DNA from: an uncultured Bryobacteraceae bacterium
GTDB lineage: Bacteria > Acidobacteriota > Terriglobia > Bryobacterales > Bryobacteraceae
Reading direction: 5' to 3'
Assembly (NCBI GenBank): GCA_938027685.1
Contig: CALJAM010000001.1
Coordinates: 124,001 to 188,000 of the forward strand
Length of the DNA stretch: 64,000 bases
The translations under genes and the position numbers were made by a program. Below the pieces are notes generated by a model. The model was not told the DNA's origin, searched no databases, and saw only the letters and a program-made list of their open reading frames with translations. Shown piece by piece: positions 1 to 64,000 of this stretch (within the stretch, counting starts at the first letter, position 1; every line of letters begins with the position of its first letter).

Positions 1-3000
1 CGGATGGGGCAGACCTTGCGCAACGAGGTTTACACTGCTCTGCCTCTGGCCATGGGCACCGCGCCTCGGGACCCCACGGCGTTTGTGCGGCTGATGCCCG
101 GCATTTCCGGAACCGGCGGGACCTACAGCGCGGGAAACGTTCTCGCCGCCCAGCCCAACTCGCAGGAGGTCTTTATCGAGGGACTCCCGCTGACCGACCC
201 CGCCGTACAGGGCGAGGTGCGCTATCTCTCGCTCGCCGTCTCGGTCGAGGCGATCGACCAGTTCCAGTTGGAGACGGCAAACGCCCCGGTACAGTACGGC
301 GGAGCGGGCAGCACGAACTTCGTGCTGAAATCCGGCGGCAACGATTTCCATGGCACGCTTTACGAGTATTTCCGCAACGACAAGCTGGACGCTCGCGGCT
401 TCTTCGCTTCCCGTCGCCCGACGCACCGGCAGAACGAATTCGGCTTGAATCTCTCCGGCCCGCTGGTCCGTAACCGCATCTTCTTCTTCGGCAACTACGA
501 CGGCTACCGGTACCGCACCCAAACGCAGCCTGCGTTCTATTCCATCCCGACCGAACCGGCTCGACGGGGTGACTTCAGCGCCTTCCCGGTGGGGATCTTC
601 GATCCTGCGACCACCGATTGTTCACGAGGACCCTGCACGCGCAGTCCGTTCCCGGCTAACCGCATCCCGCTCAGCCGTATCTCGCCGATTTCGAATTATT
701 TCCAATCCTTTCTGCCGCCCACGACAAACAGTAACTTACAAAACAACTATTTGAGTTCGGTCAACGTGGGCTACAACAACGACAGCACGACGGATAAAGT
801 CGATTTTTACCTGGCTGACAGGCAGCAAATCTACTGGCTCTATACGCGCGGACGGCGCAAACAGGCCACGCCCTACCGCTACGGCACGCTTCCGCTGCCC
901 TACGCCGATGCGCGCAAGGTGACGGAAGTGCCCACGAGTTCGCAGATCCGCCACACCTACGTGCCGACGGCGAACACGGTCAACCAGCTCAGCTTCGGAC
1001 TGGCGCGCTTCGGCGGTTGGATCGAGAACGTCACGATGGAGGGCAAGTACCCGCAGAAGGCCGGTCTGAAGGGCCTGCCTCCCGGTGAGGCCGATTCTTC
1101 GTTCCCCGAGATCAGCTTCAGCGGGCCGAACTCTCCCAGCGGCTGGCGGGGAACCAACTCGCGAGCCAACGAGGAAGTGCACAACACGTTCACCCTCCAG
1201 GACAACCTGCAATGGACACGCGGTCGCCATTCGTTGAGCCTGGGCTTCCAGACGCAGCGCATGCAGGTGAACATAAAGGAACGGCGCTACGGAAGCCTGG
1301 CGACGTGGAACTTCAGCAATACACAGACGGCCGGCTTCGACAGCCGGGGCACGCTCCTTACCAATACGGGCAACAGCTATGCCAGTTACCTGCTGGGTTA
1401 CGTCAACTCGGCCACCATCGTAGAAGACTGGGTGGTGGGCACGGGCGGGCGTTACCGCACCTATGCCTGGTGGATCCATGACAACTGGAAGCTGCTTCCC
1501 CGCCTGACGTTGAATCTTGGTTTGCGTTACGACATCATGACGCCGTATGTGGAGGTTCGGGACCGGATGTCCTTCTTCAATCCGTCGGTTCCGAATCCCG
1601 CCGTCGGTGGTTACCCAGGGGTGTTAATGTTCGCAGGCTACGGTCCGAACAGCTGCATGTGCCGAACGCCTGTCAGGACCTACTACAACAACTTCCAGCC
1701 GCGCGTAGGCATGGCGCTTTCGTTGAGCTCCCGAACCGTCTTACGCGCAGGCTACTCGATTTCTTCGACCCATCGCGGAGCGGTCGGCGGCCGCGGCGGC
1801 GGCCGCACCGGCACGGGCCTGCTGGGCTATTCGGCGCAAGCCTCCTTCACCAGTCTGGACGGCGGCATCAGCCCGGCCTTCGACTGGGACGACGGCGTTC
1901 CCCCTTACCAGAAAGCTCCCTTCTTCGAGCCCACTTTGAACAGCGGTTTCTACGTGGGCAAGCCGCAGGGCGGTTCGGTGACCTACGGGGACCCATTGAT
2001 CGGCGGTCATCCCCCGCGGTACCAGTTCTGGAGCTTCGGCTTCCAGCGCGCGATGCCGTGGGAGGTCACGCTGGGCGTGCACTACGTGGGTAACAACGGG
2101 CACTATCTGGACGGGGGTCCACGCGGCATGTGGTCCGGTCATATTCATCCCAGATTCCTGGTGTTGGGGAACCTGCTGCGCTCGAGTGCAACGCCGGCCA
2201 ACATCGCGGCCGCGCAAGCCATCCTAGCGGAGGTGCGCTTGCCCTACCCGAACTACACGGGAGCCATCTCGCAAATGCTGCGGCCCTTCCCGCAGTACGC
2301 GGGCGTGAACGACGTCTGGCCCATGGTCGGCAACTCCAATTACAATTCGCTTCAAGTTACGCTCGACAAGCGGCTCTCGCAGGGTCTGATCGTGAATCTC
2401 AACTACACCCGCGGGAAAGGTTTTGACGACCTTGGCTACCGCAACGGATACATCAAAGACAAAGCCCGGATGACCGCCACCCCGCACATCCTCAACGTCA
2501 TGTTCGTCTACCATTTGCCGCTCGCCGATTTGGGTCCTGTTCGCGGCTCGCGCTGGGCGCGAGCGGCGGCGCAGGGCTGGCGGATCTCGGGCATCTTCAC
2601 ATACCGTGACGGAACGGGCATCGGTTCGGTAGGCGCCAGCTGCAACCTGCCCAATGCCGGGAGTTGCTACGCCGACTATAACCCCAACTTCAAGGGCTCG
2701 GTGCGGATCAACGGACCTTACGGAAGCGGCGATCTGCTCGGTCCCAACCCGACGGTATTTCTCGATCGCAACGCTTTTCAGAATCCCGCGGCGTTCACCT
2801 TCGGGACTACGCCGCGCACCATGGCCTACGGCCTGCGCAATCCGGGCCAGAAGAACCTCGACGTTAGCGTTCGACGGGAGTTCCGCCTGCGTGAATCGCT
2901 CCGATTGAGCTTCCAGGCCGACGCCTTCAACATGGCCAACTGGGTGATGTTCTCGGCGCCGAACGTTAACATCACGTCGGCGGCCTTCGGGCGCATTAGC

Positions 3001-3054
3001 AGCCAGGCGAATTCCCCGCGGGCGGTGCAGTTCAGCTCGCGCATCGAGTTTTGA
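1..3054 (+). CDS. TonB-dependent receptor, Oar-like (5' end outside window)
   Basis: Outer-membrane receptor that would import large substrates, probably oligosaccharides, using TonB energy. The reading frame is open through base 1, so the signal peptide and the usual N-terminal carboxypeptidase-regulatory-like domain lie upstream. The visible 1,017 codons start inside the plug (a VFIEGLPLTDP stretch near residue 58) and run through a long beta-barrel rich in aromatic alternating strands. The chain ends in ...RIEF, the terminal Phe expected of a BAM-inserted barrel. This Oar-like, SusC-like layout is greatly expanded in Acidobacteria. The rhamnogalacturonan lyase gene starts 45 bp downstream on the same strand, which suggests a pectin-fragment substrate; that is inference from context. 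Family assignment is secure, substrate is not. Confidence 0.9.
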   Translation, partial: RMGQTLRNEVYTALPLAMGTAPRDPTAFVRLMPGISGTGGTYSAGNVLAAQPNSQEVFIEGLPLTDPAVQGEVRYLSLAVSVEAIDQFQLETANAPVQYGGAGSTNFVLKSGGNDFHGTLYEYFRNDKLDARGFFASRRPTHRQNEFGLNLSGPLVRNRIFFFGNYDGYRYRTQTQPAFYSIPTEPARRGDFSAFPVGIFDPATTDCSRGPCTRSPFPANRIPLSRISPISNYFQSFLPPTTNSNLQNNYLSSVNVGYNNDSTTDKVDFYLADRQQIYWLYTRGRRKQATPYRYGTLPLPYADARKVTEVPTSSQIRHTYVPTANTVNQLSFGLARFGGWIENVTMEGKYPQKAGLKGLPPGEADSSFPEISFSGPNSPSGWRGTNSRANEEVHNTFTLQDNLQWTRGRHSLSLGFQTQRMQVNIKERRYGSLATWNFSNTQTAGFDSRGTLLTNTGNSYASYLLGYVNSATIVEDWVVGTGGRYRTYAWWIHDNWKLLPRLTLNLGLRYDIMTPYVEVRDRMSFFNPSVPNPAVGGYPGVLMFAGYGPNSCMCRTPVRTYYNNFQPRVGMALSLSSRTVLRAGYSISSTHRGAVGGRGGGRTGTGLLGYSAQASFTSLDGGISPAFDWDDGVPPYQKAPFFEPTLNSGFYVGKPQGGSVTYGDPLIGGHPPRYQFWSFGFQRAMPWEVTLGVHYVGNNGHYLDGGPRGMWSGHIHPRFLVLGNLLRSSATPANIAAAQAILAEVRLPYPNYTGAISQMLRPFPQYAGVNDVWPMVGNSNYNSLQVTLDKRLSQGLIVNLNYTRGKGFDDLGYRNGYIKDKARMTATPHILNVMFVYHLPLADLGPVRGSRWARAAAQGWRISGIFTYRDGTGIGSVGASCNLPNAGSCYADYNPNFKGSVRINGPYGSGDLLGPNPTVFLDRNAFQNPAAFTFGTTPRTMAYGLRNPGQKNLDVSVRREFRLRESLRLSFQADAFNMANWVMFSAPNVNITSAAFGRISSQANSPRAVQFSSRIEF

Positions 3055-3099
3055 CGGTGCCGGGCCGGCGCGCTGGGCGCCCCTTCAAGGGAGTGGACG

Positions 3100-4935
3100 A
3101 TGACGAAAAGGCCGGGAGGTATTCTGGCTGTTCTCGTTTTCACGCTTTGCGGATCGCTCCTTGCGCAGAACGAGAAAGGCTCGATTCCTCCGAACTTTGG
3201 ATTCTACAAATTGAACCCCGAATATAAAGGCGAGCCGCCCTCCTATGGCTGGGCGGCGGAACGCGTCAGGGAGAAACTTGGCCGCGGCCTGGTTGCATTA
3301 CGATTAAGCGAATCGTCGGTTTACCTGAGTTGGCGGTTGCTGGAAAGCGATCCGCCGGAGGTCGGCTTCCATGTCTACCGAGCGACGGGCGGCGGTGCGC
3401 CGGTGCGCTTGAGCAGGCAGGCCGTTCGGCGGACGACGGACTTTCTTGACTCTTCCGCTCCGCAAGGCCGGGAACACTCGTGGTGGGTGCGGCCAGTCGT
3501 GCGCGGCCGGGAACTTGAGCCTTCGCCCGCGGTCAGTTTGCCGCCAGGCTCACCGGCCCGTCCATTCCTTTGCCTAAAGCTGAAAGACGACTTGCCGCAG
3601 GGCTCGGTCGATCGCGTGGGCGTCGGCGATCTGGACGGTGACGGCGAGTATGACTTCGTGGTCAAGCGCCCGCGCGGCGTGGTGGATCCGGGCACCATAC
3701 GGCGCAGTCCCGATACTTTCAAGATCGAAGCCTACCGACGGGACGGCACGTTTTTGTGGCGGCGCGACTTAGGCTGGTCGATCGAGCTCGGCATCTGGTA
3801 TTCGCCGATGATCGTTTACGACCTGGACGGTGATGGTAAGGCGGAGGTTGCGCTGAAGACCGGTGAGGGTGATCCCCGCGAGCCCAACGGGCAGGTGCTG
3901 AGCGGTCCGGAGTATCTGTCGGTCTGGAACGGGCTCACGGCAGAAGAAATCGCGCGCACCCGCTGGATTCCCCGCGGCAAGCCTTCCGATTGGGGCGATT
4001 ACACCGGCAACCGCATGAACCGCAACATGATCGGCGTAGCTTACCTGGACGGCAAGACGCCCGCGGTCGTCGTGCTGCGCGGCATTTACGGCCTCATGAA
4101 AATGGAAACCTGGTTCCTTCAGAAAGGGAGGCTGGAACGGATTTGGTCCTGGTCGAACTTTACTTCGGGATGGAAGTATCAGGGACAGGGACAGCACTCG
4201 ATCCACGTGGCGGACATCGACGGTGACGGGCGCGACGAGATCCTCAACGGCTCGATCGCCGTAGACCACGACGGCCGCATCATGTGGAGCACCGGACTGG
4301 GGCACGGCGACCGTTTTTACGTCGGCGACATAGATCCCGAACGGCCCGGACTAGAAGTCTTCTATACGTACGAGGATCCGCATCCGCAGAACGGCGTGAG
4401 CCTGTGGGATGCCCGGACGGGCGACCTTATCTGGGGGTTGCGCGAGGAAACCGAAGACAACCAGATTCGCGCCGGCTTCTGCGCCGATATCGATGCGGCG
4501 ATTCCGGGCATGGAGTGCTGGGCTGACAGGTATTACTTCTCGGCCAAAGGGAAGCGACTCGATCCGCCCGTGCCGCCCCAGGTGGGCCTGGTGTGGTGGG
4601 ACGCCGATCCGCTACGTGAGCTGTTGGGCCGCGGCGTGATCTCGAAGTGGAAGGGAGCGGAACTGCCGCCGCGCATCGAGGGGGTTCCTTTACTCATCGC
4701 GGATATCGTGGGCGACTGGCGCGAGGAAATCGTGACTTATTACGAGGGCGAGCTCCGGATTTATTCGACTACGATTCCAGCTGCGGACCGCCGCGTTTGT
4801 CTCATGCAGGACCCGCTCTACCGGCTGGATGTGGCTTTGCGCACGATGGGCTATGAACACGTACCCATGACCAGTTATTATCTGGGTACGCTCGCCCCCG
4901 CCCGAGCGCTTTCGAGGAAGGTCCTTTCGAAGTAA
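3100..4935 (+). CDS. Rhamnogalacturonan lyase, polysaccharide lyase family 11-like, secreted
   Basis: Predicted to cleave the rhamnose-galacturonate backbone of pectin (rhamnogalacturonan I) by beta-elimination. The 611-residue length and order match PL11 enzymes (YesW/YesX type): signal peptide (residues 1-22, ending CGSLLAQ), a fibronectin-like beta domain (about 60-150), then an eight-bladed propeller marked by calcium-binding DLDGDG/DIDGDG loops (DLDGDGEYD, DLDGDGKAE, DIDGDGRDE), the TGNRMNRN segment and the QGQHSIHVADID and GLGHGDR stretches typical of the family. An AAGGGAG Shine-Dalgarno lies just upstream of the ATG. The last 58 bp overlap the convergent VCBS-repeat gene. Exo versus endo mode cannot be told from the sequence. 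Confidence 0.85.
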   Translation: MTKRPGGILAVLVFTLCGSLLAQNEKGSIPPNFGFYKLNPEYKGEPPSYGWAAERVREKLGRGLVALRLSESSVYLSWRLLESDPPEVGFHVYRATGGGAPVRLSRQAVRRTTDFLDSSAPQGREHSWWVRPVVRGRELEPSPAVSLPPGSPARPFLCLKLKDDLPQGSVDRVGVGDLDGDGEYDFVVKRPRGVVDPGTIRRSPDTFKIEAYRRDGTFLWRRDLGWSIELGIWYSPMIVYDLDGDGKAEVALKTGEGDPREPNGQVLSGPEYLSVWNGLTAEEIARTRWIPRGKPSDWGDYTGNRMNRNMIGVAYLDGKTPAVVVLRGIYGLMKMETWFLQKGRLERIWSWSNFTSGWKYQGQGQHSIHVADIDGDGRDEILNGSIAVDHDGRIMWSTGLGHGDRFYVGDIDPERPGLEVFYTYEDPHPQNGVSLWDARTGDLIWGLREETEDNQIRAGFCADIDAAIPGMECWADRYYFSAKGKRLDPPVPPQVGLVWWDADPLRELLGRGVISKWKGAELPPRIEGVPLLIADIVGDWREEIVTYYEGELRIYSTTIPAADRRVCLMQDPLYRLDVALRTMGYEHVPMTSYYLGTLAPARALSRKVLSK

Positions 4936-7124
4936 TACAGGTGACCGTCCTCGCCGCCGACCAGCAGGTCGAGCCGCCCGTCGCCGTTCCAGTCGAAGGC
5001 GCAGGGCGCAGGGTTGTGGCCCTGGATCTTCACTGGGAGCAACGGCCCTCGCAGTGCCATCACCGGCTTCTGCTGGGATCCGACGTTTTCGTACCAGAGC
5101 GGGCCGTCCTCGCCGTCCGTCAGCAGATCGAGATCACCGTCGCCGTCCCAATCCGCCAGTTCGACCTTGCGGCGTCCGCTTGCGCCCGCGCGCCCACGCG
5201 CCAGATAAAGAAACCGGCCGCTCGGCTCGACAAAAATCCGTTCGGGCGGTAACAGCACCAAGCGTTCACCGCGCCGTTGCCTGCGATAGAGTGCGAGGTA
5301 ACCCCGATAATCCAGCATCACGAGATCGGGCAGGCCGTCACCGTCCCAGTCCACCACGCGCGGCGTGGTTCGCCACTGGGTGACAAGCTGCTTGCCCTTG
5401 GGCTGCCACCAGACCCAGTCGGGCTTGGGCGGCTTTCCGGGCCACTCGACCTCGACGGGTTCGGCGGGCGCCAAGTCGGGCCGTGTTGCTGTGCCCACGT
5501 TCCGGTACCAGACGACCTCGCCGCGGATGTCGTTCACCAGAATGTCGAGATCGCCGTCCAGATCCCAGTCTGCGACCCACGGGTTGGTGTAGCCCCATTT
5601 GGCTTCGGCAGGCCCCTGGACGGAGCCGTTCGGCCCGGCCTGACGCCTAATTACGCGGCCTCCGGCTTCGAGATAGCCGCGGTTGACGAAGACGGGGGCT
5701 TCGCGTGTGCCGATGTTCTCGAAATACTGCAGATAGCCCGCGGAGTTACCGGTAATGAGGTCGGGCCTGCCGTCGCCATTCCAGTCGGCTACGACGGGAC
5801 GCACGAGCGCGCCGCTCTTCAGATAGGGATCCAGCTGCTGGAAGTACCGCGGCGGGGCCAGCCGGGGAGCCTCCCCCCGCGGGGCTGTGTTCTCAAGGAA
5901 GGCCACGGCGCCGTCCTCCTCGCCGACGATCAGGGAGGCACGGCCGTCCACGTGCCAGTAAACTACGCGCGGCTGGATCATGCAGAGATCCATCCGCAGG
6001 ATTTTGCCGTCGACCCGCAACAGTTCGCCCGCCGCCAGTCTGGGCTCCCGGCGCGTCCCCAGGTTGCGAAAAAGGGTGATGGTGTCGAGGAAACTGCCGC
6101 CGATGAGATCCAACACGCCTCGACCGAACCAATCGACAGGATTCGGAGCAGGACTGCCGTAAAGATCGATGACCCGCCCACCGGCTTGCAGGGGTAGGCC
6201 GGCCTCGTAGCGCGGCTCGCGGTTCGTTCCGATATTCCGGTGGAAGTAAATATAGCCGTGCAAAGGGCCTCGAGTCCAGCGGCCCTGCTCGTCGTAAGCA
6301 TCGTCCCATCCGTAGTCGCGCCAATCGCTGACGCCCACAAGAAGATCGATGAGGCCGTCGCCGTCCCAATCCGCCGGATGCCATAAGTCGTCGCGTCCCA
6401 CCCAGTAACTCCGTTCCAGGCGCACGGAAACGAAACGGCTCAGACGGTAGCGCACGAAATCGTCATAGTAACCACCGCTGATTACTAAGTCGGCTGCGCC
6501 GTCACCGTTGAAATCCGCGGCGACGATGTCCTTTCTGCCCGGACCCAGCCACTCCGCGCGATCGAAAAGCGGCTGCTCGCGACCGCCGAGGTTGCGGAAC
6601 AGGTACATGCCGTTGTAGGGGCGATCCGTGCAGGAAACTACCAGATCGAGGTCGCCGTCGCCATCCACGTCGAATGCGGCGGGGAAGGCCCAGAGGCCGA
6701 CGGCGAGCCGATCCCTGACGCCCACGCGTCCGTAGCTGACGCGGTCGCCGCTGCCGATCATGGCGGGCTCGGGCAAACGTTCGGTTTCGCCCGCGCCGCA
6801 AAGGTCGAAGTAAACATGGTAAGCGCCGGGCCCGCGCGAAACCCAGCGGAATTCAGCGCGCGGACGACGCCATTCGGTCTTGCAGGGAATCCGCTGAAGC
6901 CCATCCACCGCGAACACGCGGACCGAATCCGGGTTGAATTCAGCCGGCATTTCCCGGACGATGAGGACGGGGCGACCGGCTGGTTCGGTCAGGGTTACCG
7001 CGAACCGCAGGCTGTTGCGCGTCGGCCAGGCTGAGGTCCCCCGGACTTCGACGGGGCCTATCTGGTCCGCTGTGGCGCCGAGCATGCCCACACCGGCGAA
7101 GAGGGCCCACATGCGGGGGCTCAC
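4878..7124 (-). CDS. Secreted FG-GAP/VCBS-repeat protein
   Basis: A 748-residue exported protein built almost wholly of beta-propeller repeats. I count nine calcium-loop motifs of the D-x-D/N-G-D-G-x-x-D-L type (for example DVDGDGDLDL, DFNGDGAADL, DWDGDGLIDL, DWNGDGRPDL, DWDGDGLPDL, DWNGDGRLDL), two of them degenerate (DWFGRGVLDL, DWDLDGDLDI). The start chosen is GTG at 7124: it overlaps the TGA of the upstream ThuA gene (GTGA) and has a GGAGG about 7 bp upstream; ATG 7112 is an in-frame alternative. Residues 5-21 form a signal peptide. A beta-sandwich-like region precedes the repeats. Function is unknown; such proteins bind carbohydrate or protein at the cell surface. Last gene of the operon with the glycosylasparaginase and ThuA genes. 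Confidence 0.8.
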   Translation of the reverse strand: MSPRMWALFAGVGMLGATADQIGPVEVRGTSAWPTRNSLRFAVTLTEPAGRPVLIVREMPAEFNPDSVRVFAVDGLQRIPCKTEWRRPRAEFRWVSRGPGAYHVYFDLCGAGETERLPEPAMIGSGDRVSYGRVGVRDRLAVGLWAFPAAFDVDGDGDLDLVVSCTDRPYNGMYLFRNLGGREQPLFDRAEWLGPGRKDIVAADFNGDGAADLVISGGYYDDFVRYRLSRFVSVRLERSYWVGRDDLWHPADWDGDGLIDLLVGVSDWRDYGWDDAYDEQGRWTRGPLHGYIYFHRNIGTNREPRYEAGLPLQAGGRVIDLYGSPAPNPVDWFGRGVLDLIGGSFLDTITLFRNLGTRREPRLAAGELLRVDGKILRMDLCMIQPRVVYWHVDGRASLIVGEEDGAVAFLENTAPRGEAPRLAPPRYFQQLDPYLKSGALVRPVVADWNGDGRPDLITGNSAGYLQYFENIGTREAPVFVNRGYLEAGGRVIRRQAGPNGSVQGPAEAKWGYTNPWVADWDLDGDLDILVNDIRGEVVWYRNVGTATRPDLAPAEPVEVEWPGKPPKPDWVWWQPKGKQLVTQWRTTPRVVDWDGDGLPDLVMLDYRGYLALYRRQRRGERLVLLPPERIFVEPSGRFLYLARGRAGASGRRKVELADWDGDGDLDLLTDGEDGPLWYENVGSQQKPVMALRGPLLPVKIQGHNPAPCAFDWNGDGRLDLLVGGEDGHLYYFERTFLESARAGASVPR

Positions 7125-8119
7125 CGTAAATCCTCCGGGCGCAGCCCGCGTGCGAATCCGCCGAATCCGAAGGGACGGGGCTTGTAGTCGCCGACCAGCG
7201 CCACGTCGGAGCGCGCCGGAATGCGGTCTTCCAGGCCCAGGGCCCAATAGCAGGCGTTGACCAGCAGACGCCGGAACCCCTCGCTCAGCAGGTCCTGGGA
7301 AGAACCCATGGTCGTGGTGAACACACGCGCCGGTTTGCCCTGCGGTCCGCGGTACGTCCTCACCCAAGCTATGGGCATCATCGGGTTGTTCACCGGGCCG
7401 GCGGCGGGCGGTGAGTCCGGCCTCATGCCGTCGAGCACCTGGCCGAGAACGAGCGGTTGCGAGTCGCCCGGAAGCGGGAGCCGCACCGCGTAGACGTCCG
7501 TCGGGCCCCAGATGTCGCCGTCGCCGATGCCCCGCAGGATGGGATGGCTGCGCTGTTCGGGGACCAGGATGCCCCGCGTGCTTTGCTTCCCGTGCGCACC
7601 GTGGTGGCGTATCCAGGTCTCACCGAGCACCTGGCGTCCGAACCCGCCCTCCCACTCTTTGCTGCGCCACGAGTAGCGTGCATAGGTGGGACTCGATTTC
7701 AGATCGAAGGCATGGGTTGCGGTTCGCATTCCGATGATGGGTCTGCCGGACTCGACGTATTCGACGATGTACTTCATCTGATCGTCCGGCAGATCGCGGA
7801 ACCGCACGAAGATCACCATCAAATCGGCTTCCCGAAGCATGTGGAGCCCGGGGATGTTGTCGCGACGGTCGGGGTTGATCGTGCCGTCGACGGGGTCGAT
7901 GGCAAAGAGCACGGTGGCGCGAAACCCGTGACGGAAGGCAAGGATCTTCGCCAGTTGCGGGAGCGCCTCTTCGGAGCGATACTCTTCGTCGCCGCTCACC
8001 AGGACGACGTGCCTGCCGCGCCCGGGGCCTGCGCTTCCCTCGAAGACCAGCCACGGCTCGGCCGCAGCGCAGCTTGCAGCCGCGAGGATGATCGCGATCG
8101 CGTTCAACCGGCCGCGCAT
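7121..8119 (-). CDS. ThuA-like domain protein, secreted
   Basis: A 332-residue protein with a signal peptide (residues 1-20, ending SCAAA) followed by a ThuA-like, class I glutamine-amidotransferase-like fold. Seen: HVVLVSGDEEYRSEE at the start of the Rossmann-like core, LMVIFVRFRDLPDDQ, and GRPIIGMRTATHAF, the position of the amidotransferase nucleophile elbow, with Met-Arg in place of Cys-Leu, so glutaminase chemistry is not expected. The motif PMMPIAWVRTYRGPQGKPARVFTTTMG-like C-terminal strand pair is typical of the family in Planctomycetes and Acidobacteria. ThuA itself is linked to trehalose use in rhizobia, but the role here is unknown. The open frame extends to 8428, but that extension lies inside the glycosylasparaginase gene; ATG 8119 has an AGGAG upstream and is preferred. 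Confidence 0.78.
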   Translation of the reverse strand: MRGRLNAIAIILAAASCAAAEPWLVFEGSAGPGRGRHVVLVSGDEEYRSEEALPQLAKILAFRHGFRATVLFAIDPVDGTINPDRRDNIPGLHMLREADLMVIFVRFRDLPDDQMKYIVEYVESGRPIIGMRTATHAFDLKSSPTYARYSWRSKEWEGGFGRQVLGETWIRHHGAHGKQSTRGILVPEQRSHPILRGIGDGDIWGPTDVYAVRLPLPGDSQPLVLGQVLDGMRPDSPPAAGPVNNPMMPIAWVRTYRGPQGKPARVFTTTMGSSQDLLSEGFRRLLVNACYWALGLEDRIPARSDVALVGDYKPRPFGFGGFARGLRPEDLR

Positions 8120-8135
8120 CGCGGATTCTCCTGCA

Positions 8136-9230
8136 TCAGGCTCTACGTTCCAGCAGGAAGGCGCACGGCTCGAGCCGGCTGCCGTTGCCGTCGTTGACCG
8201 CGAATCGCCGCGGCACCACCTTACCGTCACGAGGGCTGCCGCTCCACAACGATGCGCTGCCGTACTCGCCGTCCTTGCGCAGCGCATAAAAAACCAGGTC
8301 GAACTTGGCCAGGCGGCTGCGGTCGTGGTCGAAGTTCCGGGCGACGCGTTCCAGCGCGGCCAGGCAGGCCTCTTTCGGCGACATGCCCCGGCGCATGTTT
8401 TCGACGATCGTGTGGGCGCCCGCCACACGGATGCACTCTTCGCCGCGACCGGTCGCTCCGGCGGCGCCGACGTCCTGATCCACCCAAAGGCCCGCGCCGG
8501 GCAACGGCGAATCGCCTACGCGGCCGGGGATCTTCCATGCCAGCCCGCTGGTGGTCGTTACGCCGGACATTTCCCCTCGGGCGTTCAGCGCCAGGCAGTT
8601 GATGGTCCCGGTGGGCGGATTGGTGGCGACCTCCCAGGCCCAGGCCAGCGTGGCTTCGTCCACTCCGGGGAACTTTCGCCGCAACCATGCACCCGGCTTT
8701 ACGGGCGCATCGAGTCCATCGCTCCAGTTGCTGTGCCCTTGACGATCGCGCAGGGACTCCTTCCAGACCAGCCACGCCAGTCGGGCCTTTTCGGTCAATA
8801 ACTCCTCTTCTTTGAAGCCGTGGGCCTTGGCGAAGCGCAGTGCGCCCTCGCCGACCAGCATCACGTGGTCCGTGCGTTCCATCACGAGGCGCGCGACCTT
8901 CGAGGGTGTCTTGATGTTGCGCAGGGCGGCCACGGCCCCGCAGCGGCGCGTGGGCCCATGCATGACGCTGGCGTCCAGCTCGACCACGCCCTCCTCGTTG
9001 GGCAGGCCGCCATAGCCGACCGAGGTGTCCTCGGGGTCTTCCTCGTTGATGTTGACGCCCGCGATGACGGCCTCCAGTGTGTCTCCTCCGGCCTGAAGGA
9101 TCTCCATGGCCCGTGCGCAGGCGCGCAGGCCGTTGGCGCTGGCGATGACGATGTTGCGCGGCCCCGGCGCTGCTGCCCGCAGGGCGGGCAAGCACGCCAT
9201 ACCCGACAGCCATTCCCTACGGTTGACCAA
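8136..9230 (-). CDS. N4-(beta-N-acetylglucosaminyl)-L-asparaginase (glycosylasparaginase)
   Basis: Hydrolyses the Asn-GlcNAc bond of N-linked glycopeptides; an N-terminal-nucleophile hydrolase made as a precursor that cleaves itself. The 364 residues align in order with flavobacterial and human enzymes: NEEDPEDTSVGYGGLPNEEG, ASVMHGPTRRCGAVA, the autocleavage/nucleophile segment PTGTINCLAL (Thr209 is the expected nucleophile), and the substrate loop GRVGDSPLPGAGLWVDQDVGA. The N-terminus NRREWLSGMACLPALRAA resembles a short twin-arginine signal. The start is TTG 9230, supported by GGAGG six bases upstream and no in-frame ATG nearby. First gene of the minus-strand operon; 16 bp separate it from the ThuA-like gene. 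Periplasmic location is inferred from the signal and the co-exported neighbours. Confidence 0.87.
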   Translation of the reverse strand: MVNRREWLSGMACLPALRAAAPGPRNIVIASANGLRACARAMEILQAGGDTLEAVIAGVNINEEDPEDTSVGYGGLPNEEGVVELDASVMHGPTRRCGAVAALRNIKTPSKVARLVMERTDHVMLVGEGALRFAKAHGFKEEELLTEKARLAWLVWKESLRDRQGHSNWSDGLDAPVKPGAWLRRKFPGVDEATLAWAWEVATNPPTGTINCLALNARGEMSGVTTTSGLAWKIPGRVGDSPLPGAGLWVDQDVGAAGATGRGEECIRVAGAHTIVENMRRGMSPKEACLAALERVARNFDHDRSRLAKFDLVFYALRKDGEYGSASLWSGSPRDGKVVPRRFAVNDGNGSRLEPCAFLLERRA

Positions 9231-9259
9231 GCTCGACCTCCTGCGAAATCATTCATGAT

Positions 9260-9688
9260 ATGGAGCGAGTGCGGACTACGGGGGGTCATCCGCCGTCGCG
9301 CCGGGCAGCTTTCGGGCTGCTGGCGCTTGCCACATTGTGCTGCGCCGAACCGCAGAAACGCAAGTCTCCGCCGCCGGCCGTACAGATCCTCGAGCTTGCC
9401 GCACACCGTTCGGAAGGTCTGGTGACGATTGACGGGCGGCTGCGCAGCCTCGCTGCGCGTCCTCTGGAGGGGCTGGAACTGGTGCTGGAGTTCGCCACGA
9501 CCGACGGCCGGATCATCACCCGCCAGCGCGGCGCGATCGAACCGGATCCGTTGCCGCCGGGTGCGGAGGCGGAGTTCCGTTGGCAGATGCGCGATCACGT
9601 CCGCGCCGTGAGTTTCCGCATCCATGCCGTCGAGCGCGCGGGCCGCGAGGTGATCGTGCGCAACGCAGGCCCGCATTACATCGAATGA
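9260..9688 (+). CDS. Small secreted protein of unknown function
   Basis: A 142-residue protein not assigned to a named family. Residues 15-29 (RAAFGLLALATLCCA) form a hydrophobic export signal; the two cysteines there could be a poor lipobox, but the -3 position does not fit well. The mature part has one compact beta-rich segment of about 100 residues (VQILELAAHRSEGLVTIDGRLRSL ... GLELVLEFATTDGRII) that resembles the FxLYD-type beta-sandwich in hydrophobic pattern. It diverges from the glycosylasparaginase gene across 29 bp and sits 29 bp upstream of aroA. The ATG at 9260 lacks a clear Shine-Dalgarno. Confidence 0.55.
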   Translation: MERVRTTGGHPPSRRAAFGLLALATLCCAEPQKRKSPPPAVQILELAAHRSEGLVTIDGRLRSLAARPLEGLELVLEFATTDGRIITRQRGAIEPDPLPPGAEAEFRWQMRDHVRAVSFRIHAVERAGREVIVRNAGPHYIE

Positions 9689-9717
9689 ACCCCGGCCGAT
9701 AGAATGGAACTTTGTGC

Positions 9718-11010
9718 ATGACAACAACGATCCGGCCCGCAACTCGTTTGAGCGGTGCTCTGCGGTTGCCCGGCGACAAATCCATCTCGCACCGGTACGC
9801 CATGCTGGCGGCCATCGCTGAGGGTGCGACGCGGATCCGGAATTTTTCCAGCGGAGCGGATTGCGCATCGACTTTGGGTGCGCTCGAAGCGCTCGGCGTG
9901 CCGGTCCGGCGGAACGGCACGGAGGTCGTCATTGACGGCCGGGGCCTGGAGGGGCTACGCGAGCCGGGCGCGACGCTGGACGCGGGCAACTCAGGCTCGA
10001 CGATGCGCATGCTCGCCGGCATCCTGGCCGGGCATCCTTTCCGCGCCACGATCGCGGGTGACGAGTCGCTCTCCCGCCGGCCTATGGACCGCATCATCCG
10101 GCCCTTGGAGATGATGGGGGCCAGGGTTCGCGCGCGCGAAGGCCGCTACCCGCCGCTGGAAATCGAAGGCGGAAGGCTGAGGTCCATCGAGTACGAGCTG
10201 CCGGTGGCCAGCGCGCAGGTCAAATCGTGCGTGCTTTTTGCGGGGTTGTACGCGGAAGGCGTCACCGGCGTAATCGAACCGGTGCGCACGCGCGATCACA
10301 CCGAGCTCGCGTTGCGCGAATTCGGCGCGGAGGTGCGGGTGGACGGTCGCAGGATCTCGGTCCGCGGGCGTCCCCGCCTTGTAGCGCGCGAGCTCGATGT
10401 TCCCGGCGACCTTTCCTCGGCCGCTTTCTTTCTGGCGGCCGCTCTGCTGGTGCCCGGCTCCGAACTCCTCATCGAGGAAGTGGGGTTGAATCCCACCCGT
10501 GCCGCCCTGCTCGACTTTCTCGCGGGGCAGGGGGCTTCGATTCGCGTGCTTCGCGTCGAGCAGCGGGCGGGCGAACTTGTGGGCGACGTGCTGGTGCGCC
10601 ATTCGCCGCTGCGCGGGGGCGTGATCGAAGGCGCGCTCACCGCTGCGCTGATCGACGAGATTCCGGTGCTCGCCGTGCTGGGAGCGGCCAGCCGGGAGGG
10701 CCTCATCGTGCGTGACGCCGCCGAATTGCGGATCAAGGAGACCGACCGCATAGCGACGGTAGCCGAGAACCTGCGTCGCATGAACGTCGTCGTGGAAGTG
10801 GCGCCTGACGGCCTGCGTGTGCCGGGCGGTCAGCGCTTCCGCGCGGCGCGGTTGGATTCCTTCGGCGACCACCGCATCGCCATGGCGTTCGCGGTCGCGG
10901 CACTGGCGGCCGATGGGGAGTGCACGATCGAGGGGGCGGAGGCGGCCGCGGTCTCGCTGCCCGAGTTCTTCCCACTGCTGGAAAAAGTGGCGGGGGAGCT
11001 CGGCGGGTAG
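9718..11010 (+). CDS. aroA: 3-phosphoshikimate 1-carboxyvinyltransferase (EPSP synthase, class II type)
   Basis: Sixth step of the shikimate pathway: shikimate-3-phosphate plus phosphoenolpyruvate gives EPSP. About 430 residues, normal length. Seen: LPGDKSISHR at the N-terminus, LDAGNSGSTMRML, SRRPMDRII, SAQVKSC, RTRDHTE, GDLSSAAFFL, NPTRAALL, LRIKETDRI and DSFGDHRIAMAF. The combination GDKS, SAQxK, RxHxE and NxTR is the published signature of class II, glyphosate-insensitive enzymes. ATG 9718 is chosen over TTG 9712. No clear Shine-Dalgarno precedes it; instead TAGAAT ends 12 bases before the ATG. The downstream DUF389 gene begins 9 bp after the stop. Confidence 0.95.
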   Translation: MTTTIRPATRLSGALRLPGDKSISHRYAMLAAIAEGATRIRNFSSGADCASTLGALEALGVPVRRNGTEVVIDGRGLEGLREPGATLDAGNSGSTMRMLAGILAGHPFRATIAGDESLSRRPMDRIIRPLEMMGARVRAREGRYPPLEIEGGRLRSIEYELPVASAQVKSCVLFAGLYAEGVTGVIEPVRTRDHTELALREFGAEVRVDGRRISVRGRPRLVARELDVPGDLSSAAFFLAAALLVPGSELLIEEVGLNPTRAALLDFLAGQGASIRVLRVEQRAGELVGDVLVRHSPLRGGVIEGALTAALIDEIPVLAVLGAASREGLIVRDAAELRIKETDRIATVAENLRRMNVVVEVAPDGLRVPGGQRFRAARLDSFGDHRIAMAFAVAALAADGECTIEGAEAAAVSLPEFFPLLEKVAGELGG

Positions 11011-11013
11011 AAT
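11008..11013 (+). promoter_or_regulatory. -10-like hexamer overlapping the aroA stop codon
   Basis: TAGAAT covers the aroA TAG stop and ends six bases before the ATG of the DUF389 gene at 11020. This is the spacing expected of a leaderless transcript, and no Shine-Dalgarno lies in the interval. No convincing -35 box is visible, so this is a candidate only. Confidence 0.35.
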
Positions 11014-11019
11014 GAGGCT

Positions 11020-12435
11020 ATGCCCGCCGACCGCCACGGGCCCGGCATCCGTCTGGAAAAGCTGCTGAGAATCACTGCCGCGGACAAGCGCCGCGTTTAC
11101 GCGCAGATCTTCGATGCCGCTCGGCTCGGCGATCTGAATTACTGGCTGGAACTGGTCTTTTCGGCCGGAATCGCCACGTTCGGCCTGGTGCTGAACAGCC
11201 CCGCTGTAGTGATCGGCGCGATGCTGATCTCTCCCCTGATGGGTCCGATCATGGCCGCGGGCCTCGCCTTCGCCGCGGCTGATCTCTACCTCGGGCTGAG
11301 GGCGTTGCTCAATCTCGCCGTGAGCATCGCGGGCGCGGTGGCTTTTTCCGCGTTCCTGGTATGGCTGCTGCCTTTCCATGCCGTGACCGCCGAGATCCTC
11401 AACCGTACCCAACCCAACCTGCTCGACCTAGGCGTGGCTCTGTTTTCGGGCCTGGCCGGTTCGGTCGTTGTCGTACGCAGCGCCGGCGCGGGCGCAGTGA
11501 CGGCGCTGCCCGGCGTGGCCATCGCCGTGGCCTTGATGCCGCCCCTTTGTACGGTCGGCTTCGGGCTGGGCAGCGGCTGGCAAAGCGACATCATTTCCGG
11601 TGCAAGCTTGCTGTTTCTGACCAACCTCGCTGCCATCGTGGTCAGCGCGTTCGTGATCTTTTACGCCCTCCGCCTGCACGCGCCGGAGCTGCGCGCGGAG
11701 GTCGAGCAGAACATCCGGGAGCATGTGGAAGGCGATCCTCTGTACCGGCTGCTGCGGCGCACTGCGTTGACGAGTGCGGTCGCCGCCATCGGGAAATTGC
11801 GCTGGCGCGCGCTCATGCTGGCGATGAGCCTGCTGGTGCTCTACGTTCCTCTGCGCAACGGTCTAATGCAGGTCCGTGACGAGACGCTGGCGCGAGCGGC
11901 GGCACGCGAAGCCATTCGGCGCATGGCCTCACCGGAGAGCGTGGTTAGCGAGCAGGTGCGTTTTTCGGGGTCGCGGATCTGGGTGAGCCTGGTGGTGACG
12001 GAGAACGTCGAGGCGGCCCGCATCGAACAGGCGCGAGCCCTCATCATGAAGCGGACCGGCAAGGACGCCGAGGTGGTGGTGCGTAAGGTGGCAGGAGAGG
12101 AGGAGCTGGCCCTGCTGCGGGAGCGCTTGCGGGCGCCGGCGCCGCAGCCGGTGGCGCGTCCGGACCTGGGCAGCGTCCAAGGCGAGTGGTTCCAGCGTTT
12201 GCGTCGGGCGTTGGAGGAATCCTGGCCCGCCGCGATCGTTCCGTTGATCGGCTACGAGTTGGCTTTCACCGAAGGCGGGCCGCGCGTACGCGTCGTTTAT
12301 GAGAGTGCAAAGCCGTTGGACCCTGTGGGCGAAGAACTGATCCGGCGCGCGTTGCGAAACGCGCTGGATTACCGCGGTCTCGAGGTAGAGCTCAAGCAGG
12401 AAATGCCGTTGAGGGCGAAAGGGAGGGAACAATAA
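11020..12435 (+). CDS. DUF389 integral membrane protein
   Basis: A 471-residue member of the DUF389 family (uncharacterised hydrophobic proteins). The N-terminal half holds the family core of about five to six membrane segments with the signature NSPAVVIGAMLISPLMGPI near residues 65-83, a second conserved block GVAIAVALMPPLCTVGFGLG near 165-185, and a final transmembrane segment near 265-280. The C-terminal 190 residues are soluble and look like two alpha/beta subdomains. Transport activity has not been shown for the family. The gene is followed after 4 bp by a cation/proton antiporter, so the two are probably co-transcribed and may both concern ion or pH balance (inference). Confidence 0.82.
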   Translation: MPADRHGPGIRLEKLLRITAADKRRVYAQIFDAARLGDLNYWLELVFSAGIATFGLVLNSPAVVIGAMLISPLMGPIMAAGLAFAAADLYLGLRALLNLAVSIAGAVAFSAFLVWLLPFHAVTAEILNRTQPNLLDLGVALFSGLAGSVVVVRSAGAGAVTALPGVAIAVALMPPLCTVGFGLGSGWQSDIISGASLLFLTNLAAIVVSAFVIFYALRLHAPELRAEVEQNIREHVEGDPLYRLLRRTALTSAVAAIGKLRWRALMLAMSLLVLYVPLRNGLMQVRDETLARAAAREAIRRMASPESVVSEQVRFSGSRIWVSLVVTENVEAARIEQARALIMKRTGKDAEVVVRKVAGEEELALLRERLRAPAPQPVARPDLGSVQGEWFQRLRRALEESWPAAIVPLIGYELAFTEGGPRVRVVYESAKPLDPVGEELIRRALRNALDYRGLEVELKQEMPLRAKGREQ

Positions 12436-12439
12436 ACGA

Positions 12440-13675
12440 ATGACGGGAACCTGGATTGTCGCCTCTGGCCTGGCGCTCTGGCTGGCCGCGGCGCCTGGTT
12501 CGCCCAGCGTGCCGCTGGCCATGTTGATGGTCTTCGGTACCGCCAAGCTCCTCGCCGAGCTTTTCGAGCGGCTCAATCAGCCGGGAATCGTGGGCGAAAT
12601 TTTGGCCGGCGTGATCATCGGCCCGAGCCTGCTGGGGTGGATGGCGCCGAACGACTTCTTCCGAGCCTTGGCGGATCTAGGCGTGCTCTTCCTGCTGTTC
12701 CGCGTCGGCTTGGAAGTGAAGGCCTCCGAGTTGTTGCGGATCGGCGGGACTGCCCTGCTGGTAGCCGTTCTAGGCGTAATCGTGCCTTTCGCTCTCGGCT
12801 GGGGCATTCTTCTGGCTTGGGGTGAGCCGCAGGTGGAGGCGATTTTCATGGGTGCGGCTATGGTGGCGACCAGCGTCGGCATCACGGCTCAGGTGCTGGC
12901 GAGCAAAGGCTTGCTCAACCACGTGGCCAGCCGGATGATCCTCGCCGCGGCCGTGATCGACGACGTGCTGGGTCTGCTCGTGCTGGCGCTGGTCTCGAGC
13001 GTGGCTCGTGGGAAGGTCAACGTTGCGGGCCTGGCGCTAACCGGAGTGCTGGCCATGGGCTTTGTGTTCGTGGTGGCGAAGTGGGGCAGCCGCACGGTGG
13101 GGCAGGTGGTCTCCCGCGCGCATGCCCGCCTGCGCGTCAGCGAAGCGTACTTCGCGCTGGCCATGGTGGTTCTCTTTGCCCTCGCCTTCCTGGCCGAGTA
13201 CGTCGGTGTTGCCGCCATCGTGGGCGCGTTCCTCGCCGGGATGGCGCTTTCGGAGACGGTGGACCCGCGCGTGGAGCACCTTGCGCAGGGCGTCACCGAA
13301 CTGCTGGTGCCGTTCTTTCTCGCCGGCATCGGGATGCATCTCGACGTGAAGGGCTTTGCGGAGCCCTCGGTGTTGTTCCTCGCGCTGGTGATTTTCGCGG
13401 CCGCGGTGATCGCGAAACTGGTGGGCTGCGGCTTGGGTGCTTGGGGACTCGGTTTCCGCAACATGTTGCGGGTCGGCCTGGGCATGATGCCGCGCGGCGA
13501 GGTCGGCATGGTCATTGCACAGATTGGACTCTCGATGGGTGTCATCGCGCCGCGCATTTACGGTGTGGCGGTTTTCATGGCGGTGGCGACCACCCTGCTG
13601 GCTCCCCCGCTGCTCCGCCTGGCATACCGAGACGTGGCGCCTGAAGCCGAGCAGGAGGTCTTGCGGCTGGGATGA
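12440..13675 (+). CDS. Cation:proton antiporter, CPA2 family
   Basis: A 411-residue inner-membrane antiporter exchanging Na+ or K+ for H+. It is almost entirely hydrophobic with about 12-13 predicted segments. Family marks: NQPGIVGEILAGVIIGPSLLG near the N-terminus, FRVGLEVK, ATSVGITAQVL, and AAAVIDDVLGLLVLAL, where the paired Asp residues belong to the ion-binding site of the CPA2 fold. It stops after the membrane domain and has no TrkA/RCK regulatory tail, unlike KefB/KefC. Ion specificity cannot be read from the sequence. It is downstream of, and almost contiguous with, the DUF389 gene, and converges on the M28 peptidase gene. Confidence 0.85.
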   Translation: MTGTWIVASGLALWLAAAPGSPSVPLAMLMVFGTAKLLAELFERLNQPGIVGEILAGVIIGPSLLGWMAPNDFFRALADLGVLFLLFRVGLEVKASELLRIGGTALLVAVLGVIVPFALGWGILLAWGEPQVEAIFMGAAMVATSVGITAQVLASKGLLNHVASRMILAAAVIDDVLGLLVLALVSSVARGKVNVAGLALTGVLAMGFVFVVAKWGSRTVGQVVSRAHARLRVSEAYFALAMVVLFALAFLAEYVGVAAIVGAFLAGMALSETVDPRVEHLAQGVTELLVPFFLAGIGMHLDVKGFAEPSVLFLALVIFAAAVIAKLVGCGLGAWGLGFRNMLRVGLGMMPRGEVGMVIAQIGLSMGVIAPRIYGVAVFMAVATTLLAPPLLRLAYRDVAPEAEQEVLRLG

Positions 13676-13677
13676 TC

Positions 13678-13693
13678 CTCAGCGGGCGCTGAG
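13678..13693. terminator. Hairpin between convergent antiporter and M28 peptidase genes
   Basis: CTCAGCG-GG-CGCTGAG is a perfect inverted repeat directly after the antiporter stop; it includes the stop codon of the opposing peptidase gene. It could act as a compact bidirectional terminator, though no T-run follows on either strand and the loop is tight. Confidence 0.4.
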
Positions 13694-15292
13694 ACTCTTC
13701 TCCCGCGCGGCGTAGAATTCGTCGCCGGGTTGCCAGTGCGGCAGCTTTTCCAGGTTCGCCGCTTCGAAGCCAAGCAACAGACCGAAGCGTGCGATTTGCT
13801 CCAGGCCTGCGAAGTCCCAATCCTCGCGGAACTCGTCCGAAGGTTGGTGGTAGTGCTTGCTGTTGAATTCGCGGAAAAGCTGTTCGGCGAAGCCCGGCGG
13901 CTTACCCTCGAAATCTCCGCCCTGGTGCACGGAAAACGCCGGGATGCCGACCTTGGCCAGCGGGAAGTGATCCGACCGATAGAAGCTGCCCTGCTCAGGA
14001 CGGGGATCCGGCCTGATGGTCAGGCCCATGCGCCGCGCGACCTCTTGGACCACGGGGTAGAAGGTCGTCCGCTCAGCGCCCGCCACAACGACGCTGCGGA
14101 TCAGGCCCACGGGGTGGAACGCATCGAAGTTGAGAGCGACAGCGGTTTTACCGGGCGGCACGATCGGATGCGTGGCATAGTACTCGGATCCGCGCAGGCC
14201 GCCCTCTTCCGCGGTGACGGCGATGAACAACGCCGAGCGCCGCGGCTTCTGTTCCAGGCCCGCCCAGGCCCGCGCCATTTCGAGCAGGATGCCGCAGCCA
14301 GTGGCGTTGTCCACGGCGCCGTTGTAGATTGCGTCGCCGCCTACGGGTTCGCCGATTCCCAGGTGGTCCCAGTGGGCCGTAAAGAGCACGGCTTCGGACT
14401 TCAAATCGGGATCGCTGCCCTCGATCTTGGCGATCACGTTGCGGGTCTCGATCCGGCGCAGCTTTGCGGGCAGGCGCGCACGCACTCGCAGACCGAGCGG
14501 GATGGGCCGGAAATCACGGGACTGCGCGGCCTTCAGCAGCTCGGCCACCCTGCGGCCGGCCATGGAGAGCAGCCGCTCGCCTGCGGCCTCGCTGATCCAA
14601 CCGGCCAGGGCCAGCGCCTGCTCGCCCGGGGCTAGCTCCACGAACGGCTGCTCGCGCCCCCAGGATCCGCGCACGACGGCCCAGGGATAGCCGGCGGTGG
14701 CGTCGGTATGAATGATCAGCGCGCCCAGCGCCCCGGCGCGCAGCGCCTGCTCGAACTTATACGTCCAGCGGCCGTAGTAGGTCAGCGCGCGGCCGCCGAA
14801 AAATTTCGGATCCTGCGAGGCCGGTTCGTTGGTGAAAAGGATGAGAATCTTGCCGCGGACGTCGGTCCCCTTGAAGTCGTCCCAACCGTATTCGGGGGCC
14901 ACGATGCCGTGTCCGACGAAGACGGCTTCGGCTTCGAACTGCTCGAGCGGCCGCTGGCGCAGGCTGCTGCCCACGAACTCGTCGAGCCACTTCAAATTCA
15001 AGGAGCGACCCCGGCCGTGGAAGGAGAGGTGCGCCTGCGGCAGCGTTTGAATGCCCACCAGCGGAACGGTCTGGAACCACGTCCCGTTCCCGCCACCCGG
15101 CCGTGCGCCCGCCAGAGCGAACTGGGCGGCCAGATACTCGGTGGTGACCACCTCGCCGCGCGTGCCGATGCCGCGGCCCTCGGTCAGATCGTGGGATAGA
15201 AACCGGACGTGGGCGCGGATGCGCTCCCCCGAGACCTCATGAGTCTGCGCGGCCGCCAGGACCGCCGCCAACAACAGGACCGCCCGCCGCAT
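13679..15292 (-). CDS. M28 family zinc aminopeptidase with PA domain, secreted
   Basis: Exported metallopeptidase, 537 residues. Order: signal peptide (1-15, LLLAAVLAAAQ), an N-terminal region, a protease-associated domain (about 105-260, including VRGKILILFTNEPA), then the M28 catalytic domain. All expected metal ligands and catalytic residues are visible: His/Asp in TAHWDHLG, the bridging Asp in GAVDNATG, Glu-Glu in TAEEGG, Asp in NFDAF and His in KHYHQPSDE. It probably removes N-terminal residues from peptides in the periplasm or outside the cell. ATG 15292 has GGGAG upstream. It lies 47 bp downstream of a sulfatase gene on the same strand. Confidence 0.9.
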   Translation of the reverse strand: MRRAVLLLAAVLAAAQTHEVSGERIRAHVRFLSHDLTEGRGIGTRGEVVTTEYLAAQFALAGARPGGGNGTWFQTVPLVGIQTLPQAHLSFHGRGRSLNLKWLDEFVGSSLRQRPLEQFEAEAVFVGHGIVAPEYGWDDFKGTDVRGKILILFTNEPASQDPKFFGGRALTYYGRWTYKFEQALRAGALGALIIHTDATAGYPWAVVRGSWGREQPFVELAPGEQALALAGWISEAAGERLLSMAGRRVAELLKAAQSRDFRPIPLGLRVRARLPAKLRRIETRNVIAKIEGSDPDLKSEAVLFTAHWDHLGIGEPVGGDAIYNGAVDNATGCGILLEMARAWAGLEQKPRRSALFIAVTAEEGGLRGSEYYATHPIVPPGKTAVALNFDAFHPVGLIRSVVVAGAERTTFYPVVQEVARRMGLTIRPDPRPEQGSFYRSDHFPLAKVGIPAFSVHQGGDFEGKPPGFAEQLFREFNSKHYHQPSDEFREDWDFAGLEQIARFGLLLGFEAANLEKLPHWQPGDEFYAAREKSLSAR

Positions 15293-15339
15293 GGTTGTAA
15301 CTCCCTAGTGTATCCGGATGCGGCCGGCGGCCCGACGAC

Positions 15340-16782
15340 TCACCCGCCCGGCTTGCCGCGGACCCGCAGCAGCGAAACCAGTTGCGAGCGCAGATCGTTT
15401 TTCAGGCGTGCGGCCTGCGCCGAACCAGCCAGATTGACCAACTCGCGTGGGTCCTTCCGGTAGTCGTAAAGCTCCTCGCCCAGCCTGCCCTCGTCCCAGA
15501 AGGTGTAGCGATAGCGCTCGGTGCGGATCGTGTAGCCCATGACCGCCTTCGCGCCGGAGCCGCGCCGGACCTGTGTGATCGCGGGTTTCTGCCATGCCGC
15601 ACCGGGATTGCGCAGCAGCAAAGCCAAGCTACGTCCGTGCAGATTGGCGGGAGCTTCGCGCAGTGCGCAGAGTTCGGCCAGCGTCGGGTAGAGATCGAGC
15701 AACTCGACCGTGCGCGGGCAGACCCGCCCTCTCGCCGTTACGCTCGGGCCGCTGATGATCAGCGGCGCGCGCGCCGACGCCTCGAACAGCGTTTGCTTCA
15801 TCCACTGCCCGTGCTCGCCGAGTTGATAGCCGTGATCGCTCCAGAACACGATGATCGTGTTCTCCACGAGGCGCAAGCGCTCCAGGGCCTCCAACAGTCG
15901 GCCCACCTGGGCGTCCATGAAGCTGATCGAGGCGTAGTAAGCCCGCATCGCTTCGCGCCGCTGCTGCTCGTTCATTCCCCAGTGAGCGGGGCGCGTGAAG
16001 TAAGCCAGCTCGGGCGCGATGCGCATCTCATCTTCGCTGAAGGGGATCAGTTCGATGCGCTCCAGAGGATACTGGTCGAAGTACTTGACGGGTGCGATCC
16101 ACGGCACGTGCGGCCTATAAAAGCCGGCGGCCAAAAACCACGGGTCGTTCCGGTGCTCTTCCATCAGCCGGATCGTCTCGAGCGCCACCATGCCGTCGGT
16201 GTGCTCCTCGTCGCGTGCGGGCGAGGCATAGAAACAGACGGCCGAACCCAGGCCGCGCTGCGGCGTGTAGTTGGTGAGCAGCGCCTCCTCCTTGGTGTGA
16301 TCCACGCCGTTGGGGTTCACCACGCGGTTCCAGGTGGGTTTGTCGTCCAGACCGTCGGTGCCGATCTGGCCGGGCACCCCGTAATGGAAGATCTTGCCCA
16401 CGCGGGCGCTGAAATAGCCGTTTTTCTGAAAGAGCTGGCCGAGCGTAACCACATCGGGGACGGCCTGGCGGAAGTGGCGGCTGTTGTCGTAGACCGTGGT
16501 GGTGTCCGGCGCCAGACCCGTCATCAGCGAAGCCCGCGACGGATTGCAAAGCGGGTATTGGCAGTAAGCCCGCTCGAAGCGCACTCCGCGTGAGGCGATG
16601 CGATCCAGGTTCGGCGTGCGCACCAGCGGATGCCCGTAACAGCTCAGGCAGGTGTTCAGGTCGTCGGAGGCGATGAACAGTACGTTGGGCGGACGGGCGG
16701 CCCCGCGCACCATCGGAGCCAGCAGGGCGCCCGCGGCGGAAGCCAGCCATTGACGGCGTGAAAGCAGCGTACCCTGATCCAT
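15340..16782 (-). CDS. Sulfatase, iduronate-2-sulfatase-like, Tat signal
   Basis: Arylsulfatase-type hydrolase of sulfate esters, 480 residues. The N-terminus has a twin-arginine signal (SRRQWLASAAGALLAPM, residues 8-24). The alkaline-phosphatase-like core shows NVLFIASDDLN (metal-binding Asp pair), the formylglycine motif CNPSRASLMTG (the Cys is oxidised by FGE), VGKIFH, and FWSDHGYQLGEHGQW for the second metal half-site. The spacing and the DTTTVYDNSRHFR and FYRPHVPWIAP segments resemble iduronate-2-sulfatases. ATG 16782 with GGGGAAG upstream is preferred to TTG 16818. Substrate is unknown; sulfated plant or algal glycans are plausible. Confidence 0.88.
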   Translation of the reverse strand: MDQGTLLSRRQWLASAAGALLAPMVRGAARPPNVLFIASDDLNTCLSCYGHPLVRTPNLDRIASRGVRFERAYCQYPLCNPSRASLMTGLAPDTTTVYDNSRHFRQAVPDVVTLGQLFQKNGYFSARVGKIFHYGVPGQIGTDGLDDKPTWNRVVNPNGVDHTKEEALLTNYTPQRGLGSAVCFYASPARDEEHTDGMVALETIRLMEEHRNDPWFLAAGFYRPHVPWIAPVKYFDQYPLERIELIPFSEDEMRIAPELAYFTRPAHWGMNEQQRREAMRAYYASISFMDAQVGRLLEALERLRLVENTIIVFWSDHGYQLGEHGQWMKQTLFEASARAPLIISGPSVTARGRVCPRTVELLDLYPTLAELCALREAPANLHGRSLALLLRNPGAAWQKPAITQVRRGSGAKAVMGYTIRTERYRYTFWDEGRLGEELYDYRKDPRELVNLAGSAQAARLKNDLRSQLVSLLRVRGKPGG

Positions 16783-16840
16783 CGCGAAAAACTTCCCCGG
16801 ATAGGATACATCTTGCAAGCGTCAATCGCGGGCGGGAAGC

Positions 16841-17149
16841 TCAGGTTGCGGCCGGCTTGGGTTCGTCTTCGCGGGGCATGATGATCCATGCGCCAAGGTA
16901 CACAAGGCCCACGATGCCGCCGCTCACGAACAACAGCGCCAGCCAGAGGATGCGCATGAGCGTGACGTCCATATCCAGATAGCGGGCGAAGCCGGCGCAG
17001 ACGCCGCCCAGCTTCTTACCCCGGACCGCGCGCGTCAGTCGGCGTGGTTTCGCAACCGGGCGCACCAGATCCGGGCGCGTCGGATGCCCGCAACGGGCGC
17101 AGTAAAGATCGCTGTCCTCGAGCTGGAGCCCGCACTGGGTGCAGTACAT
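16841..17149 (-). CDS. Zinc-ribbon PspC-domain membrane protein
   Basis: A 102-residue protein. Residues 1-22 form a zinc ribbon (MYCTQCG ... YCARCG, two Cys-x2-Cys pairs). Residues 38-95 form a PspC domain with the motif GKKLGGVCAGFARYLDMDVTLMRILW and one long hydrophobic segment. PspC proteins take part in phage-shock or envelope-stress responses in proteobacteria; here no pspA or pspB neighbour is present. A GGAG lies upstream of the ATG. Confidence 0.85.
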   Translation of the reverse strand: MYCTQCGLQLEDSDLYCARCGHPTRPDLVRPVAKPRRLTRAVRGKKLGGVCAGFARYLDMDVTLMRILWLALLFVSGGIVGLVYLGAWIIMPREDEPKPAAT

Positions 17150-17231
17150 GGCCGGCTTCTCCTCTGGAAGGCATACGAGGTCACCGGCGGGAAAGTTCCG
17201 CGCGAGCGGGGGAAGTCGGCGGCGGGAGGCA

Positions 17232-17265
17232 GCGCGCGCCCGCGTGGGGCAAGGCGGGCGCGCGC
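17232..17265. terminator. Perfect 12-bp inverted repeat downstream of gap
   Basis: GCGCGCGCCCGC at 17232-17243 and its exact reverse complement at 17254-17265 enclose a 10-base loop. The element starts 13 bp beyond the gap stop codon in the direction of transcription. It would make a very stable all-GC hairpin, but no T-run follows, so it may be a non-canonical terminator or an mRNA 3'-end stabiliser. Confidence 0.5.
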
Positions 17266-17278
17266 CGGGGAGGCTTGC

Positions 17279-18409
<1,131 letters not shown>

Positions 18410-18706
18410 CTAGGTGCCGGCCCCGCCGGCGCTGCTCCTGGCCCGCAGAGCCCTCTGATATCGCTCCCAGAGCTCCCTGCGGACCGCCTCGTTTAGCGGG
18501 CCCGGCAACTCGCCCGGCCGGAAACCGCGGCACAATTCGACGGTCTTGCGCAGGCTCTCAAGAAACTCCAGGCAGGGAGGACAATCCTTGAGGTGGGCCT
18601 CGATCTCGTCGCAACTGTCGGCGGGAAGCTCGGCATCGAGGTATTCCGAGAGCAACGCGAAGATCCGCTTACATTCGCTCTCGCGCCCATGAGATCCGGG
18701 ATCCAT
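18410..18706 (-). CDS. Zinc-finger anti-sigma factor (ZAS type, soluble)
   Basis: A 98-residue protein with the anti-sigma zinc motif His-x3-Cys-x2-Cys (EAHLKDCPPC) near residues 37-46 and an N-terminal Cys (ESECKRIF). No transmembrane segment follows, so it should be cytoplasmic. It begins one base after the stop of the ECF sigma gene (TGA-G-ATG), which indicates co-transcription and translational coupling. ATG 18706 is preferred over the upstream ATG 18739, which would overlap the sigma gene by 32 bp. It most likely binds and inhibits the adjacent sigma factor. Confidence 0.82.
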   Translation of the reverse strand: MDPGSHGRESECKRIFALLSEYLDAELPADSCDEIEAHLKDCPPCLEFLESLRKTVELCRGFRPGELPGPLNEAVRRELWERYQRALRARSSAGGAGT

Positions 18707-18707
18707 C

Positions 18708-19346
18708 TCAGTTTGCCCTTTCTGCCGTCTGTCGGCCACGCCGCGACCGCAGGTACCAGTCCAGCTTTTGACGCACTGCCAGACGCGCCCGGTGGAGCCG
18801 TGTCTTCACGACTTCCTCGCTGACTTCCAGCGCCTCGGCGGTCTCCGCCGTGGAAAGGCCCTCGATGTCGCGCAGGATCAGCACGGTCTTGTAGTTTTCC
18901 GGCAATTCCTCGATCGCCTGGCGCACGACGCGTTGCAGCTCGGCACGGAGTGCCTGCTCCTCGGGCAGATTGGACCAGTCGGCGATGTCGAGTTTGCGCT
19001 GTCCGCCGTCTTCGCCCGCCTGCGGCATGAGTTCGTCCAGCGAGAGTTCCTGCGCGGGAGCGAAGACGCTTTTACGGCGCTTCATGAGGCAGGCGTTGCG
19101 GGCGATGCGAAAGACCCAGGGGCGAATCCGTTCCGGCTCGCGAAGCTGGTCGAGCTTTTCGAAAACCTTGAACAGCGCGTCCTGGGCCACCTCCTCGGCG
19201 TCCTCGTGGTGGCCGCACATCAGCAGACTGTACTGGAAAACTTTGTTGCGGAACAGCTCCACAAAGCGTTCGAACGCCCCGGGCTCGCCCGCCACCAGGC
19301 GCCGCGCCAGTTCGATTTCCTGCTGCTGGGCTTCGCCGATCGTCAA
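18708..19346 (-). CDS. RNA polymerase ECF sigma factor, RpoE-like
   Basis: A 212-residue ECF sigma-70 factor. Region 2 (about residues 22-95) shows FVELFRNKVFQYSLLMCGHHEDAEEVAQDALFKVF in register and RPWVFRIARNACLMKRRK. Region 4 (about 135-195) shows LPENYKTVLILRDIEGLSTAETAEALEVSEEVVKTRLHRAR in register with the -35-binding helix-turn-helix. It is co-transcribed with the anti-sigma gene and diverges from the RND pump operon across about 100 bp, which makes the pump a candidate regulon member. TACAAT on the minus strand near 19366 may be its -10 box. The target stress is not evident. Confidence 0.9.
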   Translation of the reverse strand: MTIGEAQQQEIELARRLVAGEPGAFERFVELFRNKVFQYSLLMCGHHEDAEEVAQDALFKVFEKLDQLREPERIRPWVFRIARNACLMKRRKSVFAPAQELSLDELMPQAGEDGGQRKLDIADWSNLPEEQALRAELQRVVRQAIEELPENYKTVLILRDIEGLSTAETAEALEVSEEVVKTRLHRARLAVRQKLDWYLRSRRGRQTAERAN

Positions 19347-19450
19347 AGTCTTCCTTCGCTGCCATTGTAGCGGAGAGGACCGTGAGGGGTTCCGTCACCT
19401 GCTGCGACGGCTTGCATCTTGATGGGTGTGAACAGCCTTGCGGAGAGAGC

Positions 19451-20785
19451 ATGCGAAGACGCACGCTGCTGTTGTTGTGGTCGGTGACGCTGTGGGGCCA
19501 GGCCCCGCTTTCCCTCAGGCAGGCCGTGGAAGTTGCGCTACGACAGCATCCCCAGGTCCAGGCCGCCGGCAGCAGCCGCCAGGCCGCCGAAACCAGGATC
19601 CGGGCCGCGCGTAGCGGCTACCTGCCCAGGCTCCAGTACGCAGAATCTTTCCAGCGCGGCAACAACCCGGTCTATGTCTTTGGCTCCCTACTGAGCCAGG
19701 CGAGGTTCACCGAGCAAAACTTCGCGTTGCCCGCGCTGAACCGCCCGGATTTCCTGAATAATTTCCAATCGCAGCTCGCTCTGGAGCAGGTGATTTATGA
19801 CGGCGGATTGACCCGGCAGGCGGTGCGCTCGGCCGAGCTCGGCAAGGGTCTGGCTCACGAGGAAGAGCGCCGCGCACGGCAGGGCGTGATCGCCGGCGTC
19901 GTCCGGGCCTACTTCGGCGCCGTCCTGGCGGCGGAGTCGTTGAAGACCGCGGAGGAAGCGGTCCGTTCGGCGGAAGCCGACCTGGAGCGAGCGCGCGCCC
20001 TGCGGGCGGCAGGCTTGATCACGGATGCCGACGTGCTCTCGCTCGAGGTTCACCTGGCCGGCGTGCGCGAACAGCGGATCCGCCGGGCGGCCGATCTCGA
20101 GGTGGCCAAGGCGGCGTTGAACGAGGCGCTCGGGCTGTCGCTCGATACGGCCCACACTCTGACCACGGCGCTGGCGCCCGCCAGGCTGCCCGTCCCCGAG
20201 CTCGGCCCTTACGAAAAGGACGCGGTCGAGCAGCGGCCCGAAACGCGACAGGCTGCGCTTGCGGTGCGCATCGCTGCCAGCCAGAGTGCAGCCGCGCGAG
20301 CTGCCATGTGGCCGCAAGTGGTTGTCCGGGGCCTCTTCGAAGCCGATCGTCAGCGCTTCGTGACCCGCGGCGCAGCCAACTGGTTGGCCGCTGTCTCGCT
20401 GCGCTGGAACCTGTTCAACGGATTCGCGGACCGAGAGCGCATTCGCGAGGCGGCCTTCGCGGAGCAGCGGGCCGAGGCCGAACGCCGCCGCGCCGAGGCG
20501 CTGGTTCGCCTGCACGTGCGTCAGGCCTACGCGGGCTGGCAGGCGGCTCTCCAGCGGATCGAGGTTGCCCGCGCCGCGATCAGTCAGGCCGAGGAAAGCC
20601 TGCGTATCACCAAGAATCGTTACGAGAACGGCCTGGCCACGGTCACCGATCTGCTTCGCACGGAGACCGCCGTGCTCGAGGCGCGCAACCGGTACCTGGC
20701 CGCCCTCTACGACCAGCGGCTCGCGGCGGTCGAGCTGGCTCTGGCCGCAGGCGTGCTCTCCCCTGATTCCCCTGTGCTGGATTGA
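19451..20785 (+). CDS. TolC-family outer-membrane efflux protein
   Basis: Outer-membrane channel of a tripartite pump, 444 residues after choosing ATG 19451 (GGAGAGAG just upstream). The signal peptide is RRRTLLLLWSVTLWGQA (2-18). The body shows the internally duplicated long-helix pattern of TolC/OEP proteins, rich in Ala, Arg, Glu and Gln, with LSLRQAVEVALRQHPQ at the start of the first repeat and RYENGLATVTDLLRTETAVLEARNRY in the second. The adaptor gene follows after 13 bp and the RND transporter follows that, so it forms one operon. Confidence 0.9.
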   Translation: MRRRTLLLLWSVTLWGQAPLSLRQAVEVALRQHPQVQAAGSSRQAAETRIRAARSGYLPRLQYAESFQRGNNPVYVFGSLLSQARFTEQNFALPALNRPDFLNNFQSQLALEQVIYDGGLTRQAVRSAELGKGLAHEEERRARQGVIAGVVRAYFGAVLAAESLKTAEEAVRSAEADLERARALRAAGLITDADVLSLEVHLAGVREQRIRRAADLEVAKAALNEALGLSLDTAHTLTTALAPARLPVPELGPYEKDAVEQRPETRQAALAVRIAASQSAAARAAMWPQVVVRGLFEADRQRFVTRGAANWLAAVSLRWNLFNGFADRERIREAAFAEQRAEAERRRAEALVRLHVRQAYAGWQAALQRIEVARAAISQAEESLRITKNRYENGLATVTDLLRTETAVLEARNRYLAALYDQRLAAVELALAAGVLSPDSPVLD

Positions 20786-20798
20786 GCAGGAGTTGCCC

Positions 20799-21950
20799 AT
20801 GAGATTTCCCTGGTTGTTTGGTGCCGCCCTGCTGGCCGTGACGGCCGGTTGTGGTGGTCGGCATTCCGAAAGCGCTCGCGCTGCTGATTCCGGAGCGCCC
20901 GTAAAGGTGGGCGTGACGACGGCGCGTGAGGAATCCTGGCCTTCTTTCTATGAGGCGGTCGGGACCGTGCGGGCGAGAAGCGCGGCCGCGGTATCGGCGA
21001 AGGTCATGGGATACGTTCGCGAGGTGGGATTCCGGGTGGGCGACCGGGTTCATCAAGGCCAGGTTCTGATCGAGCTGGACGCGCGCGATCTGGAAGCCCA
21101 GTGGCGGCAGGCCCAGGCCGCGCTGGAGGAAGCGCGCAGCGCTGTGCCGGAGGCCGAAAGCGCGGTGGCTGCGGCCAAAGCGGGCCTCGAGTTGGCCCAG
21201 GTGACCTTCCGTCGCATGGAGGACCTGTTCCAGAAGCGCTCGATCTCGAATCAGGAGTACGACGAGGCGCGCGCCAGGCTGCGGCAGGCCCAAGCGCAGT
21301 ACGAGATGGCGCAGGCCCGCCGCCGCCAGTTGGCCGCTAGGATCCGTCAGGCCGAGCAAGCGGTACACGCTGCGGAGGTCGTGCGCGGGTATGCCCGCAT
21401 CACCGCGCCGTTCGACGGCCTGGTGGTCGAGAAGAACGTCGAGCCCGGCAACCTTGCGGCGCCGGGCATCGCCCTGCTCGTGCTCGAGCGCGAGGGCGGC
21501 TACCGCTTCGAGGCGGCGGTCGAAGAATCGCGGCTCTCCATGGTGCGTCCGCGCCAGACGGTACGGGTGAAGCTTGACGCTCTGGGACGGGAACTGACCG
21601 GGCAGGTAAGCGAGATCGTTCCCGCGGTGGACGCAGCCGCGCGCTCGTTCACGGTGAAGATCGACTTGCCCCCGGTTGAAGGTCTGCGTTCGGGCCTGTT
21701 CGGGCGAGCGGTCTTCGAGGCGGGCAGCCGGCGCGCAATCGTCGTGCCCGCCTCAGCCGTCAGTGAGCGCGGGCAGCTTGCCTCCGTGTTCGTAGTGGAG
21801 CAGGGCGTCGTGCGTACGCGGCTGGTCAGCCCCGGAGCGCGGCGCAACGCCCAAGTCGAGATTCTGGCCGGCCTGAACGCGGGCGAAACCGTCGTGGCCG
21901 CGGTCCCGCCCGGCCTGCGCGATGGTGCGCGCGTGGAGGTGGCGCGGTGA
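20799..21950 (+). CDS. RND efflux periplasmic adaptor (membrane fusion lipoprotein)
   Basis: Links the inner-membrane pump to the outer-membrane channel. 383 residues from ATG 20799 (AGGAG eight bases upstream). The lipobox VTAGC (Cys about residue 19) indicates a lipid-anchored protein. It has the HlyD/AcrA order: half-lipoyl ([22 protein letters not shown]), a long coiled-coil hairpin (about 90-200), second half-lipoyl ([19 protein letters not shown]), beta-barrel and membrane-proximal domains. The stop overlaps the GTG start of the RND gene. Confidence 0.92.
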
Positions 21951-24900
21951 GCACGCCCGAACGTCTCGGTCCCGCGGGCCGCTTGGCGCGCGCCTTCATC
22001 GACTCCAAGCTCACGCCCCTGATGATCGCGGCCTCCCTCGTGCTGGGAGCCTTCGCCGTGCTCATGCTCCCGCGCGAGGAGGAGCCGCAGATCAAGGTGC
22101 CGATGATCGACATCTTCGTAGGCATGCCCGGGGCGTCGGCGCGCGAGGTCGAAGAACGCGTCACCAAGCCCATGGAGAAGCTGCTTTGGGAGATTCCCGG
22201 GGTCGAGTACATTTACTCGACCTCTAGTCCCGGCGCGGCCATGGCGGTTGTTCGCTTCTATGTGGGCGAGGACGAGGAAGACTCCATCGTCAAGCTCAAC
22301 CAGAAGATGTTCGCCAACTTCGACCTGATCCCGCCCGGCGCTACGCCGCCGCTGATCAAGCCGCGCTCGATCGACGACGTACCCATCCTCGCGCTAACGC
22401 TGTGGAGCCCGCAGTACGGCCCGTTCGAACTACGGCGCATCGCCGCTCAGATGCACGACGCCATCAAGCAGACGCCCGACGTTTCGGCCGTGACCATCAT
22501 CGGGGGCCAAAGGCGAGAAATACGGGTCACACTGGACGAGGCGCGGCTGGCGGCCTACGGGCTTACCCCGATCGAGGTTTATCAGGCCCTGGGCGCGGCC
22601 AATCGGCGCCTGCCCTCGGGCAGCTTCGCGCGGGGCAACCGGGAGTTCGTGCTGGAGACAGGCGAGTTCCTGCGCACCGCCGAAGACGTGGCGTCGGTGG
22701 TGGTCGGCGTATTCAACCGCAAGCCCGTCTACGTTCGCGACGTGGCGCGGGTCGAGGACGGCGGCGAGGAGCCTACGCAGTATGTGCACCACGCGGGCCG
22801 TGAAGGCGTTTTTCACCCCGCTGTGACGCTGGCGGTCGCGAAACGCAAGGGCACCAATGCGATCACGGTGGCGCACGAGGTCCTGGCGCGCGTTGAGCGC
22901 CTCAAGGGCAGCGTCATACCGCCCGGCGTAGAACTGAGCATCACGCGGCATTACGGCGAGACGGCGGCCGAGAAGTCCAACGAACTGCTCTTGCACATGC
23001 TGATCGCCGTGGTCTCGGTGAGCTTGTTGATCGGCGTAGCGCTCGGCCTGCGTGAATCGCTCATCGTCTTCATCGCCATCCCGGTGACGTTGGCCCTGAC
23101 GCTGGCGGTCTTCTACTTCTACGGTTACACGCTGAACCGCATCACGCTGTTCGCGTTGATCTTCTCCATCGGCATCCTGGTTGACGACGCCATCGTGGTA
23201 GTCGAGAACATCGCGCGGCACGCACGGCTGCCCGGCAACCGGAACCGCCCCCTGACGGCCATCGCCGTAGAGGCCGTCGACGAAGTCGGCAACCCCACCA
23301 TCCTGGCTACGCTCACGGTCATCGCGGCCATCCTGCCCATGGCGTTCGTGGGCGGGCTGATGGGGCCCTACATGCGCCCGATTCCGGTCGGTGCGTCGGC
23401 GGCCATGATTTTCTCCCTCGTGGTTGCGTTTCTAGTGACTCCGTGGGCGGCGGTGCGCATACTCAGGCTGAGGCGCGGCCACGCCCAAGGCGAGCGCGAG
23501 GACCGCCTGACGAGGCTCTACCGCTACGCGATGAAGCCGCTGCTCGAGCGGGCGCTGCTGCGTTGGGCTTTTCTGGTAGGCGTCCTGCTGTTGCTGGCAG
23601 GCTCGGTCGCCCTGCTCTTCACCGGCTTCGTCAAGGTGAAGATGCTGCCCTTCGACAACAAGAGCGAATTCCAGGTCATCGTCGACATGCCCGAGGGCAC
23701 GACACTGGAAGAGACTGAACGCGTGACGCGCGCGCTCGCGCTGCCCTTGCTCGAGCAGCCGGAAGTGGTCAACGTTCAGACCTACACCGGCACGGCCGCA
23801 CCCTTCAATTTCAACGGGCTGGTGCGCCACTACTACCTGCGCCGCGGCTCCAACGTGGCCGATATCCAGGTGAACCTGCTCGGCAAGCACGAGCGCGATC
23901 TGCAAAGCCACGACATCGCCAAGCGCGTGCGGGAACTGCTGGTTCCGATCGCCCGCCGCTACGGGGCGCGCATCAAGGTGGCCGAGGTTCCGCCCGGCCC
24001 GCCCGTGCTGCAAACGCTGGTGGCTGAGATCTACGGGCCGACGCTGGAGGGAAGGCTGGAGATCGCCCGCCGGGTCTTCGGGTTGTTCGAGAAAACCGAA
24101 GGCGTGGTGGACGTGGACTGGTACGTGGAGGACGACCAGCCCAAGACCAGGCTGCTTGTAGATCGGGAGAAGGCCGCGCTGCACGGCATTAGCGAGGACG
24201 AGATCGCGCGCACGCTGCGCATCGCGGCCGCGGGCGAACCGGCAGGTCTGCTTCACGTGGACTCGGAGAAGGAGGACCTGCCCATCGTGCTGCGTTTGGA
24301 GCGGGCGGCGCGTTCCGACCTCGAGCGTCTTATGAACCTACGCCTGAAGGGTCGTGACGGAAGTCCCGTGCCCCTCGGCCAGCTCGTGCGCGTCGAGCCG
24401 ACCGTACAGGAAAAAAGCATCTACCACAAGAACCTGATGCCCGTGACTTACGTGACGGCGGACGTCGCCGGGGCGATCGAAAGCCCCGTCTATGCGATCC
24501 TCAAGCTGGGCCGCGAGATTTCCCGCATTCGCTTGCCCGAGGGTTACACGATCGAGCAGTACACGGCACGGCAGCCTGCCGACGAATCACGCTACGCCAT
24601 GAAGTGGGACGGCGAATGGCACATCACCTACGAGGTCTTCCGCGATCTGGGCCTTGCCTTCGGCGCCGTGCTCATCCTGATTTATGTTCTGGTGGTGGGT
24701 TGGTTTCAGTCCTTCAGCACTCCGCTGGTCATCATGGCGGCCATCCCCTTCTCGCTGGTGGGCATCCTGCCCGCTCACGGATCGCTCGACGCCTTCTTCA
24801 CTGCGACCTCGATGATCGGATTCATCGCGGGCGCGGGTATCGTGGTCAGGAACTCCATCATCCTGGTGGACTTCATCGAGCTGCGCCTCAAGCAGGGCAT

Positions 24901-25156
24901 GCCGCTCAAAGACGCCGTGGTGGACGCGGGCGCGGTCCGCTTTCGGCCGATGCTGCTGACGGCGGCGGCCGTGGTGGTAGGCGCCGCCGTGATCCTGTTC
25001 GATCCCATCTTTCAGGGCCTTGCCATCTCGCTGATGGCGGGCGAGGTTGCCTCGCTGCTGCTTTCGCGCATGGCCGTGCCGATCGTGTACTATATGGCCC
25101 ATCGGCGCAGGGCCGGCGCGGCGGCTCTGCCGGTTGAATCCGTCGCTGCACGGTAG
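21947..25156 (+). CDS. RND efflux transporter, HAE1/AcrB-like
   Basis: Proton-driven inner-membrane pump, 1,069 residues, with the twofold repeat of six transmembrane segments plus a large periplasmic loop. Seen: [17 protein letters not shown] after the first segment, the TM4 proton-relay [14 protein letters not shown] (paired Asp) near residue 410, and the matching second-half block [21 protein letters not shown] near 965. GTG 21947 overlaps the adaptor stop (GTGA) and has GGAGGTG upstream. The first half keeps the Asp pair while the second half has Arg-Asn in the equivalent position, as usual for AcrB relatives. The substrate (drug, metal or lipid) cannot be decided; no metal-binding Met/His clusters stand out. 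Confidence 0.92.
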
Positions 25157-25282
25157 AGCCGAGGCTGCTGCTGCGGCGCCTCTTTATCAGGCGACCGGAA
25201 ACTGCGGGCCTCCGAGAACGCTGCAGCCGCTCGCCCGTCCGGGAGAAGGCAAGCCCCGTCGCCCCTGCTTGGGAGCGTGTTT

Positions 25283-25855
25283 GTGGCCAAGGATGTGTGG
25301 TTCACCGCGGATTTCCACCTCGGCCACGCCAACATCATCCGTTACTGTGCACGCCCCGCAGCCGAAGTATCTGAAATGGACCAGCTCATTCTGGATCGGA
25401 TCAACCAGGTGGTGAAGCAGGAAGACGACCTCTACTTTCTTGGCGATTTTTGCGTGGGTGACGCTGCGCGGGTCGAGAAGTATTTGAGGCGCATTATTTG
25501 CCGCAACATCTATTTCGTACGCGGTAATCACGACAAGGGCGCCGCGCAGGCGCAGCACATGTTTCGCTGGTTCAAGGACCTGGCTGAAGTCAGCTTCGCA
25601 GGGCGTCTGGTCGTTCTCTGCCATTACCCGATGCGCGCATGGCGCGGGTCGCATCGCGGTTCATGGCATTTGCACGGACACTGCCATGGGCGACTGCCGG
25701 AGGATCCGCTGTTGCTCTCGCTGGACGTGGGCGTGGATGCGCACGAATATCGCCCATGGCACTGGGATGAGATCGTGAGCCGGTTGCAACCCAAGGAGGA
25801 GCAGCTTCGGGCGCAGGGCCGCTTCCGGCGCGCCTTGGAGACTGCCGACCCCTGA
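25283..25855 (+). CDS. Calcineurin-like metallophosphoesterase
   Basis: A 190-residue single-domain phosphoesterase. All five metallophosphoesterase motifs are present in order: DFHLGH (D-x-H), LGDF (G-D), RGNHDKG (G-N-H-D), LCHYP (H) and HGHCHG (G-H-x-H). It belongs to the small group found in both bacteria and phages whose substrate is unknown. GTG 25283 is preferred because GGGAG lies seven bases upstream; GTG 25277 would be too close to it. It lies about 125 bp downstream of the RND gene and ahead of the small membrane protein. Confidence 0.85.
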   Translation: MAKDVWFTADFHLGHANIIRYCARPAAEVSEMDQLILDRINQVVKQEDDLYFLGDFCVGDAARVEKYLRRIICRNIYFVRGNHDKGAAQAQHMFRWFKDLAEVSFAGRLVVLCHYPMRAWRGSHRGSWHLHGHCHGRLPEDPLLLSLDVGVDAHEYRPWHWDEIVSRLQPKEEQLRAQGRFRRALETADP

Positions 25856-25912
25856 GGGGCCGTCCCCATTCGCACCCGCGCTGCATCTTCAAAGAGTGGA
25901 GGTGTACCGCCT

Positions 25913-26107
25913 GTGACGATAGAGCGCTATCTGCGGTTGATCGCCGGCTTCTTCGTGCTGCTCAGCCTTGCGCTGGGGTGGTTGGTGGATCCGCGCTTTC
26001 ACTGGTTCACGGCCTTCGTGGGTTTGAACCTGGTGCAATCGGCTTTCACCAACTGGTGTCCCATGGTTGCGCTGCTCAAGAAATTCGGCGTCCGTCGCTG
26101 CGCCTGA
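25913..26107 (+). CDS. DUF2892 (YgaP-like) small membrane protein
   Basis: A 64-residue protein with two transmembrane segments (about 8-24 and 30-47) and the family pattern [18 protein letters not shown] ... [20 protein letters not shown] followed by a short basic tail with a Cys. DUF2892 domains occur alone or fused to rhodanese domains (YgaP); here it is alone. The start is GTG 25913 with GGAGGTG about ten bases upstream. It has no clear functional partner nearby. Confidence 0.82.
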
Positions 26108-26178
26108 GCGCCGGCATTGCACCCCCGCGGGCGCCGACGCGAAAATAACATACTGGGCGTTCTTCGCCGGGGCATGCG

Positions 26179-28950
26179 ATGCTCGACCGTATCAGCGTCC
26201 GCGGGGCGCGCCAGCACAACCTCAAGAACATCGACGTCGAAATCCCGCGTAACTCGCTGACCGTCGTCACCGGTCTGAGCGGATCGGGGAAGTCCTCGCT
26301 GGCTTTCGATACCATCTACGCGGAGGGTCAGCGCCGCTACGTCGAAACGCTCTCGCCCTACGCCCGGCAGTTCCTCGATCAGATGGAGCGGCCCGAGGTC
26401 GACGCAATCGACGGCCTCAGCCCGGCCATTTCGATCGAGCAGAAAACCACCAGCCGCAGCCCGCGCTCGACCGTGGGCACCATCACGGAGATCTACGATT
26501 ACTTGCGGCTGCTTTACTCCTCGATCGGCATTCCGCACTGTCCGGATTGCGGCCAGCCCATCCGGCGGCAGAGCACCGAGCAGATCCTGCAACAGATCAT
26601 GGCCACGCTGCGGGATCAGCGCATCATGATCCTGGCTCCCGTGGTGCGGGGACGAAAGGGCGAGTACCGCAAGGAACTGGAGAAGTTCGCGCAGCAGGGC
26701 TTCGTGCGCGCGCGCATTGACGGCGTGCTGCGCTCGCTGGACGAGCCGGTGACGCTCGACCGCAGGCGCAACCATACCATCGAGATCGTGGTGGACCGTC
26801 TGCTGGTCAAGGCCGGCGTGGAACGCAGGCTGGAAGCCTCGCTCGATACGGCGGCCAAAATGGCCGATGGGTTGATCCTGGTGGCGGTCGTCGACGGCGA
26901 AGAGCGGTTGTACTCGCAGAAACTGGCCTGCCCGGACTGCGGCACCAGCGTACCGGAACTCGAGCCGCGTTCCTTTTCCTTTAACAGTCCCTACGGCGCC
27001 TGTGAGACCTGCTCGGGCCTGGGGAGCACTTGGAGCTTCGATCCGGCCAAAGTCATTTCGGATCCCTCCAAGCCTCTGCTGGAAGGAGGCCTCGGTCCGG
27101 GCGCCGGCTCGGCTTACCTGGTCCATCGCCTGAAGGATGTCGCCCGGCGGCTTCGACTGGACCTGAGCGTGCCCTTCGAGCAGCTGCCGGCCAAGACCCA
27201 GAAGCTGCTGCTGGAGGGCGGCAGCGGCTTCCCCGGCCTGCTGAATATCCTCCAACAGGTTTACGAAGAAGCGGGCGAGACTTACCGGGAGTGGCTCATG
27301 GAGTACATGTCCCCGGTGACCTGCCCCGCCTGCAAGGGTAAGCGCCTGAAGCCTGCGAGCCTGGCGGTGCGCGTGCAGAGCCTTTCCATAGCGGACTTCA
27401 CCGCGCTGCCGGTGGCGCGCGCGCTGCCCCTAGTGAAGAGCTGGAAGTTCAGCCCGCGTGAGATGGAGATCGCGGGACGGATCCTGGAAGAGATCACGCA
27501 TCGGCTGGAGTTCCTGCAAGCGGTGGGTCTGGACTACCTGAGCCTCGACCGCTCGGCGGCGACGCTGGCCGGGGGAGAGGCCCAAAGGATCCGACTGGCC
27601 ACGCAGATCGGCTCGCAGTTGCGCGGCGTGCTGTATGTGCTCGACGAGCCGTCGATCGGACTGCACCCGCGCGATAACTCCCGCCTGCTCGACACCCTGA
27701 TCCGCTTGCGCGACATGGGCAACACGGTGGTCGTGGTCGAGCACGATCAGGAGACCATCGAACGCGCCGACTACGTGGTGGATTTGGGGCCGGGTGCAGG
27801 CCGCCTGGGCGGGCAGCTGGTGGCTTGCGGAACCCCCCAGGAGATCGCACGCAATCCGGCCTCCCTGACGGGCCGGTACCTTGCGGGGTTGGAGCGCATC
27901 GACGTGCCCGCCTCCCGGCGTCGCGGCAACGGGCGCAAGCTCGTGGTCCGCGGGGCGCGGGAGCACAACCTCAAGAACATCGACGTCGAGTTCCCGCTGG
28001 GTGTGTTCATCGTGGTCACCGGCGTCTCCGGCAGCGGCAAGTCCACGCTCGTCAACGACATCGTCTACCGAGCGTTGATGAAGCGCCTGCATGGCTCCCG
28101 CGAGGAGCCCGGCGCGCACGACGCCATCGAGGGTCTCGAGCACATCGACAAGGTCATCCAGATCGATCAGTCGCCCATCGGTCGCACGCCGCGCTCCAAT
28201 CCCGCGACCTACACCGGCGTGTTCACGCTCATCCGCGATCTCTACGCCATGCTGCCGGAGTCGCGCGAGCGCGGCTACAAGCCGGGCCGCTTCAGCTTCA
28301 ACGTGAAAGGGGGCCGCTGCGAAGCCTGCGAGGGTGACGGCGTCAAGCGCATCGAAATGAGCTTTCTGCCCGACGTCTACGTCACTTGCGAGGTCTGCCG
28401 GGGGCGCCGCTACAACCAGGAGACGCTCCAGGTCAAGTACAAGGGCTACTCGATTGCGGACCTGCTGGAGGCGACGGTCGAGGAGGCGCTCGGCCTGCTG
28501 GGCAACATCCCCCAGATCGCCTCGAAACTGCAGACGCTGGTGGATGTGGGGTTGGGCTACATCCACCTCGGCCAGCCCGCCACTACGCTTTCGGGCGGCG
28601 AAGCGCAGCGCATCAAACTGGCTCGCGAGCTCAGCAAGCGCCAGACCGGGCGAACGTTTTACATTCTCGACGAACCCACTACCGGCCTGCATTTCGATGA
28701 CATCCGCAAGCTCCTGAACGTGCTCCAGAGGCTGGTAGACTTGGGGAATACGGTCGTGGTCATCGAACACCAGCTCGACGTGATCAAATCGGCGGACTGG
28801 ATCATTGATCTCGGACCCGAGGGCGGCGAGGCAGGCGGCTACGTTGTGGCCACGGGCACACCCGAGCAGATCGTCCGTCACCGCAAGAGTTATACCGGTC
28901 AGGCCCTGGCGCGGGTGCTCGGCGACGGGCGGATGCATTCGCTCTCATGA
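26179..28950 (+). CDS. uvrA: Excinuclease ABC subunit A
   Basis: Damage-recognition ATPase of nucleotide excision repair, 923 residues. Two ABC modules are visible: Walker [13 protein letters not shown] (near 33) and [12 protein letters not shown] (near 616), two signature motifs ([16 protein letters not shown]) and two Walker B motifs ([21 protein letters not shown]). Zinc-binding Cys-x2-Cys pairs occur in CPDCGQ, CPDCGT, CETCSG, CPACKG, CEACEG and CEVCRG. The stop overlaps the ATG of the next gene (ATGA), coupling it to the DHS-like protein. No obvious LexA box was recognised upstream. Confidence 0.97.
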
Positions 28951-29906
28951 GCTGCTACCAGCAGAAGCCGCTCGAATTTACCGGCCTCAGGACCGTCCCC
29001 TTGGGCGAGCGCGGCGGCAAAGTGCGTGTAGAGCACTTTGCGGGCGTCTACGAGAAAGGCGCAGGCCTGAAGGTCTGGGTGGACCGTCTGCCGCGAATCC
29101 TGGCGGCGGAGAACTTCCGCGTCCTGGTGCGAGTTCTGAGCGCGGCGCGAGCACAGGGCAAGCCCGTGATCTGGGGTCTCGGCGGCCATGTGATCAAGTG
29201 CGGCCTCGCCCCGGTGCTGATCGATCTCATGGCGCGCGGCTACGCGACGGCTTTCGCCATGAACGGCGCCGCCGCCATTCATGATTATGAGATCGCCCTC
29301 GCCGGCGCCACCAGCGAGGACGTCGAAGCCGCCCTGCCGGACGGCAGTTTCGGTACGGCCGAGGAGACCGGGCGGGAGATCAACGCGGCCGCCCGCGAGG
29401 CGGCCAAGGACGCCGTCGGACTGGGCGAAGCGCTGGGCCGCCGCCTAGCCACGCAGGCCCATCCGCGTTACGGCGAGTATAGCTTGCTGTTGCAGGCCTA
29501 TCGGCAACGCACGCCGGTCACCGTCCACGTGGCCGTGGGCACCGATACGCCGCACACGCACCCCACGGCGGACGGGGCTGCGCTGGGCGCGGCCAGCTAT
29601 GTTGACTTCCGGCTGTTCTGCCGTCTGGTGGCCCAGCTGGATCATGGCGGCGTCTACGTGAACGTCGGATCAGCCGTGATCCTGCCCGAAGTTTTTCTAA
29701 AAGCGGTCTCGGTGGTGCGCAATCTCGGCTACCGGCTTGAAGAGTTTACGACGGCGAACCTGGACTTTCTGTCGCATTATCGACCGCGCGTGAACGTGCT
29801 CGAGCGTCCCCATGCGCGCGCAGGCGGGCGCGGGATCGGGCTGATCGGCCATCACGAACTGCTGCTGCCGCTACTGGCGGCAGCGCTGATCGAGCAGGAG
29901 CCATGA
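28947..29906 (+). CDS. Conserved protein, deoxyhypusine-synthase-like fold, function unknown
   Basis: A 319-residue protein of a conserved bacterial family that I associate with the deoxyhypusine synthase superfamily. Seen: [17 protein letters not shown] and [17 protein letters not shown], which look like the nucleotide-binding half of a DHS-like Rossmann fold, then [20 protein letters not shown] and [22 protein letters not shown] do not see the WGK-type active-site lysine context of true deoxyhypusine synthases, and bacteria lack eIF5A, so that reaction is unlikely. It is translationally coupled to uvrA (ATGA overlap) and to the CPBP protease gene (ATGA overlap). Family membership is from memory of the motif pattern; function is open. 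Confidence 0.6.
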
Positions 29907-30664
29907 GTGAGGAATTCCGCGGGCCTGCGGAGGCCCTGCCCGCCGCCGCGGCCGATCGCGAAGCCGGGGATGCCTTCTGGGGCGCTCTCGATGTGCTTTT
30001 CATGGCCGGCCTGGCGCTACCCGCCTTGCTGGCGGCCGGACTGATCGTGCTTGGCCTATCGTTCTTCGTGCCCGCTCTCCACATGTTGCGTGCAGGACAG
30101 GTGCTGGCCATGCAGTTCCTGTTCTGGGGGATGTGGTTCGCCGCCCTCTACGGTTTGCTCCGGCTCCGCTACCGCCGCGGGTTCTGGTCGTCGCTGGGCT
30201 GGCGGCGCCCGCCTGCGGGCTACGGTCAGGCTGCCTTGCTCGGAGCACTGACCGCGGGTGTGGTGATCGCAGGCGCCGTCATCCTGCGACCCCCCGATGT
30301 GCCGTTGCCCTTGCTGGAGCTGTTGAAGGACCCGCTTTCCCTGATGCTGGTGGGCTTCTTCGCCGTGACCCTGGGGCCGGTGTGTGAGGAACTGGCTTTC
30401 CGCGGGTTTTTGCTGCCATGGCTGGCTCGTCTTATCAAGCCGGCTCCGGCCGTCGTGTTAACGGGCGCCCTGTTCGCTGTCCTGCACGGCCCGGAGTACG
30501 CCTGGAGCTGGCGGCACGTGCTGCTGATCACCGTGGCGGGTGCGGCCTTCGGCGCGGTCAGGCTGCGCACGGGTTCGACCGCTGCGGCCGCGGTGATGCA
30601 CGGCATGTATAACCTCGTTTTCTTCGCGGCCCTCGTGATGCAGACTGCGGGCCGGCTGCGCTGA
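29903..30664 (+). CDS. CPBP family intramembrane glutamic endopeptidase
   Basis: A 253-residue multi-pass membrane protein of the CAAX protease/bacteriocin-processing (ABI) family. The catalytic motif [12 protein letters not shown] (E-E-x3-R) lies near residue 155, and the later His-containing motifs [11 protein letters not shown] and VMHGMYN are present. The N-terminus is a soluble proline/alanine-rich segment of about 30 residues before the first membrane segment. The start overlaps the stop of the DHS-like gene. Targets of such proteases in bacteria are mostly unknown. Confidence 0.87.
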
Positions 30665-30701
30665 AGGAGAACGGAACCGGATCAGTGGTTGTGACGGGCA
30701 T

Positions 30702-31751
30702 ATGATCGAAACCATCCGCTGGAGCGACGAAGGCGTGGTCATGATCGACCAGCGCAAGCTGCCGCGCGAAGAGACCTACGTCGTCTGCCGCAACTACCGC
30801 GAGGTCGCTGAGGCGATCCGGACGATGGTGATTCGCGGCGCGCCCGCGATCGGAGTGGCGGCTGCCATGGGGGTGGCGCTGGGCATGCTCGAGGCCGACT
30901 CCCGGGATCCCGACTCCGCTTTCGAGGAAGTCACACGCACGCTAGCCGCCACACGCCCTACCGCCGTGAACCTGTTTTGGGCGCTCGAGCGCATGCGGGA
31001 GGTCTATCGGCAGGTACGGGGGCAGCCGCTGGAACTGGTGCGGAAGCGACTGGTCGAGGAAGCCGAGCGCGTCAAGCAGGAGGACATTGAGACCAACCGC
31101 GCGATCGGTCGCAACGGCGCGCCGCTGGTTCCCGACGGCAAGATCGTGCTCACGCACTGCAATGCCGGTGCGCTGGCTACGGCCGGCTACGGCACGGCCC
31201 TCGGAGTCATCCGGGCGGCCATCGAGGCGGGCAAGCGCATCGAGGTTTTCGCCTGCGAGACGCGTCCTTTTCTGCAGGGCGCGCGGCTGACGGCCTGGGA
31301 GCTTCTACGCGAGAGCATCCCGACTACGCTCATCACCGACAACATGGCCGGCCATTTCCTCAGCTCTGGGCGCGTGGGTTGTGTGGTCGTGGGCGCGGAC
31401 CGGATTGCGGCCAACGGTGACGTGGCGAACAAGATCGGAACGTACACGCTGGCGGTGCTCTCACACGAGAACGGCGTTCCGTTTTACGTAGCCGCGCCGA
31501 TTTCGACGCTCGATCTCTCGCTGGCCTCCGGCGACGAGATTCCCATCGAGCAGCGTCCTGCCGAGGAGGTCACGCACGTATTCGGCGTTCGGGTGGCCCC
31601 CGAGGGCGTGCGCGTCGAAAATCCTGCTTTCGACGTGACGCCTCACCGCTACGTCACGGCCATCGTCACCGAGCGCGGCGTGGCGCGCGCGCCGTACGCT
31701 GAATCGCTTCGCCGCCTCGCGGGCGGTCTTTACGGGCGTGAAAAGCAATGA
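30702..31751 (+). CDS. mtnA: S-methyl-5-thioribose-1-phosphate isomerase
   Basis: Converts 5-methylthioribose-1-phosphate to the ribulose form in methionine salvage; relatives act on 5-deoxyribose-1-phosphate. 349 residues. Seen: [36 protein letters not shown] (catalytic Cys), [26 protein letters not shown] and [20 protein letters not shown] (catalytic Asp), all typical of MtnA. It lies 37 bp after the CPBP gene and overlaps the start of a pentonate dehydratase gene by 4 bp. No mtnK or other methionine-salvage gene is in the window. Confidence 0.93.
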
Positions 31752-33733
31752 AGGATATTCCGTTCGAGAGCTTACTGGATTCGGGCGACCGCGGAATCTA
31801 CGAAACTCGCACGCGGGCCCGCGGGCCCGAAGGCGCGCTTCCCCTGACTCCGGAGCGGCTGCTTCAGTGGCCGTCCGGGCACCTGTTTGGCTGGACCGAA
31901 GATGCCGGCATGGGCTGGACCCCCGCCGAACTCGGCCGACCGGAGGTGCTCATTCTGAGCACGCACGGCGGGCTGCGGGCTCCGGACGGAACGCCCCTGG
32001 CGCTCGGCTATCACAGCGGCCATTGGGAAGTGAACCTGCTGGTGGAAGAAGCGGCGCGTGAGTTGCGTGCCCGGGAAGCCATTCCCTTCGCGGCACACGT
32101 CACCGATCCGTGCGACGGGCGCACGCAGGGCACTACGGGCATGTTTGACAGTCTCGCCTACCGCAACGACGCCGCTACGGTGCTGGGCAGGTTGATCCGC
32201 TCGCTTCCGACTCGCTCCGCCGTGCTGGGCGTCGCTACCTGCGACAAGGGGCTGCCCGCGATGATGATGGCGCTGGCGGCGGCACGCGAACTGCCCGGAG
32301 CGATCGTACCCGGCGGAGTCACGCTGCCGCCCGAGGAAGGAGAGGATGCGGGCACGGTGCAGAGCGTCGGCGCGCGTTTCGCACATGGGCTGATATCGCT
32401 GGAGGAAGCGGCAGTGCTCGCCTGCCGTGCATGCGCTTCACCCGGCGGCGGGTGCCAGTTTCTGGGAACTGCGGCCACCTCGCAGGTCGTCGCGGAGGCG
32501 TTGGGATTGACTGTGCCGCACGCGGCCTTGGCGCCCTCCGGCGAGCCGGTGTGGCGGGAAATGGCCCGCCGCTCGGCGCGCGCGGTCCTGCGATTGATGC
32601 AGCGAGGCATCCGCCTGCGCGACATCCTCACGGAGGCCGCGGTGCGAAACGCCATCGCCGTGCACGCGGCGTTTGGCGGCTCGACGAACCTGGTGCTGCA
32701 CGTTCCCGCCATCGCGCATGCAGCAGGGCTGGCGCGCCCGTCGCGTCGGGATTGGGCGGAAGCCAACCGCGCGGTGCCCCGGTTGGTGGACGTGCTGCCC
32801 AACGGTCCGCGCAATCATCCTACTGTTCGCGTCTTCCTAGCCGGCGGCGTGCCCGAGGTCATGCTGCATCTGCGCCGCGCCGGTTTGCTGGACACCAGCG
32901 TACTCACGGTGACAGGCGAACGGCTCGAAGCGGTGCTGGACTGGTGGGAGCGCTCCGAACGCCGCGAGCGCTTCCGCAGGCTCTTACGCGAGCGCGACGG
33001 CGTCGAGCCGGACGACGTGATCATGGACCCGAATGCCGCCGCGAAGAAGGGCATCACGTCGACTGTCGTCTTCCTGGAAGGCAATCTCGCGCCCGAGGGC
33101 GCCATCGTCAAGAGTACCGCCATCGATCCGAGCGTCGTCGGGCCGGACGGCGTCTACCGGCATCGCGGACCGGCGCGCGTCTTCACCAGCGAGGGCGCGG
33201 CGGTGAGAGCCGTCAAGAGCCGGGGCGACGACCGCATCCGGCCGGGCGATGTCGTCGTGGTGATGGGGCGCGGTCCGCTGGGAGCGGGCATGGAAGAAAT
33301 CCTTCAGGTCACCGGCGCGTTGCGGCATCTCGAGTTCGGCAAGCACGTGGCTGTCGTTACTGATGCGCGCTTCAGCGGCTTTTCAACCGGCGCCTGCATC
33401 GGGCACGTAGCGCCGGAGGCGCTCGCCGGCGGTCCCCTCGGCAAGCTGCGCGATGGCGACTTGATCGAAATCGTGATCGACCGCAAACGCTTGGAGGGCT
33501 CGGTGCACATGGTCGGCGAGGGGGACCGGATCTACGGGCCGGAGGAAGGGGCGCGGGTGCTGGCTGCACGGAGTCCTCATCCCGGCCTGGCGCCCGATGA
33601 CGAGTTGCCGCCCGACACACGCCTGTGGGCCGCCTTGCAGCAGATCAGCGGCGGCCCCTGGGGTGGGGCGGTCTATGACGTGGAAGCCATCCTCGCCGTC
33701 CTGGAAGCGGGACGGCGCGCCCTGGGCCGCTGA
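31748..33733 (+). CDS. yjhG: YjhG/YagF-type aldonate (D-xylonate) dehydratase
   Basis: A 661-residue member of the IlvD/Edd dehydratase superfamily. Length and segments match Escherichia coli YjhG/YagF rather than Ilv[125 protein letters not shown]. The three conserved Cys ([18 protein letters not shown]) would hold the Fe-S cluster. Expected reaction: dehydration of D-xylonate or a similar aldonate to the 2-keto-3-deoxy acid. Translational coupling to mtnA is unusual. Confidence 0.9.
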
Positions 33734-33740
33734 GCCGCCC

Positions 33741-34523
33741 TCACTCGAGCGGATAGCTCCGCACCAAAAGGAACGTGCGGCGCCACCGCGTCTTCACAAA
33801 GAAGTTGGCCAACAGATCTGCGATGTGCTCTAGGCTGAACGCGTTGGCGAGGTTTTCAGTGGGTGCGTCGTACGACCAGTAGATGATCAGAGGCTTGCCG
33901 ATGATGTTCTCGCGCGGCACGAATCCCCAATAACGGCTGTCGAGCGAAGAGTCGCGGTTGTCGCCCAGCGCGAAGTAATGATTCGGCGGAACGACGACCT
34001 CGCCGTTGACGACGTGGTGGCGCAGCATCTCGAGCGCCGGCTCGTACACGCGTACGTTGGGTTCGCTGGGGAAATTGTCCCGGTAGGAATCAAAGTACTC
34101 GGTCTTGTGGAACTTGTACGGCTCTTGGACCCGCTTGCCATTGAGGATGAGCTGTTTGTTCTCGATGCGAATCCGATCGCCGGGAACGCCGATGCAGCGT
34201 TTGACGAAGGTTTGCCGCACGTCAATGGGATAGCGGAAGACGATGATGTCGCCGCGGCGGATCTCGCTGTAAGGGAGCAGGTGCCTGCTCAACGGTCCCG
34301 GCGGCGCGTACGCCAACTTGTCCACCAGCAAGTGGTCGCCGATGAGCAGGGTGTCTTCCATGGAGCCGGTGGGAATCACGAAGGCCTGCACCAGCGTCGT
34401 GGTGCCGAACAGCAGCAGGACAATAGTGACCGTCCACTCGGCGATGGCGCCGCGCGGGCGCTCGGACCGCTTTGGGGCTGCTGCCCGACGGCCTCCCGTA
34501 GTGATTCCGGCCTGCGTCGCCAC
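33741..34523 (-). CDS. lepB: Signal peptidase I
   Basis: Cleaves signal peptides of exported preproteins at the outer face of the inner membrane. 260 residues from GTG 34523, which has GGGGAAAG upstream; the frame stays open to 34601 without a better start. One transmembrane segment (WTVTIVLLLFGTTTLVQAFVI in register) precedes the catalytic Ser (IPTGSMEDTL) and the general-base Lys (TFVKRCIGVPGD). The remaining S26 boxes (RGDIIVFRYP, FALGDNRDSSLDSRYWGFV) follow. TACAAT on the minus strand near 34554 may be its -10 box. The many exported enzymes in the window are its likely clients. Confidence 0.93.
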   Translation of the reverse strand: MATQAGITTGGRRAAAPKRSERPRGAIAEWTVTIVLLLFGTTTLVQAFVIPTGSMEDTLLIGDHLLVDKLAYAPPGPLSRHLLPYSEIRRGDIIVFRYPIDVRQTFVKRCIGVPGDRIRIENKQLILNGKRVQEPYKFHKTEYFDSYRDNFPSEPNVRVYEPALEMLRHHVVNGEVVVPPNHYFALGDNRDSSLDSRYWGFVPRENIIGKPLIIYWSYDAPTENLANAFSLEHIADLLANFFVKTRWRRTFLLVRSYPLE

Positions 34524-34631
34524 GGTACTTTCCCCGCCTTCTCGCTTTATTGTACGAAAGCGGCGCAGCGCCGTGCCGTCGCGGGCCGCGGCGGCCGTCA
34601 CGATGGAAGGCTAAGGTAGACTGGTGCCTTG

Positions 34632-36008
34632 ATGAACGGGCTCATGATGCGTTGGCCCGAGGCGGACGCCCAGGCCGTGCCCCTGCTTAAAGAGGTGGGC
34701 GTCGGGCGGGTGTGGCTGTCTTGGGAGGCGCCTGGAGAGCGCCGCGCCTTCCTGGAGGCCTGTCACGCGGAGGGCGTGCGGGTGATCGCGGAGTTGAATG
34801 AGGTTAGCCCAGGTCGTCTAGAGGAGGCGCGCGCCGCGGGCTTCGACGGGGTTGCCGTCGCTTGGCTTGGCGACGAGAGCGGCTGGCGACGAATCGAAGC
34901 AGAACAGACAGACCTCGAAATGTTTGTCCTGCTCGACGGCGCCCGAATCGGCCTCCCAACCGCGAGGGCATGGCCTGTTCTGCGCGGCGGCCTGTGGCCT
35001 GGGGCGCGGCGGGCCGAACCTGGGCAAGCTTCGGCCACCCAGCGCCTCTGGCTCGACTCCAACGTTCATCTGATCGCCTGGTTGCGCGCCATGTTTCCCC
35101 ACCGTCCCGCCCTGTTGGGGTATCGCCCGGACGAAGCCGCCGGCGTTGCGCCGGATCAGCGTGTGCCCTTTTGGACCACTGAACTGGCGCTGGTCGAAGC
35201 TTCAGTGGCAGGCGGCGGCGTGGTTGTGACGTTGCCCGAACCATTCCGAAAAGCGCTGTCGGCTGCTCAGGAGATGGCGCGGGAGGCCTGGGCGTCGCTG
35301 GTCCGCACCAGCCGCTTCCTGCGGGAACATGCCGCGGCTTTCCAGCCGCCCGTGGGCTATCGCGTCGCCGCGCTGGTGGGACCGCTGGAGGAGTGTCAGG
35401 AAGTCCTGAATCTGATGTACCGTTTCAACGTCACTCCGGCGGTGTGGTCCTCCGCAGCCCCGGGCCCATTGCACCAGTATCGAGTGCTCGTGGCGCTGGG
35501 GCTTGGCAACAGACCTCAGGCCTGCCGCGCGGTGCTGGATTTCGCCCGGTCGGGCGGAACGGTGCTGGCCGTACCGGCGAGCGAAAACGAAAGCCCTTGG
35601 TGGCGCGTCGCGGGGCTGCGGAAGATCAAAAGCGAGGACGGGCGCGACATTTATTCGCTGGGCCGCGGCACGCTCATCGCGTATCGGACGCCGGTCCTGG
35701 ACCCGGGAGAGTTCGCCGAGGACGTATTGGACGCTCAAGGTTGGACCACCCGCGATCTGCGCATATGGGGAACGGACGCCGTCATCGGTTTGCTGCGACG
35801 GCAAGCCGGCGGGCAGGTCTCGGTGGAGCTGATCAACTACGGCGGTCGCGCCGGCGAGTTCCTGCTGCGGCTGGAAGGCAGGTTCGGAAAGGCTGACCTC
35901 CATCTGCCCGGCCAGGTTCCGCGTTCCCTCCGTGCGGCTGTGCGCGGCTCCGGAACCGAAATCGAAATGCCGCGGCTGCCGCGAGTAGCCAGGGTCGTGC
36001 TGGCGTGA
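34632..36008 (+). CDS. Uncharacterised protein, possible glycosidase-like TIM barrel
   Basis: A 458-residue protein I do not recognise. The N-terminal 150 residues alternate strand and helix in the way of a TIM barrel (MRWPEADAQAVPLLKEVGV, VWLSWEA, GVRVIAELNEV, GFDGVAVAWLGDES). A middle segment (about 250-340) resembles a Rossmann or amidotransferase-like fold (YRVLVALGLGNRPQACRAVLDFARSGGTVLAVPA), and the C-terminus is beta-rich. This order is reminiscent of large glycosidases with a GATase-like domain, but no catalytic acid pair is obvious. There is no signal peptide. No Shine-Dalgarno precedes the ATG; a TAGACT hexamer ends nine bases upstream. Confidence 0.5.
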   Translation: MNGLMMRWPEADAQAVPLLKEVGVGRVWLSWEAPGERRAFLEACHAEGVRVIAELNEVSPGRLEEARAAGFDGVAVAWLGDESGWRRIEAEQTDLEMFVLLDGARIGLPTARAWPVLRGGLWPGARRAEPGQASATQRLWLDSNVHLIAWLRAMFPHRPALLGYRPDEAAGVAPDQRVPFWTTELALVEASVAGGGVVVTLPEPFRKALSAAQEMAREAWASLVRTSRFLREHAAAFQPPVGYRVAALVGPLEECQEVLNLMYRFNVTPAVWSSAAPGPLHQYRVLVALGLGNRPQACRAVLDFARSGGTVLAVPASENESPWWRVAGLRKIKSEDGRDIYSLGRGTLIAYRTPVLDPGEFAEDVLDAQGWTTRDLRIWGTDAVIGLLRRQAGGQVSVELINYGGRAGEFLLRLEGRFGKADLHLPGQVPRSLRAAVRGSGTEIEMPRLPRVARVVLA

Positions 36009-36014
36009 GTGGTT

Positions 36015-37367
36015 TCACCCCTTGGGTTCGAGAATGAAGGTAGGAGTGTAACCCTCGACCGTCGAGAACCCGGTTCCCGTGGTGAGTCGGCAGGAGCAGC
36101 CTTGGACCTTGCCCAGAAAAGCGTGAGGATGCACTTCGATCTGCATCTCGCGCATTTCGACCTGGCCGTAGTAGAGGACCGGGAACTGGGCCCTCAGCGA
36201 GGGCACGCGCTCCTGCACGACGTAGGGAACGCGCAGCGCACGTCGGATGGCCCGCTCCCAAGTCGCTTGGTCCACCTCCCAGCCCAGCACGGCGTGCTCG
36301 TCTCCGGAATCGTCGTTGGGCTTCAAGATCAGTTTTTCGCGATTGGTGCGAATGAACTCCACCAGATCTACCGTCTGGTCCTGGTAGGTGGTCTTGCGCG
36401 CGCTGACCAGGCGGGTCCAGGGGATGTACTGACGGATGGCCTTCCGCTCCGCGGCCGGAAAATCCGCCGTGATCCGCTCGTCCGTCAGCAGGTCGAACAA
36501 CGCTCGCTTGTGCGCCAGCTCCGAGCGGAAGCTGTTGACGACGCAGACCTTGCCCTCCCGATAGGCACGCACCAGCGGGTGAGTGAGATCGTAGCGCAAG
36601 AGGAACTCGTGGGCCTTGACCCGCCGGTACACCACATCGATTTCGAAGGCGCCGCGACGCAACACGCCCGCTCGGTATTCGAGCTGGTCGGGTGATACGA
36701 TTTCCGCCTCGTAGCCCTGTGAGCGCAGGTACTCAGCCAGCAGCATGTATTCGCCTTGAGAGGCGGTCTGAAACGGCTGGCGGAACTCCAGGATCGCGAT
36801 ACGCGGCCTGCGCTGGCCGCCGAAATGCTTGTATGCGCTGAGGATGGCATCCAGCAGGTGTTTGCGGCTGGCCAGTTTCACAAGCGTGTAGCGCTTACGA
36901 AGCTCCTTGACCGGAGGCGATTCGAAGAACAGATCGGCCAGCACGTCGCCGTAAATCATTCCCGCGGGCGTGTCGGCGTCGTACTGCACGAATGCAAAGG
37001 ACCCGTTGCTCAGGTGAGTGTCGAGCAGGGAGCTAACTGAAAGATAGGGATAACCGGGATCCACCGACGCCAGCATCTTTTCAGCGGGCAACAGCTCCAT
37101 GCGGTCCAGCAGACCCGGGTCGCTAAGCGCCATCTGTTTGACGCGGTCAATGGCCGAAAGCAAACACTCGGCGGCCTTGACCAGACTCTCGTACTGGCGG
37201 CGGCTGAGGAAATGAGGTCGCAGGAAAGGGCAGACCAGCCGCCCGCTTTCCGTCAGGTGGGCGGCTTGCATCTGCTGGGCGAGCTGTTCAGCCCAAGCCA
37301 GATCTTGGTAGGGTTCACTCTCGATCAGCGTCTGATAGCGAGCGATGGCTTCCTCTATCTGGTTCAT
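36015..37367 (-). CDS. Circularly permuted ATP-grasp family protein
   Basis: A 450-residue cytoplasmic protein resembling the circularly permuted ATP-grasp families related to glutathionylspermidine synthase. Seen: an N-terminal helical region (1-90), DADTPAGMIYGDVLADLFF near 150, a Rossmann-like segment RPRIAILEFRQPF ... AEIVSPDQLEYRAG, then RVKAHEFLLRYDLTHPLVRAY, and the ATP-binding core EKLILKPNDDSGDEHAVLGW with YVVQERV. ATP-grasp enzymes join a carboxylate to an amine or thiol; the substrates here are unknown. It converges on the unknown protein gene at 34632 with a 6-bp gap. The ATG lies in a mixed AT-rich leader of 149 bp. Confidence 0.65.
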   Translation of the reverse strand: MNQIEEAIARYQTLIESEPYQDLAWAEQLAQQMQAAHLTESGRLVCPFLRPHFLSRRQYESLVKAAECLLSAIDRVKQMALSDPGLLDRMELLPAEKMLASVDPGYPYLSVSSLLDTHLSNGSFAFVQYDADTPAGMIYGDVLADLFFESPPVKELRKRYTLVKLASRKHLLDAILSAYKHFGGQRRPRIAILEFRQPFQTASQGEYMLLAEYLRSQGYEAEIVSPDQLEYRAGVLRRGAFEIDVVYRRVKAHEFLLRYDLTHPLVRAYREGKVCVVNSFRSELAHKRALFDLLTDERITADFPAAERKAIRQYIPWTRLVSARKTTYQDQTVDLVEFIRTNREKLILKPNDDSGDEHAVLGWEVDQATWERAIRRALRVPYVVQERVPSLRAQFPVLYYGQVEMREMQIEVHPHAFLGKVQGCSCRLTTGTGFSTVEGYTPTFILEPKG

Positions 37368-37516
37368 CGGCGCGGAAGGGCTCTGAGGCCCCTAGTTACC
37401 AGTATCGCATAGGCGCCCGGGGGCAGGAGCGGCGACCGCCGTCCCACCGAAAAAATATTCCCTTTAGTTTCAGTCGATTGGAAGGTATGCAGAGCGTCGC
37501 GGCCGCAAAGCCGCCT

Positions 37517-38368
37517 TCAGACGGCGATCACGCGGCTGGACTCGCGCGGAATCACCTCGAAGGGCACCACGACGCTTACCGGCTCCGGCCCAATCCCGCC
37601 CTCGATCGCCGCCAGCAGCAGCCCCGCCGCCTCCTCGCCGGCCTGCGCGGCGTTCATCTCGATGGTCGAGAGCGGAACGCGCAGCACGTCGGTGTAATGG
37701 AGGTTGCCCGCTCCGATGATCTCAAGATCATACGGGATCTCGAGCCCGGCTTCCAAAACCGCCTTGACCGCGCCCACCGCGATAGCGTCGTCGTAGCAGA
37801 CGACCCCGTCGACGCGCGGACTGACGGTGAGCAGCCGCTTCATAGCCTCGTAGCCGGACCGGCTGCCGCCGAAGGCTTCGACCACGTAGCCCGGACAGAC
37901 TTTCAGATTCGCGCGGGCCAGCGCTGCGGCGTATCCGTAAAATCGGCGCTGGCCGCTCGAGTGCGCCGGGCCGCGCAGGTGGGCTATGTGTCGGCATCCC
38001 CGACTGATCAAATGCTCGGTCGCGGCGGCGCCGATCGCTTCATCGTCCCAGCCTACGAACGCCGCCCGCACGTCCGGGAGGCGGCGCTCCAGAAGCACGA
38101 AGGGCAACCGCTGGCCGGCCAGGCGATCGAATATCGCCTTCGCACCCTCCGATTGACAGGAGGCGACGATCACGCCGTCCACGTGCCGGCATTCCAGTAA
38201 CAGTTGCAGGGCCTGAAGCTCGGCGGCGGGGTCGGATTCGCTGTTGGCCGCCAGTAGGGTGTAGCCGGCAGCCCGGAGCCGGCGGGAGGCTCCTTGGGCT
38301 ACCTGCGGATAATGCGATTCCGCCCATTCGGGCGCGATAAATCCCACCAGATGTGCGCGCTCGGGCAC
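37517..38368 (-). CDS. LacI/GalR-type ligand-binding domain protein lacking the HTH
   Basis: A 283-residue protein covering only the periplasmic-binding-protein-like domain of LacI/GalR regulators: HLVGFIAPEWAESHYPQVAQGAS, DGVIVASCQSEG, GRRLPDVRAAFVGWDDEAIGAAATEHLISRGCRHIAHL in register, DGVVCYDDAIAVGAVKAV, PLSTIEMNAAQAGEEAA. Full LacI proteins have a further 50-60 residue N-terminal helix-turn-helix; here only 18 codons (from TTG 38422) could precede GTG 38368, and they show no HTH. GTG 38368 has GAGG upstream. There is no signal peptide either, so it should be a cytosolic sugar-binding protein. It lies directly downstream of a MerR regulator gene on the same strand. Confidence 0.72.
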   Translation of the reverse strand: MPERAHLVGFIAPEWAESHYPQVAQGASRRLRAAGYTLLAANSESDPAAELQALQLLLECRHVDGVIVASCQSEGAKAIFDRLAGQRLPFVLLERRLPDVRAAFVGWDDEAIGAAATEHLISRGCRHIAHLRGPAHSSGQRRFYGYAAALARANLKVCPGYVVEAFGGSRSGYEAMKRLLTVSPRVDGVVCYDDAIAVGAVKAVLEAGLEIPYDLEIIGAGNLHYTDVLRVPLSTIEMNAAQAGEEAAGLLLAAIEGGIGPEPVSVVVPFEVIPRESSRVIAV

Positions 38369-38439
38369 CGTCTTGATCCTCTTGGCCGATTGTAGCCGAG
38401 AATCGTGCGAGCCGGCGGGCAATACCAGCCGGGAGGGAC

Positions 38440-38943
38440 TCAGCCGCCCGCCCGGATCCGACGAGCGGCCACGGTGGCTTCGCTGCGAGGGGCCTTCTTG
38501 GGCAGGGTGCGGAGGCGCCGGGCCTGATCGGTTACGCAGACCAGGAACATCGGCTGCCGGGCATTCTTGAGGATGTCGATGATGCGCTCATGCCGGTCTT
38601 CCAGGTAAATGGACTTGCCATCGGTGAGAAGATGCAGGTCCGAATCCCGGGTGAAGACGTCGCTTAACCTCCGGCCCATTTCCCGCTGCAAGTAACGCAG
38701 AACCCGGCGGATCTTCTGCAGCGAGAAGCCCTTGCGGCGCAACTCGGCAATGACGGTAATCTCGAGGACGTCCTGGGGACTGTAGACCCGCCTGTGTCCC
38801 ACGTGGCGGGGCGAAACCACGTTGCGCTCGTCCCACCACTGGAGCTGGCGCAGGCTGATCCCTGCCAGCGCCGCCACCTGCTTGCTGCTGAATCCTTCTG
38901 CCGGCTCAACCGGACCAACCTTGCTCTTTTTTGTTTTGAACAT
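38440..38943 (-). CDS. MerR family transcriptional regulator
   Basis: A 167-residue DNA-binding protein. Residues 18-88 form the MerR winged helix: FSSKQVAALAGISLRQLQWWDERNVVSP, GHRRVYSPQDVLEITVI and GFSLQKIRRVLRYL. The C-terminal 80 residues lack the paired Cys of metal sensors and read as a small alpha/beta domain (DSDLHLLTDGKSIYLEDRHERIIDILKN) ending in a basic tail. The effector is unknown. A strong promoter lies 40 bp upstream, and the HTH-less LacI-like gene follows after about 70 bp, so the two may be co-expressed. Confidence 0.85.
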   Translation of the reverse strand: MFKTKKSKVGPVEPAEGFSSKQVAALAGISLRQLQWWDERNVVSPRHVGHRRVYSPQDVLEITVIAELRRKGFSLQKIRRVLRYLQREMGRRLSDVFTRDSDLHLLTDGKSIYLEDRHERIIDILKNARQPMFLVCVTDQARRLRTLPKKAPRSEATVAARRIRAGG

Positions 38944-38983
38944 GGCCGACCGCTTCCGTTTCCCTTAGCTGTGCCTCTCAGCG

Positions 38984-39012
38984 ATTGTACCGGACGTCGC
39001 TGCCGCCTTCAA
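38984..39012 (-). promoter_or_regulatory. Sigma-70-type promoter of the MerR gene
   Basis: On the minus strand TTGAAG (39012-39007) and TACAAT (38989-38984) are separated by exactly 17 bp. Each box differs from consensus at one or two positions. The expected start of transcription is about 34 bases before the MerR ATG. Confidence 0.65.
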
Positions 39013-39035
39013 TCCCTCTTTTGGGGGGAACTAGA

Positions 39036-39245
39036 TCAGCCGCCCCCGACGAACTGCACGATTTCCACTTCCGCGCCCGCCTCCAGCACGGTCTCGCCCC
39101 AGGCCGGGCGGCGCACGATCTGGCGGTTGAGTTCGACCGCAACCCGCTCCGGATTCAGTCGGAGCCACTCGATCAGTCCTAGTACCGTCAAGCCGGCAGG
39201 GACCTCGCGGGCCTCGCCGTTGATCCGCACTGGGATGCTAGGCAT
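39036..39245 (-). CDS. thiS: Sulfur carrier protein ThiS
   Basis: A 69-residue ubiquitin-like protein that carries sulfur as a C-terminal thiocarboxylate for thiazole synthesis in thiamine biosynthesis. It has the MPSIPVRINGEAREVPAGLTV first hairpin, VAVELNRQIV, and ends in ...FVGGG, the required terminal Gly-Gly. MoaD is the main alternative, but ThiS length and the AVELN-type segment fit ThiS better. No thiG, thiF or thiE is adjacent. It diverges from the nuo operon across about 87 bp. Confidence 0.85.
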   Translation of the reverse strand: MPSIPVRINGEAREVPAGLTVLGLIEWLRLNPERVAVELNRQIVRRPAWGETVLEAGAEVEIVQFVGGG

Positions 39246-39288
39246 GGGCTCGGGCGAAACGGGCCGCGGGCCCCTCGGGCTCCCGCGT

Positions 39289-39318
39289 TTGACACCCCGT
39301 TTCGCAGATCATTATATT
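39289..39318 (+). promoter_or_regulatory. Sigma-70-type promoter of the nuo operon
   Basis: A perfect TTGACA (39289-39294) and TATATT (39313-39318) are separated by 18 bp. The nuoA ATG starts only 14 bases after the -10 box and no Shine-Dalgarno is present, so the transcript would have a leader of about seven bases or none. Confidence 0.7.
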
Positions 39319-39332
39319 CGAATTTCACTCTC

Positions 39333-39734
39333 ATGCCGGGCTCGTACACCGAGCTGTACTTCCCTGTCCTGCTTCAGGGCCTGATCGCCGTGGCGGTGGC
39401 AGGGGGCATGCTTCTGGCTTCGGCCCTGTTAGGCAGGAAGATTCGCGACCGCGTCAAGGGTTCCCCCTACGAGTGCGGCGTCACGCCCGTGGGCAGCCCG
39501 CGCGAGCGTTTCAGCGTGAAGTTCTACCTGGTGGCCATGGTCTTCATCCTCTTTGACGTGGAGGCGGTCTTCCTCTATCCGTGGGCCGTGGTTTATCGCG
39601 AGCTGCGCCTTTTCGCGTTTCTGGAAATGGTTCTGTTTCTGGTTCTGATCCTCGCGGGCTTTTACTACTTTTACAAGAAAGGGGCGCTGGACTGGTCCTT
39701 GGAAGAGGCGTCGGACCGGATGCGCGATTGCTGA
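39333..39734 (+). CDS. nuoA: NADH-quinone oxidoreductase subunit A
   Basis: Small membrane subunit of respiratory complex I, 133 residues, three transmembrane segments (about 10-32, 62-82, 90-112). Conserved marks: SPYECGVTPVG in the loop after the first segment and FYLVAMVFILFDVEAVFLYPWAV in the second. First gene of the nuo cluster, behind a strong promoter. The stop is immediately followed by the nuoC ATG with no intergenic base, so nuoB, which normally lies between, is absent here. Confidence 0.95.
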   Translation: MPGSYTELYFPVLLQGLIAVAVAGGMLLASALLGRKIRDRVKGSPYECGVTPVGSPRERFSVKFYLVAMVFILFDVEAVFLYPWAVVYRELRLFAFLEMVLFLVLILAGFYYFYKKGALDWSLEEASDRMRDC

Positions 39735-40226
39735 ATGCTTTCGCGGGTGCTCGAACAAAATTCTCCAGCCGCTGAATTGGTTGCTTGGGATCCCGAGGCC
39801 GTACTGGACGGCAAGCTGGATCGCGGGGAAGTCACGCTTTTCATCGCGCCCGCCCGAATCGCCGCGGTCTGCGGGTTCCTCAAAGAAAGGGGTTTCACGC
39901 GCCTCAGCAGCATCACGGCGGTGGACTGGTACCCCGCCGAGCCGCGTTTCGAGGTCGTCTACCACCTGCACAATATGCGCGACAACCGCCGCTTGCGGCT
40001 GAAATGTCGACTGTCCGAGGGCGAGTCGATACCGTCGGTGACAGGCGTCTGGCGCGGCGCGGACTGGTACGAGCGCGAGGTTTGGGATCTCTTCGGGATC
40101 CGCTTCGAGAATCACCCGGACCTGCGGCGCATTCTGCTGCCGGAGGACTGGACCGATCACCCGCTGCGCAAGGACTACCCGGTGCACGGGCGCCGATATG
40201 ATTACGTGCGGGAGGGTGGTGAATGA
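39735..40226 (+). CDS. nuoC: NADH-quinone oxidoreductase subunit C
   Basis: Peripheral-arm subunit (30-kDa type) of complex I, 163 residues, not fused to NuoD. Shows the family signature [28 protein letters not shown]-like block ([11 protein letters not shown]) and HPLRKDYPV near the end. The start abuts the nuoA stop and the end overlaps nuoD by 4 bp (ATGA). The N-terminal 40 residues are divergent. Confidence 0.94.
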
Positions 40227-41422
40227 GCGATCAGGCTCCGATTCCCACGGAAGCGACGGCGCGCACACTGACGCTCAACATGGGTCCGCAGCATCCTTCC
40301 ACGCACGGGGTGTTGCGCCTGGTGCTGGAACTGGACGGCGAGACTGTGGTGCGGGCCCGACCCGAAATCGGCTTCCTGCACACCGGAATCGAGAAGGAGT
40401 GCGAGCAGAAGCTGTACCACCAGGTGGTCACGCTGACCGACCGCGTCGACTACCTTGCGCCCCTTTCCAACAATCTCTGCTACTGCCTCGCGGTGGAAAA
40501 GCTGCTCGGGCTTGAGGTCCCGCCGCTGGCGCGCTGGATGCGCGTGATGCTCACCGAGCTGACCCGCCTGAACAGTCACCTGGTGTGGCTGGGCACGCAC
40601 GCTCTCGACATCGGGGCGATGAGCGTGTTCCTTTACTGTTTCCGCGAGCGCGAGGAGATCCTGCGCATCTTCGAGATGTTCTCCGGCCAGCGCATGATGA
40701 CCAGCTACTTCCGCATCGGTGGCCTGGCGGTAGAGCCGCCGCGGGGCTGGCAGCACGCGGTTCGCCGGTTTGTCGACACCTTCCCTTCGCGCATCGACGA
40801 GTATGAGGAGCTGCTCACGCGCAACCCCATTTGGCTGCGGCGGACCAAGGGCGTCGGGTACGTTTCCCTTGAGGACCTCATCGAGCTGGGCGTCACGGGG
40901 CCGATGCTGCGCGCGGCCGGGCTGGCCTGGGACATCCGCAAATCCGAACCCTACTCGGATTACGACCAGTTCGACTTCGAGATCCCCACGCGCACCGAAA
41001 GCGACGTCTACGCCCGATACCAGGTGCGGCTGGAGGAGATGCGGCAGAGCACGCGCATCGTGCGGCAGGCGCTGGAGGGCATGCCCTCGGGAAGGCATGT
41101 GGCGGACGCGCCGGGCATCGTGCTGCCTGACCGGGAGAAGATGAAGACCGAGATGGAGGCCCTCATCTATCACTTCAAGATCGTAACCGAGGGCTTCCGA
41201 GTGCCGCCGGGCGAGGTCTACCAGGCCGTGGAATCGCCGCGGGGCGAATTGGCCTATTACGTGGTTAGCGACGGCGGCGCAAAGCCGTGGCGCGTGTATA
41301 TGCGCACGCCTAGTTTCGGCAACCTGCAAGCGCTGCCGGCCATGATCGAGGGCGGCCTGATCGCGGACGTCGTGGCTGCGCTGGGTAGCATGGACTTCGT
41401 GCTGGGAGACGTGGACCGGTGA
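40223..41422 (+). CDS. nuoD: NADH-quinone oxidoreductase subunit D
   Basis: 49-kDa quinone-site subunit of complex I, 399 residues. Seen: [22 protein letters not shown] at the N-terminus, containing the HPSTHG loop that lines the quinone cavity, [22 protein letters not shown], and the C-terminal [36 protein letters not shown] region in register. Overlaps nuoC (ATGA) and nuoE (GTGA). Confidence 0.97.
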
Positions 41423-41919
41423 AGTTTTCCGAGCAGACCGAAGCCAAACTGGCGCGCCTGGTGGAGAGTTACCCGCCGGACCACCGGCGCTCGGCGCTAG
41501 TGCCCATGCTGCTTTTCATCCAGGACGAGGTGGGCGCGGTCACGCCCCAGGTCGTGGAGGAGGTCTGTGCGCGATTGGGCATTAGCCCGCTCGAGGTGGA
41601 GGAGGTCGTCAGCTACTACTCCATGCTCCGCCGTGAGCCCGCCGGGCGCTACCACATTCAGATCTGCACCAACATCAGTTGTATGTTGGTGGGAGGAGCC
41701 GAACTCTTCGAGCACGCTTGCCGAAAGCTGGGCATCGGCAATCACGGGGTCACCGAAGACGGCATGTTCTCGCTCGAAGAGGTGGAATGCATCGGCGCGT
41801 GCTGTTGGGGGCCGGCCTTGCAAGTGAATTACGACTACCATCATCATGTGACTCCCGAAGCGTTCGACCGCCTCATCGAGCAGCTTCGCGGCAACGGGCT
41901 GAAGCAACGGGGGACGTAG
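41419..41919 (+). CDS. nuoE: NADH-quinone oxidoreductase subunit E
   Basis: 24-kDa [2Fe-2S] subunit (cluster N1a) of the NADH module, 166 residues. The four cluster cysteines are visible as CTNISC and CIGACC with the usual spacing between pairs. Thioredoxin-like fold. The start is GTG 41419 overlapping the nuoD stop. The short C-terminal extension after VTPEAFDRLIEQL is unremarkable. Confidence 0.95.
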   Translation: MKFSEQTEAKLARLVESYPPDHRRSALVPMLLFIQDEVGAVTPQVVEEVCARLGISPLEVEEVVSYYSMLRREPAGRYHIQICTNISCMLVGGAELFEHACRKLGIGNHGVTEDGMFSLEEVECIGACCWGPALQVNYDYHHHVTPEAFDRLIEQLRGNGLKQRGT

Positions 41920-41923
41920 GGCG

Positions 41924-43228
41924 ATGCTGCATCCGGAGCCGCATCCCGCCGAAGTTGTACTGCTGACGCGCCGCTTCCGCCTGCGCGATTCCGCCTCCAT
42001 CGACACGTATCTGGCCACCGAAGGCTACCAGGCCTTTCGCAAAGCGCTGGCCATGACGCCGGAAGAGATCATCGAAGAGGTCAAGAAGTCCAACCTGCGG
42101 GGCCGCGGCGGCGCAGGTTTTCCGACGGGATTGAAGTGGAGCTTCGTACCGCGCAATTCCCCCAAGCCCAAGTACATCGTGGCCAACGCCGACGAAGGCG
42201 AGCCGGGAACCTGCAAAGATCGCCTGCTCATGCAGTACGATCCGCATTCGCTGCTCGAGGGCATGCTGATCGCCGCCCGCGCGGTGGGTGCACGCGCCGG
42301 CTACATCTACATCCGCGGAGAGTACCGCTACCTGATCGAGATCCTGGATCGCGCCATCGAGGAAGCGCGCCGGCGCGGTTTCCTAGGACGCAACATCCTG
42401 GGCAGCGGCATGGACTTCGACGTCTACACGCACTCCGGTGCGGGCTCGTACGAATGCGGCGAGGAGACGGCCCTGCTGGAATCGCTCGAAGGCAAGCGCG
42501 GCGTGCCGCGCCTGCGCCCGCCTTTCCCGGCCACTTCCGGCGCCTTCGGCTGTCCGACGGTCCTCAACAACGTCGAAACGTTCTGTGCCGTTCCGCCCAT
42601 CATCCTGAAGGGCGGCTTGGCCTTCGCCGAGCTCGGTACGCCCAAGAACGGCGGCACGCGTCTGTTCGCGATTTCCGGACACGTGAACCGGCCGGGCGTT
42701 TACGAGCTGCCCATGGGCTTCAATCTGCTGCGCATGATTCACGAGGTGGCGGGGGGAGTTCGCGGCGGTCGCAAGCTGAAGGCCGTGATTCCGGGCGGTT
42801 CCTCCTGTCCCGTTCTGCGCGCCGAGGAATGCGACGTGGCCATGGACTTCGACAGTTTGGCGCGCGCCGGCAGCATGCTGGGGTCGGGCGGAGTGATCGT
42901 CATGGATGAAACCACCTGCATGGTGAAGGCGGCGGCGCGCATCTTGCGCTTCTACGCGCACGAAAGCTGCGGCTTCTGTACCCCGTGCCGCGAAGGCACG
43001 CGCTGGCTGGCCACCGTGCTGACGCGCCTGGAGCGCGGCGAGGGGCAGCCAGGGGACATCGAGGTCGTCCGCAACGTGGCGCGCAACATGTTGGGACGTA
43101 CCTTCTGCCCGCTGGGCGACGCGGCGGCCATGCCCGCGTCCTCCTTCGTCGAGAAATTCCGCGAAGAATTCGAAGCGCACCTGGAGGGTAAGCCTTGCCC
43201 GGCCGAGGAGGTCGCCATACATGCCTGA
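41924..43228 (+). CDS. nuoF: NADH-quinone oxidoreductase subunit F
   Basis: 51-kDa subunit, site of NADH oxidation with FMN and [4Fe-4S] cluster N3; 434 residues. Seen: LRGRGGAGFPTGLKW (FMN/NADH site), ANADEGEPGTCKDR, GAGSYECGEETALLESLEG, and the cluster ligands ESCGFCTPCREGT plus the later Cys in TFCPLGD. Starts 4 bp after nuoE and overlaps nuoG by 8 bp. Confidence 0.97.
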   Translation: MLHPEPHPAEVVLLTRRFRLRDSASIDTYLATEGYQAFRKALAMTPEEIIEEVKKSNLRGRGGAGFPTGLKWSFVPRNSPKPKYIVANADEGEPGTCKDRLLMQYDPHSLLEGMLIAARAVGARAGYIYIRGEYRYLIEILDRAIEEARRRGFLGRNILGSGMDFDVYTHSGAGSYECGEETALLESLEGKRGVPRLRPPFPATSGAFGCPTVLNNVETFCAVPPIILKGGLAFAELGTPKNGGTRLFAISGHVNRPGVYELPMGFNLLRMIHEVAGGVRGGRKLKAVIPGGSSCPVLRAEECDVAMDFDSLARAGSMLGSGGVIVMDETTCMVKAAARILRFYAHESCGFCTPCREGTRWLATVLTRLERGEGQPGDIEVVRNVARNMLGRTFCPLGDAAAMPASSFVEKFREEFEAHLEGKPCPAEEVAIHA

Positions 43229-45293
43229 GCCCATCCGGCTGACGATCGACGGGCGCAGCGTCGAAGTCGAACCCGGCACCCTGGTCATCGAGGCGGCGCG
43301 GCGCGTCGGGATCAAGATCCCCAGCTTCTGCTACTACGAGGGGTTGTCGCTCGCCGGCGCCTGCCGCATGTGCCTGGTGGAAGTCGAGAAGATGCCCAAG
43401 CTGCAGACCGCGTGCACGCTGGCGGCGGCGCCCGGCATGGTAGTTCGCACCGACACGCCGCAGGTGGCCGAGGCGCGCCGCGCCATGGTAGAGTTCCTGC
43501 TCACGAACCACCCGCTCGATTGCCCGGTCTGCGATAAAGGCGGCGAGTGCGAGCTCCAGGACATGGCCTTCCGCTACGGCGCCGCCGAAAGCCGCTATCG
43601 CGAGGCCAAGCACCACGTGCCCGAGCAACAGTGGTCGCCCGTGGTCTACTACGATCGGCCGCGCTGCATCCTCTGTTACCGGTGCGTGCGCGTCTGCGAT
43701 GAGGGCATGGGCGTAGGAGCTCTCGGCGTGGTCAACCGCGGCGGGCGCAGCGAGATCGCGCCCAATCGCGGCGATCATCTGGAGTGCGACGAGTGCGGGG
43801 CCTGCATCGACATCTGTCCGGTGGGGGCGCTGACCAGCGGCATGTACCGCTACCACACGCGGCCCTGGGAGATGGCGCACATCGGCACCATCTGCGCCTT
43901 TTGCGCGGACGGCTGCAAGACCACACTGGGCGTCTACCACAACCGCATCATTCGCGGCAACAATCGCGACCGCTCAGGTTTGAACGGAGAGTTCCTGTGC
44001 ATCAAGGGCCGCTACGCGGCCGATTTTCCTCACCACGCCGAAAGGCTGTCCAGCCCGCTGGTGCGGCGCGACGGACGGTTGGTGCGAGCAACCTGGGCAG
44101 AGGCCCTGGCTTTGGTGGAGTCGCGTTTTCGGGAAGCGCTGGCCAGCGGCGCGCCCATCGGCATCATCGGCTCCAATCACACCACGAACGAAGAGAACTA
44201 TTACCTGCAGAAGCTCGCCCGGCAGGGACTGAGGACGCCTCATCTTGACCATCCGCGGACCGGCGATCTGCCGGCTCTGATGGCTGCGGTGGCCGGCCGT
44301 GAAGCGGCGTTGGCTCGTATCGAGGACCTGTACGCGGCACGGGCCGTGCTGGTTGCGGGCGCCGATCTGGCCCAACAGCACCCGCTGCTCTCCTGGCAGA
44401 TCCGTGCGAACTGGCGGCATCATCAGGCCCGAGTCTACGTGGTCAGCTGCGGTCCGGTGCGAGAGGACCGTTACGCCGCGCGCAGCGTTCGCGTCGCAGC
44501 GGGGAGGGAGCTGGAGGGCATCCTCGGGCTGGAGGAGTCTCTGCGGACCGAACCCGAGCTTGTCGTCGTTTTCGGCGAGGCGATCCAGGGCGAGCAGGTT
44601 GCCAGGCTGGTCGCCTTCGGCGACTCCCTCGGCATACCTGTGAAGTACGTCTGTCTGGTGGATTACGCCAACTCGCGCGGCGCTGCCGACATGGGGTTGC
44701 TGCCCGATCTGGGGCCGGGTTACCAGCCGCTCGAACGGTCCGGCATGGCGCTCGATGAAATGCTGGAGTGCGCAGACCTGGCTGTTCTGTGGATCGTGGG
44801 CGCGAACCCGCTCGCCGGCGGCGTCAGACCGCCCGCACGCTTTCTGGTGGTCCAGGACCTCTTCTTGACCGATACGGCGCGCCGGGCCGACGTCGTCCTG
44901 CCCGCCGCGTCCGCCTACGAAAAAGAAGGGACCGTCACGAACGTCTGCGGCGAGGTGCAGCGGTTGCGGGGTGCGGTGAGTGTGGCGGGGGCGAAGACCG
45001 ACCTGGAAATCTTCACGCTGTTGGCCCGCCGCCTGGGCTTGGAGACCGGCCCAGTCACCTGGGAAAAGTTGCTGGACGAGATCAGCAGCTCGGTGCCGGG
45101 CTACCAGGTGTCGGCTGCGGCCCTGCGCGCTGGGGTCCCCCAACAGGTGCGCCCGCCGCGGCAAGCTTCTCCCTCGCGGCGCGGGAAGGTGCGTTCGGCG
45201 CGAGATACGCTTTTCACGTCCGGCACGCTGGGGCGCTACGCTGCCATCCTGAGCGCGGTACGGGAAGCGCCTGGTGAACTCTATCGCGGGTGA
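43221..45293 (+). CDS. nuoG: NADH-quinone oxidoreductase subunit G
   Basis: 75-kDa iron-sulfur subunit, 690 residues. The N-terminus carries the ferredoxin-like [2Fe-2S] site (Cys37, Cys48, Cys51, Cys65), the His-Cys3 [4Fe-4S] site (HPLDCPVCDKGGEC) and the two-cluster-type segment CILCYRCVRVC / CDECGACIDIC. The molybdopterin-oxidoreductase-like domain begins with CAFCADGC and a fourth Cys exactly 27 residues later (GEFLC), the ligand set for the extra cluster N7 found in only some bacteria. The C-terminal domain is shorter than in E. coli NuoG. Overlaps nuoF by 8 bp and nuoH by 4 bp. Confidence 0.95.
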   Translation: MPEPIRLTIDGRSVEVEPGTLVIEAARRVGIKIPSFCYYEGLSLAGACRMCLVEVEKMPKLQTACTLAAAPGMVVRTDTPQVAEARRAMVEFLLTNHPLDCPVCDKGGECELQDMAFRYGAAESRYREAKHHVPEQQWSPVVYYDRPRCILCYRCVRVCDEGMGVGALGVVNRGGRSEIAPNRGDHLECDECGACIDICPVGALTSGMYRYHTRPWEMAHIGTICAFCADGCKTTLGVYHNRIIRGNNRDRSGLNGEFLCIKGRYAADFPHHAERLSSPLVRRDGRLVRATWAEALALVESRFREALASGAPIGIIGSNHTTNEENYYLQKLARQGLRTPHLDHPRTGDLPALMAAVAGREAALARIEDLYAARAVLVAGADLAQQHPLLSWQIRANWRHHQARVYVVSCGPVREDRYAARSVRVAAGRELEGILGLEESLRTEPELVVVFGEAIQGEQVARLVAFGDSLGIPVKYVCLVDYANSRGAADMGLLPDLGPGYQPLERSGMALDEMLECADLAVLWIVGANPLAGGVRPPARFLVVQDLFLTDTARRADVVLPAASAYEKEGTVTNVCGEVQRLRGAVSVAGAKTDLEIFTLLARRLGLETGPVTWEKLLDEISSSVPGYQVSAAALRAGVPQQVRPPRQASPSRRGKVRSARDTLFTSGTLGRYAAILSAVREAPGELYRG

Positions 45294-46495
45294 CGGCCAT
45301 GGACTTTTACCTGATTACCGCGGTCAAGGCGGCGGCGTTGATGGGCTTCCTGCTACTCACGCTGCTCTACCTGCAGTGGATCGAGCGCAAGGTGATCGCG
45401 CACGTACAGGTGCGCATCGGTCCTTCGCGCGTCGGGCCCCACGGGTTGTTACAGCCGGTGGCCGATTCGCTCAAACTGCTGCTCAAGGAAGACCTGATCC
45501 CGCCGCACGTAAATCGATTCCTTTATTTGGCGGCGCCCTTTCTGGCCGTTACGCTCGCGCTGCTCTCGTACGCGGTCATCCCGTTCGGACCCGAGATCGA
45601 GATCTTCGGCGTGCGCACGCGCCTGCAGCTCGCCGACCTGGACATCGCCGTTTTGTTTGTGCTGGCCGTGTCCTCGATGACGGTTTATGCGGTGGTGCTG
45701 GCCGGCTGGTCCTCGAACAGCAAGTATCCTTTGCTCGGCGCCCTGCGCAGCGCGGCTCAGATGATCAGCTACGAACTGCCGCTGGCGCTGGCCGTCGCCG
45801 CTCCGCTGCTGCTGGCCAACACCCTCAACCTGCGTGAGATCGTCGAGCGTCAGGACGGCTTTTACCTGGGCTTGCTGCCGCGCTGGAACGTCTTCCAGCT
45901 CCCGGCTCCGCAGATCCTCGGCCTGGTTGTCTTCGTCATCGCCATGTTCGCCGAGACCAACCGTGTGCCCTTCGATCTGCCCGAGGCAGAGAACGAACTC
46001 GTGGCGGGTTTCCACACCGAGTACAGCGCCATGAAGTTTGCCGCCTTTTTTATGGCCGAGTACGCCAACATGATCACGATCTCGGCCATGGCCACGCTGC
46101 TCTTCCTGGGCGGGTGGCTGCCGCCCTGGCCCGCTTGGCTCGGCTCGAACTGGGTCCCCATGATTCTGTTTGCCGGCGCCGGCGCCTTGGCGCTCTACCA
46201 CGGGCTCAACGCCGAGCGCGCACGCGACCGCCGGACGCTGCCCATCGTGGCGGCAGGGTTCTTCGGCGCGTCGCTGGTCTTCGCCTTGCCCGCCCTGCAC
46301 GCGTTGCTGATCCCGCCTTTCTGGTTTCTGGCCAAGGTCGGACTGTTGCTTTGGATCTTCATGTGGGTGCGCGGGACGCTGCCGCGCTTCCGCTACGACC
46401 AGCTCATGCGCTTTGCCTGGGGGACGCTGTTCCCGCTTGGGGTGGTGAACCTGCTGGCGACGGGATTGCTCGTGGCCCTGTTCGGAGAGGCTTGA
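45290..46495 (+). CDS. nuoH: NADH-quinone oxidoreductase subunit H
   Basis: Membrane subunit at the junction of the two complex I arms, 401 residues, about nine transmembrane segments. Seen: QWIERKVIAHVQVRIGPSRVGPHGLLQPVADSLKLLLKED in register, the E-rich loop AETNRVPFDLPEAENELVAGFHTEYSAMKF that lines the quinone channel, and LWIFMWVRGTLPRFRYDQLM near the end. GTG 45290 overlaps the nuoG stop; ATG 45299 is an alternative start. It is the last nuo gene here; a 358-bp non-coding stretch follows. Confidence 0.96.
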   Translation: MTAMDFYLITAVKAAALMGFLLLTLLYLQWIERKVIAHVQVRIGPSRVGPHGLLQPVADSLKLLLKEDLIPPHVNRFLYLAAPFLAVTLALLSYAVIPFGPEIEIFGVRTRLQLADLDIAVLFVLAVSSMTVYAVVLAGWSSNSKYPLLGALRSAAQMISYELPLALAVAAPLLLANTLNLREIVERQDGFYLGLLPRWNVFQLPAPQILGLVVFVIAMFAETNRVPFDLPEAENELVAGFHTEYSAMKFAAFFMAEYANMITISAMATLLFLGGWLPPWPAWLGSNWVPMILFAGAGALALYHGLNAERARDRRTLPIVAAGFFGASLVFALPALHALLIPPFWFLAKVGLLLWIFMWVRGTLPRFRYDQLMRFAWGTLFPLGVVNLLATGLLVALFGEA

Positions 46496-46853
46496 TCCGG
46501 GCGCAGCTTGGCCTCGTCGAGTCCGGGCCAGGGTCAACCGCCTGCAAGGCGATTCGCGGCTCGGCAGTTCGGTGAGCGCACCGGCTTGCCGCCATCCGGC
46601 TGCACCTCTTCCTCTTTTGGATTGGGCCTCGAGTCGTCTCCGGCGCAGACTCCGTCAATGCCCAGCCTTGCGACCGCCGGCGTACTCGACAGCCCCGCAA
46701 TTTTCCGCGCGATAGGACGGCCCGTATCGGACGCCATTCGGGCCTCCGTCTGGTCTTGCGGGCGTTTTTGTCGACCGACCCCAGCAGACAGAGGTCGGGA
46801 CGGGCGGATCGGGCCCCGGGTCTACGGCCCCTCGCTTGCCCGGCGGGCGTCCG
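46496..46853. other. 358-bp intergenic stretch after nuoH
   Basis: No convincing gene. A CGCCT-GCA-AGGCG hairpin at 46539-46551, about 45 bp after the nuoH stop, may end the nuo transcript. A second candidate is GGCGTTTTT near 46765, preceded by a weak GC-rich stem. CCGACC/GGTCGG form a further inverted repeat near 46776-46799. A minus-strand frame of 67 codons (46534-46737) shows no recognisable motif and no good ribosome site, so I do not call it. Confidence 0.5.
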
Positions 46854-47600
46854 CTAAATGCGATCCAACGCCAGGAACTCCTGGATGTGCGGATGATCCG
46901 AGTGCTCGAGCTCCCCGACCGGGCCGAAGAAGATCACCTTGCCGTCGTGCAGAACCACGACGCGGTCGGCCACCTTACGCATCAACTCCAGGTCGTGAGT
47001 CACGACGATCGAGGTCAGGTGGAGTTGCCGCTTCAGCCGCAGCATGAGGTTCGCCAGGTGGTCCGACATGATGGGATCGACCATGGTGGTGGGTTCGTCA
47101 TAGAGGATGCATTCGGGTTGAGCAGCCAGGGCGCGGGCAATGGCCACCGCGCGCTTGTAACCGGTGGAGATGTCGGAGGGGTACATGTCCCGGTACTCGA
47201 GCAGGTCCACCATCTTAAGCAGGCCGTCCACGATCTCTTGTTTGTTGCTTTGGTCGTAGTCCTCGCGCAGCTCGAGCGAGAAGAGGATGTTCTCGCCGAT
47301 GGTCAGCGAGTCGAACAGGGCGCCGGACTGGAAGACCATGGTGACCTTCTTGCGGATGCGGCGCAGCTCGGACTCCGGGTAGTCCGTAATGTCCTCGTAG
47401 GCCACGATGACGCGCCCCGCGTCGGGCTTGATGAAGCCCATGATGTGGCCCAGCGTGACCGATTTCCCTACGCCGCTACGGCCTATGATGGCCACGGTCT
47501 CTCCGGCATCGACGTGGAAGCTGACGTCGACCAAAACGGGCGTGTCGAACGTCTTATAGACGTGGCGAAATTCGATGTAATGAGGGTAGGACTCGTTCAT
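46854..47600 (-). CDS. ABC transporter ATP-binding protein, MlaF-like
   Basis: A 248-residue ATPase of the type that drives MlaE-family lipid or solvent transport between membranes. Seen: Walker A GRSGVGKS (40-47), Q-loop Gln91 (VFQSGALFDSLT, typical of MlaF), Walker B CILYDEP (164-170) and H-loop His202. The ABC signature is ISTGY (144-148) in place of LSGGQ, and the D-loop reads TMVDP instead of TGLDP. No mlaE permease or mlaD gene is adjacent. ATG 47600 overlaps the mobA stop (ATGA); the frame extends upstream to 47774 but that part lies inside mobA. Confidence 0.82.
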   Translation of the reverse strand: MNESYPHYIEFRHVYKTFDTPVLVDVSFHVDAGETVAIIGRSGVGKSVTLGHIMGFIKPDAGRVIVAYEDITDYPESELRRIRKKVTMVFQSGALFDSLTIGENILFSLELREDYDQSNKQEIVDGLLKMVDLLEYRDMYPSDISTGYKRAVAIARALAAQPECILYDEPTTMVDPIMSDHLANLMLRLKRQLHLTSIVVTHDLELMRKVADRVVVLHDGKVIFFGPVGELEHSDHPHIQEFLALDRI

Positions 47601-48160
47601 CGCTGCGTGAGGGCAGCCCAGTCCGCGGGCGTATTGAGATTGCGAAACCAGCGCCCTTCGGCGAAAGGTTGCGCGGCCAAATCGAGCCCGCTCACCACCT
47701 CTTCGAGTTTCAGGCGGCCGGCCCGCAACGCATCCTCGAAAGCCCGGAGGCAACTGCGATGGTAGACGGCGCACAACGGCTGCCGGCGGCCTTCGGGAGA
47801 AACGGGAATGAGTCCTTGGCGACTCGCCCGCTCGGCCTCGCGGAGCAAATGCAGAAGGAACTCGGAGGTCAGTTCAGGCATGTCGCATGCCACCACCAGA
47901 TTCCACTCGGCGGTGGTGGCGGCGAGGGCGGCATGGACTCCCGCGACGGGCCCGGCTCCGGGGAACACATCGGGAATGGCGGGGAAGGGAAGATCGCCAT
48001 AGCGTTCGGGGGCGCCCACCAGGCACACACTCCCCGCCGCACGTTGCACCTGAATCGCGATGTGCCCGACCAGCGTCCCGTTGCGATACGGCAGCCTGGC
48101 CTTGTCCCGGCCCATGCGCCTGCTCGCGCCTCCGACCAGGACGAAGCCGGCGCGGCTCAT
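47597..48160 (-). CDS. mobA: Molybdenum cofactor guanylyltransferase
   Basis: Attaches GMP to molybdopterin to give the bis-MGD cofactor precursor; 187 residues. Seen: the nucleotide-binding VLVGGASRRMGRDKARLPY at the N-terminus (G-G-x-S-x-R-M-G-x-D-K), PDVFPGAGPVAGVHAAL, VVACDMPELT (metal-binding Asp) and FRNLNTPADW near the end. It is coupled to the downstream MlaF-like ATPase gene. No other molybdenum-cofactor gene is in the window. A TATCAT hexamer ends six bases before the ATG. Confidence 0.9.
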   Translation of the reverse strand: MSRAGFVLVGGASRRMGRDKARLPYRNGTLVGHIAIQVQRAAGSVCLVGAPERYGDLPFPAIPDVFPGAGPVAGVHAALAATTAEWNLVVACDMPELTSEFLLHLLREAERASRQGLIPVSPEGRRQPLCAVYHRSCLRAFEDALRAGRLKLEEVVSGLDLAAQPFAEGRWFRNLNTPADWAALTQR

Positions 48161-48166
48161 GAGAAA

Positions 48167-48172
48167 ATGATA
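48167..48172 (-). promoter_or_regulatory. -10-like hexamer of mobA (leaderless spacing)
   Basis: TATCAT on the minus strand ends six bases before the mobA ATG with no Shine-Dalgarno between, the geometry of a leaderless mRNA. No good -35 box is visible at 17-18 bp. Confidence 0.45.
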
Positions 48173-48215
48173 GCACCCGGTGCGCGCGGTCGGTCAGCCG
48201 CCGCCGCTTTTGCGC

Positions 48216-48244
48216 TTGGCGGCGCGCGCCGGAGAGGATATAAT
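48216..48244 (+). promoter_or_regulatory. Sigma-70-type promoter of the lytic transglycosylase gene
   Basis: TTGGCG (48216-48221) and a perfect TATAAT (48239-48244) are separated by 17 bp. The ATG lies 17 bases after the -10 box, and the interval (AGAGTAAAACAAACGC) is A-rich with no Shine-Dalgarno, giving a leader of about ten bases. Confidence 0.7.
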
Positions 48245-48261
48245 CAGAGTAAAACAAACGC

Positions 48262-48963
48262 ATGCGTTCTTGTTTGATCGCGACCGCCCTCTCTGTGGTG
48301 CTGGCGGCTTGGCTCGCCAGGGCGGAAGCCGAGCCCCGCGCACACAAGCTCACGCTTGTGGTGCGTGCGGATCCCCGCAGCGGGCGCTTGGTACGCGCCG
48401 CGGTCGTTCAGCCGCGGCCCGTGCGCTCGGTGCCTGTCGAGCCCCGGGTGATCGAGCCCGGCCGGCTCTCCTGGCTGCCGGATCTGGAAAACTTCATCGA
48501 GCAGATGGCCGCGCGCTACGAGCTCGACCCGCTGCTGGTGCGCGCCGTAATCGAAGTGGAGAGCGGTTACGACCCGGCGGCGATTTCCCCCAAGGGAGCC
48601 GTGGGGTTGATGCAACTGATGCCGCAGACCGCGCGCCGCGTGGGCGTGCGTGACGTCTTCAACCCCTGGGAAAACGTCGAGGGCGGCGTGCGTTACCTGA
48701 AGTACCTGCTGGAGTTGTTCGGCGGCGACAAGCGGCTGGCGCTGGCGGCCTACAACGCCGGCGAAGGCGCCGTACTCCGCTACGGCGGCGTTCCGCCATA
48801 CCCGGAAACGACGGCGTACGTCTACCGAGTGGGAAGAAAACTGGGTGAAAAGCGGCGGTCGCTCGCCCGCGAGTCCGAGAGTGCGACTGTGAACCAGCCG
48901 AAGGTTGTCGAATACTTAGACTCCCAAGGTCGCTGGCACATCCGGACGCAGGGTGCGCCCTGA
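48262..48963 (+). CDS. Lytic transglycosylase, SLT family, secreted
   Basis: Cleaves the MurNAc-GlcNAc bond of peptidoglycan in the periplasm. 233 residues: signal peptide (1-23, ending ARAEA), a Pro/Arg-rich linker, then an SLT domain (about 75-195) with catalytic Glu in [39 protein letters not shown] and [13 protein letters not shown]. The short C-terminal tail is charged. It is followed after 26 bp by an amidase gene, a second peptidoglycan hydrolase, so the two are probably one wall-remodelling operon. Confidence 0.92.
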
Positions 48964-48989
48964 ACTGGCCTGTGTGAGGAGAACCGGGG

Positions 48990-50426
48990 ATGCGGCGGAT
49001 GAAGCGGTTGGCCGGGCTGGGCCTTTTGCCCCTCCTTCTGTCCGCGCAACAGCAGATTAGAGCGGTGCGGTTCTGGTCGCTGGGCGGGGTGACGCGGATC
49101 GCAGTGGAAACCGACGGACCGGTGCAGTATCGCGCGGGTCGCCTGGCCGATCCTGACCGCATCTTTTTCGATCTGCCGGGAACACTGCCGGCGCGCGAGC
49201 ATCGCCGTACCGTCCAGGTCATTCCGGTCGAGGACGGTGTGGTCAAACAGATCCGGGTGGCTCTGACGCGTCCCGGCGTAACGCGCGTGGTGCTCGATCT
49301 GGCGACATCCGCCGATTTCCGGGCTTCGCAGTTGGCCAATCCGGACCGGCTGATGATCGAGGTGCGTGCGGCCGTTGGGGCTACCGAGACGAGTGGTGGC
49401 AGGCCGGGTCTGGATGCGAGTGTGCCGGCTGCCGGCGCTACTGCGTCCCAGGCCGCTGAGGGGCTTGCCGCTGCCCCAGTCCCGCTCGAACCGCCCCTGC
49501 TTGCAGCGGGTCCCACGCCTTCCGTCCGGCCGCCTAAGGTGCAGGAGGCCGGCGGCCCTCCCGCTTCCCTGGCGGCCGCAGCCTCGCTCGAGCCGGTCAC
49601 CCCTGCAGCTGCCGCCTCCAAACCGGCTGCCCCACCGACCGCGGCTCCACTGGCGCCCGCCGGGCCTCCTGCGATCGCAAGATCGGCGCAACGCGACAGC
49701 CGGGGCAATCGTTCCCTGATCCGCGCTCTCGGCCTGAAGGTCGGCAAGATCGTGCTCGATCCGGGTCACGGCGGTCATGATACCGGAACTATCGGACCGA
49801 CCGGGTTGCAGGAGAAGGATCTTGTTTTGGATGTGGCGTTGCGGCTCGGCCAGTTGATCAGCGAGCGTCTGGGCGCTGAGGTGGTTTTTACCCGCACCGA
49901 CGACACCTTCGTGCCGCTCGAGAGGCGAACCGAGATTGCCAACGAGGCCAAAGCCGATCTGTTCGTTTCGCTGCACGCCAACTCCTCGCGCCTACGCTCG
50001 GTGGCCGGCCCGGAGAGCTTCTACCTGAACTTCACCACCGATCCGAGTGCCCTGGAAGTCGCTGCGCGTGAGAACGCGCCCAGCACGCGTTCGATTCACG
50101 AATTGCAGGAGCTGGTCCGCAAGATTGCGCAGAAGGAAAAAGTCCAGGAGTCGCGCGAGCTCGCCGGGCACATCCAGAAGGCGTTGTACAGCAGCCTCCG
50201 CTCGGGCAAGAATCGGGGCGTGAAGAGAGCGCCTTTCCTGGTCCTGGTGGGCGCCGAGATGCCTTCCGTGCTGGTCGAAGTGGCTTTTCTGAGCAACCCG
50301 CGTGAGGAGCGCCTGTTGAAGCAGCCGGAGTACCGGCAGCGTCTGGCCGAAGCGCTTTATCGCGGCATTCTGCAGTACGCTACCGGCCTGAGCCATTTTC
50401 AGGTCGCCCGCGGCGCCTCTCCCTAA
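48990..50426 (+). CDS. N-acetylmuramoyl-L-alanine amidase (AMIN + Amidase_3)
   Basis: Removes stem peptides from peptidoglycan, usually at division septa. 478 residues: signal peptide (1-20), AMIN domain (about 22-120) that targets the wall or pole, a low-complexity Ala/Pro linker of about 110 residues, then a zinc Amidase_3 domain (about 248-470). Zinc ligands are visible in LDPGHGGHD, LQEKDL and SLHANS, and the catalytic Glu in LVEVAFLSN. The insert ENAPSTRSIHELQELV between strands is like the autoinhibitory region of AmiA/B/C. GAGGAG lies upstream of ATG 48990. Confidence 0.93.
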   Translation: MRRMKRLAGLGLLPLLLSAQQQIRAVRFWSLGGVTRIAVETDGPVQYRAGRLADPDRIFFDLPGTLPAREHRRTVQVIPVEDGVVKQIRVALTRPGVTRVVLDLATSADFRASQLANPDRLMIEVRAAVGATETSGGRPGLDASVPAAGATASQAAEGLAAAPVPLEPPLLAAGPTPSVRPPKVQEAGGPPASLAAAASLEPVTPAAAASKPAAPPTAAPLAPAGPPAIARSAQRDSRGNRSLIRALGLKVGKIVLDPGHGGHDTGTIGPTGLQEKDLVLDVALRLGQLISERLGAEVVFTRTDDTFVPLERRTEIANEAKADLFVSLHANSSRLRSVAGPESFYLNFTTDPSALEVAARENAPSTRSIHELQELVRKIAQKEKVQESRELAGHIQKALYSSLRSGKNRGVKRAPFLVLVGAEMPSVLVEVAFLSNPREERLLKQPEYRQRLAEALYRGILQYATGLSHFQVARGASP

Positions 50427-50471
50427 ATCGCCGGCATCATTTCATCATTCTTGGTAAGCGCGGAGGGGCCG

Positions 50472-51170
50472 ATGCAGGTGCTCGTCTTTCGGCACGTCGC
50501 TTTCGAGGATCTGGGCATGATCGCGCCCGCGCTCGAGTCCCGCGGACTCGGTTGGCGCTACGTGGATTGGTTTCAGGACGCGGAGGCCGAGGCTCCCTGG
50601 CGCGGGGCTGCAGGGCTCATCTTTATGGGCGGGCCCATGTCCGCCAACGACGACCTCGGGTACCTGCGCCGCGAGATGACGCTGATCGAGAAGGCATGGC
50701 GGGCGGGCAAGCCGGTGCTTGGCGTGTGCCTGGGCGCACAACTGATCGCGAAAGCCGCGGGAGCGCGGGTCTACCGGAACGCGGTCAAGGAAATTGGCTG
50801 GGCGCCGATTTTCTTCACCGACGCGGCGGGGCGCGATCCGCTGTTCGCCGGCCTCGGTAGGTCCGAGGTCGTCTTTCACTGGCACGGAGAAACGTTTGAT
50901 CTTCCCGCGGGCGCCGAGTGGCTGGCGTGGACTCCGGCCTGTCGCAATCAAGCTTTCCGCCTGGACCCCTGGGTGTGGGGCTTGCAATTCCACCTCGAGG
51001 TTACCCCGGAGATGATTGCCGACTGGTGCGCCGCGGCGGAAAACCAGGCGGACGTGCGCGAACTGCCGGCGAGCCCCGATCCCTGGGAGCATGCGGAGCG
51101 TCTGGCCCGCCTGGCCGCACTGGTTTTCGGGCGTTGGGCCGATCTGGCCTGCCGATCGCTCACCGACTGA
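50472..51170 (+). CDS. Class I glutamine amidotransferase, GMP synthase-like
   Basis: A 232-residue stand-alone glutaminase-fold protein. The nucleophile elbow GVCLGAQLIAKA carries the catalytic Cys (about residue 83), and the His-Glu pair appears in WGLQFHLEVTPEM. LIFMGGPMSANDD forms the oxyanion-side strand. It resembles the YfeJ-like group, which is unlinked to a synthetase domain and may act on gamma-glutamyl compounds. ATG 50472 with GGAGG upstream is preferred to GTG 50451. Confidence 0.85.
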   Translation: MQVLVFRHVAFEDLGMIAPALESRGLGWRYVDWFQDAEAEAPWRGAAGLIFMGGPMSANDDLGYLRREMTLIEKAWRAGKPVLGVCLGAQLIAKAAGARVYRNAVKEIGWAPIFFTDAAGRDPLFAGLGRSEVVFHWHGETFDLPAGAEWLAWTPACRNQAFRLDPWVWGLQFHLEVTPEMIADWCAAAENQADVRELPASPDPWEHAERLARLAALVFGRWADLACRSLTD

Positions 51171-51316
51171 GTCGACCGCGGGAAGCGAGTACGCAGGTCC
51201 GAAAATATGGTAAAAGGGAGGGTGGGGGCAGGAGTCTGCCGAAGTGGCATTCATTGCGTTCATGGGCTTATTCCTCAAAGGGAAAGCAAGCAGACTTCCT
51301 GTGGAGGGGATAGCAG

Positions 51317-51787
51317 GTGATTTACTCACGAGCTTCCGAGTACGCAATCCGGGCCTTCATGCATCTGGCGCAGGTGCCGGATGGCCGGTATGTGATGGTC
51401 AAACAGATCGCAGAGCGGGAAAAGATTCCCGGCCACTTCCTGGCCAAAATCCTGCAACAGTTGGCGCGCAAGGGGCTGTTGCGATCGAGCAAGGGGCCCA
51501 ACGGCGGTTTTGCCTTGCGCCAGCCCGCTTCGCAGATCGCGCTGGTCCACATCGTAGAGGCTCTTGACGGCCTGGCCGATTTCGAGAAATGCGTCAGCGG
51601 GCTGGCCGAGTGCACGGACGATGCGCCCTGCCCGATGCATGACGCCTGGAAGGATCTCCGTTCCCGTATCATGGAATATTTGGAGCGTACGACCATCGCC
51701 GACCTGGTCAAGGCCCTGGAAGAGAAACGCAAGACGCTCGAGAAGACGCGGCGCACGCGCACGATGGCCTTGACGCAGCACGGCTGA
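51317..51787 (+). CDS. Rrf2 family transcriptional regulator
   Basis: A 156-residue winged-helix regulator. The helix-turn-helix covers residues 2-65 ([45 protein letters not shown] in register). The Fe-S-binding cysteines are present as Cys-x6-Cys-x5-Cys in [22 protein letters not shown], so it probably senses iron-sulfur status, oxidants or nitric oxide. The start is GTG 51317. Upstream, 146 bp contain a GGCAG-GAGT-CTGCC hairpin at 51227-51240. It lies 46 bp upstream of clpP, with which it may be transcribed. Confidence 0.9.
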
Positions 51788-51833
51788 GACGGCCGGCCCC
51801 AGCCGGGAATGGGGCGGGCGCAGGAGGATGACG

Positions 51834-52454
51834 ATGATCAGCAACTCGGTGCTGATCCCGATGGTGATCGAGCAGACCCCGCGCGGAGAGCGCGCCTACG
51901 ATATTTATTCCCGCCTGCTCAAAGAAAACATTATCTTCCTAGGGACGCCGATCGACGACACGGTGGCCAACCTGGTCATTGCCCAGATGCTCTTCCTGGC
52001 GGCCGAGGATCCCCAGAAGGACATCAATCTCTACATCAATTCGCCGGGCGGCTCCATCACCGCGGGACTGGCCATTCTCGACACGATGCGTTTCGTGGAG
52101 CCCGACATCGTCACCATCTGCGTGGGCCAGGCGGCTTCCATGGCTGCCGTCCTGCTGGCCGCCGGGACCAAAGGAAAGCGCTACAGTCTCCCGCACGCGC
52201 GCATCCTCATTCATCAGCCCTCGGCGAGCGGGCTGGCCGGTCAGGCGGCCGATATCGACATTTACGCCAAGGAAATCCTGCGCATGCGCGAGATCATCAA
52301 CCAGATTCTCGCCGAGTGTACGGGGCAGCCCGTGGAGAAAGTAGCCCGGGACGTGGACCGCGATTACATCATGAGCGCGGAACAGGCGCTCGAGTACGGC
52401 ATGATCGACCGTGTGATCACGACGCGCGAGCTCTCACCCGCGGCCAAGGTCTGA
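51834..52454 (+). CDS. clpP: ATP-dependent Clp protease proteolytic subunit
   Basis: Serine protease barrel that works with ClpX or ClpA, 206 residues. Catalytic Ser in [11 protein letters not shown] (about residue 101), His in [10 protein letters not shown] (about 126), and Asp in [33 protein letters not shown] and [15 protein letters not shown] are also standard. ATG 51834 is spaced six bases from GGAGG; ATG 51828 would abut it. No clpX or tig gene is adjacent, unlike the common tig-clpP-clpX order. It converges on rhaB. Confidence 0.96.
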
Positions 52455-52464
52455 ACGTCCCGTT

Positions 52465-53943
52465 TCAGGAAACGCCCTCCCCAGGACGCAGGGAGCAGAA
52501 ACGTCGGTAGGCCGTATCCCAGTCTGCCTGCGGCGCCGGCTCGAAGGTTTCCAGCGGGAAGGAGCGGCGAATGAGAGAGCGCGCTTCCCGCACATCGCGG
52601 AGGTGCCCCGCACCGATCGCCTGCACCACCACGTTGCCCGCGGCCGTCGCCTCGCTAGGTCCTGCGATCACCGGCCGGTTCGTGGCGTCGGCTACGAACT
52701 GATTGAGGACGCGGTTGCGCGAGCCCCCGCCCACGATGTGGATCCGCTCGATGCGCCGCCCGAGCAGCGACTCCAGGCTTTCCAGCACCTGTCGGTAGCG
52801 CAGGGCGAGGCTTTCCAGAATGGTGCGGCACATGGGGCCTGGCGGCTCCGGGGGCCGCTGCCCAGTGCGCTGACAGAAGTCAGCTATCTTCTCCGGCATG
52901 CGGCCCGGCTCCAGAAACGCATCCGGGTCGATGACGGCCGTGAAGGGAGGCGCCGCGGCGGCCAGTCGCGCAAGTTCCTCGTAGGTGTATTCCCGGCCTT
53001 CCAGCGCCCAGGCCCGCCGACATTCCTGCAGCAGCCACATGCCGGCGATGTTCTTGAGGAAACGGATGGTGCCTGCCGCGCCGATTTCGTTGGTGAAGTT
53101 CAACGCCAACGAGCGCTGGTTGATGATGGGCTCGGACAACTCCACGCCCATGAGCGACCATGTGCCCGAACTGATGTAACACCAGTCGTCGCCCTCGGCC
53201 GGCACCGCCGCCACCGCTGACGCCGTATCGTGGCAGCAGGTCGCGTAAACGGGCGTCTCGCCTGCACCGGTCTCCTCCGCCACGTGAGGCAACAGCGGCC
53301 CCAGAAGCGTACCCGGCATCACGATTTCGGGAAGGATCGTCGTGGGCAGGCCCAGCCGCTCCAGCAGTTCGTAGGCCCAGCGCTTCTTCACCGGGTTGTA
53401 GAATTGCGTCGTGCTCGCGTCGGTCAGCTCGCAGCGGGTGATGCCCGTCAGCCAGTAGTTGAACAGATCCGGCATCATCAAGAAGGTGCGCGCGACCTGG
53501 AGGGCGGGCGAGCCGGCCAGCTTCATGGCATGCAACTGGTAAAGCGTGTTCAGTTGCATGAACTGGATGCCGGTCTGCGCGAAAATCTCCTCGCGTGGAA
53601 TGACGGCGAAGGTGCGCTCGAGCATGCCGTTGTTTCGCGCGTCGCGGTAGTGGCGCGGATTGTCGACCAACGCGCCGTCCTCGCCAAGCAGGGCGAAATC
53701 CACGCCCCAGGTATCCACGCCCACGCCGGCCAGTTTGAGTTTGCGGCCGCGGCAGGCCGCGGTCAGTCCCTGCAGGATTTCGTGGAACAGCCGCAGCGTG
53801 TCCCAGTAAAGACCGGTGGGCAGGCGGACGGGAATGTTTGGGAAGCGATGCAGCTCCTCCAGCGTTAGCGAATTTTCGCCCACCGTACCGAGCATGGCGC
53901 GGCCGCTCTCCGCGCCCAAGTCAAAAGCCAGGTAGTATCGCAT
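52465..53943 (-). CDS. rhaB: Rhamnulokinase
   Basis: Phosphorylates L-rhamnulose to L-rhamnulose-1-phosphate; FGGY/ASKHA kinase fold, 492 residues. Seen: FDLGAESGRAMLG (phosphate 1), GVDTWGVDFALL with the catalytic Asp region, NTLYQLHAM, CCHDTASAVAAVP, YISSGTWSLMGVE and HIVGGGSRNRVLNQFVADATNRPV in register near the C-terminus. No rhaA or rhaD is in the window, but a rhamnose transporter gene lies about 9 kb away. The beta-propeller gene is 42 bp upstream on the same strand. Confidence 0.95.
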   Translation of the reverse strand: MRYYLAFDLGAESGRAMLGTVGENSLTLEELHRFPNIPVRLPTGLYWDTLRLFHEILQGLTAACRGRKLKLAGVGVDTWGVDFALLGEDGALVDNPRHYRDARNNGMLERTFAVIPREEIFAQTGIQFMQLNTLYQLHAMKLAGSPALQVARTFLMMPDLFNYWLTGITRCELTDASTTQFYNPVKKRWAYELLERLGLPTTILPEIVMPGTLLGPLLPHVAEETGAGETPVYATCCHDTASAVAAVPAEGDDWCYISSGTWSLMGVELSEPIINQRSLALNFTNEIGAAGTIRFLKNIAGMWLLQECRRAWALEGREYTYEELARLAAAAPPFTAVIDPDAFLEPGRMPEKIADFCQRTGQRPPEPPGPMCRTILESLALRYRQVLESLESLLGRRIERIHIVGGGSRNRVLNQFVADATNRPVIAGPSEATAAGNVVVQAIGAGHLRDVREARSLIRRSFPLETFEPAPQADWDTAYRRFCSLRPGEGVS

Positions 53944-53958
53944 GACGATCAGCGTTGT

Positions 53959-53964
53959 AGTATA
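53959..53964 (-). promoter_or_regulatory. -10-like hexamer upstream of rhaB
   Basis: TATACT on the minus strand ends 15 bases before the rhaB ATG. There is no Shine-Dalgarno in the interval and no clear -35 box. It may allow rhaB to be expressed apart from the upstream propeller gene. Confidence 0.4.
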
Positions 53965-53985
53965 ACCGAGCGCGCGCCGGACTTC

Positions 53986-55218
53986 TCATCCCACGATGCC
54001 GGTCAGATCCAGCAGGTAGATCTGGCGACCGCCCCGGTGAGGCGAATCTACGGTGACGAGCCTTCCGTCAGGGCTGAATCGCGGATGTAGGTCGCAGCGC
54101 CACTCGCCCGTGTACTCGGGCGGGGAATGAAAGCTCGCCAACGGCACGCGGCGGCCGGTCTCGGTGTCGAAGAGGTACAGGTGTTGCATCCGCTGTCGGT
54201 CCGGGTAGGTGTCGTTCAGAATCCAGCGCTTGCCCGGCAGGTAGCTGCAATGGCCGTCGCCGGTCATTACTTCCGCACCGACCGGCTCCACCCGCTCGCT
54301 GCGGTCTTCAAAGAGGTAAAACCTTCCGCCGAGGGGTGGTCGCGTCGCCCACGCAAGAATATGGCGCGCATCGCGCCAGATGAAATGGGAGACGCCCCCA
54401 AAGCCGTCGACCAGATGTAAATTCTTGCCGTCCGGGTCCGCAGTGAACATACGTGTGAAGCGCCGTGAACCCGCTGCGCCCCCGGTCCAGCGGTGCAGGA
54501 AAATGAACCGCCTGCCGTCAGGCGAGATCAGCAGATGATTGAACCAGTGCTTGGCGCCCGTCCAGTCGAACCGCGGGTTGGGCGGCGGGCTCGGTGTGCG
54601 CACGATCTGAGCGATGGAAATGACGAGCCTGGTCCGACCCGTCTTTAAGTCCACGTGCCAGATGCCGGCGTCCTCGGGCGCGAGCACCTCTCGGTTGGGG
54701 TCGGGGATGCCGTTGTAACCGTAGCCCGGACGGGTGTCGGCCAGGCGCCGGAAATCCGTGGTTACCGCCCAGCGCGCGTCTGGGCTGACCGCATAGACCG
54801 GCGCGGGTAGCTTTCGTTTTCGCCCGCTGCGCACATCCAGAATGACCGCGATGTAACGATCTCCATCGCGATCGTTGTAAATGACCTCCCGATCCGAGCC
54901 CGGCAACCATTGCAGCATGGCGCCTTGCTGCCAGTTCCATGCCTTGGTCTCCGCCAGTGGAATCCAGCGGTCTCCCTCCCCCAGATCGATCATGCCGAGC
55001 CGGACGAGGTCTTCGGGCCGCGGCGACCGGTGCTCGAAGTCAACCTCCATGCCGAGAACGTAGCGACAGGCGGGGTCGAACTGCAGCTTGTCATAGTAGC
55101 CGAACCAATGAAAGCGCGGACCGCGCGTGATGGCGCGAACCGGCGCCTCTGCCGTCCTCCGCAGCGTGGCCAGCCCCGCGAGCCATTCGCGCCTGCTGAG
55201 CAAACCAGCCGAGCCCAT
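53986..55218 (-). CDS. Secreted beta-propeller protein, Tat-like signal
   Basis: A 410-residue protein of unassigned function. The N-terminus has a twin-arginine-like motif (SRREWLAGLATL, residues 8-19). The rest alternates short beta strands with propeller-type loops: YAVSPDARWAVTTD, HLLISPDGRRFIFLHRW, DPDGKNLHLVD, SHFIWRDARHILAWA, GHCSYLPGKRWILNDTYPD, HPRFSPDGRLVTVDSPHRGGRQIYLLDL. This pattern is distantly like oligogalacturonate lyases (PL22) and other PD40-type propellers; I cannot confirm active-site residues. Its position before rhaB and opposite a sulfatase suggests a role in breaking down plant or algal glycans (inference). Confidence 0.65.
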   Translation of the reverse strand: MGSAGLLSRREWLAGLATLRRTAEAPVRAITRGPRFHWFGYYDKLQFDPACRYVLGMEVDFEHRSPRPEDLVRLGMIDLGEGDRWIPLAETKAWNWQQGAMLQWLPGSDREVIYNDRDGDRYIAVILDVRSGRKRKLPAPVYAVSPDARWAVTTDFRRLADTRPGYGYNGIPDPNREVLAPEDAGIWHVDLKTGRTRLVISIAQIVRTPSPPPNPRFDWTGAKHWFNHLLISPDGRRFIFLHRWTGGAAGSRRFTRMFTADPDGKNLHLVDGFGGVSHFIWRDARHILAWATRPPLGGRFYLFEDRSERVEPVGAEVMTGDGHCSYLPGKRWILNDTYPDRQRMQHLYLFDTETGRRVPLASFHSPPEYTGEWRCDLHPRFSPDGRLVTVDSPHRGGRQIYLLDLTGIVG

Positions 55219-55260
55219 GGGCCTTCCTTCCGGAAGCGCTTATTGTACAATCGCCATGCC
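55219..55260. promoter_or_regulatory. Divergent promoter region with two palindromes
   Basis: This 42-bp gap separates the propeller gene (minus) from the sulfatase operon (plus). It contains two perfect 10-bp palindromes, CTTCCGGAAG (55227-55236) and ATTGTACAAT (55242-55251). The second one presents a TACAAT -10-like hexamer on both strands; on the plus strand it ends nine bases before the sulfatase ATG. Either palindrome could be an operator. Confidence 0.5.
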
Positions 55261-56658
55261 ATGGCCGAGATGACCCGTCGCGATCTGCTCGCAGCACCGT
55301 TTGTCCTTTCCTCCGCAGCCCGGTCGCGCCCCAACGTCGTGCTGTTCATGACCGACGATCACGGCGCTTGGGCTATGGGCTGCTACGGCTGCGCCGAGAT
55401 GCATACGCCCAACCTCGACCGACTGGCCGCCTCGGGTGCACTGTTCACGCGCGCTTACGCTGCCACACCCGTCTGTTCGCCCAGCCGCATCACTTACATG
55501 ACGGGCCTGATGCCGTCCCATCACGGTGTGCAGGACTATCTCTTGCCCCGGGATTCGTTCGGTCCGCAGTCCCGCCGCTTCCTCCAGGGTCTGCTCACCT
55601 TCACCGAGCTGCTGGCCAAGGCCGGATACACCCTGGGTATGTGCGGCAAATGGCACATGGGCAACGACGAGATTCCGCAGGCCGGATTCACTTACTGGGT
55701 GACTGTTCCCGGCGGTGGAGGAACTTATCGGGACCCGGTCTTCGTCGTTCAGGGGCAGTCGAAGAAGATCCGCGGTTTCAAGACGGACATAGTAACTGAC
55801 TACGCCTTGGAGTTTCTCGACCGGCGCCGCGCGGGACCCTTCTTCCTGATGATCCCTTACTATGCTCCCCATACGCCCTACCACTACCAGCCGGAAATCT
55901 ACCGTGCTCCTTACGCGACGTCACGTTTCTCGTGTTTCCCGCGGGATCCCGTGCACCCCTGGCAGCGACCGGAGCTCCGGCAGCATCACGGCAATGAGGA
56001 GTCCATGCGCAGTTACTGCGCCCTGGTTACGGCCGTGGACTACAACGTGGGGCGCGTCCTGCGCCGGTTGGAGGAGCTTGGCTTGAGGGAAGACACGGTG
56101 GTGATCTTCACCGCCGATCAGGGCTGGAACGCAGGCCACCACGGCCTGTGGGGGAAGGGCAATGGCAGCATCCCTTTCAACATGTACGAGGAGTCCGTCC
56201 GGGTGCCATTGATCTGGAGCCATCCCGGGCGGATTCCCGAAGGTCTGGTGATCCGGGAAATGGTGTCGAATTACGATTTCTTTCCCACCATCCTGGAGTA
56301 TCTTGGCGTAGGCGCTCCGCCGGACCCGCGTCGCCTCGGCCGGAGCTACGCGTCGCTGCTAGCCGGGCACAAGCCTAAATGGAATAACCGGCTGTACTTC
56401 GAGTACGCCTACGTGCGGGCCGTGCGCACCGAGAATCTGAAGTACGTCGAGCGGACGCCGGAGTGGCCGAGCGAGCTCTACGATCTGGAAGCCGATCCCA
56501 GAGAATCGCGAAACGTAATTGCCGATGCGGCCTACCGTAAGATCCTCGACGAGCTTCGGCGGGAGCTGGCCGGAGTTTTCCAACGGATCGGCGCCCCGCC
56601 CCTCGCCGAGTGGCGCAGGACGACCAGCCAGAACCTCAACCTTTATCCGAGCCCGTGA
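55261..56658 (+). CDS. Sulfatase, Tat-like signal
   Basis: Sulfate-ester hydrolase, 465 residues. MTRRDLLAAPFVLSSAARS (4-22) is a short twin-arginine-like signal. The core shows NVVLFMTDDHGAWAMGCYG (metal ligands), the formylglycine motif CSPSRITYMTG, CGKWHMGND, and FTADQGWNAGHHGLWGKGN. The order fits the arylsulfatase/choline-sulfatase superfamily. ATG 55261 is the only in-frame start near the promoter; the upstream open frame lies inside the opposing gene. It is the first of three closely spaced genes. Substrate is unknown. Confidence 0.88.
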   Translation: MAEMTRRDLLAAPFVLSSAARSRPNVVLFMTDDHGAWAMGCYGCAEMHTPNLDRLAASGALFTRAYAATPVCSPSRITYMTGLMPSHHGVQDYLLPRDSFGPQSRRFLQGLLTFTELLAKAGYTLGMCGKWHMGNDEIPQAGFTYWVTVPGGGGTYRDPVFVVQGQSKKIRGFKTDIVTDYALEFLDRRRAGPFFLMIPYYAPHTPYHYQPEIYRAPYATSRFSCFPRDPVHPWQRPELRQHHGNEESMRSYCALVTAVDYNVGRVLRRLEELGLREDTVVIFTADQGWNAGHHGLWGKGNGSIPFNMYEESVRVPLIWSHPGRIPEGLVIREMVSNYDFFPTILEYLGVGAPPDPRRLGRSYASLLAGHKPKWNNRLYFEYAYVRAVRTENLKYVERTPEWPSELYDLEADPRESRNVIADAAYRKILDELRRELAGVFQRIGAPPLAEWRRTTSQNLNLYPSP

Positions 56659-56710
56659 GGGGGGACTCGCACGGAGTGTTATCTTAGCCAACATTGGAGG
56701 CGTTCAGGAG

Positions 56711-57796
56711 ATGAGCGAAAGGATTTCACGCCGCGGATTCCTTGCTGCCGCGCCTGTCGCGGGAGGGGTGCGCGAACCGGTCGTCGTCGAGCCCTTCCCC
56801 GTCGAGCAAGGGAAAGTGCAGGCTGAGCCGCTGCGCATCGTGACGATGTACCGGTTCGAGCCGGAGGAGGTACGTCGGATCCAGGAGGCAGCCGGTGCCG
56901 TCAAGGTCGAGCTGATCATCGCCCGCACGCGCGAGGAGTTCCGGCAGCGCTTGCCCGAAGCCGAAGTAGTTTACGGCAGCCTGAGCGGGGCGGATCTGGA
57001 CTATGCGCCCCGCCTGAAATGGTTGCAGGCGGGAGCCGCGGGCGTCGAGTGGATGGATGCCAAGCTCCGTGCCAGTCCCGTGGTGGTGACCAACTGCGCG
57101 CGGATCTTCGCCCCCGGGATCTCGGAGACGGCCATGGGCATGCTGCTTTGTTTGACGCGCGGGATCACGAAGTACTACTTCCCCCAGTTCCTGCGCCGCG
57201 AATGGAAGCCGGTGGGCAGTCCCAAATCCGACGATCACATCGAGCTGGCAGGCCGCACGATGGGAATCGTGGGCATGGGCGGGATCGGCATGGCCGTGGC
57301 GCGTCGCGCGTACTACGGCTTCGACATGCGGATCGTGGGGACCGACGCCAAGCCTATACCCAAGCCTGAATATGTCGCCGAGCTGCACGACCCCGGCTGG
57401 TTCGACGAAATGGTGCCGCAGGTGGACGTCCTGGTCGCTGCCGCACCGCACACTCCGCAAACCGAGCGCATGTTCAACGAGCGCGTCTTCCGCCGCATGA
57501 GGCCTACAGCTTACTTTCTGGCGCTCTCGCGCGGACAGCTCTTCGACGACATGGCCCTGGTGCGGGCTCTCAAAGAGGGCTGGATTGCGGGCGCAGGATT
57601 GGACGTCTTCCCCAAGGAGCCGCCTCCGCCCGACCACCCGATCTTCGATTGCCCGAATGTGGTGATGACCATGCATACCTCCGGTTGGAGTCGCGACCGG
57701 CAACGCCGCCTGATCGAGTTCTTCGCGGAGAACGTGCGCCGCTACGTGCACGGCCTTCCGCTGCTGAACGTGGTGGACAAGCAAAGGGGGTACTGA
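56711..57796 (+). CDS. D-2-hydroxyacid dehydrogenase with Tat-like N-terminus
   Basis: A 361-residue NAD-dependent D-isomer-specific 2-hydroxyacid dehydrogenase. The Rossmann motif is GIVGMGGIGMAVA with an acidic residue at the end of the next strand (RIVGTD), indicating NAD. The catalytic trio is visible: Arg in ALSRGQLFDD, Glu in LDVFPKEPPPPDHPIFD and His in MTMHTSGWS; the usual NVGRG is ALSRG here. Unusually, the N-terminus reads SERISRRGFLAAAPVAGGV (2-20), a twin-arginine-like signal with a very short hydrophobic part. If exported, it would need a bound cofactor. It lies 52 bp after the sulfatase gene and 3 bp before the amidohydrolase gene. Confidence 0.83.
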   Translation: MSERISRRGFLAAAPVAGGVREPVVVEPFPVEQGKVQAEPLRIVTMYRFEPEEVRRIQEAAGAVKVELIIARTREEFRQRLPEAEVVYGSLSGADLDYAPRLKWLQAGAAGVEWMDAKLRASPVVVTNCARIFAPGISETAMGMLLCLTRGITKYYFPQFLRREWKPVGSPKSDDHIELAGRTMGIVGMGGIGMAVARRAYYGFDMRIVGTDAKPIPKPEYVAELHDPGWFDEMVPQVDVLVAAAPHTPQTERMFNERVFRRMRPTAYFLALSRGQLFDDMALVRALKEGWIAGAGLDVFPKEPPPPDHPIFDCPNVVMTMHTSGWSRDRQRRLIEFFAENVRRYVHGLPLLNVVDKQRGY

Positions 57797-57799
57797 GTC

Positions 57800-59509
57800 G
57801 TGCGAAAACTAGCGTGGCTGCTGGCACTCCCGACTGTCGCGCCCGTGGCTGAGACCGCCGACGTGGTTTACTACAACGCGAAGGTCATTACAATGTGGCC
57901 GGGCCGCCCGCTGGCGCAGGCCATCGCCATTCGCGGAAACCGGTTTCTGGCGGTTGGCTCCAATGAGGAGGTCCTGAAGCATGCGGGGCATGCGACGCGC
58001 CGGGTGGACCTGGGCGGACGCTGCGTCGTTCCGGGCCTCATTGACAGCCACACTCATCCGGTGGGGGCCGCGCTGAGCGAGCAGGAGGGGCCCGTCCCGA
58101 TCATGCACACCATCGCGGACATACAGGCCTATATTCGGCAACAGGCCGCGCGCCTGCCTCCCGATCGCATTATTGTTGTGCCCAAGGTTTACGCCACCCG
58201 ATTACGGGAACGTCGCTATCCGACACGCTACGAACTCGACGAGGCCGCTCCCGGGCGGCTCGTGCTGGCCGACAACGGCTATGCTTCGGTGCTTAGCTCA
58301 GCGCTGCTCGCCAAGATGAACATCACTCGCGATACTCCGCAGCCGCCCGATGGAAAGATCATCAAGGACGCCGACGGCGAGCCGACCGGCCTGATACTCG
58401 GTGCGCCTGGCCTGTTGGGACCGTTACGTCGCGCCCGCCAGCCCACGCCCCGCGATCTGGTCTGGGCGATCGAGAGCATGCAGAAGAAATACAACGAAGC
58501 CGGCATCACCAGCACGATCGACCGTGGACAAGGACCGGAAGGATTCCGCGCCTACCAGGAGCTGCGGCAGGCGGGTCGCCTCACCGTGCGCACCTACGTT
58601 ACGTTTCTCATCGGAGCCCAGGGCACGCCGCAGCAGGTGCGGCAAGAGATCATGCGCATTCCTTTCGTCACGGGCTTCGGCGACGAATGGCTGCGCGTGG
58701 GTTCGATCAAGACCATCGTAGATGGAGGGATCCTGATCGGCACCGCCTATCTGCGGGAGCCCTACGGCGAAAACACCTCGGTCTACGGCTACCATGATCC
58801 GGATTACCGCGGCGTCCTTTACGTGCCGAAAGAAAATCTGTTCGAGATGGCGCTGACGGCCAACCGCCTGGGGTGGCAGATGACCGCTCACACGGCGGGC
58901 GGCGGCGCCACCGATCTTCTGCTCGATGCCTACGAAGCGGCGGACCGCGAGCGGCCCATCCGCTCGCGGCGGTTCACCGTGAGCCACGGCAATTTCCCCA
59001 ACGAGGAGGCTCGAGCGCGCGCACGCCGCATGGGAGTGCTGTTCGATTGTCAACCCGCCTGGCACCACTTCGACGGCCCCGTTCTGAAGGACGTCTTCGG
59101 TCCCGCGCGGATGCGACATTTCATTCCCCTGCGTTCGCTGCTCGACGAGGGGATCATCGTTGCGGGCGGCTCCGATCACATGATCCGCTTTGATGCCCGC
59201 AGCGCCGTCAACCCCTACCATCCGTTTTTCGGCATGTGGATGGCGATCACTCGCCGTACCGCAGACGGCTCGGTGCTGGGCCCCGAACAGCGCATCAGCC
59301 GGGAGGAAGCGCTACGATTGTGGACGTTGAATGCCGCCTATCTGACCTTCGAGGAGAACCTCAAGGGATCGATCGAGCCTGGGAAACTGGCTGACTTCGT
59401 CGTGATCTCCAAGGACTACCTGAGCTGCCCGGAAGAGGAGATCAAGGACATCGAGGCGCTTCTGACCGTCGTGGATGGCCGTGAAGTGTATCGCCGGCCC
59501 GGCTGGTGA
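57800..59509 (+). CDS. Amidohydrolase, YtcJ-like (amidohydrolase family 3), secreted
   Basis: A 569-residue metal-dependent hydrolase. It has a signal peptide (1-19) from GTG 57800, an N-terminal beta-sandwich segment (DVVYYNAKVITMWPG), the metal-binding VPGLIDSHTHPVG (H-x-H), a long insertion typical of YtcJ, AHTAGGGATDLLLDAYE, VSHGNFP and GGSDHMIRFDARSAVNPY (final Asp/His), and the closing GSIEPGKLADFVVISKD. YtcJ relatives act on N-acyl or cyclic amide substrates, but the true substrate is unknown. It is the last gene of the sulfatase operon and is followed by a strong hairpin. Confidence 0.87.
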   Translation: MRKLAWLLALPTVAPVAETADVVYYNAKVITMWPGRPLAQAIAIRGNRFLAVGSNEEVLKHAGHATRRVDLGGRCVVPGLIDSHTHPVGAALSEQEGPVPIMHTIADIQAYIRQQAARLPPDRIIVVPKVYATRLRERRYPTRYELDEAAPGRLVLADNGYASVLSSALLAKMNITRDTPQPPDGKIIKDADGEPTGLILGAPGLLGPLRRARQPTPRDLVWAIESMQKKYNEAGITSTIDRGQGPEGFRAYQELRQAGRLTVRTYVTFLIGAQGTPQQVRQEIMRIPFVTGFGDEWLRVGSIKTIVDGGILIGTAYLREPYGENTSVYGYHDPDYRGVLYVPKENLFEMALTANRLGWQMTAHTAGGGATDLLLDAYEAADRERPIRSRRFTVSHGNFPNEEARARARRMGVLFDCQPAWHHFDGPVLKDVFGPARMRHFIPLRSLLDEGIIVAGGSDHMIRFDARSAVNPYHPFFGMWMAITRRTADGSVLGPEQRISREEALRLWTLNAAYLTFEENLKGSIEPGKLADFVVISKDYLSCPEEEIKDIEALLTVVDGREVYRRPGW

Positions 59510-59534
59510 AGGCCGCCCCGCACGAGGGCGGCCT
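59510..59534. terminator. Bidirectional hairpin between amidohydrolase and gpmA
   Basis: AGGCCGCCC (59510-59518) and GGGCGGCCT (59526-59534) form a perfect 9-bp stem with a seven-base loop, starting at the base after the amidohydrolase stop. It lies 15 bp beyond the gpmA stop of the converging gene. No T-run follows. Confidence 0.6.
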
Positions 59535-59548
59535 CACATCGCGCAATT

Positions 59549-60310
59549 TCAGGCCGGCTGCGGCTGGCGTCTGCGGCCCTGCGCCGCCACGGCCTCCATG
59601 GCCTTGCGCACAGCCTCGGGATCCCCGAGATAGTAGCTGCGCAGCGGCCGCAGATCCTCGTCCAGCTCGTAGACCAGCGGGATGCCGGTGGGTATGTTCA
59701 GGTGGACGATTTCCTCGTCGGAGATGTTGTCCAGATACTTGACTAGCGCGCGCAGGCTGTTGCCGTGGGCCGCGATCAGTACGCGCTTGCCCGACTTGAT
59801 GGCCGGCGCTATGGCTTCGTGCCAGTAAGGCAGGAAGCGCTCCACGGTGTTCTTGAGGCTCTCAGTCACCGGAATCAGGTGCTCGGGCAGATCGCGGTAG
59901 CGCGGATCGTGCCCGGGCCAGCGCGGATCGCTTTTCTCCAGCGGCGGCGGCGGGATGTCGTAACTCCGACGCCACAGCAGCACCTGCTGCTCGCCGAACT
60001 TCTCGGCCATCTCCGCCTTGTTCAGACCCTGCAGCGCGCCGTACATGCGCTCGTTCAGCCGCCAGGAAATCTGCACCGGGATCCACATCAGGTCCATCTC
60101 GTCCTGGACGATCCAGAGCGTGCGGATGGCGCGCTTGAGCACCGAGGTGAAGGCCAGATCGAACGTGAAGCCCTCGCGTTTGAGGATGCGCCCGGCTTCG
60201 CGCGCCTCCTCGATGCCGCGTTCGGACAGATCGACGTCGGTCCAGCCCGTGAAGCGGTTCTCCTTGTTCCAGACGCTTTCGCCGTGTCGTAGCAGGACTA
60301 ACTTATGCAT
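59549..60310 (-). CDS. gpmA: 2,3-bisphosphoglycerate-dependent phosphoglycerate mutase
   Basis: Interconverts 3- and 2-phosphoglycerate. 253 residues of the histidine phosphatase superfamily: [27 protein letters not shown] in register (phospho-His in RHGES), [25 protein letters not shown], the proton donor Glu in that segment, and [30 protein letters not shown] Shine-Dalgarno precedes the ATG. Its stop converges on the amidohydrolase gene. eno lies 38 bp upstream on the same strand, so the two consecutive glycolytic steps are likely co-transcribed. Confidence 0.95.
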
Positions 60311-60348
60311 CGAACTCTCCCCCCTTTGTGCACTCGCGCCGGCCCGGC

Positions 60349-62933
<2,585 letters not shown>

Positions 62934-62987
62934 GGGGCTTCTCTTTCCTTATAGCAGACCGTGTCGCGACCCTGCCGGGAGCGACGC

Positions 62988-64000
62988 TTAGGCTTGCGCG
63001 GACAGGCCGATGATCAGCAAGGCGCCGACGAGGACGACGATACCGGCGGTCAGCAGCCGCCGGGCGCGGGGCGGCGCCTGCTTCCACTCGCCCGTGACGA
63101 GGCCCCAGAAGTTAGCCACCAGCACCATGACGGTCATGAACACAGGCCAGCCCACGATGGGCCCGTAGTTGCCGAGCCACGCCGCACCGGAACCATAGAA
63201 ATAGAAACCGAACAGCCATAGCACCCCCATGGCTACCGCCAGCAGCGAGTTGCGCAAGCCGGCGCTCGGCTCGCCTACAGCCCAGGTCCGGTTACGCCCT
63301 AGCAGGTAGAGGCAGTAACCGGCGTTGATCAGGAAGCCGGCCGAGACGGCTACCGCGAATACGGCGAAATTCGCCGCCGAAGGTCCGGCGCCCAGCCGTT
63401 GCGTCTCGGCCGCAATGGGTCCCCCGAAGGCAAAGCTGAAATTCATCATGGGCGACGCAATGCCGGAGGCTATGCAGATGGCCAACCCTTTAGCGAAGCT
63501 GCCTCGCTGCCTGCTTACCCCGACCGCCGTCGCTTCCTTCATCGCGCCCGCGCGCGAGCACAGCGCGACGCCCACGATCACCACCGCAAGCCCGGCGAAC
63601 AGCAGCAGGCCCCGGCGCGTCGCAAGCTGGTCCGGATGTAGAACGGCCAGCGGCACGATGGAGCCCACGGCCGCAGTCAGCGAGATGATGATGGCGAAGG
63701 CCAGCGCGATGCCCACACGCGCGATGCCGAGCCCGAACAGCACGGAGCCCACGCCCCATCCGGCGCCGAACAGGGCCGTGCGAGCCAGCACGGCTTCTCC
63801 CACAGCCGGGTAGGCCCACAAGGCCTCCGGAATGGCCGCCGTGACCATCAGCCAGGGCAAGGCCGCCATGGCCGTGATCGAGTAGATGAGCCACATTTTT
63901 TCCCACGCCCAGCCCCGAATGAATTTCTGCGGGAGCGCGAAACTGCCCTGCATGGCCGCTCCCAGCGCTACAACCAGCAATCCTGCCCACGAAACATCCA
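62988..64000 (-). CDS. rhaT: L-rhamnose/proton symporter RhaT (5' end outside window)
   Basis: Inner-membrane sugar:H+ symporter of the drug/metabolite transporter superfamily. At least 330 residues with about ten transmembrane segments. Sequence order matches E. coli RhaT: FIRGWAWEKMWL (compare the W-W-E-x-M-W segment), FGAGWGVGSVLFGLGIARVGIALAFAI, KGLAICIASGIASPMMNFSFAFG, NAGYCLYLL, GVLWLFGFYFYGSGAAWLG. The frame is open from TTG 63980 to the window edge (residues DVSWAG), and RhaT needs only a few more residues, so the true start probably lies just beyond base 64000. With rhaB it supports L-rhamnose use. Confidence 0.88.
   Translation of the reverse strand, partial: DVSWAGLLVVALGAAMQGSFALPQKFIRGWAWEKMWLIYSITAMAALPWLMVTAAIPEALWAYPAVGEAVLARTALFGAGWGVGSVLFGLGIARVGIALAFAIIISLTAAVGSIVPLAVLHPDQLATRRGLLLFAGLAVVIVGVALCSRAGAMKEATAVGVSRQRGSFAKGLAICIASGIASPMMNFSFAFGGPIAAETQRLGAGPSAANFAVFAVAVSAGFLINAGYCLYLLGRNRTWAVGEPSAGLRNSLLAVAMGVLWLFGFYFYGSGAAWLGNYGPIVGWPVFMTVMVLVANFWGLVTGEWKQAPPRARRLLTAGIVVLVGALLIIGLSAQA

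Follow-up and report, generated by a model that had tools for sequence, protein, structure and literature searches.

Genes for an oligogalacturonate-lyase-like propeller, a sulfatase, a D-2-hydroxyacid dehydrogenase, and an amidohydrolase with export-type N-termini lie together in one genus of Bryobacteraceae

Oligogalacturonate lyase (OGL) of family PL22 is a cytoplasmic enzyme, with a Mn site that we take to consist of three His and one Gln and with H242 presumably acting as the base. The dehydrogenase PdxB is also cytoplasmic. To our knowledge, there is no pool of NAD in the periplasm, and the general view is that NAD-dependent dehydrogenases rely on the pool in the cytoplasm. The exported exceptions that we met in this analysis are Gfo/Idh/MocA enzymes such as glucose-fructose oxidoreductase, which is Tat-exported and contains NADP (reference-list entry in PMC7317946; PMC4628093). 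PdxB belongs to the same family as the dehydrogenase described here and keeps its NAD, which is non-exchangeable and is not released during turnover (PMC5264612). This family, the D-2-hydroxyacid dehydrogenases, has 22 published subfamilies (PMC6303947). Among the matches listed from the open-access literature, none was a Tat-exported or periplasmic D-2-hydroxyacid dehydrogenase; the closest case was a released D-2-hydroxyacid dehydrogenase with the table entries 'No' and 'N/A' (PMC12502724).

The window, a stretch of 64,000 nucleotides from an uncultured Bryobacteraceae bacterium, contains four consecutive genes that we call P, S, D, and A (Table 1). The original prediction gave gaps of 42 bp between P and S, 52 bp between S and D, and 3 bp between D and A, with two palindromes in the first gap and a hairpin after the plus-strand genes, and all of these were borne out. 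Of the palindromes, ATTGTACAAT is identical in a congener and CTTCCGGAAG is changed there. The former could supply a –10-like TACAAT on both strands, so that P (and perhaps rhaB) would be read one way and S, D, and A the other way from a possibly symmetric promoter. A promoter scan of this gap gave no sigma-70 match and one weak terminator-like stem at 55223–55236. The hairpin downstream of A has no T-run and is not among the terminators called by the promoter/terminator scan; the congener G002, as judged by eye, has a 9-bp repeat of another sequence at the same position. S has a second ATG at 55270 besides the start used here. The block is flanked by a rhaB-clpP backbone on one side and by a phosphoglycerate-mutase/enolase/glgC-like set on the other.

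Table 1. Features of the locus, with positions numbered from the first letter of the window.
Feature	Position	Strand	Basis or remark
Rrf2-family gene	51317-51787		Pfam Rrf2
clpP	51828-52454		Pfam CLP_protease
rhaB-like rhamnulokinase (FGGY)	52465-53943	-	Pfam FGGY_N/FGGY_C over cut-off
P, Tat-type beta-propeller, oligogalacturonate-lyase-like	53986-55218	-	AlphaFold, Foldseek, VIA, hhalign
P/S divergent gap, 42 bp	55219-55260		palindrome ATTGTACAAT at 55242-55251
S, Tat-type formylglycine sulfatase (C72-S-P-S-R76)	55261-56658	+	Pfam Sulfatase 2.5e-53
D, Tat-type D-2-hydroxyacid dehydrogenase	56711-57796	+	Pfam 2-Hacid_dh_C 3.3e-46
A, Amidohydro_3 metal-dependent hydrolase, Sec-like N-terminus	57800-59509	+	Pfam Amidohydro_3 6.1e-93
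Hairpin 3' of A, possible terminator	59510-59534		perfect 9-bp inverted repeat, 7-nt loop
Phosphoglycerate-mutase-type gene, convergent with A	59549-60310		Pfam His_Phos_1

P has no specific Pfam family. Its sole Pfam match, PD40, is below the cut-off, and comparison of its sequence with the PDB returned nothing useful (TolB at E 0.35 in one search and nothing in a second). Pfam PF14583 (PL22) did not match P of the window and matched 1 of 50 P relatives with E 0.19; a phylum-wide search for the PL22 family (E ≤1e-20) found it in 1 of 297 genomes. The AlphaFold model (pLDDT 89.9) is predicted to have the OGL propeller fold. Foldseek placed the OGL structures 3c5m and 3pe7 at the top, and VIA aligned 3pe7 and 3c5m over 328–329 residues with Z of 30.9 and 30.7 (rmsd 3.3), as compared to 25.8 for the next match and about 23 for other propellers. 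With hhalign, P matched the PL22 profile at 97.4–98.3%, and single PL22 proteins matched the P profile at 92.7 and 86.3% versus 11.7% for a single PD40 propeller. The PL22 profile also takes an ordinary PD40 propeller at 95.8%, so the match of P to this profile is, by itself, not family-specific. In an alignment of the two profiles, which compares columns only and not superposed coordinates, H242, H287, H353, and H355 of OGL correspond to H278, H323, D376, and H378 of P, and the metal-site Gln has no clear partner in P. P resembles PL22 OGL in its predicted fold and in three shared His columns, but differs in being below Pfam detection, in having D376 at the H353 column, in an altered metal-site motif (where OGL has the ligand-bearing HPHPSF, P has D[TLN]HPR[FYS]), and in the Tat-type N-terminus of most copies. 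The P family has members in several phyla, and these are mostly Tat-type. In the survey of P neighborhoods, no P came out at 4 of 80 loci (L244, L251, L278, and L306), which were left out. The fold and motif comparisons suggest that P, outside the cytoplasm, most likely acts in the manner of oligogalacturonate lyase on what would be uronate-containing oligomers, cleaving them by metal-assisted beta-elimination or at the least binding them.

S has Sulfatase and SGSH_C domains and the CxPSR motif of a formylglycine (S1) sulfatase, in which it is like the N-acetylglucosamine-6-sulfatase-type enzymes 7p24 and 5g2v, its best-scoring solved relatives. FGE-type genes scored over the cut-off in the window genome, and S is predicted to undergo formylglycine formation and then to remove a sulfate ester. 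In the 237 family genomes, S was present in 68 of 81 genomes with P versus 28 of 156 others, counts that are uncorrected for kinship. This co-occurrence is strong but may be confounded: among 37 family genomes the median number of sulfatase candidates is 66 in those with P versus 20, and the association may merely reflect sulfatase-rich genomes.

As judged from its conserved residues, D is a D-2-hydroxyacid dehydrogenase with an intact NAD site and catalytic triad. Both Pfam domains (PF00389/PF02826) scored over the cut-off, and D has GxGGxG at 188–193, D212, R274, E303, and H322; among 81 D sequences G188, G190, G191, G193, R274, and H322 are invariant and E303 is near-invariant. D shares GxGxxG and the Arg-Glu-His triad with described D-2-hydroxyacid dehydrogenases, and is unlike them in the Tat-type N-terminus of most members and in a near-invariant C-terminus, VVDKxxGY. 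Its two highest NCBIfam scores are 161 and 143 bits, and D falls under the cut-off of every model listed. D orthologs occur in 49 of 76 genera of Bryobacteraceae, 2 of the 80 matches (G436 and G485) having been left out of the family set; a phylum-wide search at E ≤1e-90 found D in 2 of 297 genomes, one of them the window's own.

M20 amidohydrolases and bicupins, rather than S or A, are the named neighbors most often seen beside D. One or both lie beside D at 17 of 79 loci in 10 genera, mostly with signal-like starts, and neither is next to D of the window. The neighbor table covers 79 of 82 loci because L367–L369 gave no D gene, owing to overlapping open reading frames on the opposite strand. 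The bicupin could not be assigned as a ureidoglycine aminohydrolase, given that against NCBIfam one of two copies matched GMP_PMI at E 0.0023, far below the cut-off, and a third copy had no match at E ≤1e-5; it had no PDB match at E ≤0.01. A subset of D genes adjoins a gene of HpcH/HpaI aldolase type whose product lacks a signal-like start. In another subgroup D occurs with an HpcH/HpaI-type protein that has such a start and with a DUF362 protein, for which one copy has retained SRRHFL near its N-terminus. As a general partner of D, a sulfatase was rejected: apart from the window genus and G024, its frequency is about at chance level. Outside the window genus, a sulfatase lies no more than two genes from D at five loci (L183, which is in G024, and L212, L330, L331, and L370), against a rough expectation of about 4 in sulfatase-rich genomes.

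The twin-arginine-like N-termini that had been claimed for three of the proteins are present (SRREWL in P, TRRDLL in S, and SRRGFL in D), and by eye the N-terminus of A is hydrophobic and Sec-like without RR. A regular-expression search, which includes some false matches and misses, found a Tat-type motif in 72 of 92 P, 20 of 22 S, 18 of 21 D, and 5 of 27 A orthologs. For P, S, and D this recurrence exceeds chance, to which for D come the motif in a larger set of loci (below) and Pfam TAT_signal matches at E ≤10 in 27 of 81 proteins; export of the products is plausible. D probably carries captive NAD through Tat: it would cross the membrane already folded and with NAD(H) in place, and would interconvert a 2-oxo and a 2-hydroxy acid. 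Because we know of no NAD pool in the periplasm, D most likely turns over by using two substrates in alternation while its cofactor stays bound without exchange, as happens in PdxB and glucose-fructose oxidoreductase. A difference from PdxB is that the DDH-type and glyoxylate reductase models give D the higher scores. Glucose-fructose and aldose-aldose oxidoreductases (Tat, bound NADP) are like D in being nucleotide-dependent oxidoreductases with a Tat-type signal, but they belong to the Gfo/Idh/MocA family and act on other substrates, and retention of the cofactor by D is something that we infer.

A scored 313 bits with Pfam PF07969 (Amidohydro_3; cut-off 29.7), and its nearest solved relative is the uncharacterized 3icj. 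The amide or lactam hydrolysis first ascribed to A derives solely from this family membership; A may hydrolyze an amide or a related bond. The rhaB gene scored 461 bits with TIGR02627, below the cut-off of 528. It had been placed in a common route with P, and this was not upheld: rhaB was present in 9 of 13 genomes with P versus 16 of 24 others among 37 family genomes, using hand-picked lists in which a contig-edge P fragment (G011) counted as absent and a partial rhaB (G019) and a partial S (G007) as present. It adjoins clpP- and Rrf2-family genes also at L233 and L234 (where rhaB is at the contig start), with P not nearby. We therefore rejected rhaB, which does not track P and sits in a backbone shared with other genera, as a partner of P and S.

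A contiguous P-S-D-A block was found in 2 of 237 Bryobacteraceae genomes, those of the window (G000) and a congener (G002), a count in which fragmented assemblies can hide some cases; a further set of 61 relatives again gave only these two. The two congeners keep the order and tight spacing (S-D about 49 bp and D-A 3 bp in the second) at 81–90% identity, and a third congener with an incomplete genome has none of the four at the ortholog level. All four orthologs occur in the same genome in 17 of 237 family genomes (E ≤1e-140 for S, ≤1e-100 for D and P, and ≤1e-180 for A). In the few-contig genomes G525, G532, G424, and G029, orthologs on the same contig lie at distances of about 0.4 Mb or greater. 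S and D, the orthologs themselves, are adjacent and divergent in another genus (G024, locus L183). Neighbor tables were made with a simple purpose-made gene caller, and predicted starts may be wrong. The gene order expected in other acidobacterial genomes was not found outside one genus among the 237 family genomes, and after these surveys we rejected a conserved operon. That the order occurs only here, which the original prediction had named as counting against it, is nearly the case. With the block found in one genus only and orthologs scattered elsewhere, the four genes appear not to form a new conserved pathway, and the proposal of an undescribed one found no support.

How P and D are read depends on a few features. 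P could quite possibly, if less probably, be a non-catalytic propeller for binding or scaffolding: the PL22 Pfam match is lacking, the HPHPSF motif is replaced, and propeller profiles cross-match. Against this, 50 sequences drawn from several phyla all share seven residues (H228, R256, H278, H323, R374, D376, and H378), as is typical for an active site. A vestigial RR motif, with D as an ordinary cytoplasmic 2-oxo acid reductase, is unlikely. The h-regions are short and Ala-rich, even at a lenient E ≤10 no more than 27 of the 81 D proteins match Pfam TAT_signal, the HpcH/HpaI neighbor without a signal fits a cytoplasmic enzyme, and 6 of 82 loci have no RR motif, so some members are probably cytoplasmic. 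However, [S/T]RR is retained at 76 of 82 loci (not 77, since the match at L362 is false, lying where a frame has an open start) while the following stretch varies, R7 and R8 are near-invariant in 81 sequences, and export-type starts recur in the M20 and bicupin neighbors and in the HpcH/HpaI-DUF362 subgroup.

For the block as a whole, the original prediction was a dedicated periplasmic pathway, made of the four genes and rhaB, for a sulfated, possibly rhamnose-containing, amide-bearing compound. The conserved spacing in two congeners, the uronate-lyase-like P, and the co-occurrence of P and S are in its favor, and a uronate or sulfated-glycan theme does fit an OGL-like P beside a sulfatase. 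A dedicated, conserved route is nevertheless very unlikely, given that no other genus searched keeps the order, the presence of rhaB does not depend on P and S, the four orthologs seldom share a genome, and the commonest partners of D are others. Mere juxtaposition of unrelated exported enzymes in one genus would explain the scattered orthologs and the near-chance number of sulfatases near D in sulfatase-rich genomes, and the cross-matching of propeller profiles raises our confidence in it at the expense of a cluster. We still consider it somewhat unlikely because the congener keeps the close spacing and palindrome ATTGTACAAT, and because S and D adjoin a second time in G024. On balance, these data favor a recent, perhaps co-regulated, genus-level cluster of exported catabolic enzymes, built from genes that the family keeps scattered.

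A wider proposal is tentative and rather unlikely to hold as a whole. In Bryobacteraceae and relatives, a Tat-exported D with captive NAD(H) might shuttle hydride between two acids, giving extracytoplasmic 2-oxo/2-hydroxy-acid redox chemistry. The exported OGL-like propeller would open sulfated uronate polymers, and D would help to process their amide-linked acids. Its exported partners would be a bicupin and amide hydrolases, the latter of the M20 type or, in the window genus, Amidohydro_3; another subgroup would add an HpcH/HpaI aldolase-like protein that bears a signal. P and D are more significant than the block, which as a genus-only arrangement is of ordinary interest. The P family would add a large cross-phylum group, possibly uronate-active, that is unnamed in Pfam. 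If D is exported, it would be a second enzyme family carrying out nucleotide-dependent redox reactions outside the cytoplasm, one that is present in 49 of 76 genera and is mostly Tat-type.

Re-examination of the sequence agreed with the original prediction on the five genes, their strands and the gaps between them. Pfam identified the product of rhaB (rhamnulokinase gene) as an FGGY kinase and the products of the plus-strand genes as a sulfatase (S, with Sulfatase and SGSH_C domains), a D-2-hydroxyacid dehydrogenase (D) and an Amidohydro_3 hydrolase (A). The Tat-type beta-propeller (P) matched only the PD40 repeat, below threshold. Rrf2 and ClpP genes flank the block on one side; its opposite flank holds an enolase gene together with genes for a His_Phos_1 (phosphoglycerate-mutase type) protein and a glgC-like nucleotidyl transferase. 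The solved relatives scoring highest against S were N-acetylglucosamine-6-sulfatase-type proteins; the hits also included a kappa-carrageenan sulfatase (9fo1), tied to a Bryobacteraceae metagenome genome in PMC11760155. The hairpin described 3' of A is present as a perfect 9-bp repeat. Because a congener has, by eye, a 9-bp repeat of other sequence at the same position, these data suggest that the hairpin structure is kept. The palindrome ATTGTACAAT in the P-S gap is common to the window and the congener. It is a weak candidate for a -10 element in both directions, since a promoter scan of the gap found no promoter and a weak terminator-like stem. The genes of the block may be co-regulated.

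Locations of individual features
Feature	Located in	Position
Weak terminator-like stem, P-S gap	window	55223-55236
CSPSR motif	S protein	residues 72-76
Second P paralog (L177)	G000 (window's genome), contig C36	51558-52715

Among 61 relatives, the entire P-S-D-A block occurred in the window's genome (G000) and in the same-genus genome G002, where identities to the window were 82% (P), 81% (S), 89% (D), 90% (A) and 90% (rhaB). A third congener (G001, 81% complete) had no P match, and its matches to S, D and A were no better than 42, 34 and 46%. Across 237 family genomes, many of them fragmented, the genomes with an ortholog over the thresholds numbered 81 for P, 96 for S, 79 for D and 36 for A, and 17 had all four. 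Adjacent orthologs on shared contigs were limited to G000 and G002, apart from the D and S orthologs of G024, which lie side by side in divergent orientation. Other distances were 6.6 kb between A and P in G539 (by lowest coordinates), 28 kb between P and S in G473, 50 kb between A and P in G414 and 129 kb between S and D in G034. In few-contig genomes (G525, G532, G424 and G029, with 2, 3, 4 and 40 contigs), contig-sharing orthologs lay about 0.4 Mb or farther apart. The order is therefore a genus trait in the genomes searched. The observation of the locus was borne out, but the conserved pathway proposed from it is unsupported, the order being confined to one genus among the 237 family genomes.

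P and rhaB are not associated; rhaB was present in 9 of 13 genomes with P versus 16 of 24 others, and in two other genera (L233, L234) it adjoins clpP-family and Rrf2-family genes with P not in view. S occurred in 68 of 81 genomes with P versus 28 of 156 without, and by genus in 31 of 35 versus 5 of 41, counts that ignore kinship. The median number of sulfatase candidates per genome was 66 with P versus 20 without (37 genomes). Because P tracks sulfatase-rich genomes, its link to S need not be specific. Genus g37 (G038, G040-G043, G045, G046, G051, G052, G055, G056) has approximately 180-250 sulfatase candidates per genome by a first count; the window's genome, with 50, is far below this.

The P search gave at least 577 loci. 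The best 80, which were kept, had at least 54% identity and came from Acidobacteria, Planctomycetes, Verrucomicrobia, Kiritimatiellae and Chloroflexi. No specific Pfam model was found among 50 members, PD40 being the sole common match (35 of 50). The second P paralog in the window's genome (54%) has a counterpart in G002 (53%). An AlphaFold model of P from 50 sequences (pLDDT 89.9) had oligogalacturonate lyase (OGL, PL22) as its best structural match, with a Foldseek E of 4e-15 to 3c5m and a VIA Z of 30.9 to 3pe7, whereas the next fold reached 25.8 and other propellers about 23. Alignments between the P profile and a profile of nine PL22 proteins, gathered via L318 and plasmid records, scored 97.4% (E 9e-12) and 98.3% (E 2e-14). 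As controls, single PL22 proteins scored 92.7% and 86.3% against the P profile and a single PD40 propeller 11.7%. Because the PL22 profile matched that PD40 propeller at 95.8%, the profile score by itself is no proof of PL22 kinship, and the case rests on fold rank and motifs.

In the profile alignment that scored 97.4% (OGL residues counted on the OGL sequence), OGL H242 (THEFW) pairs with P H278 (SHFIW), H287 with H323, the Arg of ARMW with R256, H353 with D376 and H355 with H378. P residues H228, R256, H278, H323, R374, D376 and H378 were invariant in 50 sequences. We read P as a clade that is probably PL22-like, its metal site altered, and that would act on uronate oligomers. Three Chloroflexi copies checked (L273, L289, L300) had no signal motif. 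In these and four more Chloroflexi loci (L308, L312, L314, L316), P lies next to a set of genes for an oligopeptide-type ABC transporter, for which the Pfam names were taken from L312 alone. Action on an imported oligomer in Chloroflexi and a periplasmic oligomer elsewhere fits.

Both D-2-hydroxyacid dehydrogenase domains are present in D, together with the NAD motif, the acidic D212 and the Arg-Glu-His triad. An N-terminal [S/T]RR followed by an Ala-rich stretch was seen in 76 of 82 D loci (the 82 comprising 78 family matches out of 80 and four from the wider order), and Pfam TAT_signal was the third commonest match (27 of 81 D proteins at E up to 10). D occurs in 49 of 76 genera of the family; a phylum-wide draw of 297 genomes found it at E 1e-90 only in the window's own genome and one other. 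The terms signal peptide, periplasm and twin-arginine are absent from the main text of a 2HADH review (PMC6303947).

S and A are not the usual company of D. In 17 of 79 loci, spread over ten genera, D had an M20 amidohydrolase and/or a bicupin (about 305 residues) no more than two genes away; 62 loci had neither. Adjacent M20 genes were always divergent from D, and both M20 proteins scanned passed TIGR01891. By eye, 9 of the 12 M20 proteins next to D had a signal-like N-terminus as called, as did 12 of 13 bicupins; the 16 ORFs grouped as M20 also include L215, three genes off, and three opposite-strand ORFs in loci dropped from the 79, and 11 of the bicupins adjoin D with two at two genes' distance. 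Both neighbours accompany a Tat-type D, with mostly signal-like starts, in L201, L207, L342, L354, L355, L357-L359 and others. We know of no name for this recurrent module. In L183 (G024, contig C175), the S ortholog divergent from D is followed by an alpha/beta-hydrolase gene and D by a bicupin gene; relatives of this hydrolase (40-43%) directly precede A in five other genomes. A nitrilase-type amidase lies downstream in L337 and L350 (Pfam from L350 only). One D subgroup, more remote at 52-54% identity, has a DUF362-type protein nearby in five loci (L382-L386), four of which also hold an HpcH/HpaI-type protein (Pfam from L386 only). The HpcH/HpaI-type proteins mostly have a signal-like start, and one DUF362-type copy has an SRRHFL start. 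In the window's genus, a predicted exported Amidohydro_3 occupies the amide-hydrolase place beside D. From annotation, the recurring theme appears to be an amide hydrolase adjoining D.

PMC5264612 describes PdxB turnover with non-exchangeable NAD via reduction of a second oxo acid, and PMC7317946 and PMC4628093 describe glucose-fructose oxidoreductase (GFOR) as an NADP enzyme exported by Tat. D would combine the non-exchangeable NAD turnover of PdxB with the Tat export of a nucleotide enzyme seen in GFOR. The novelty is carried by two components, P and D.
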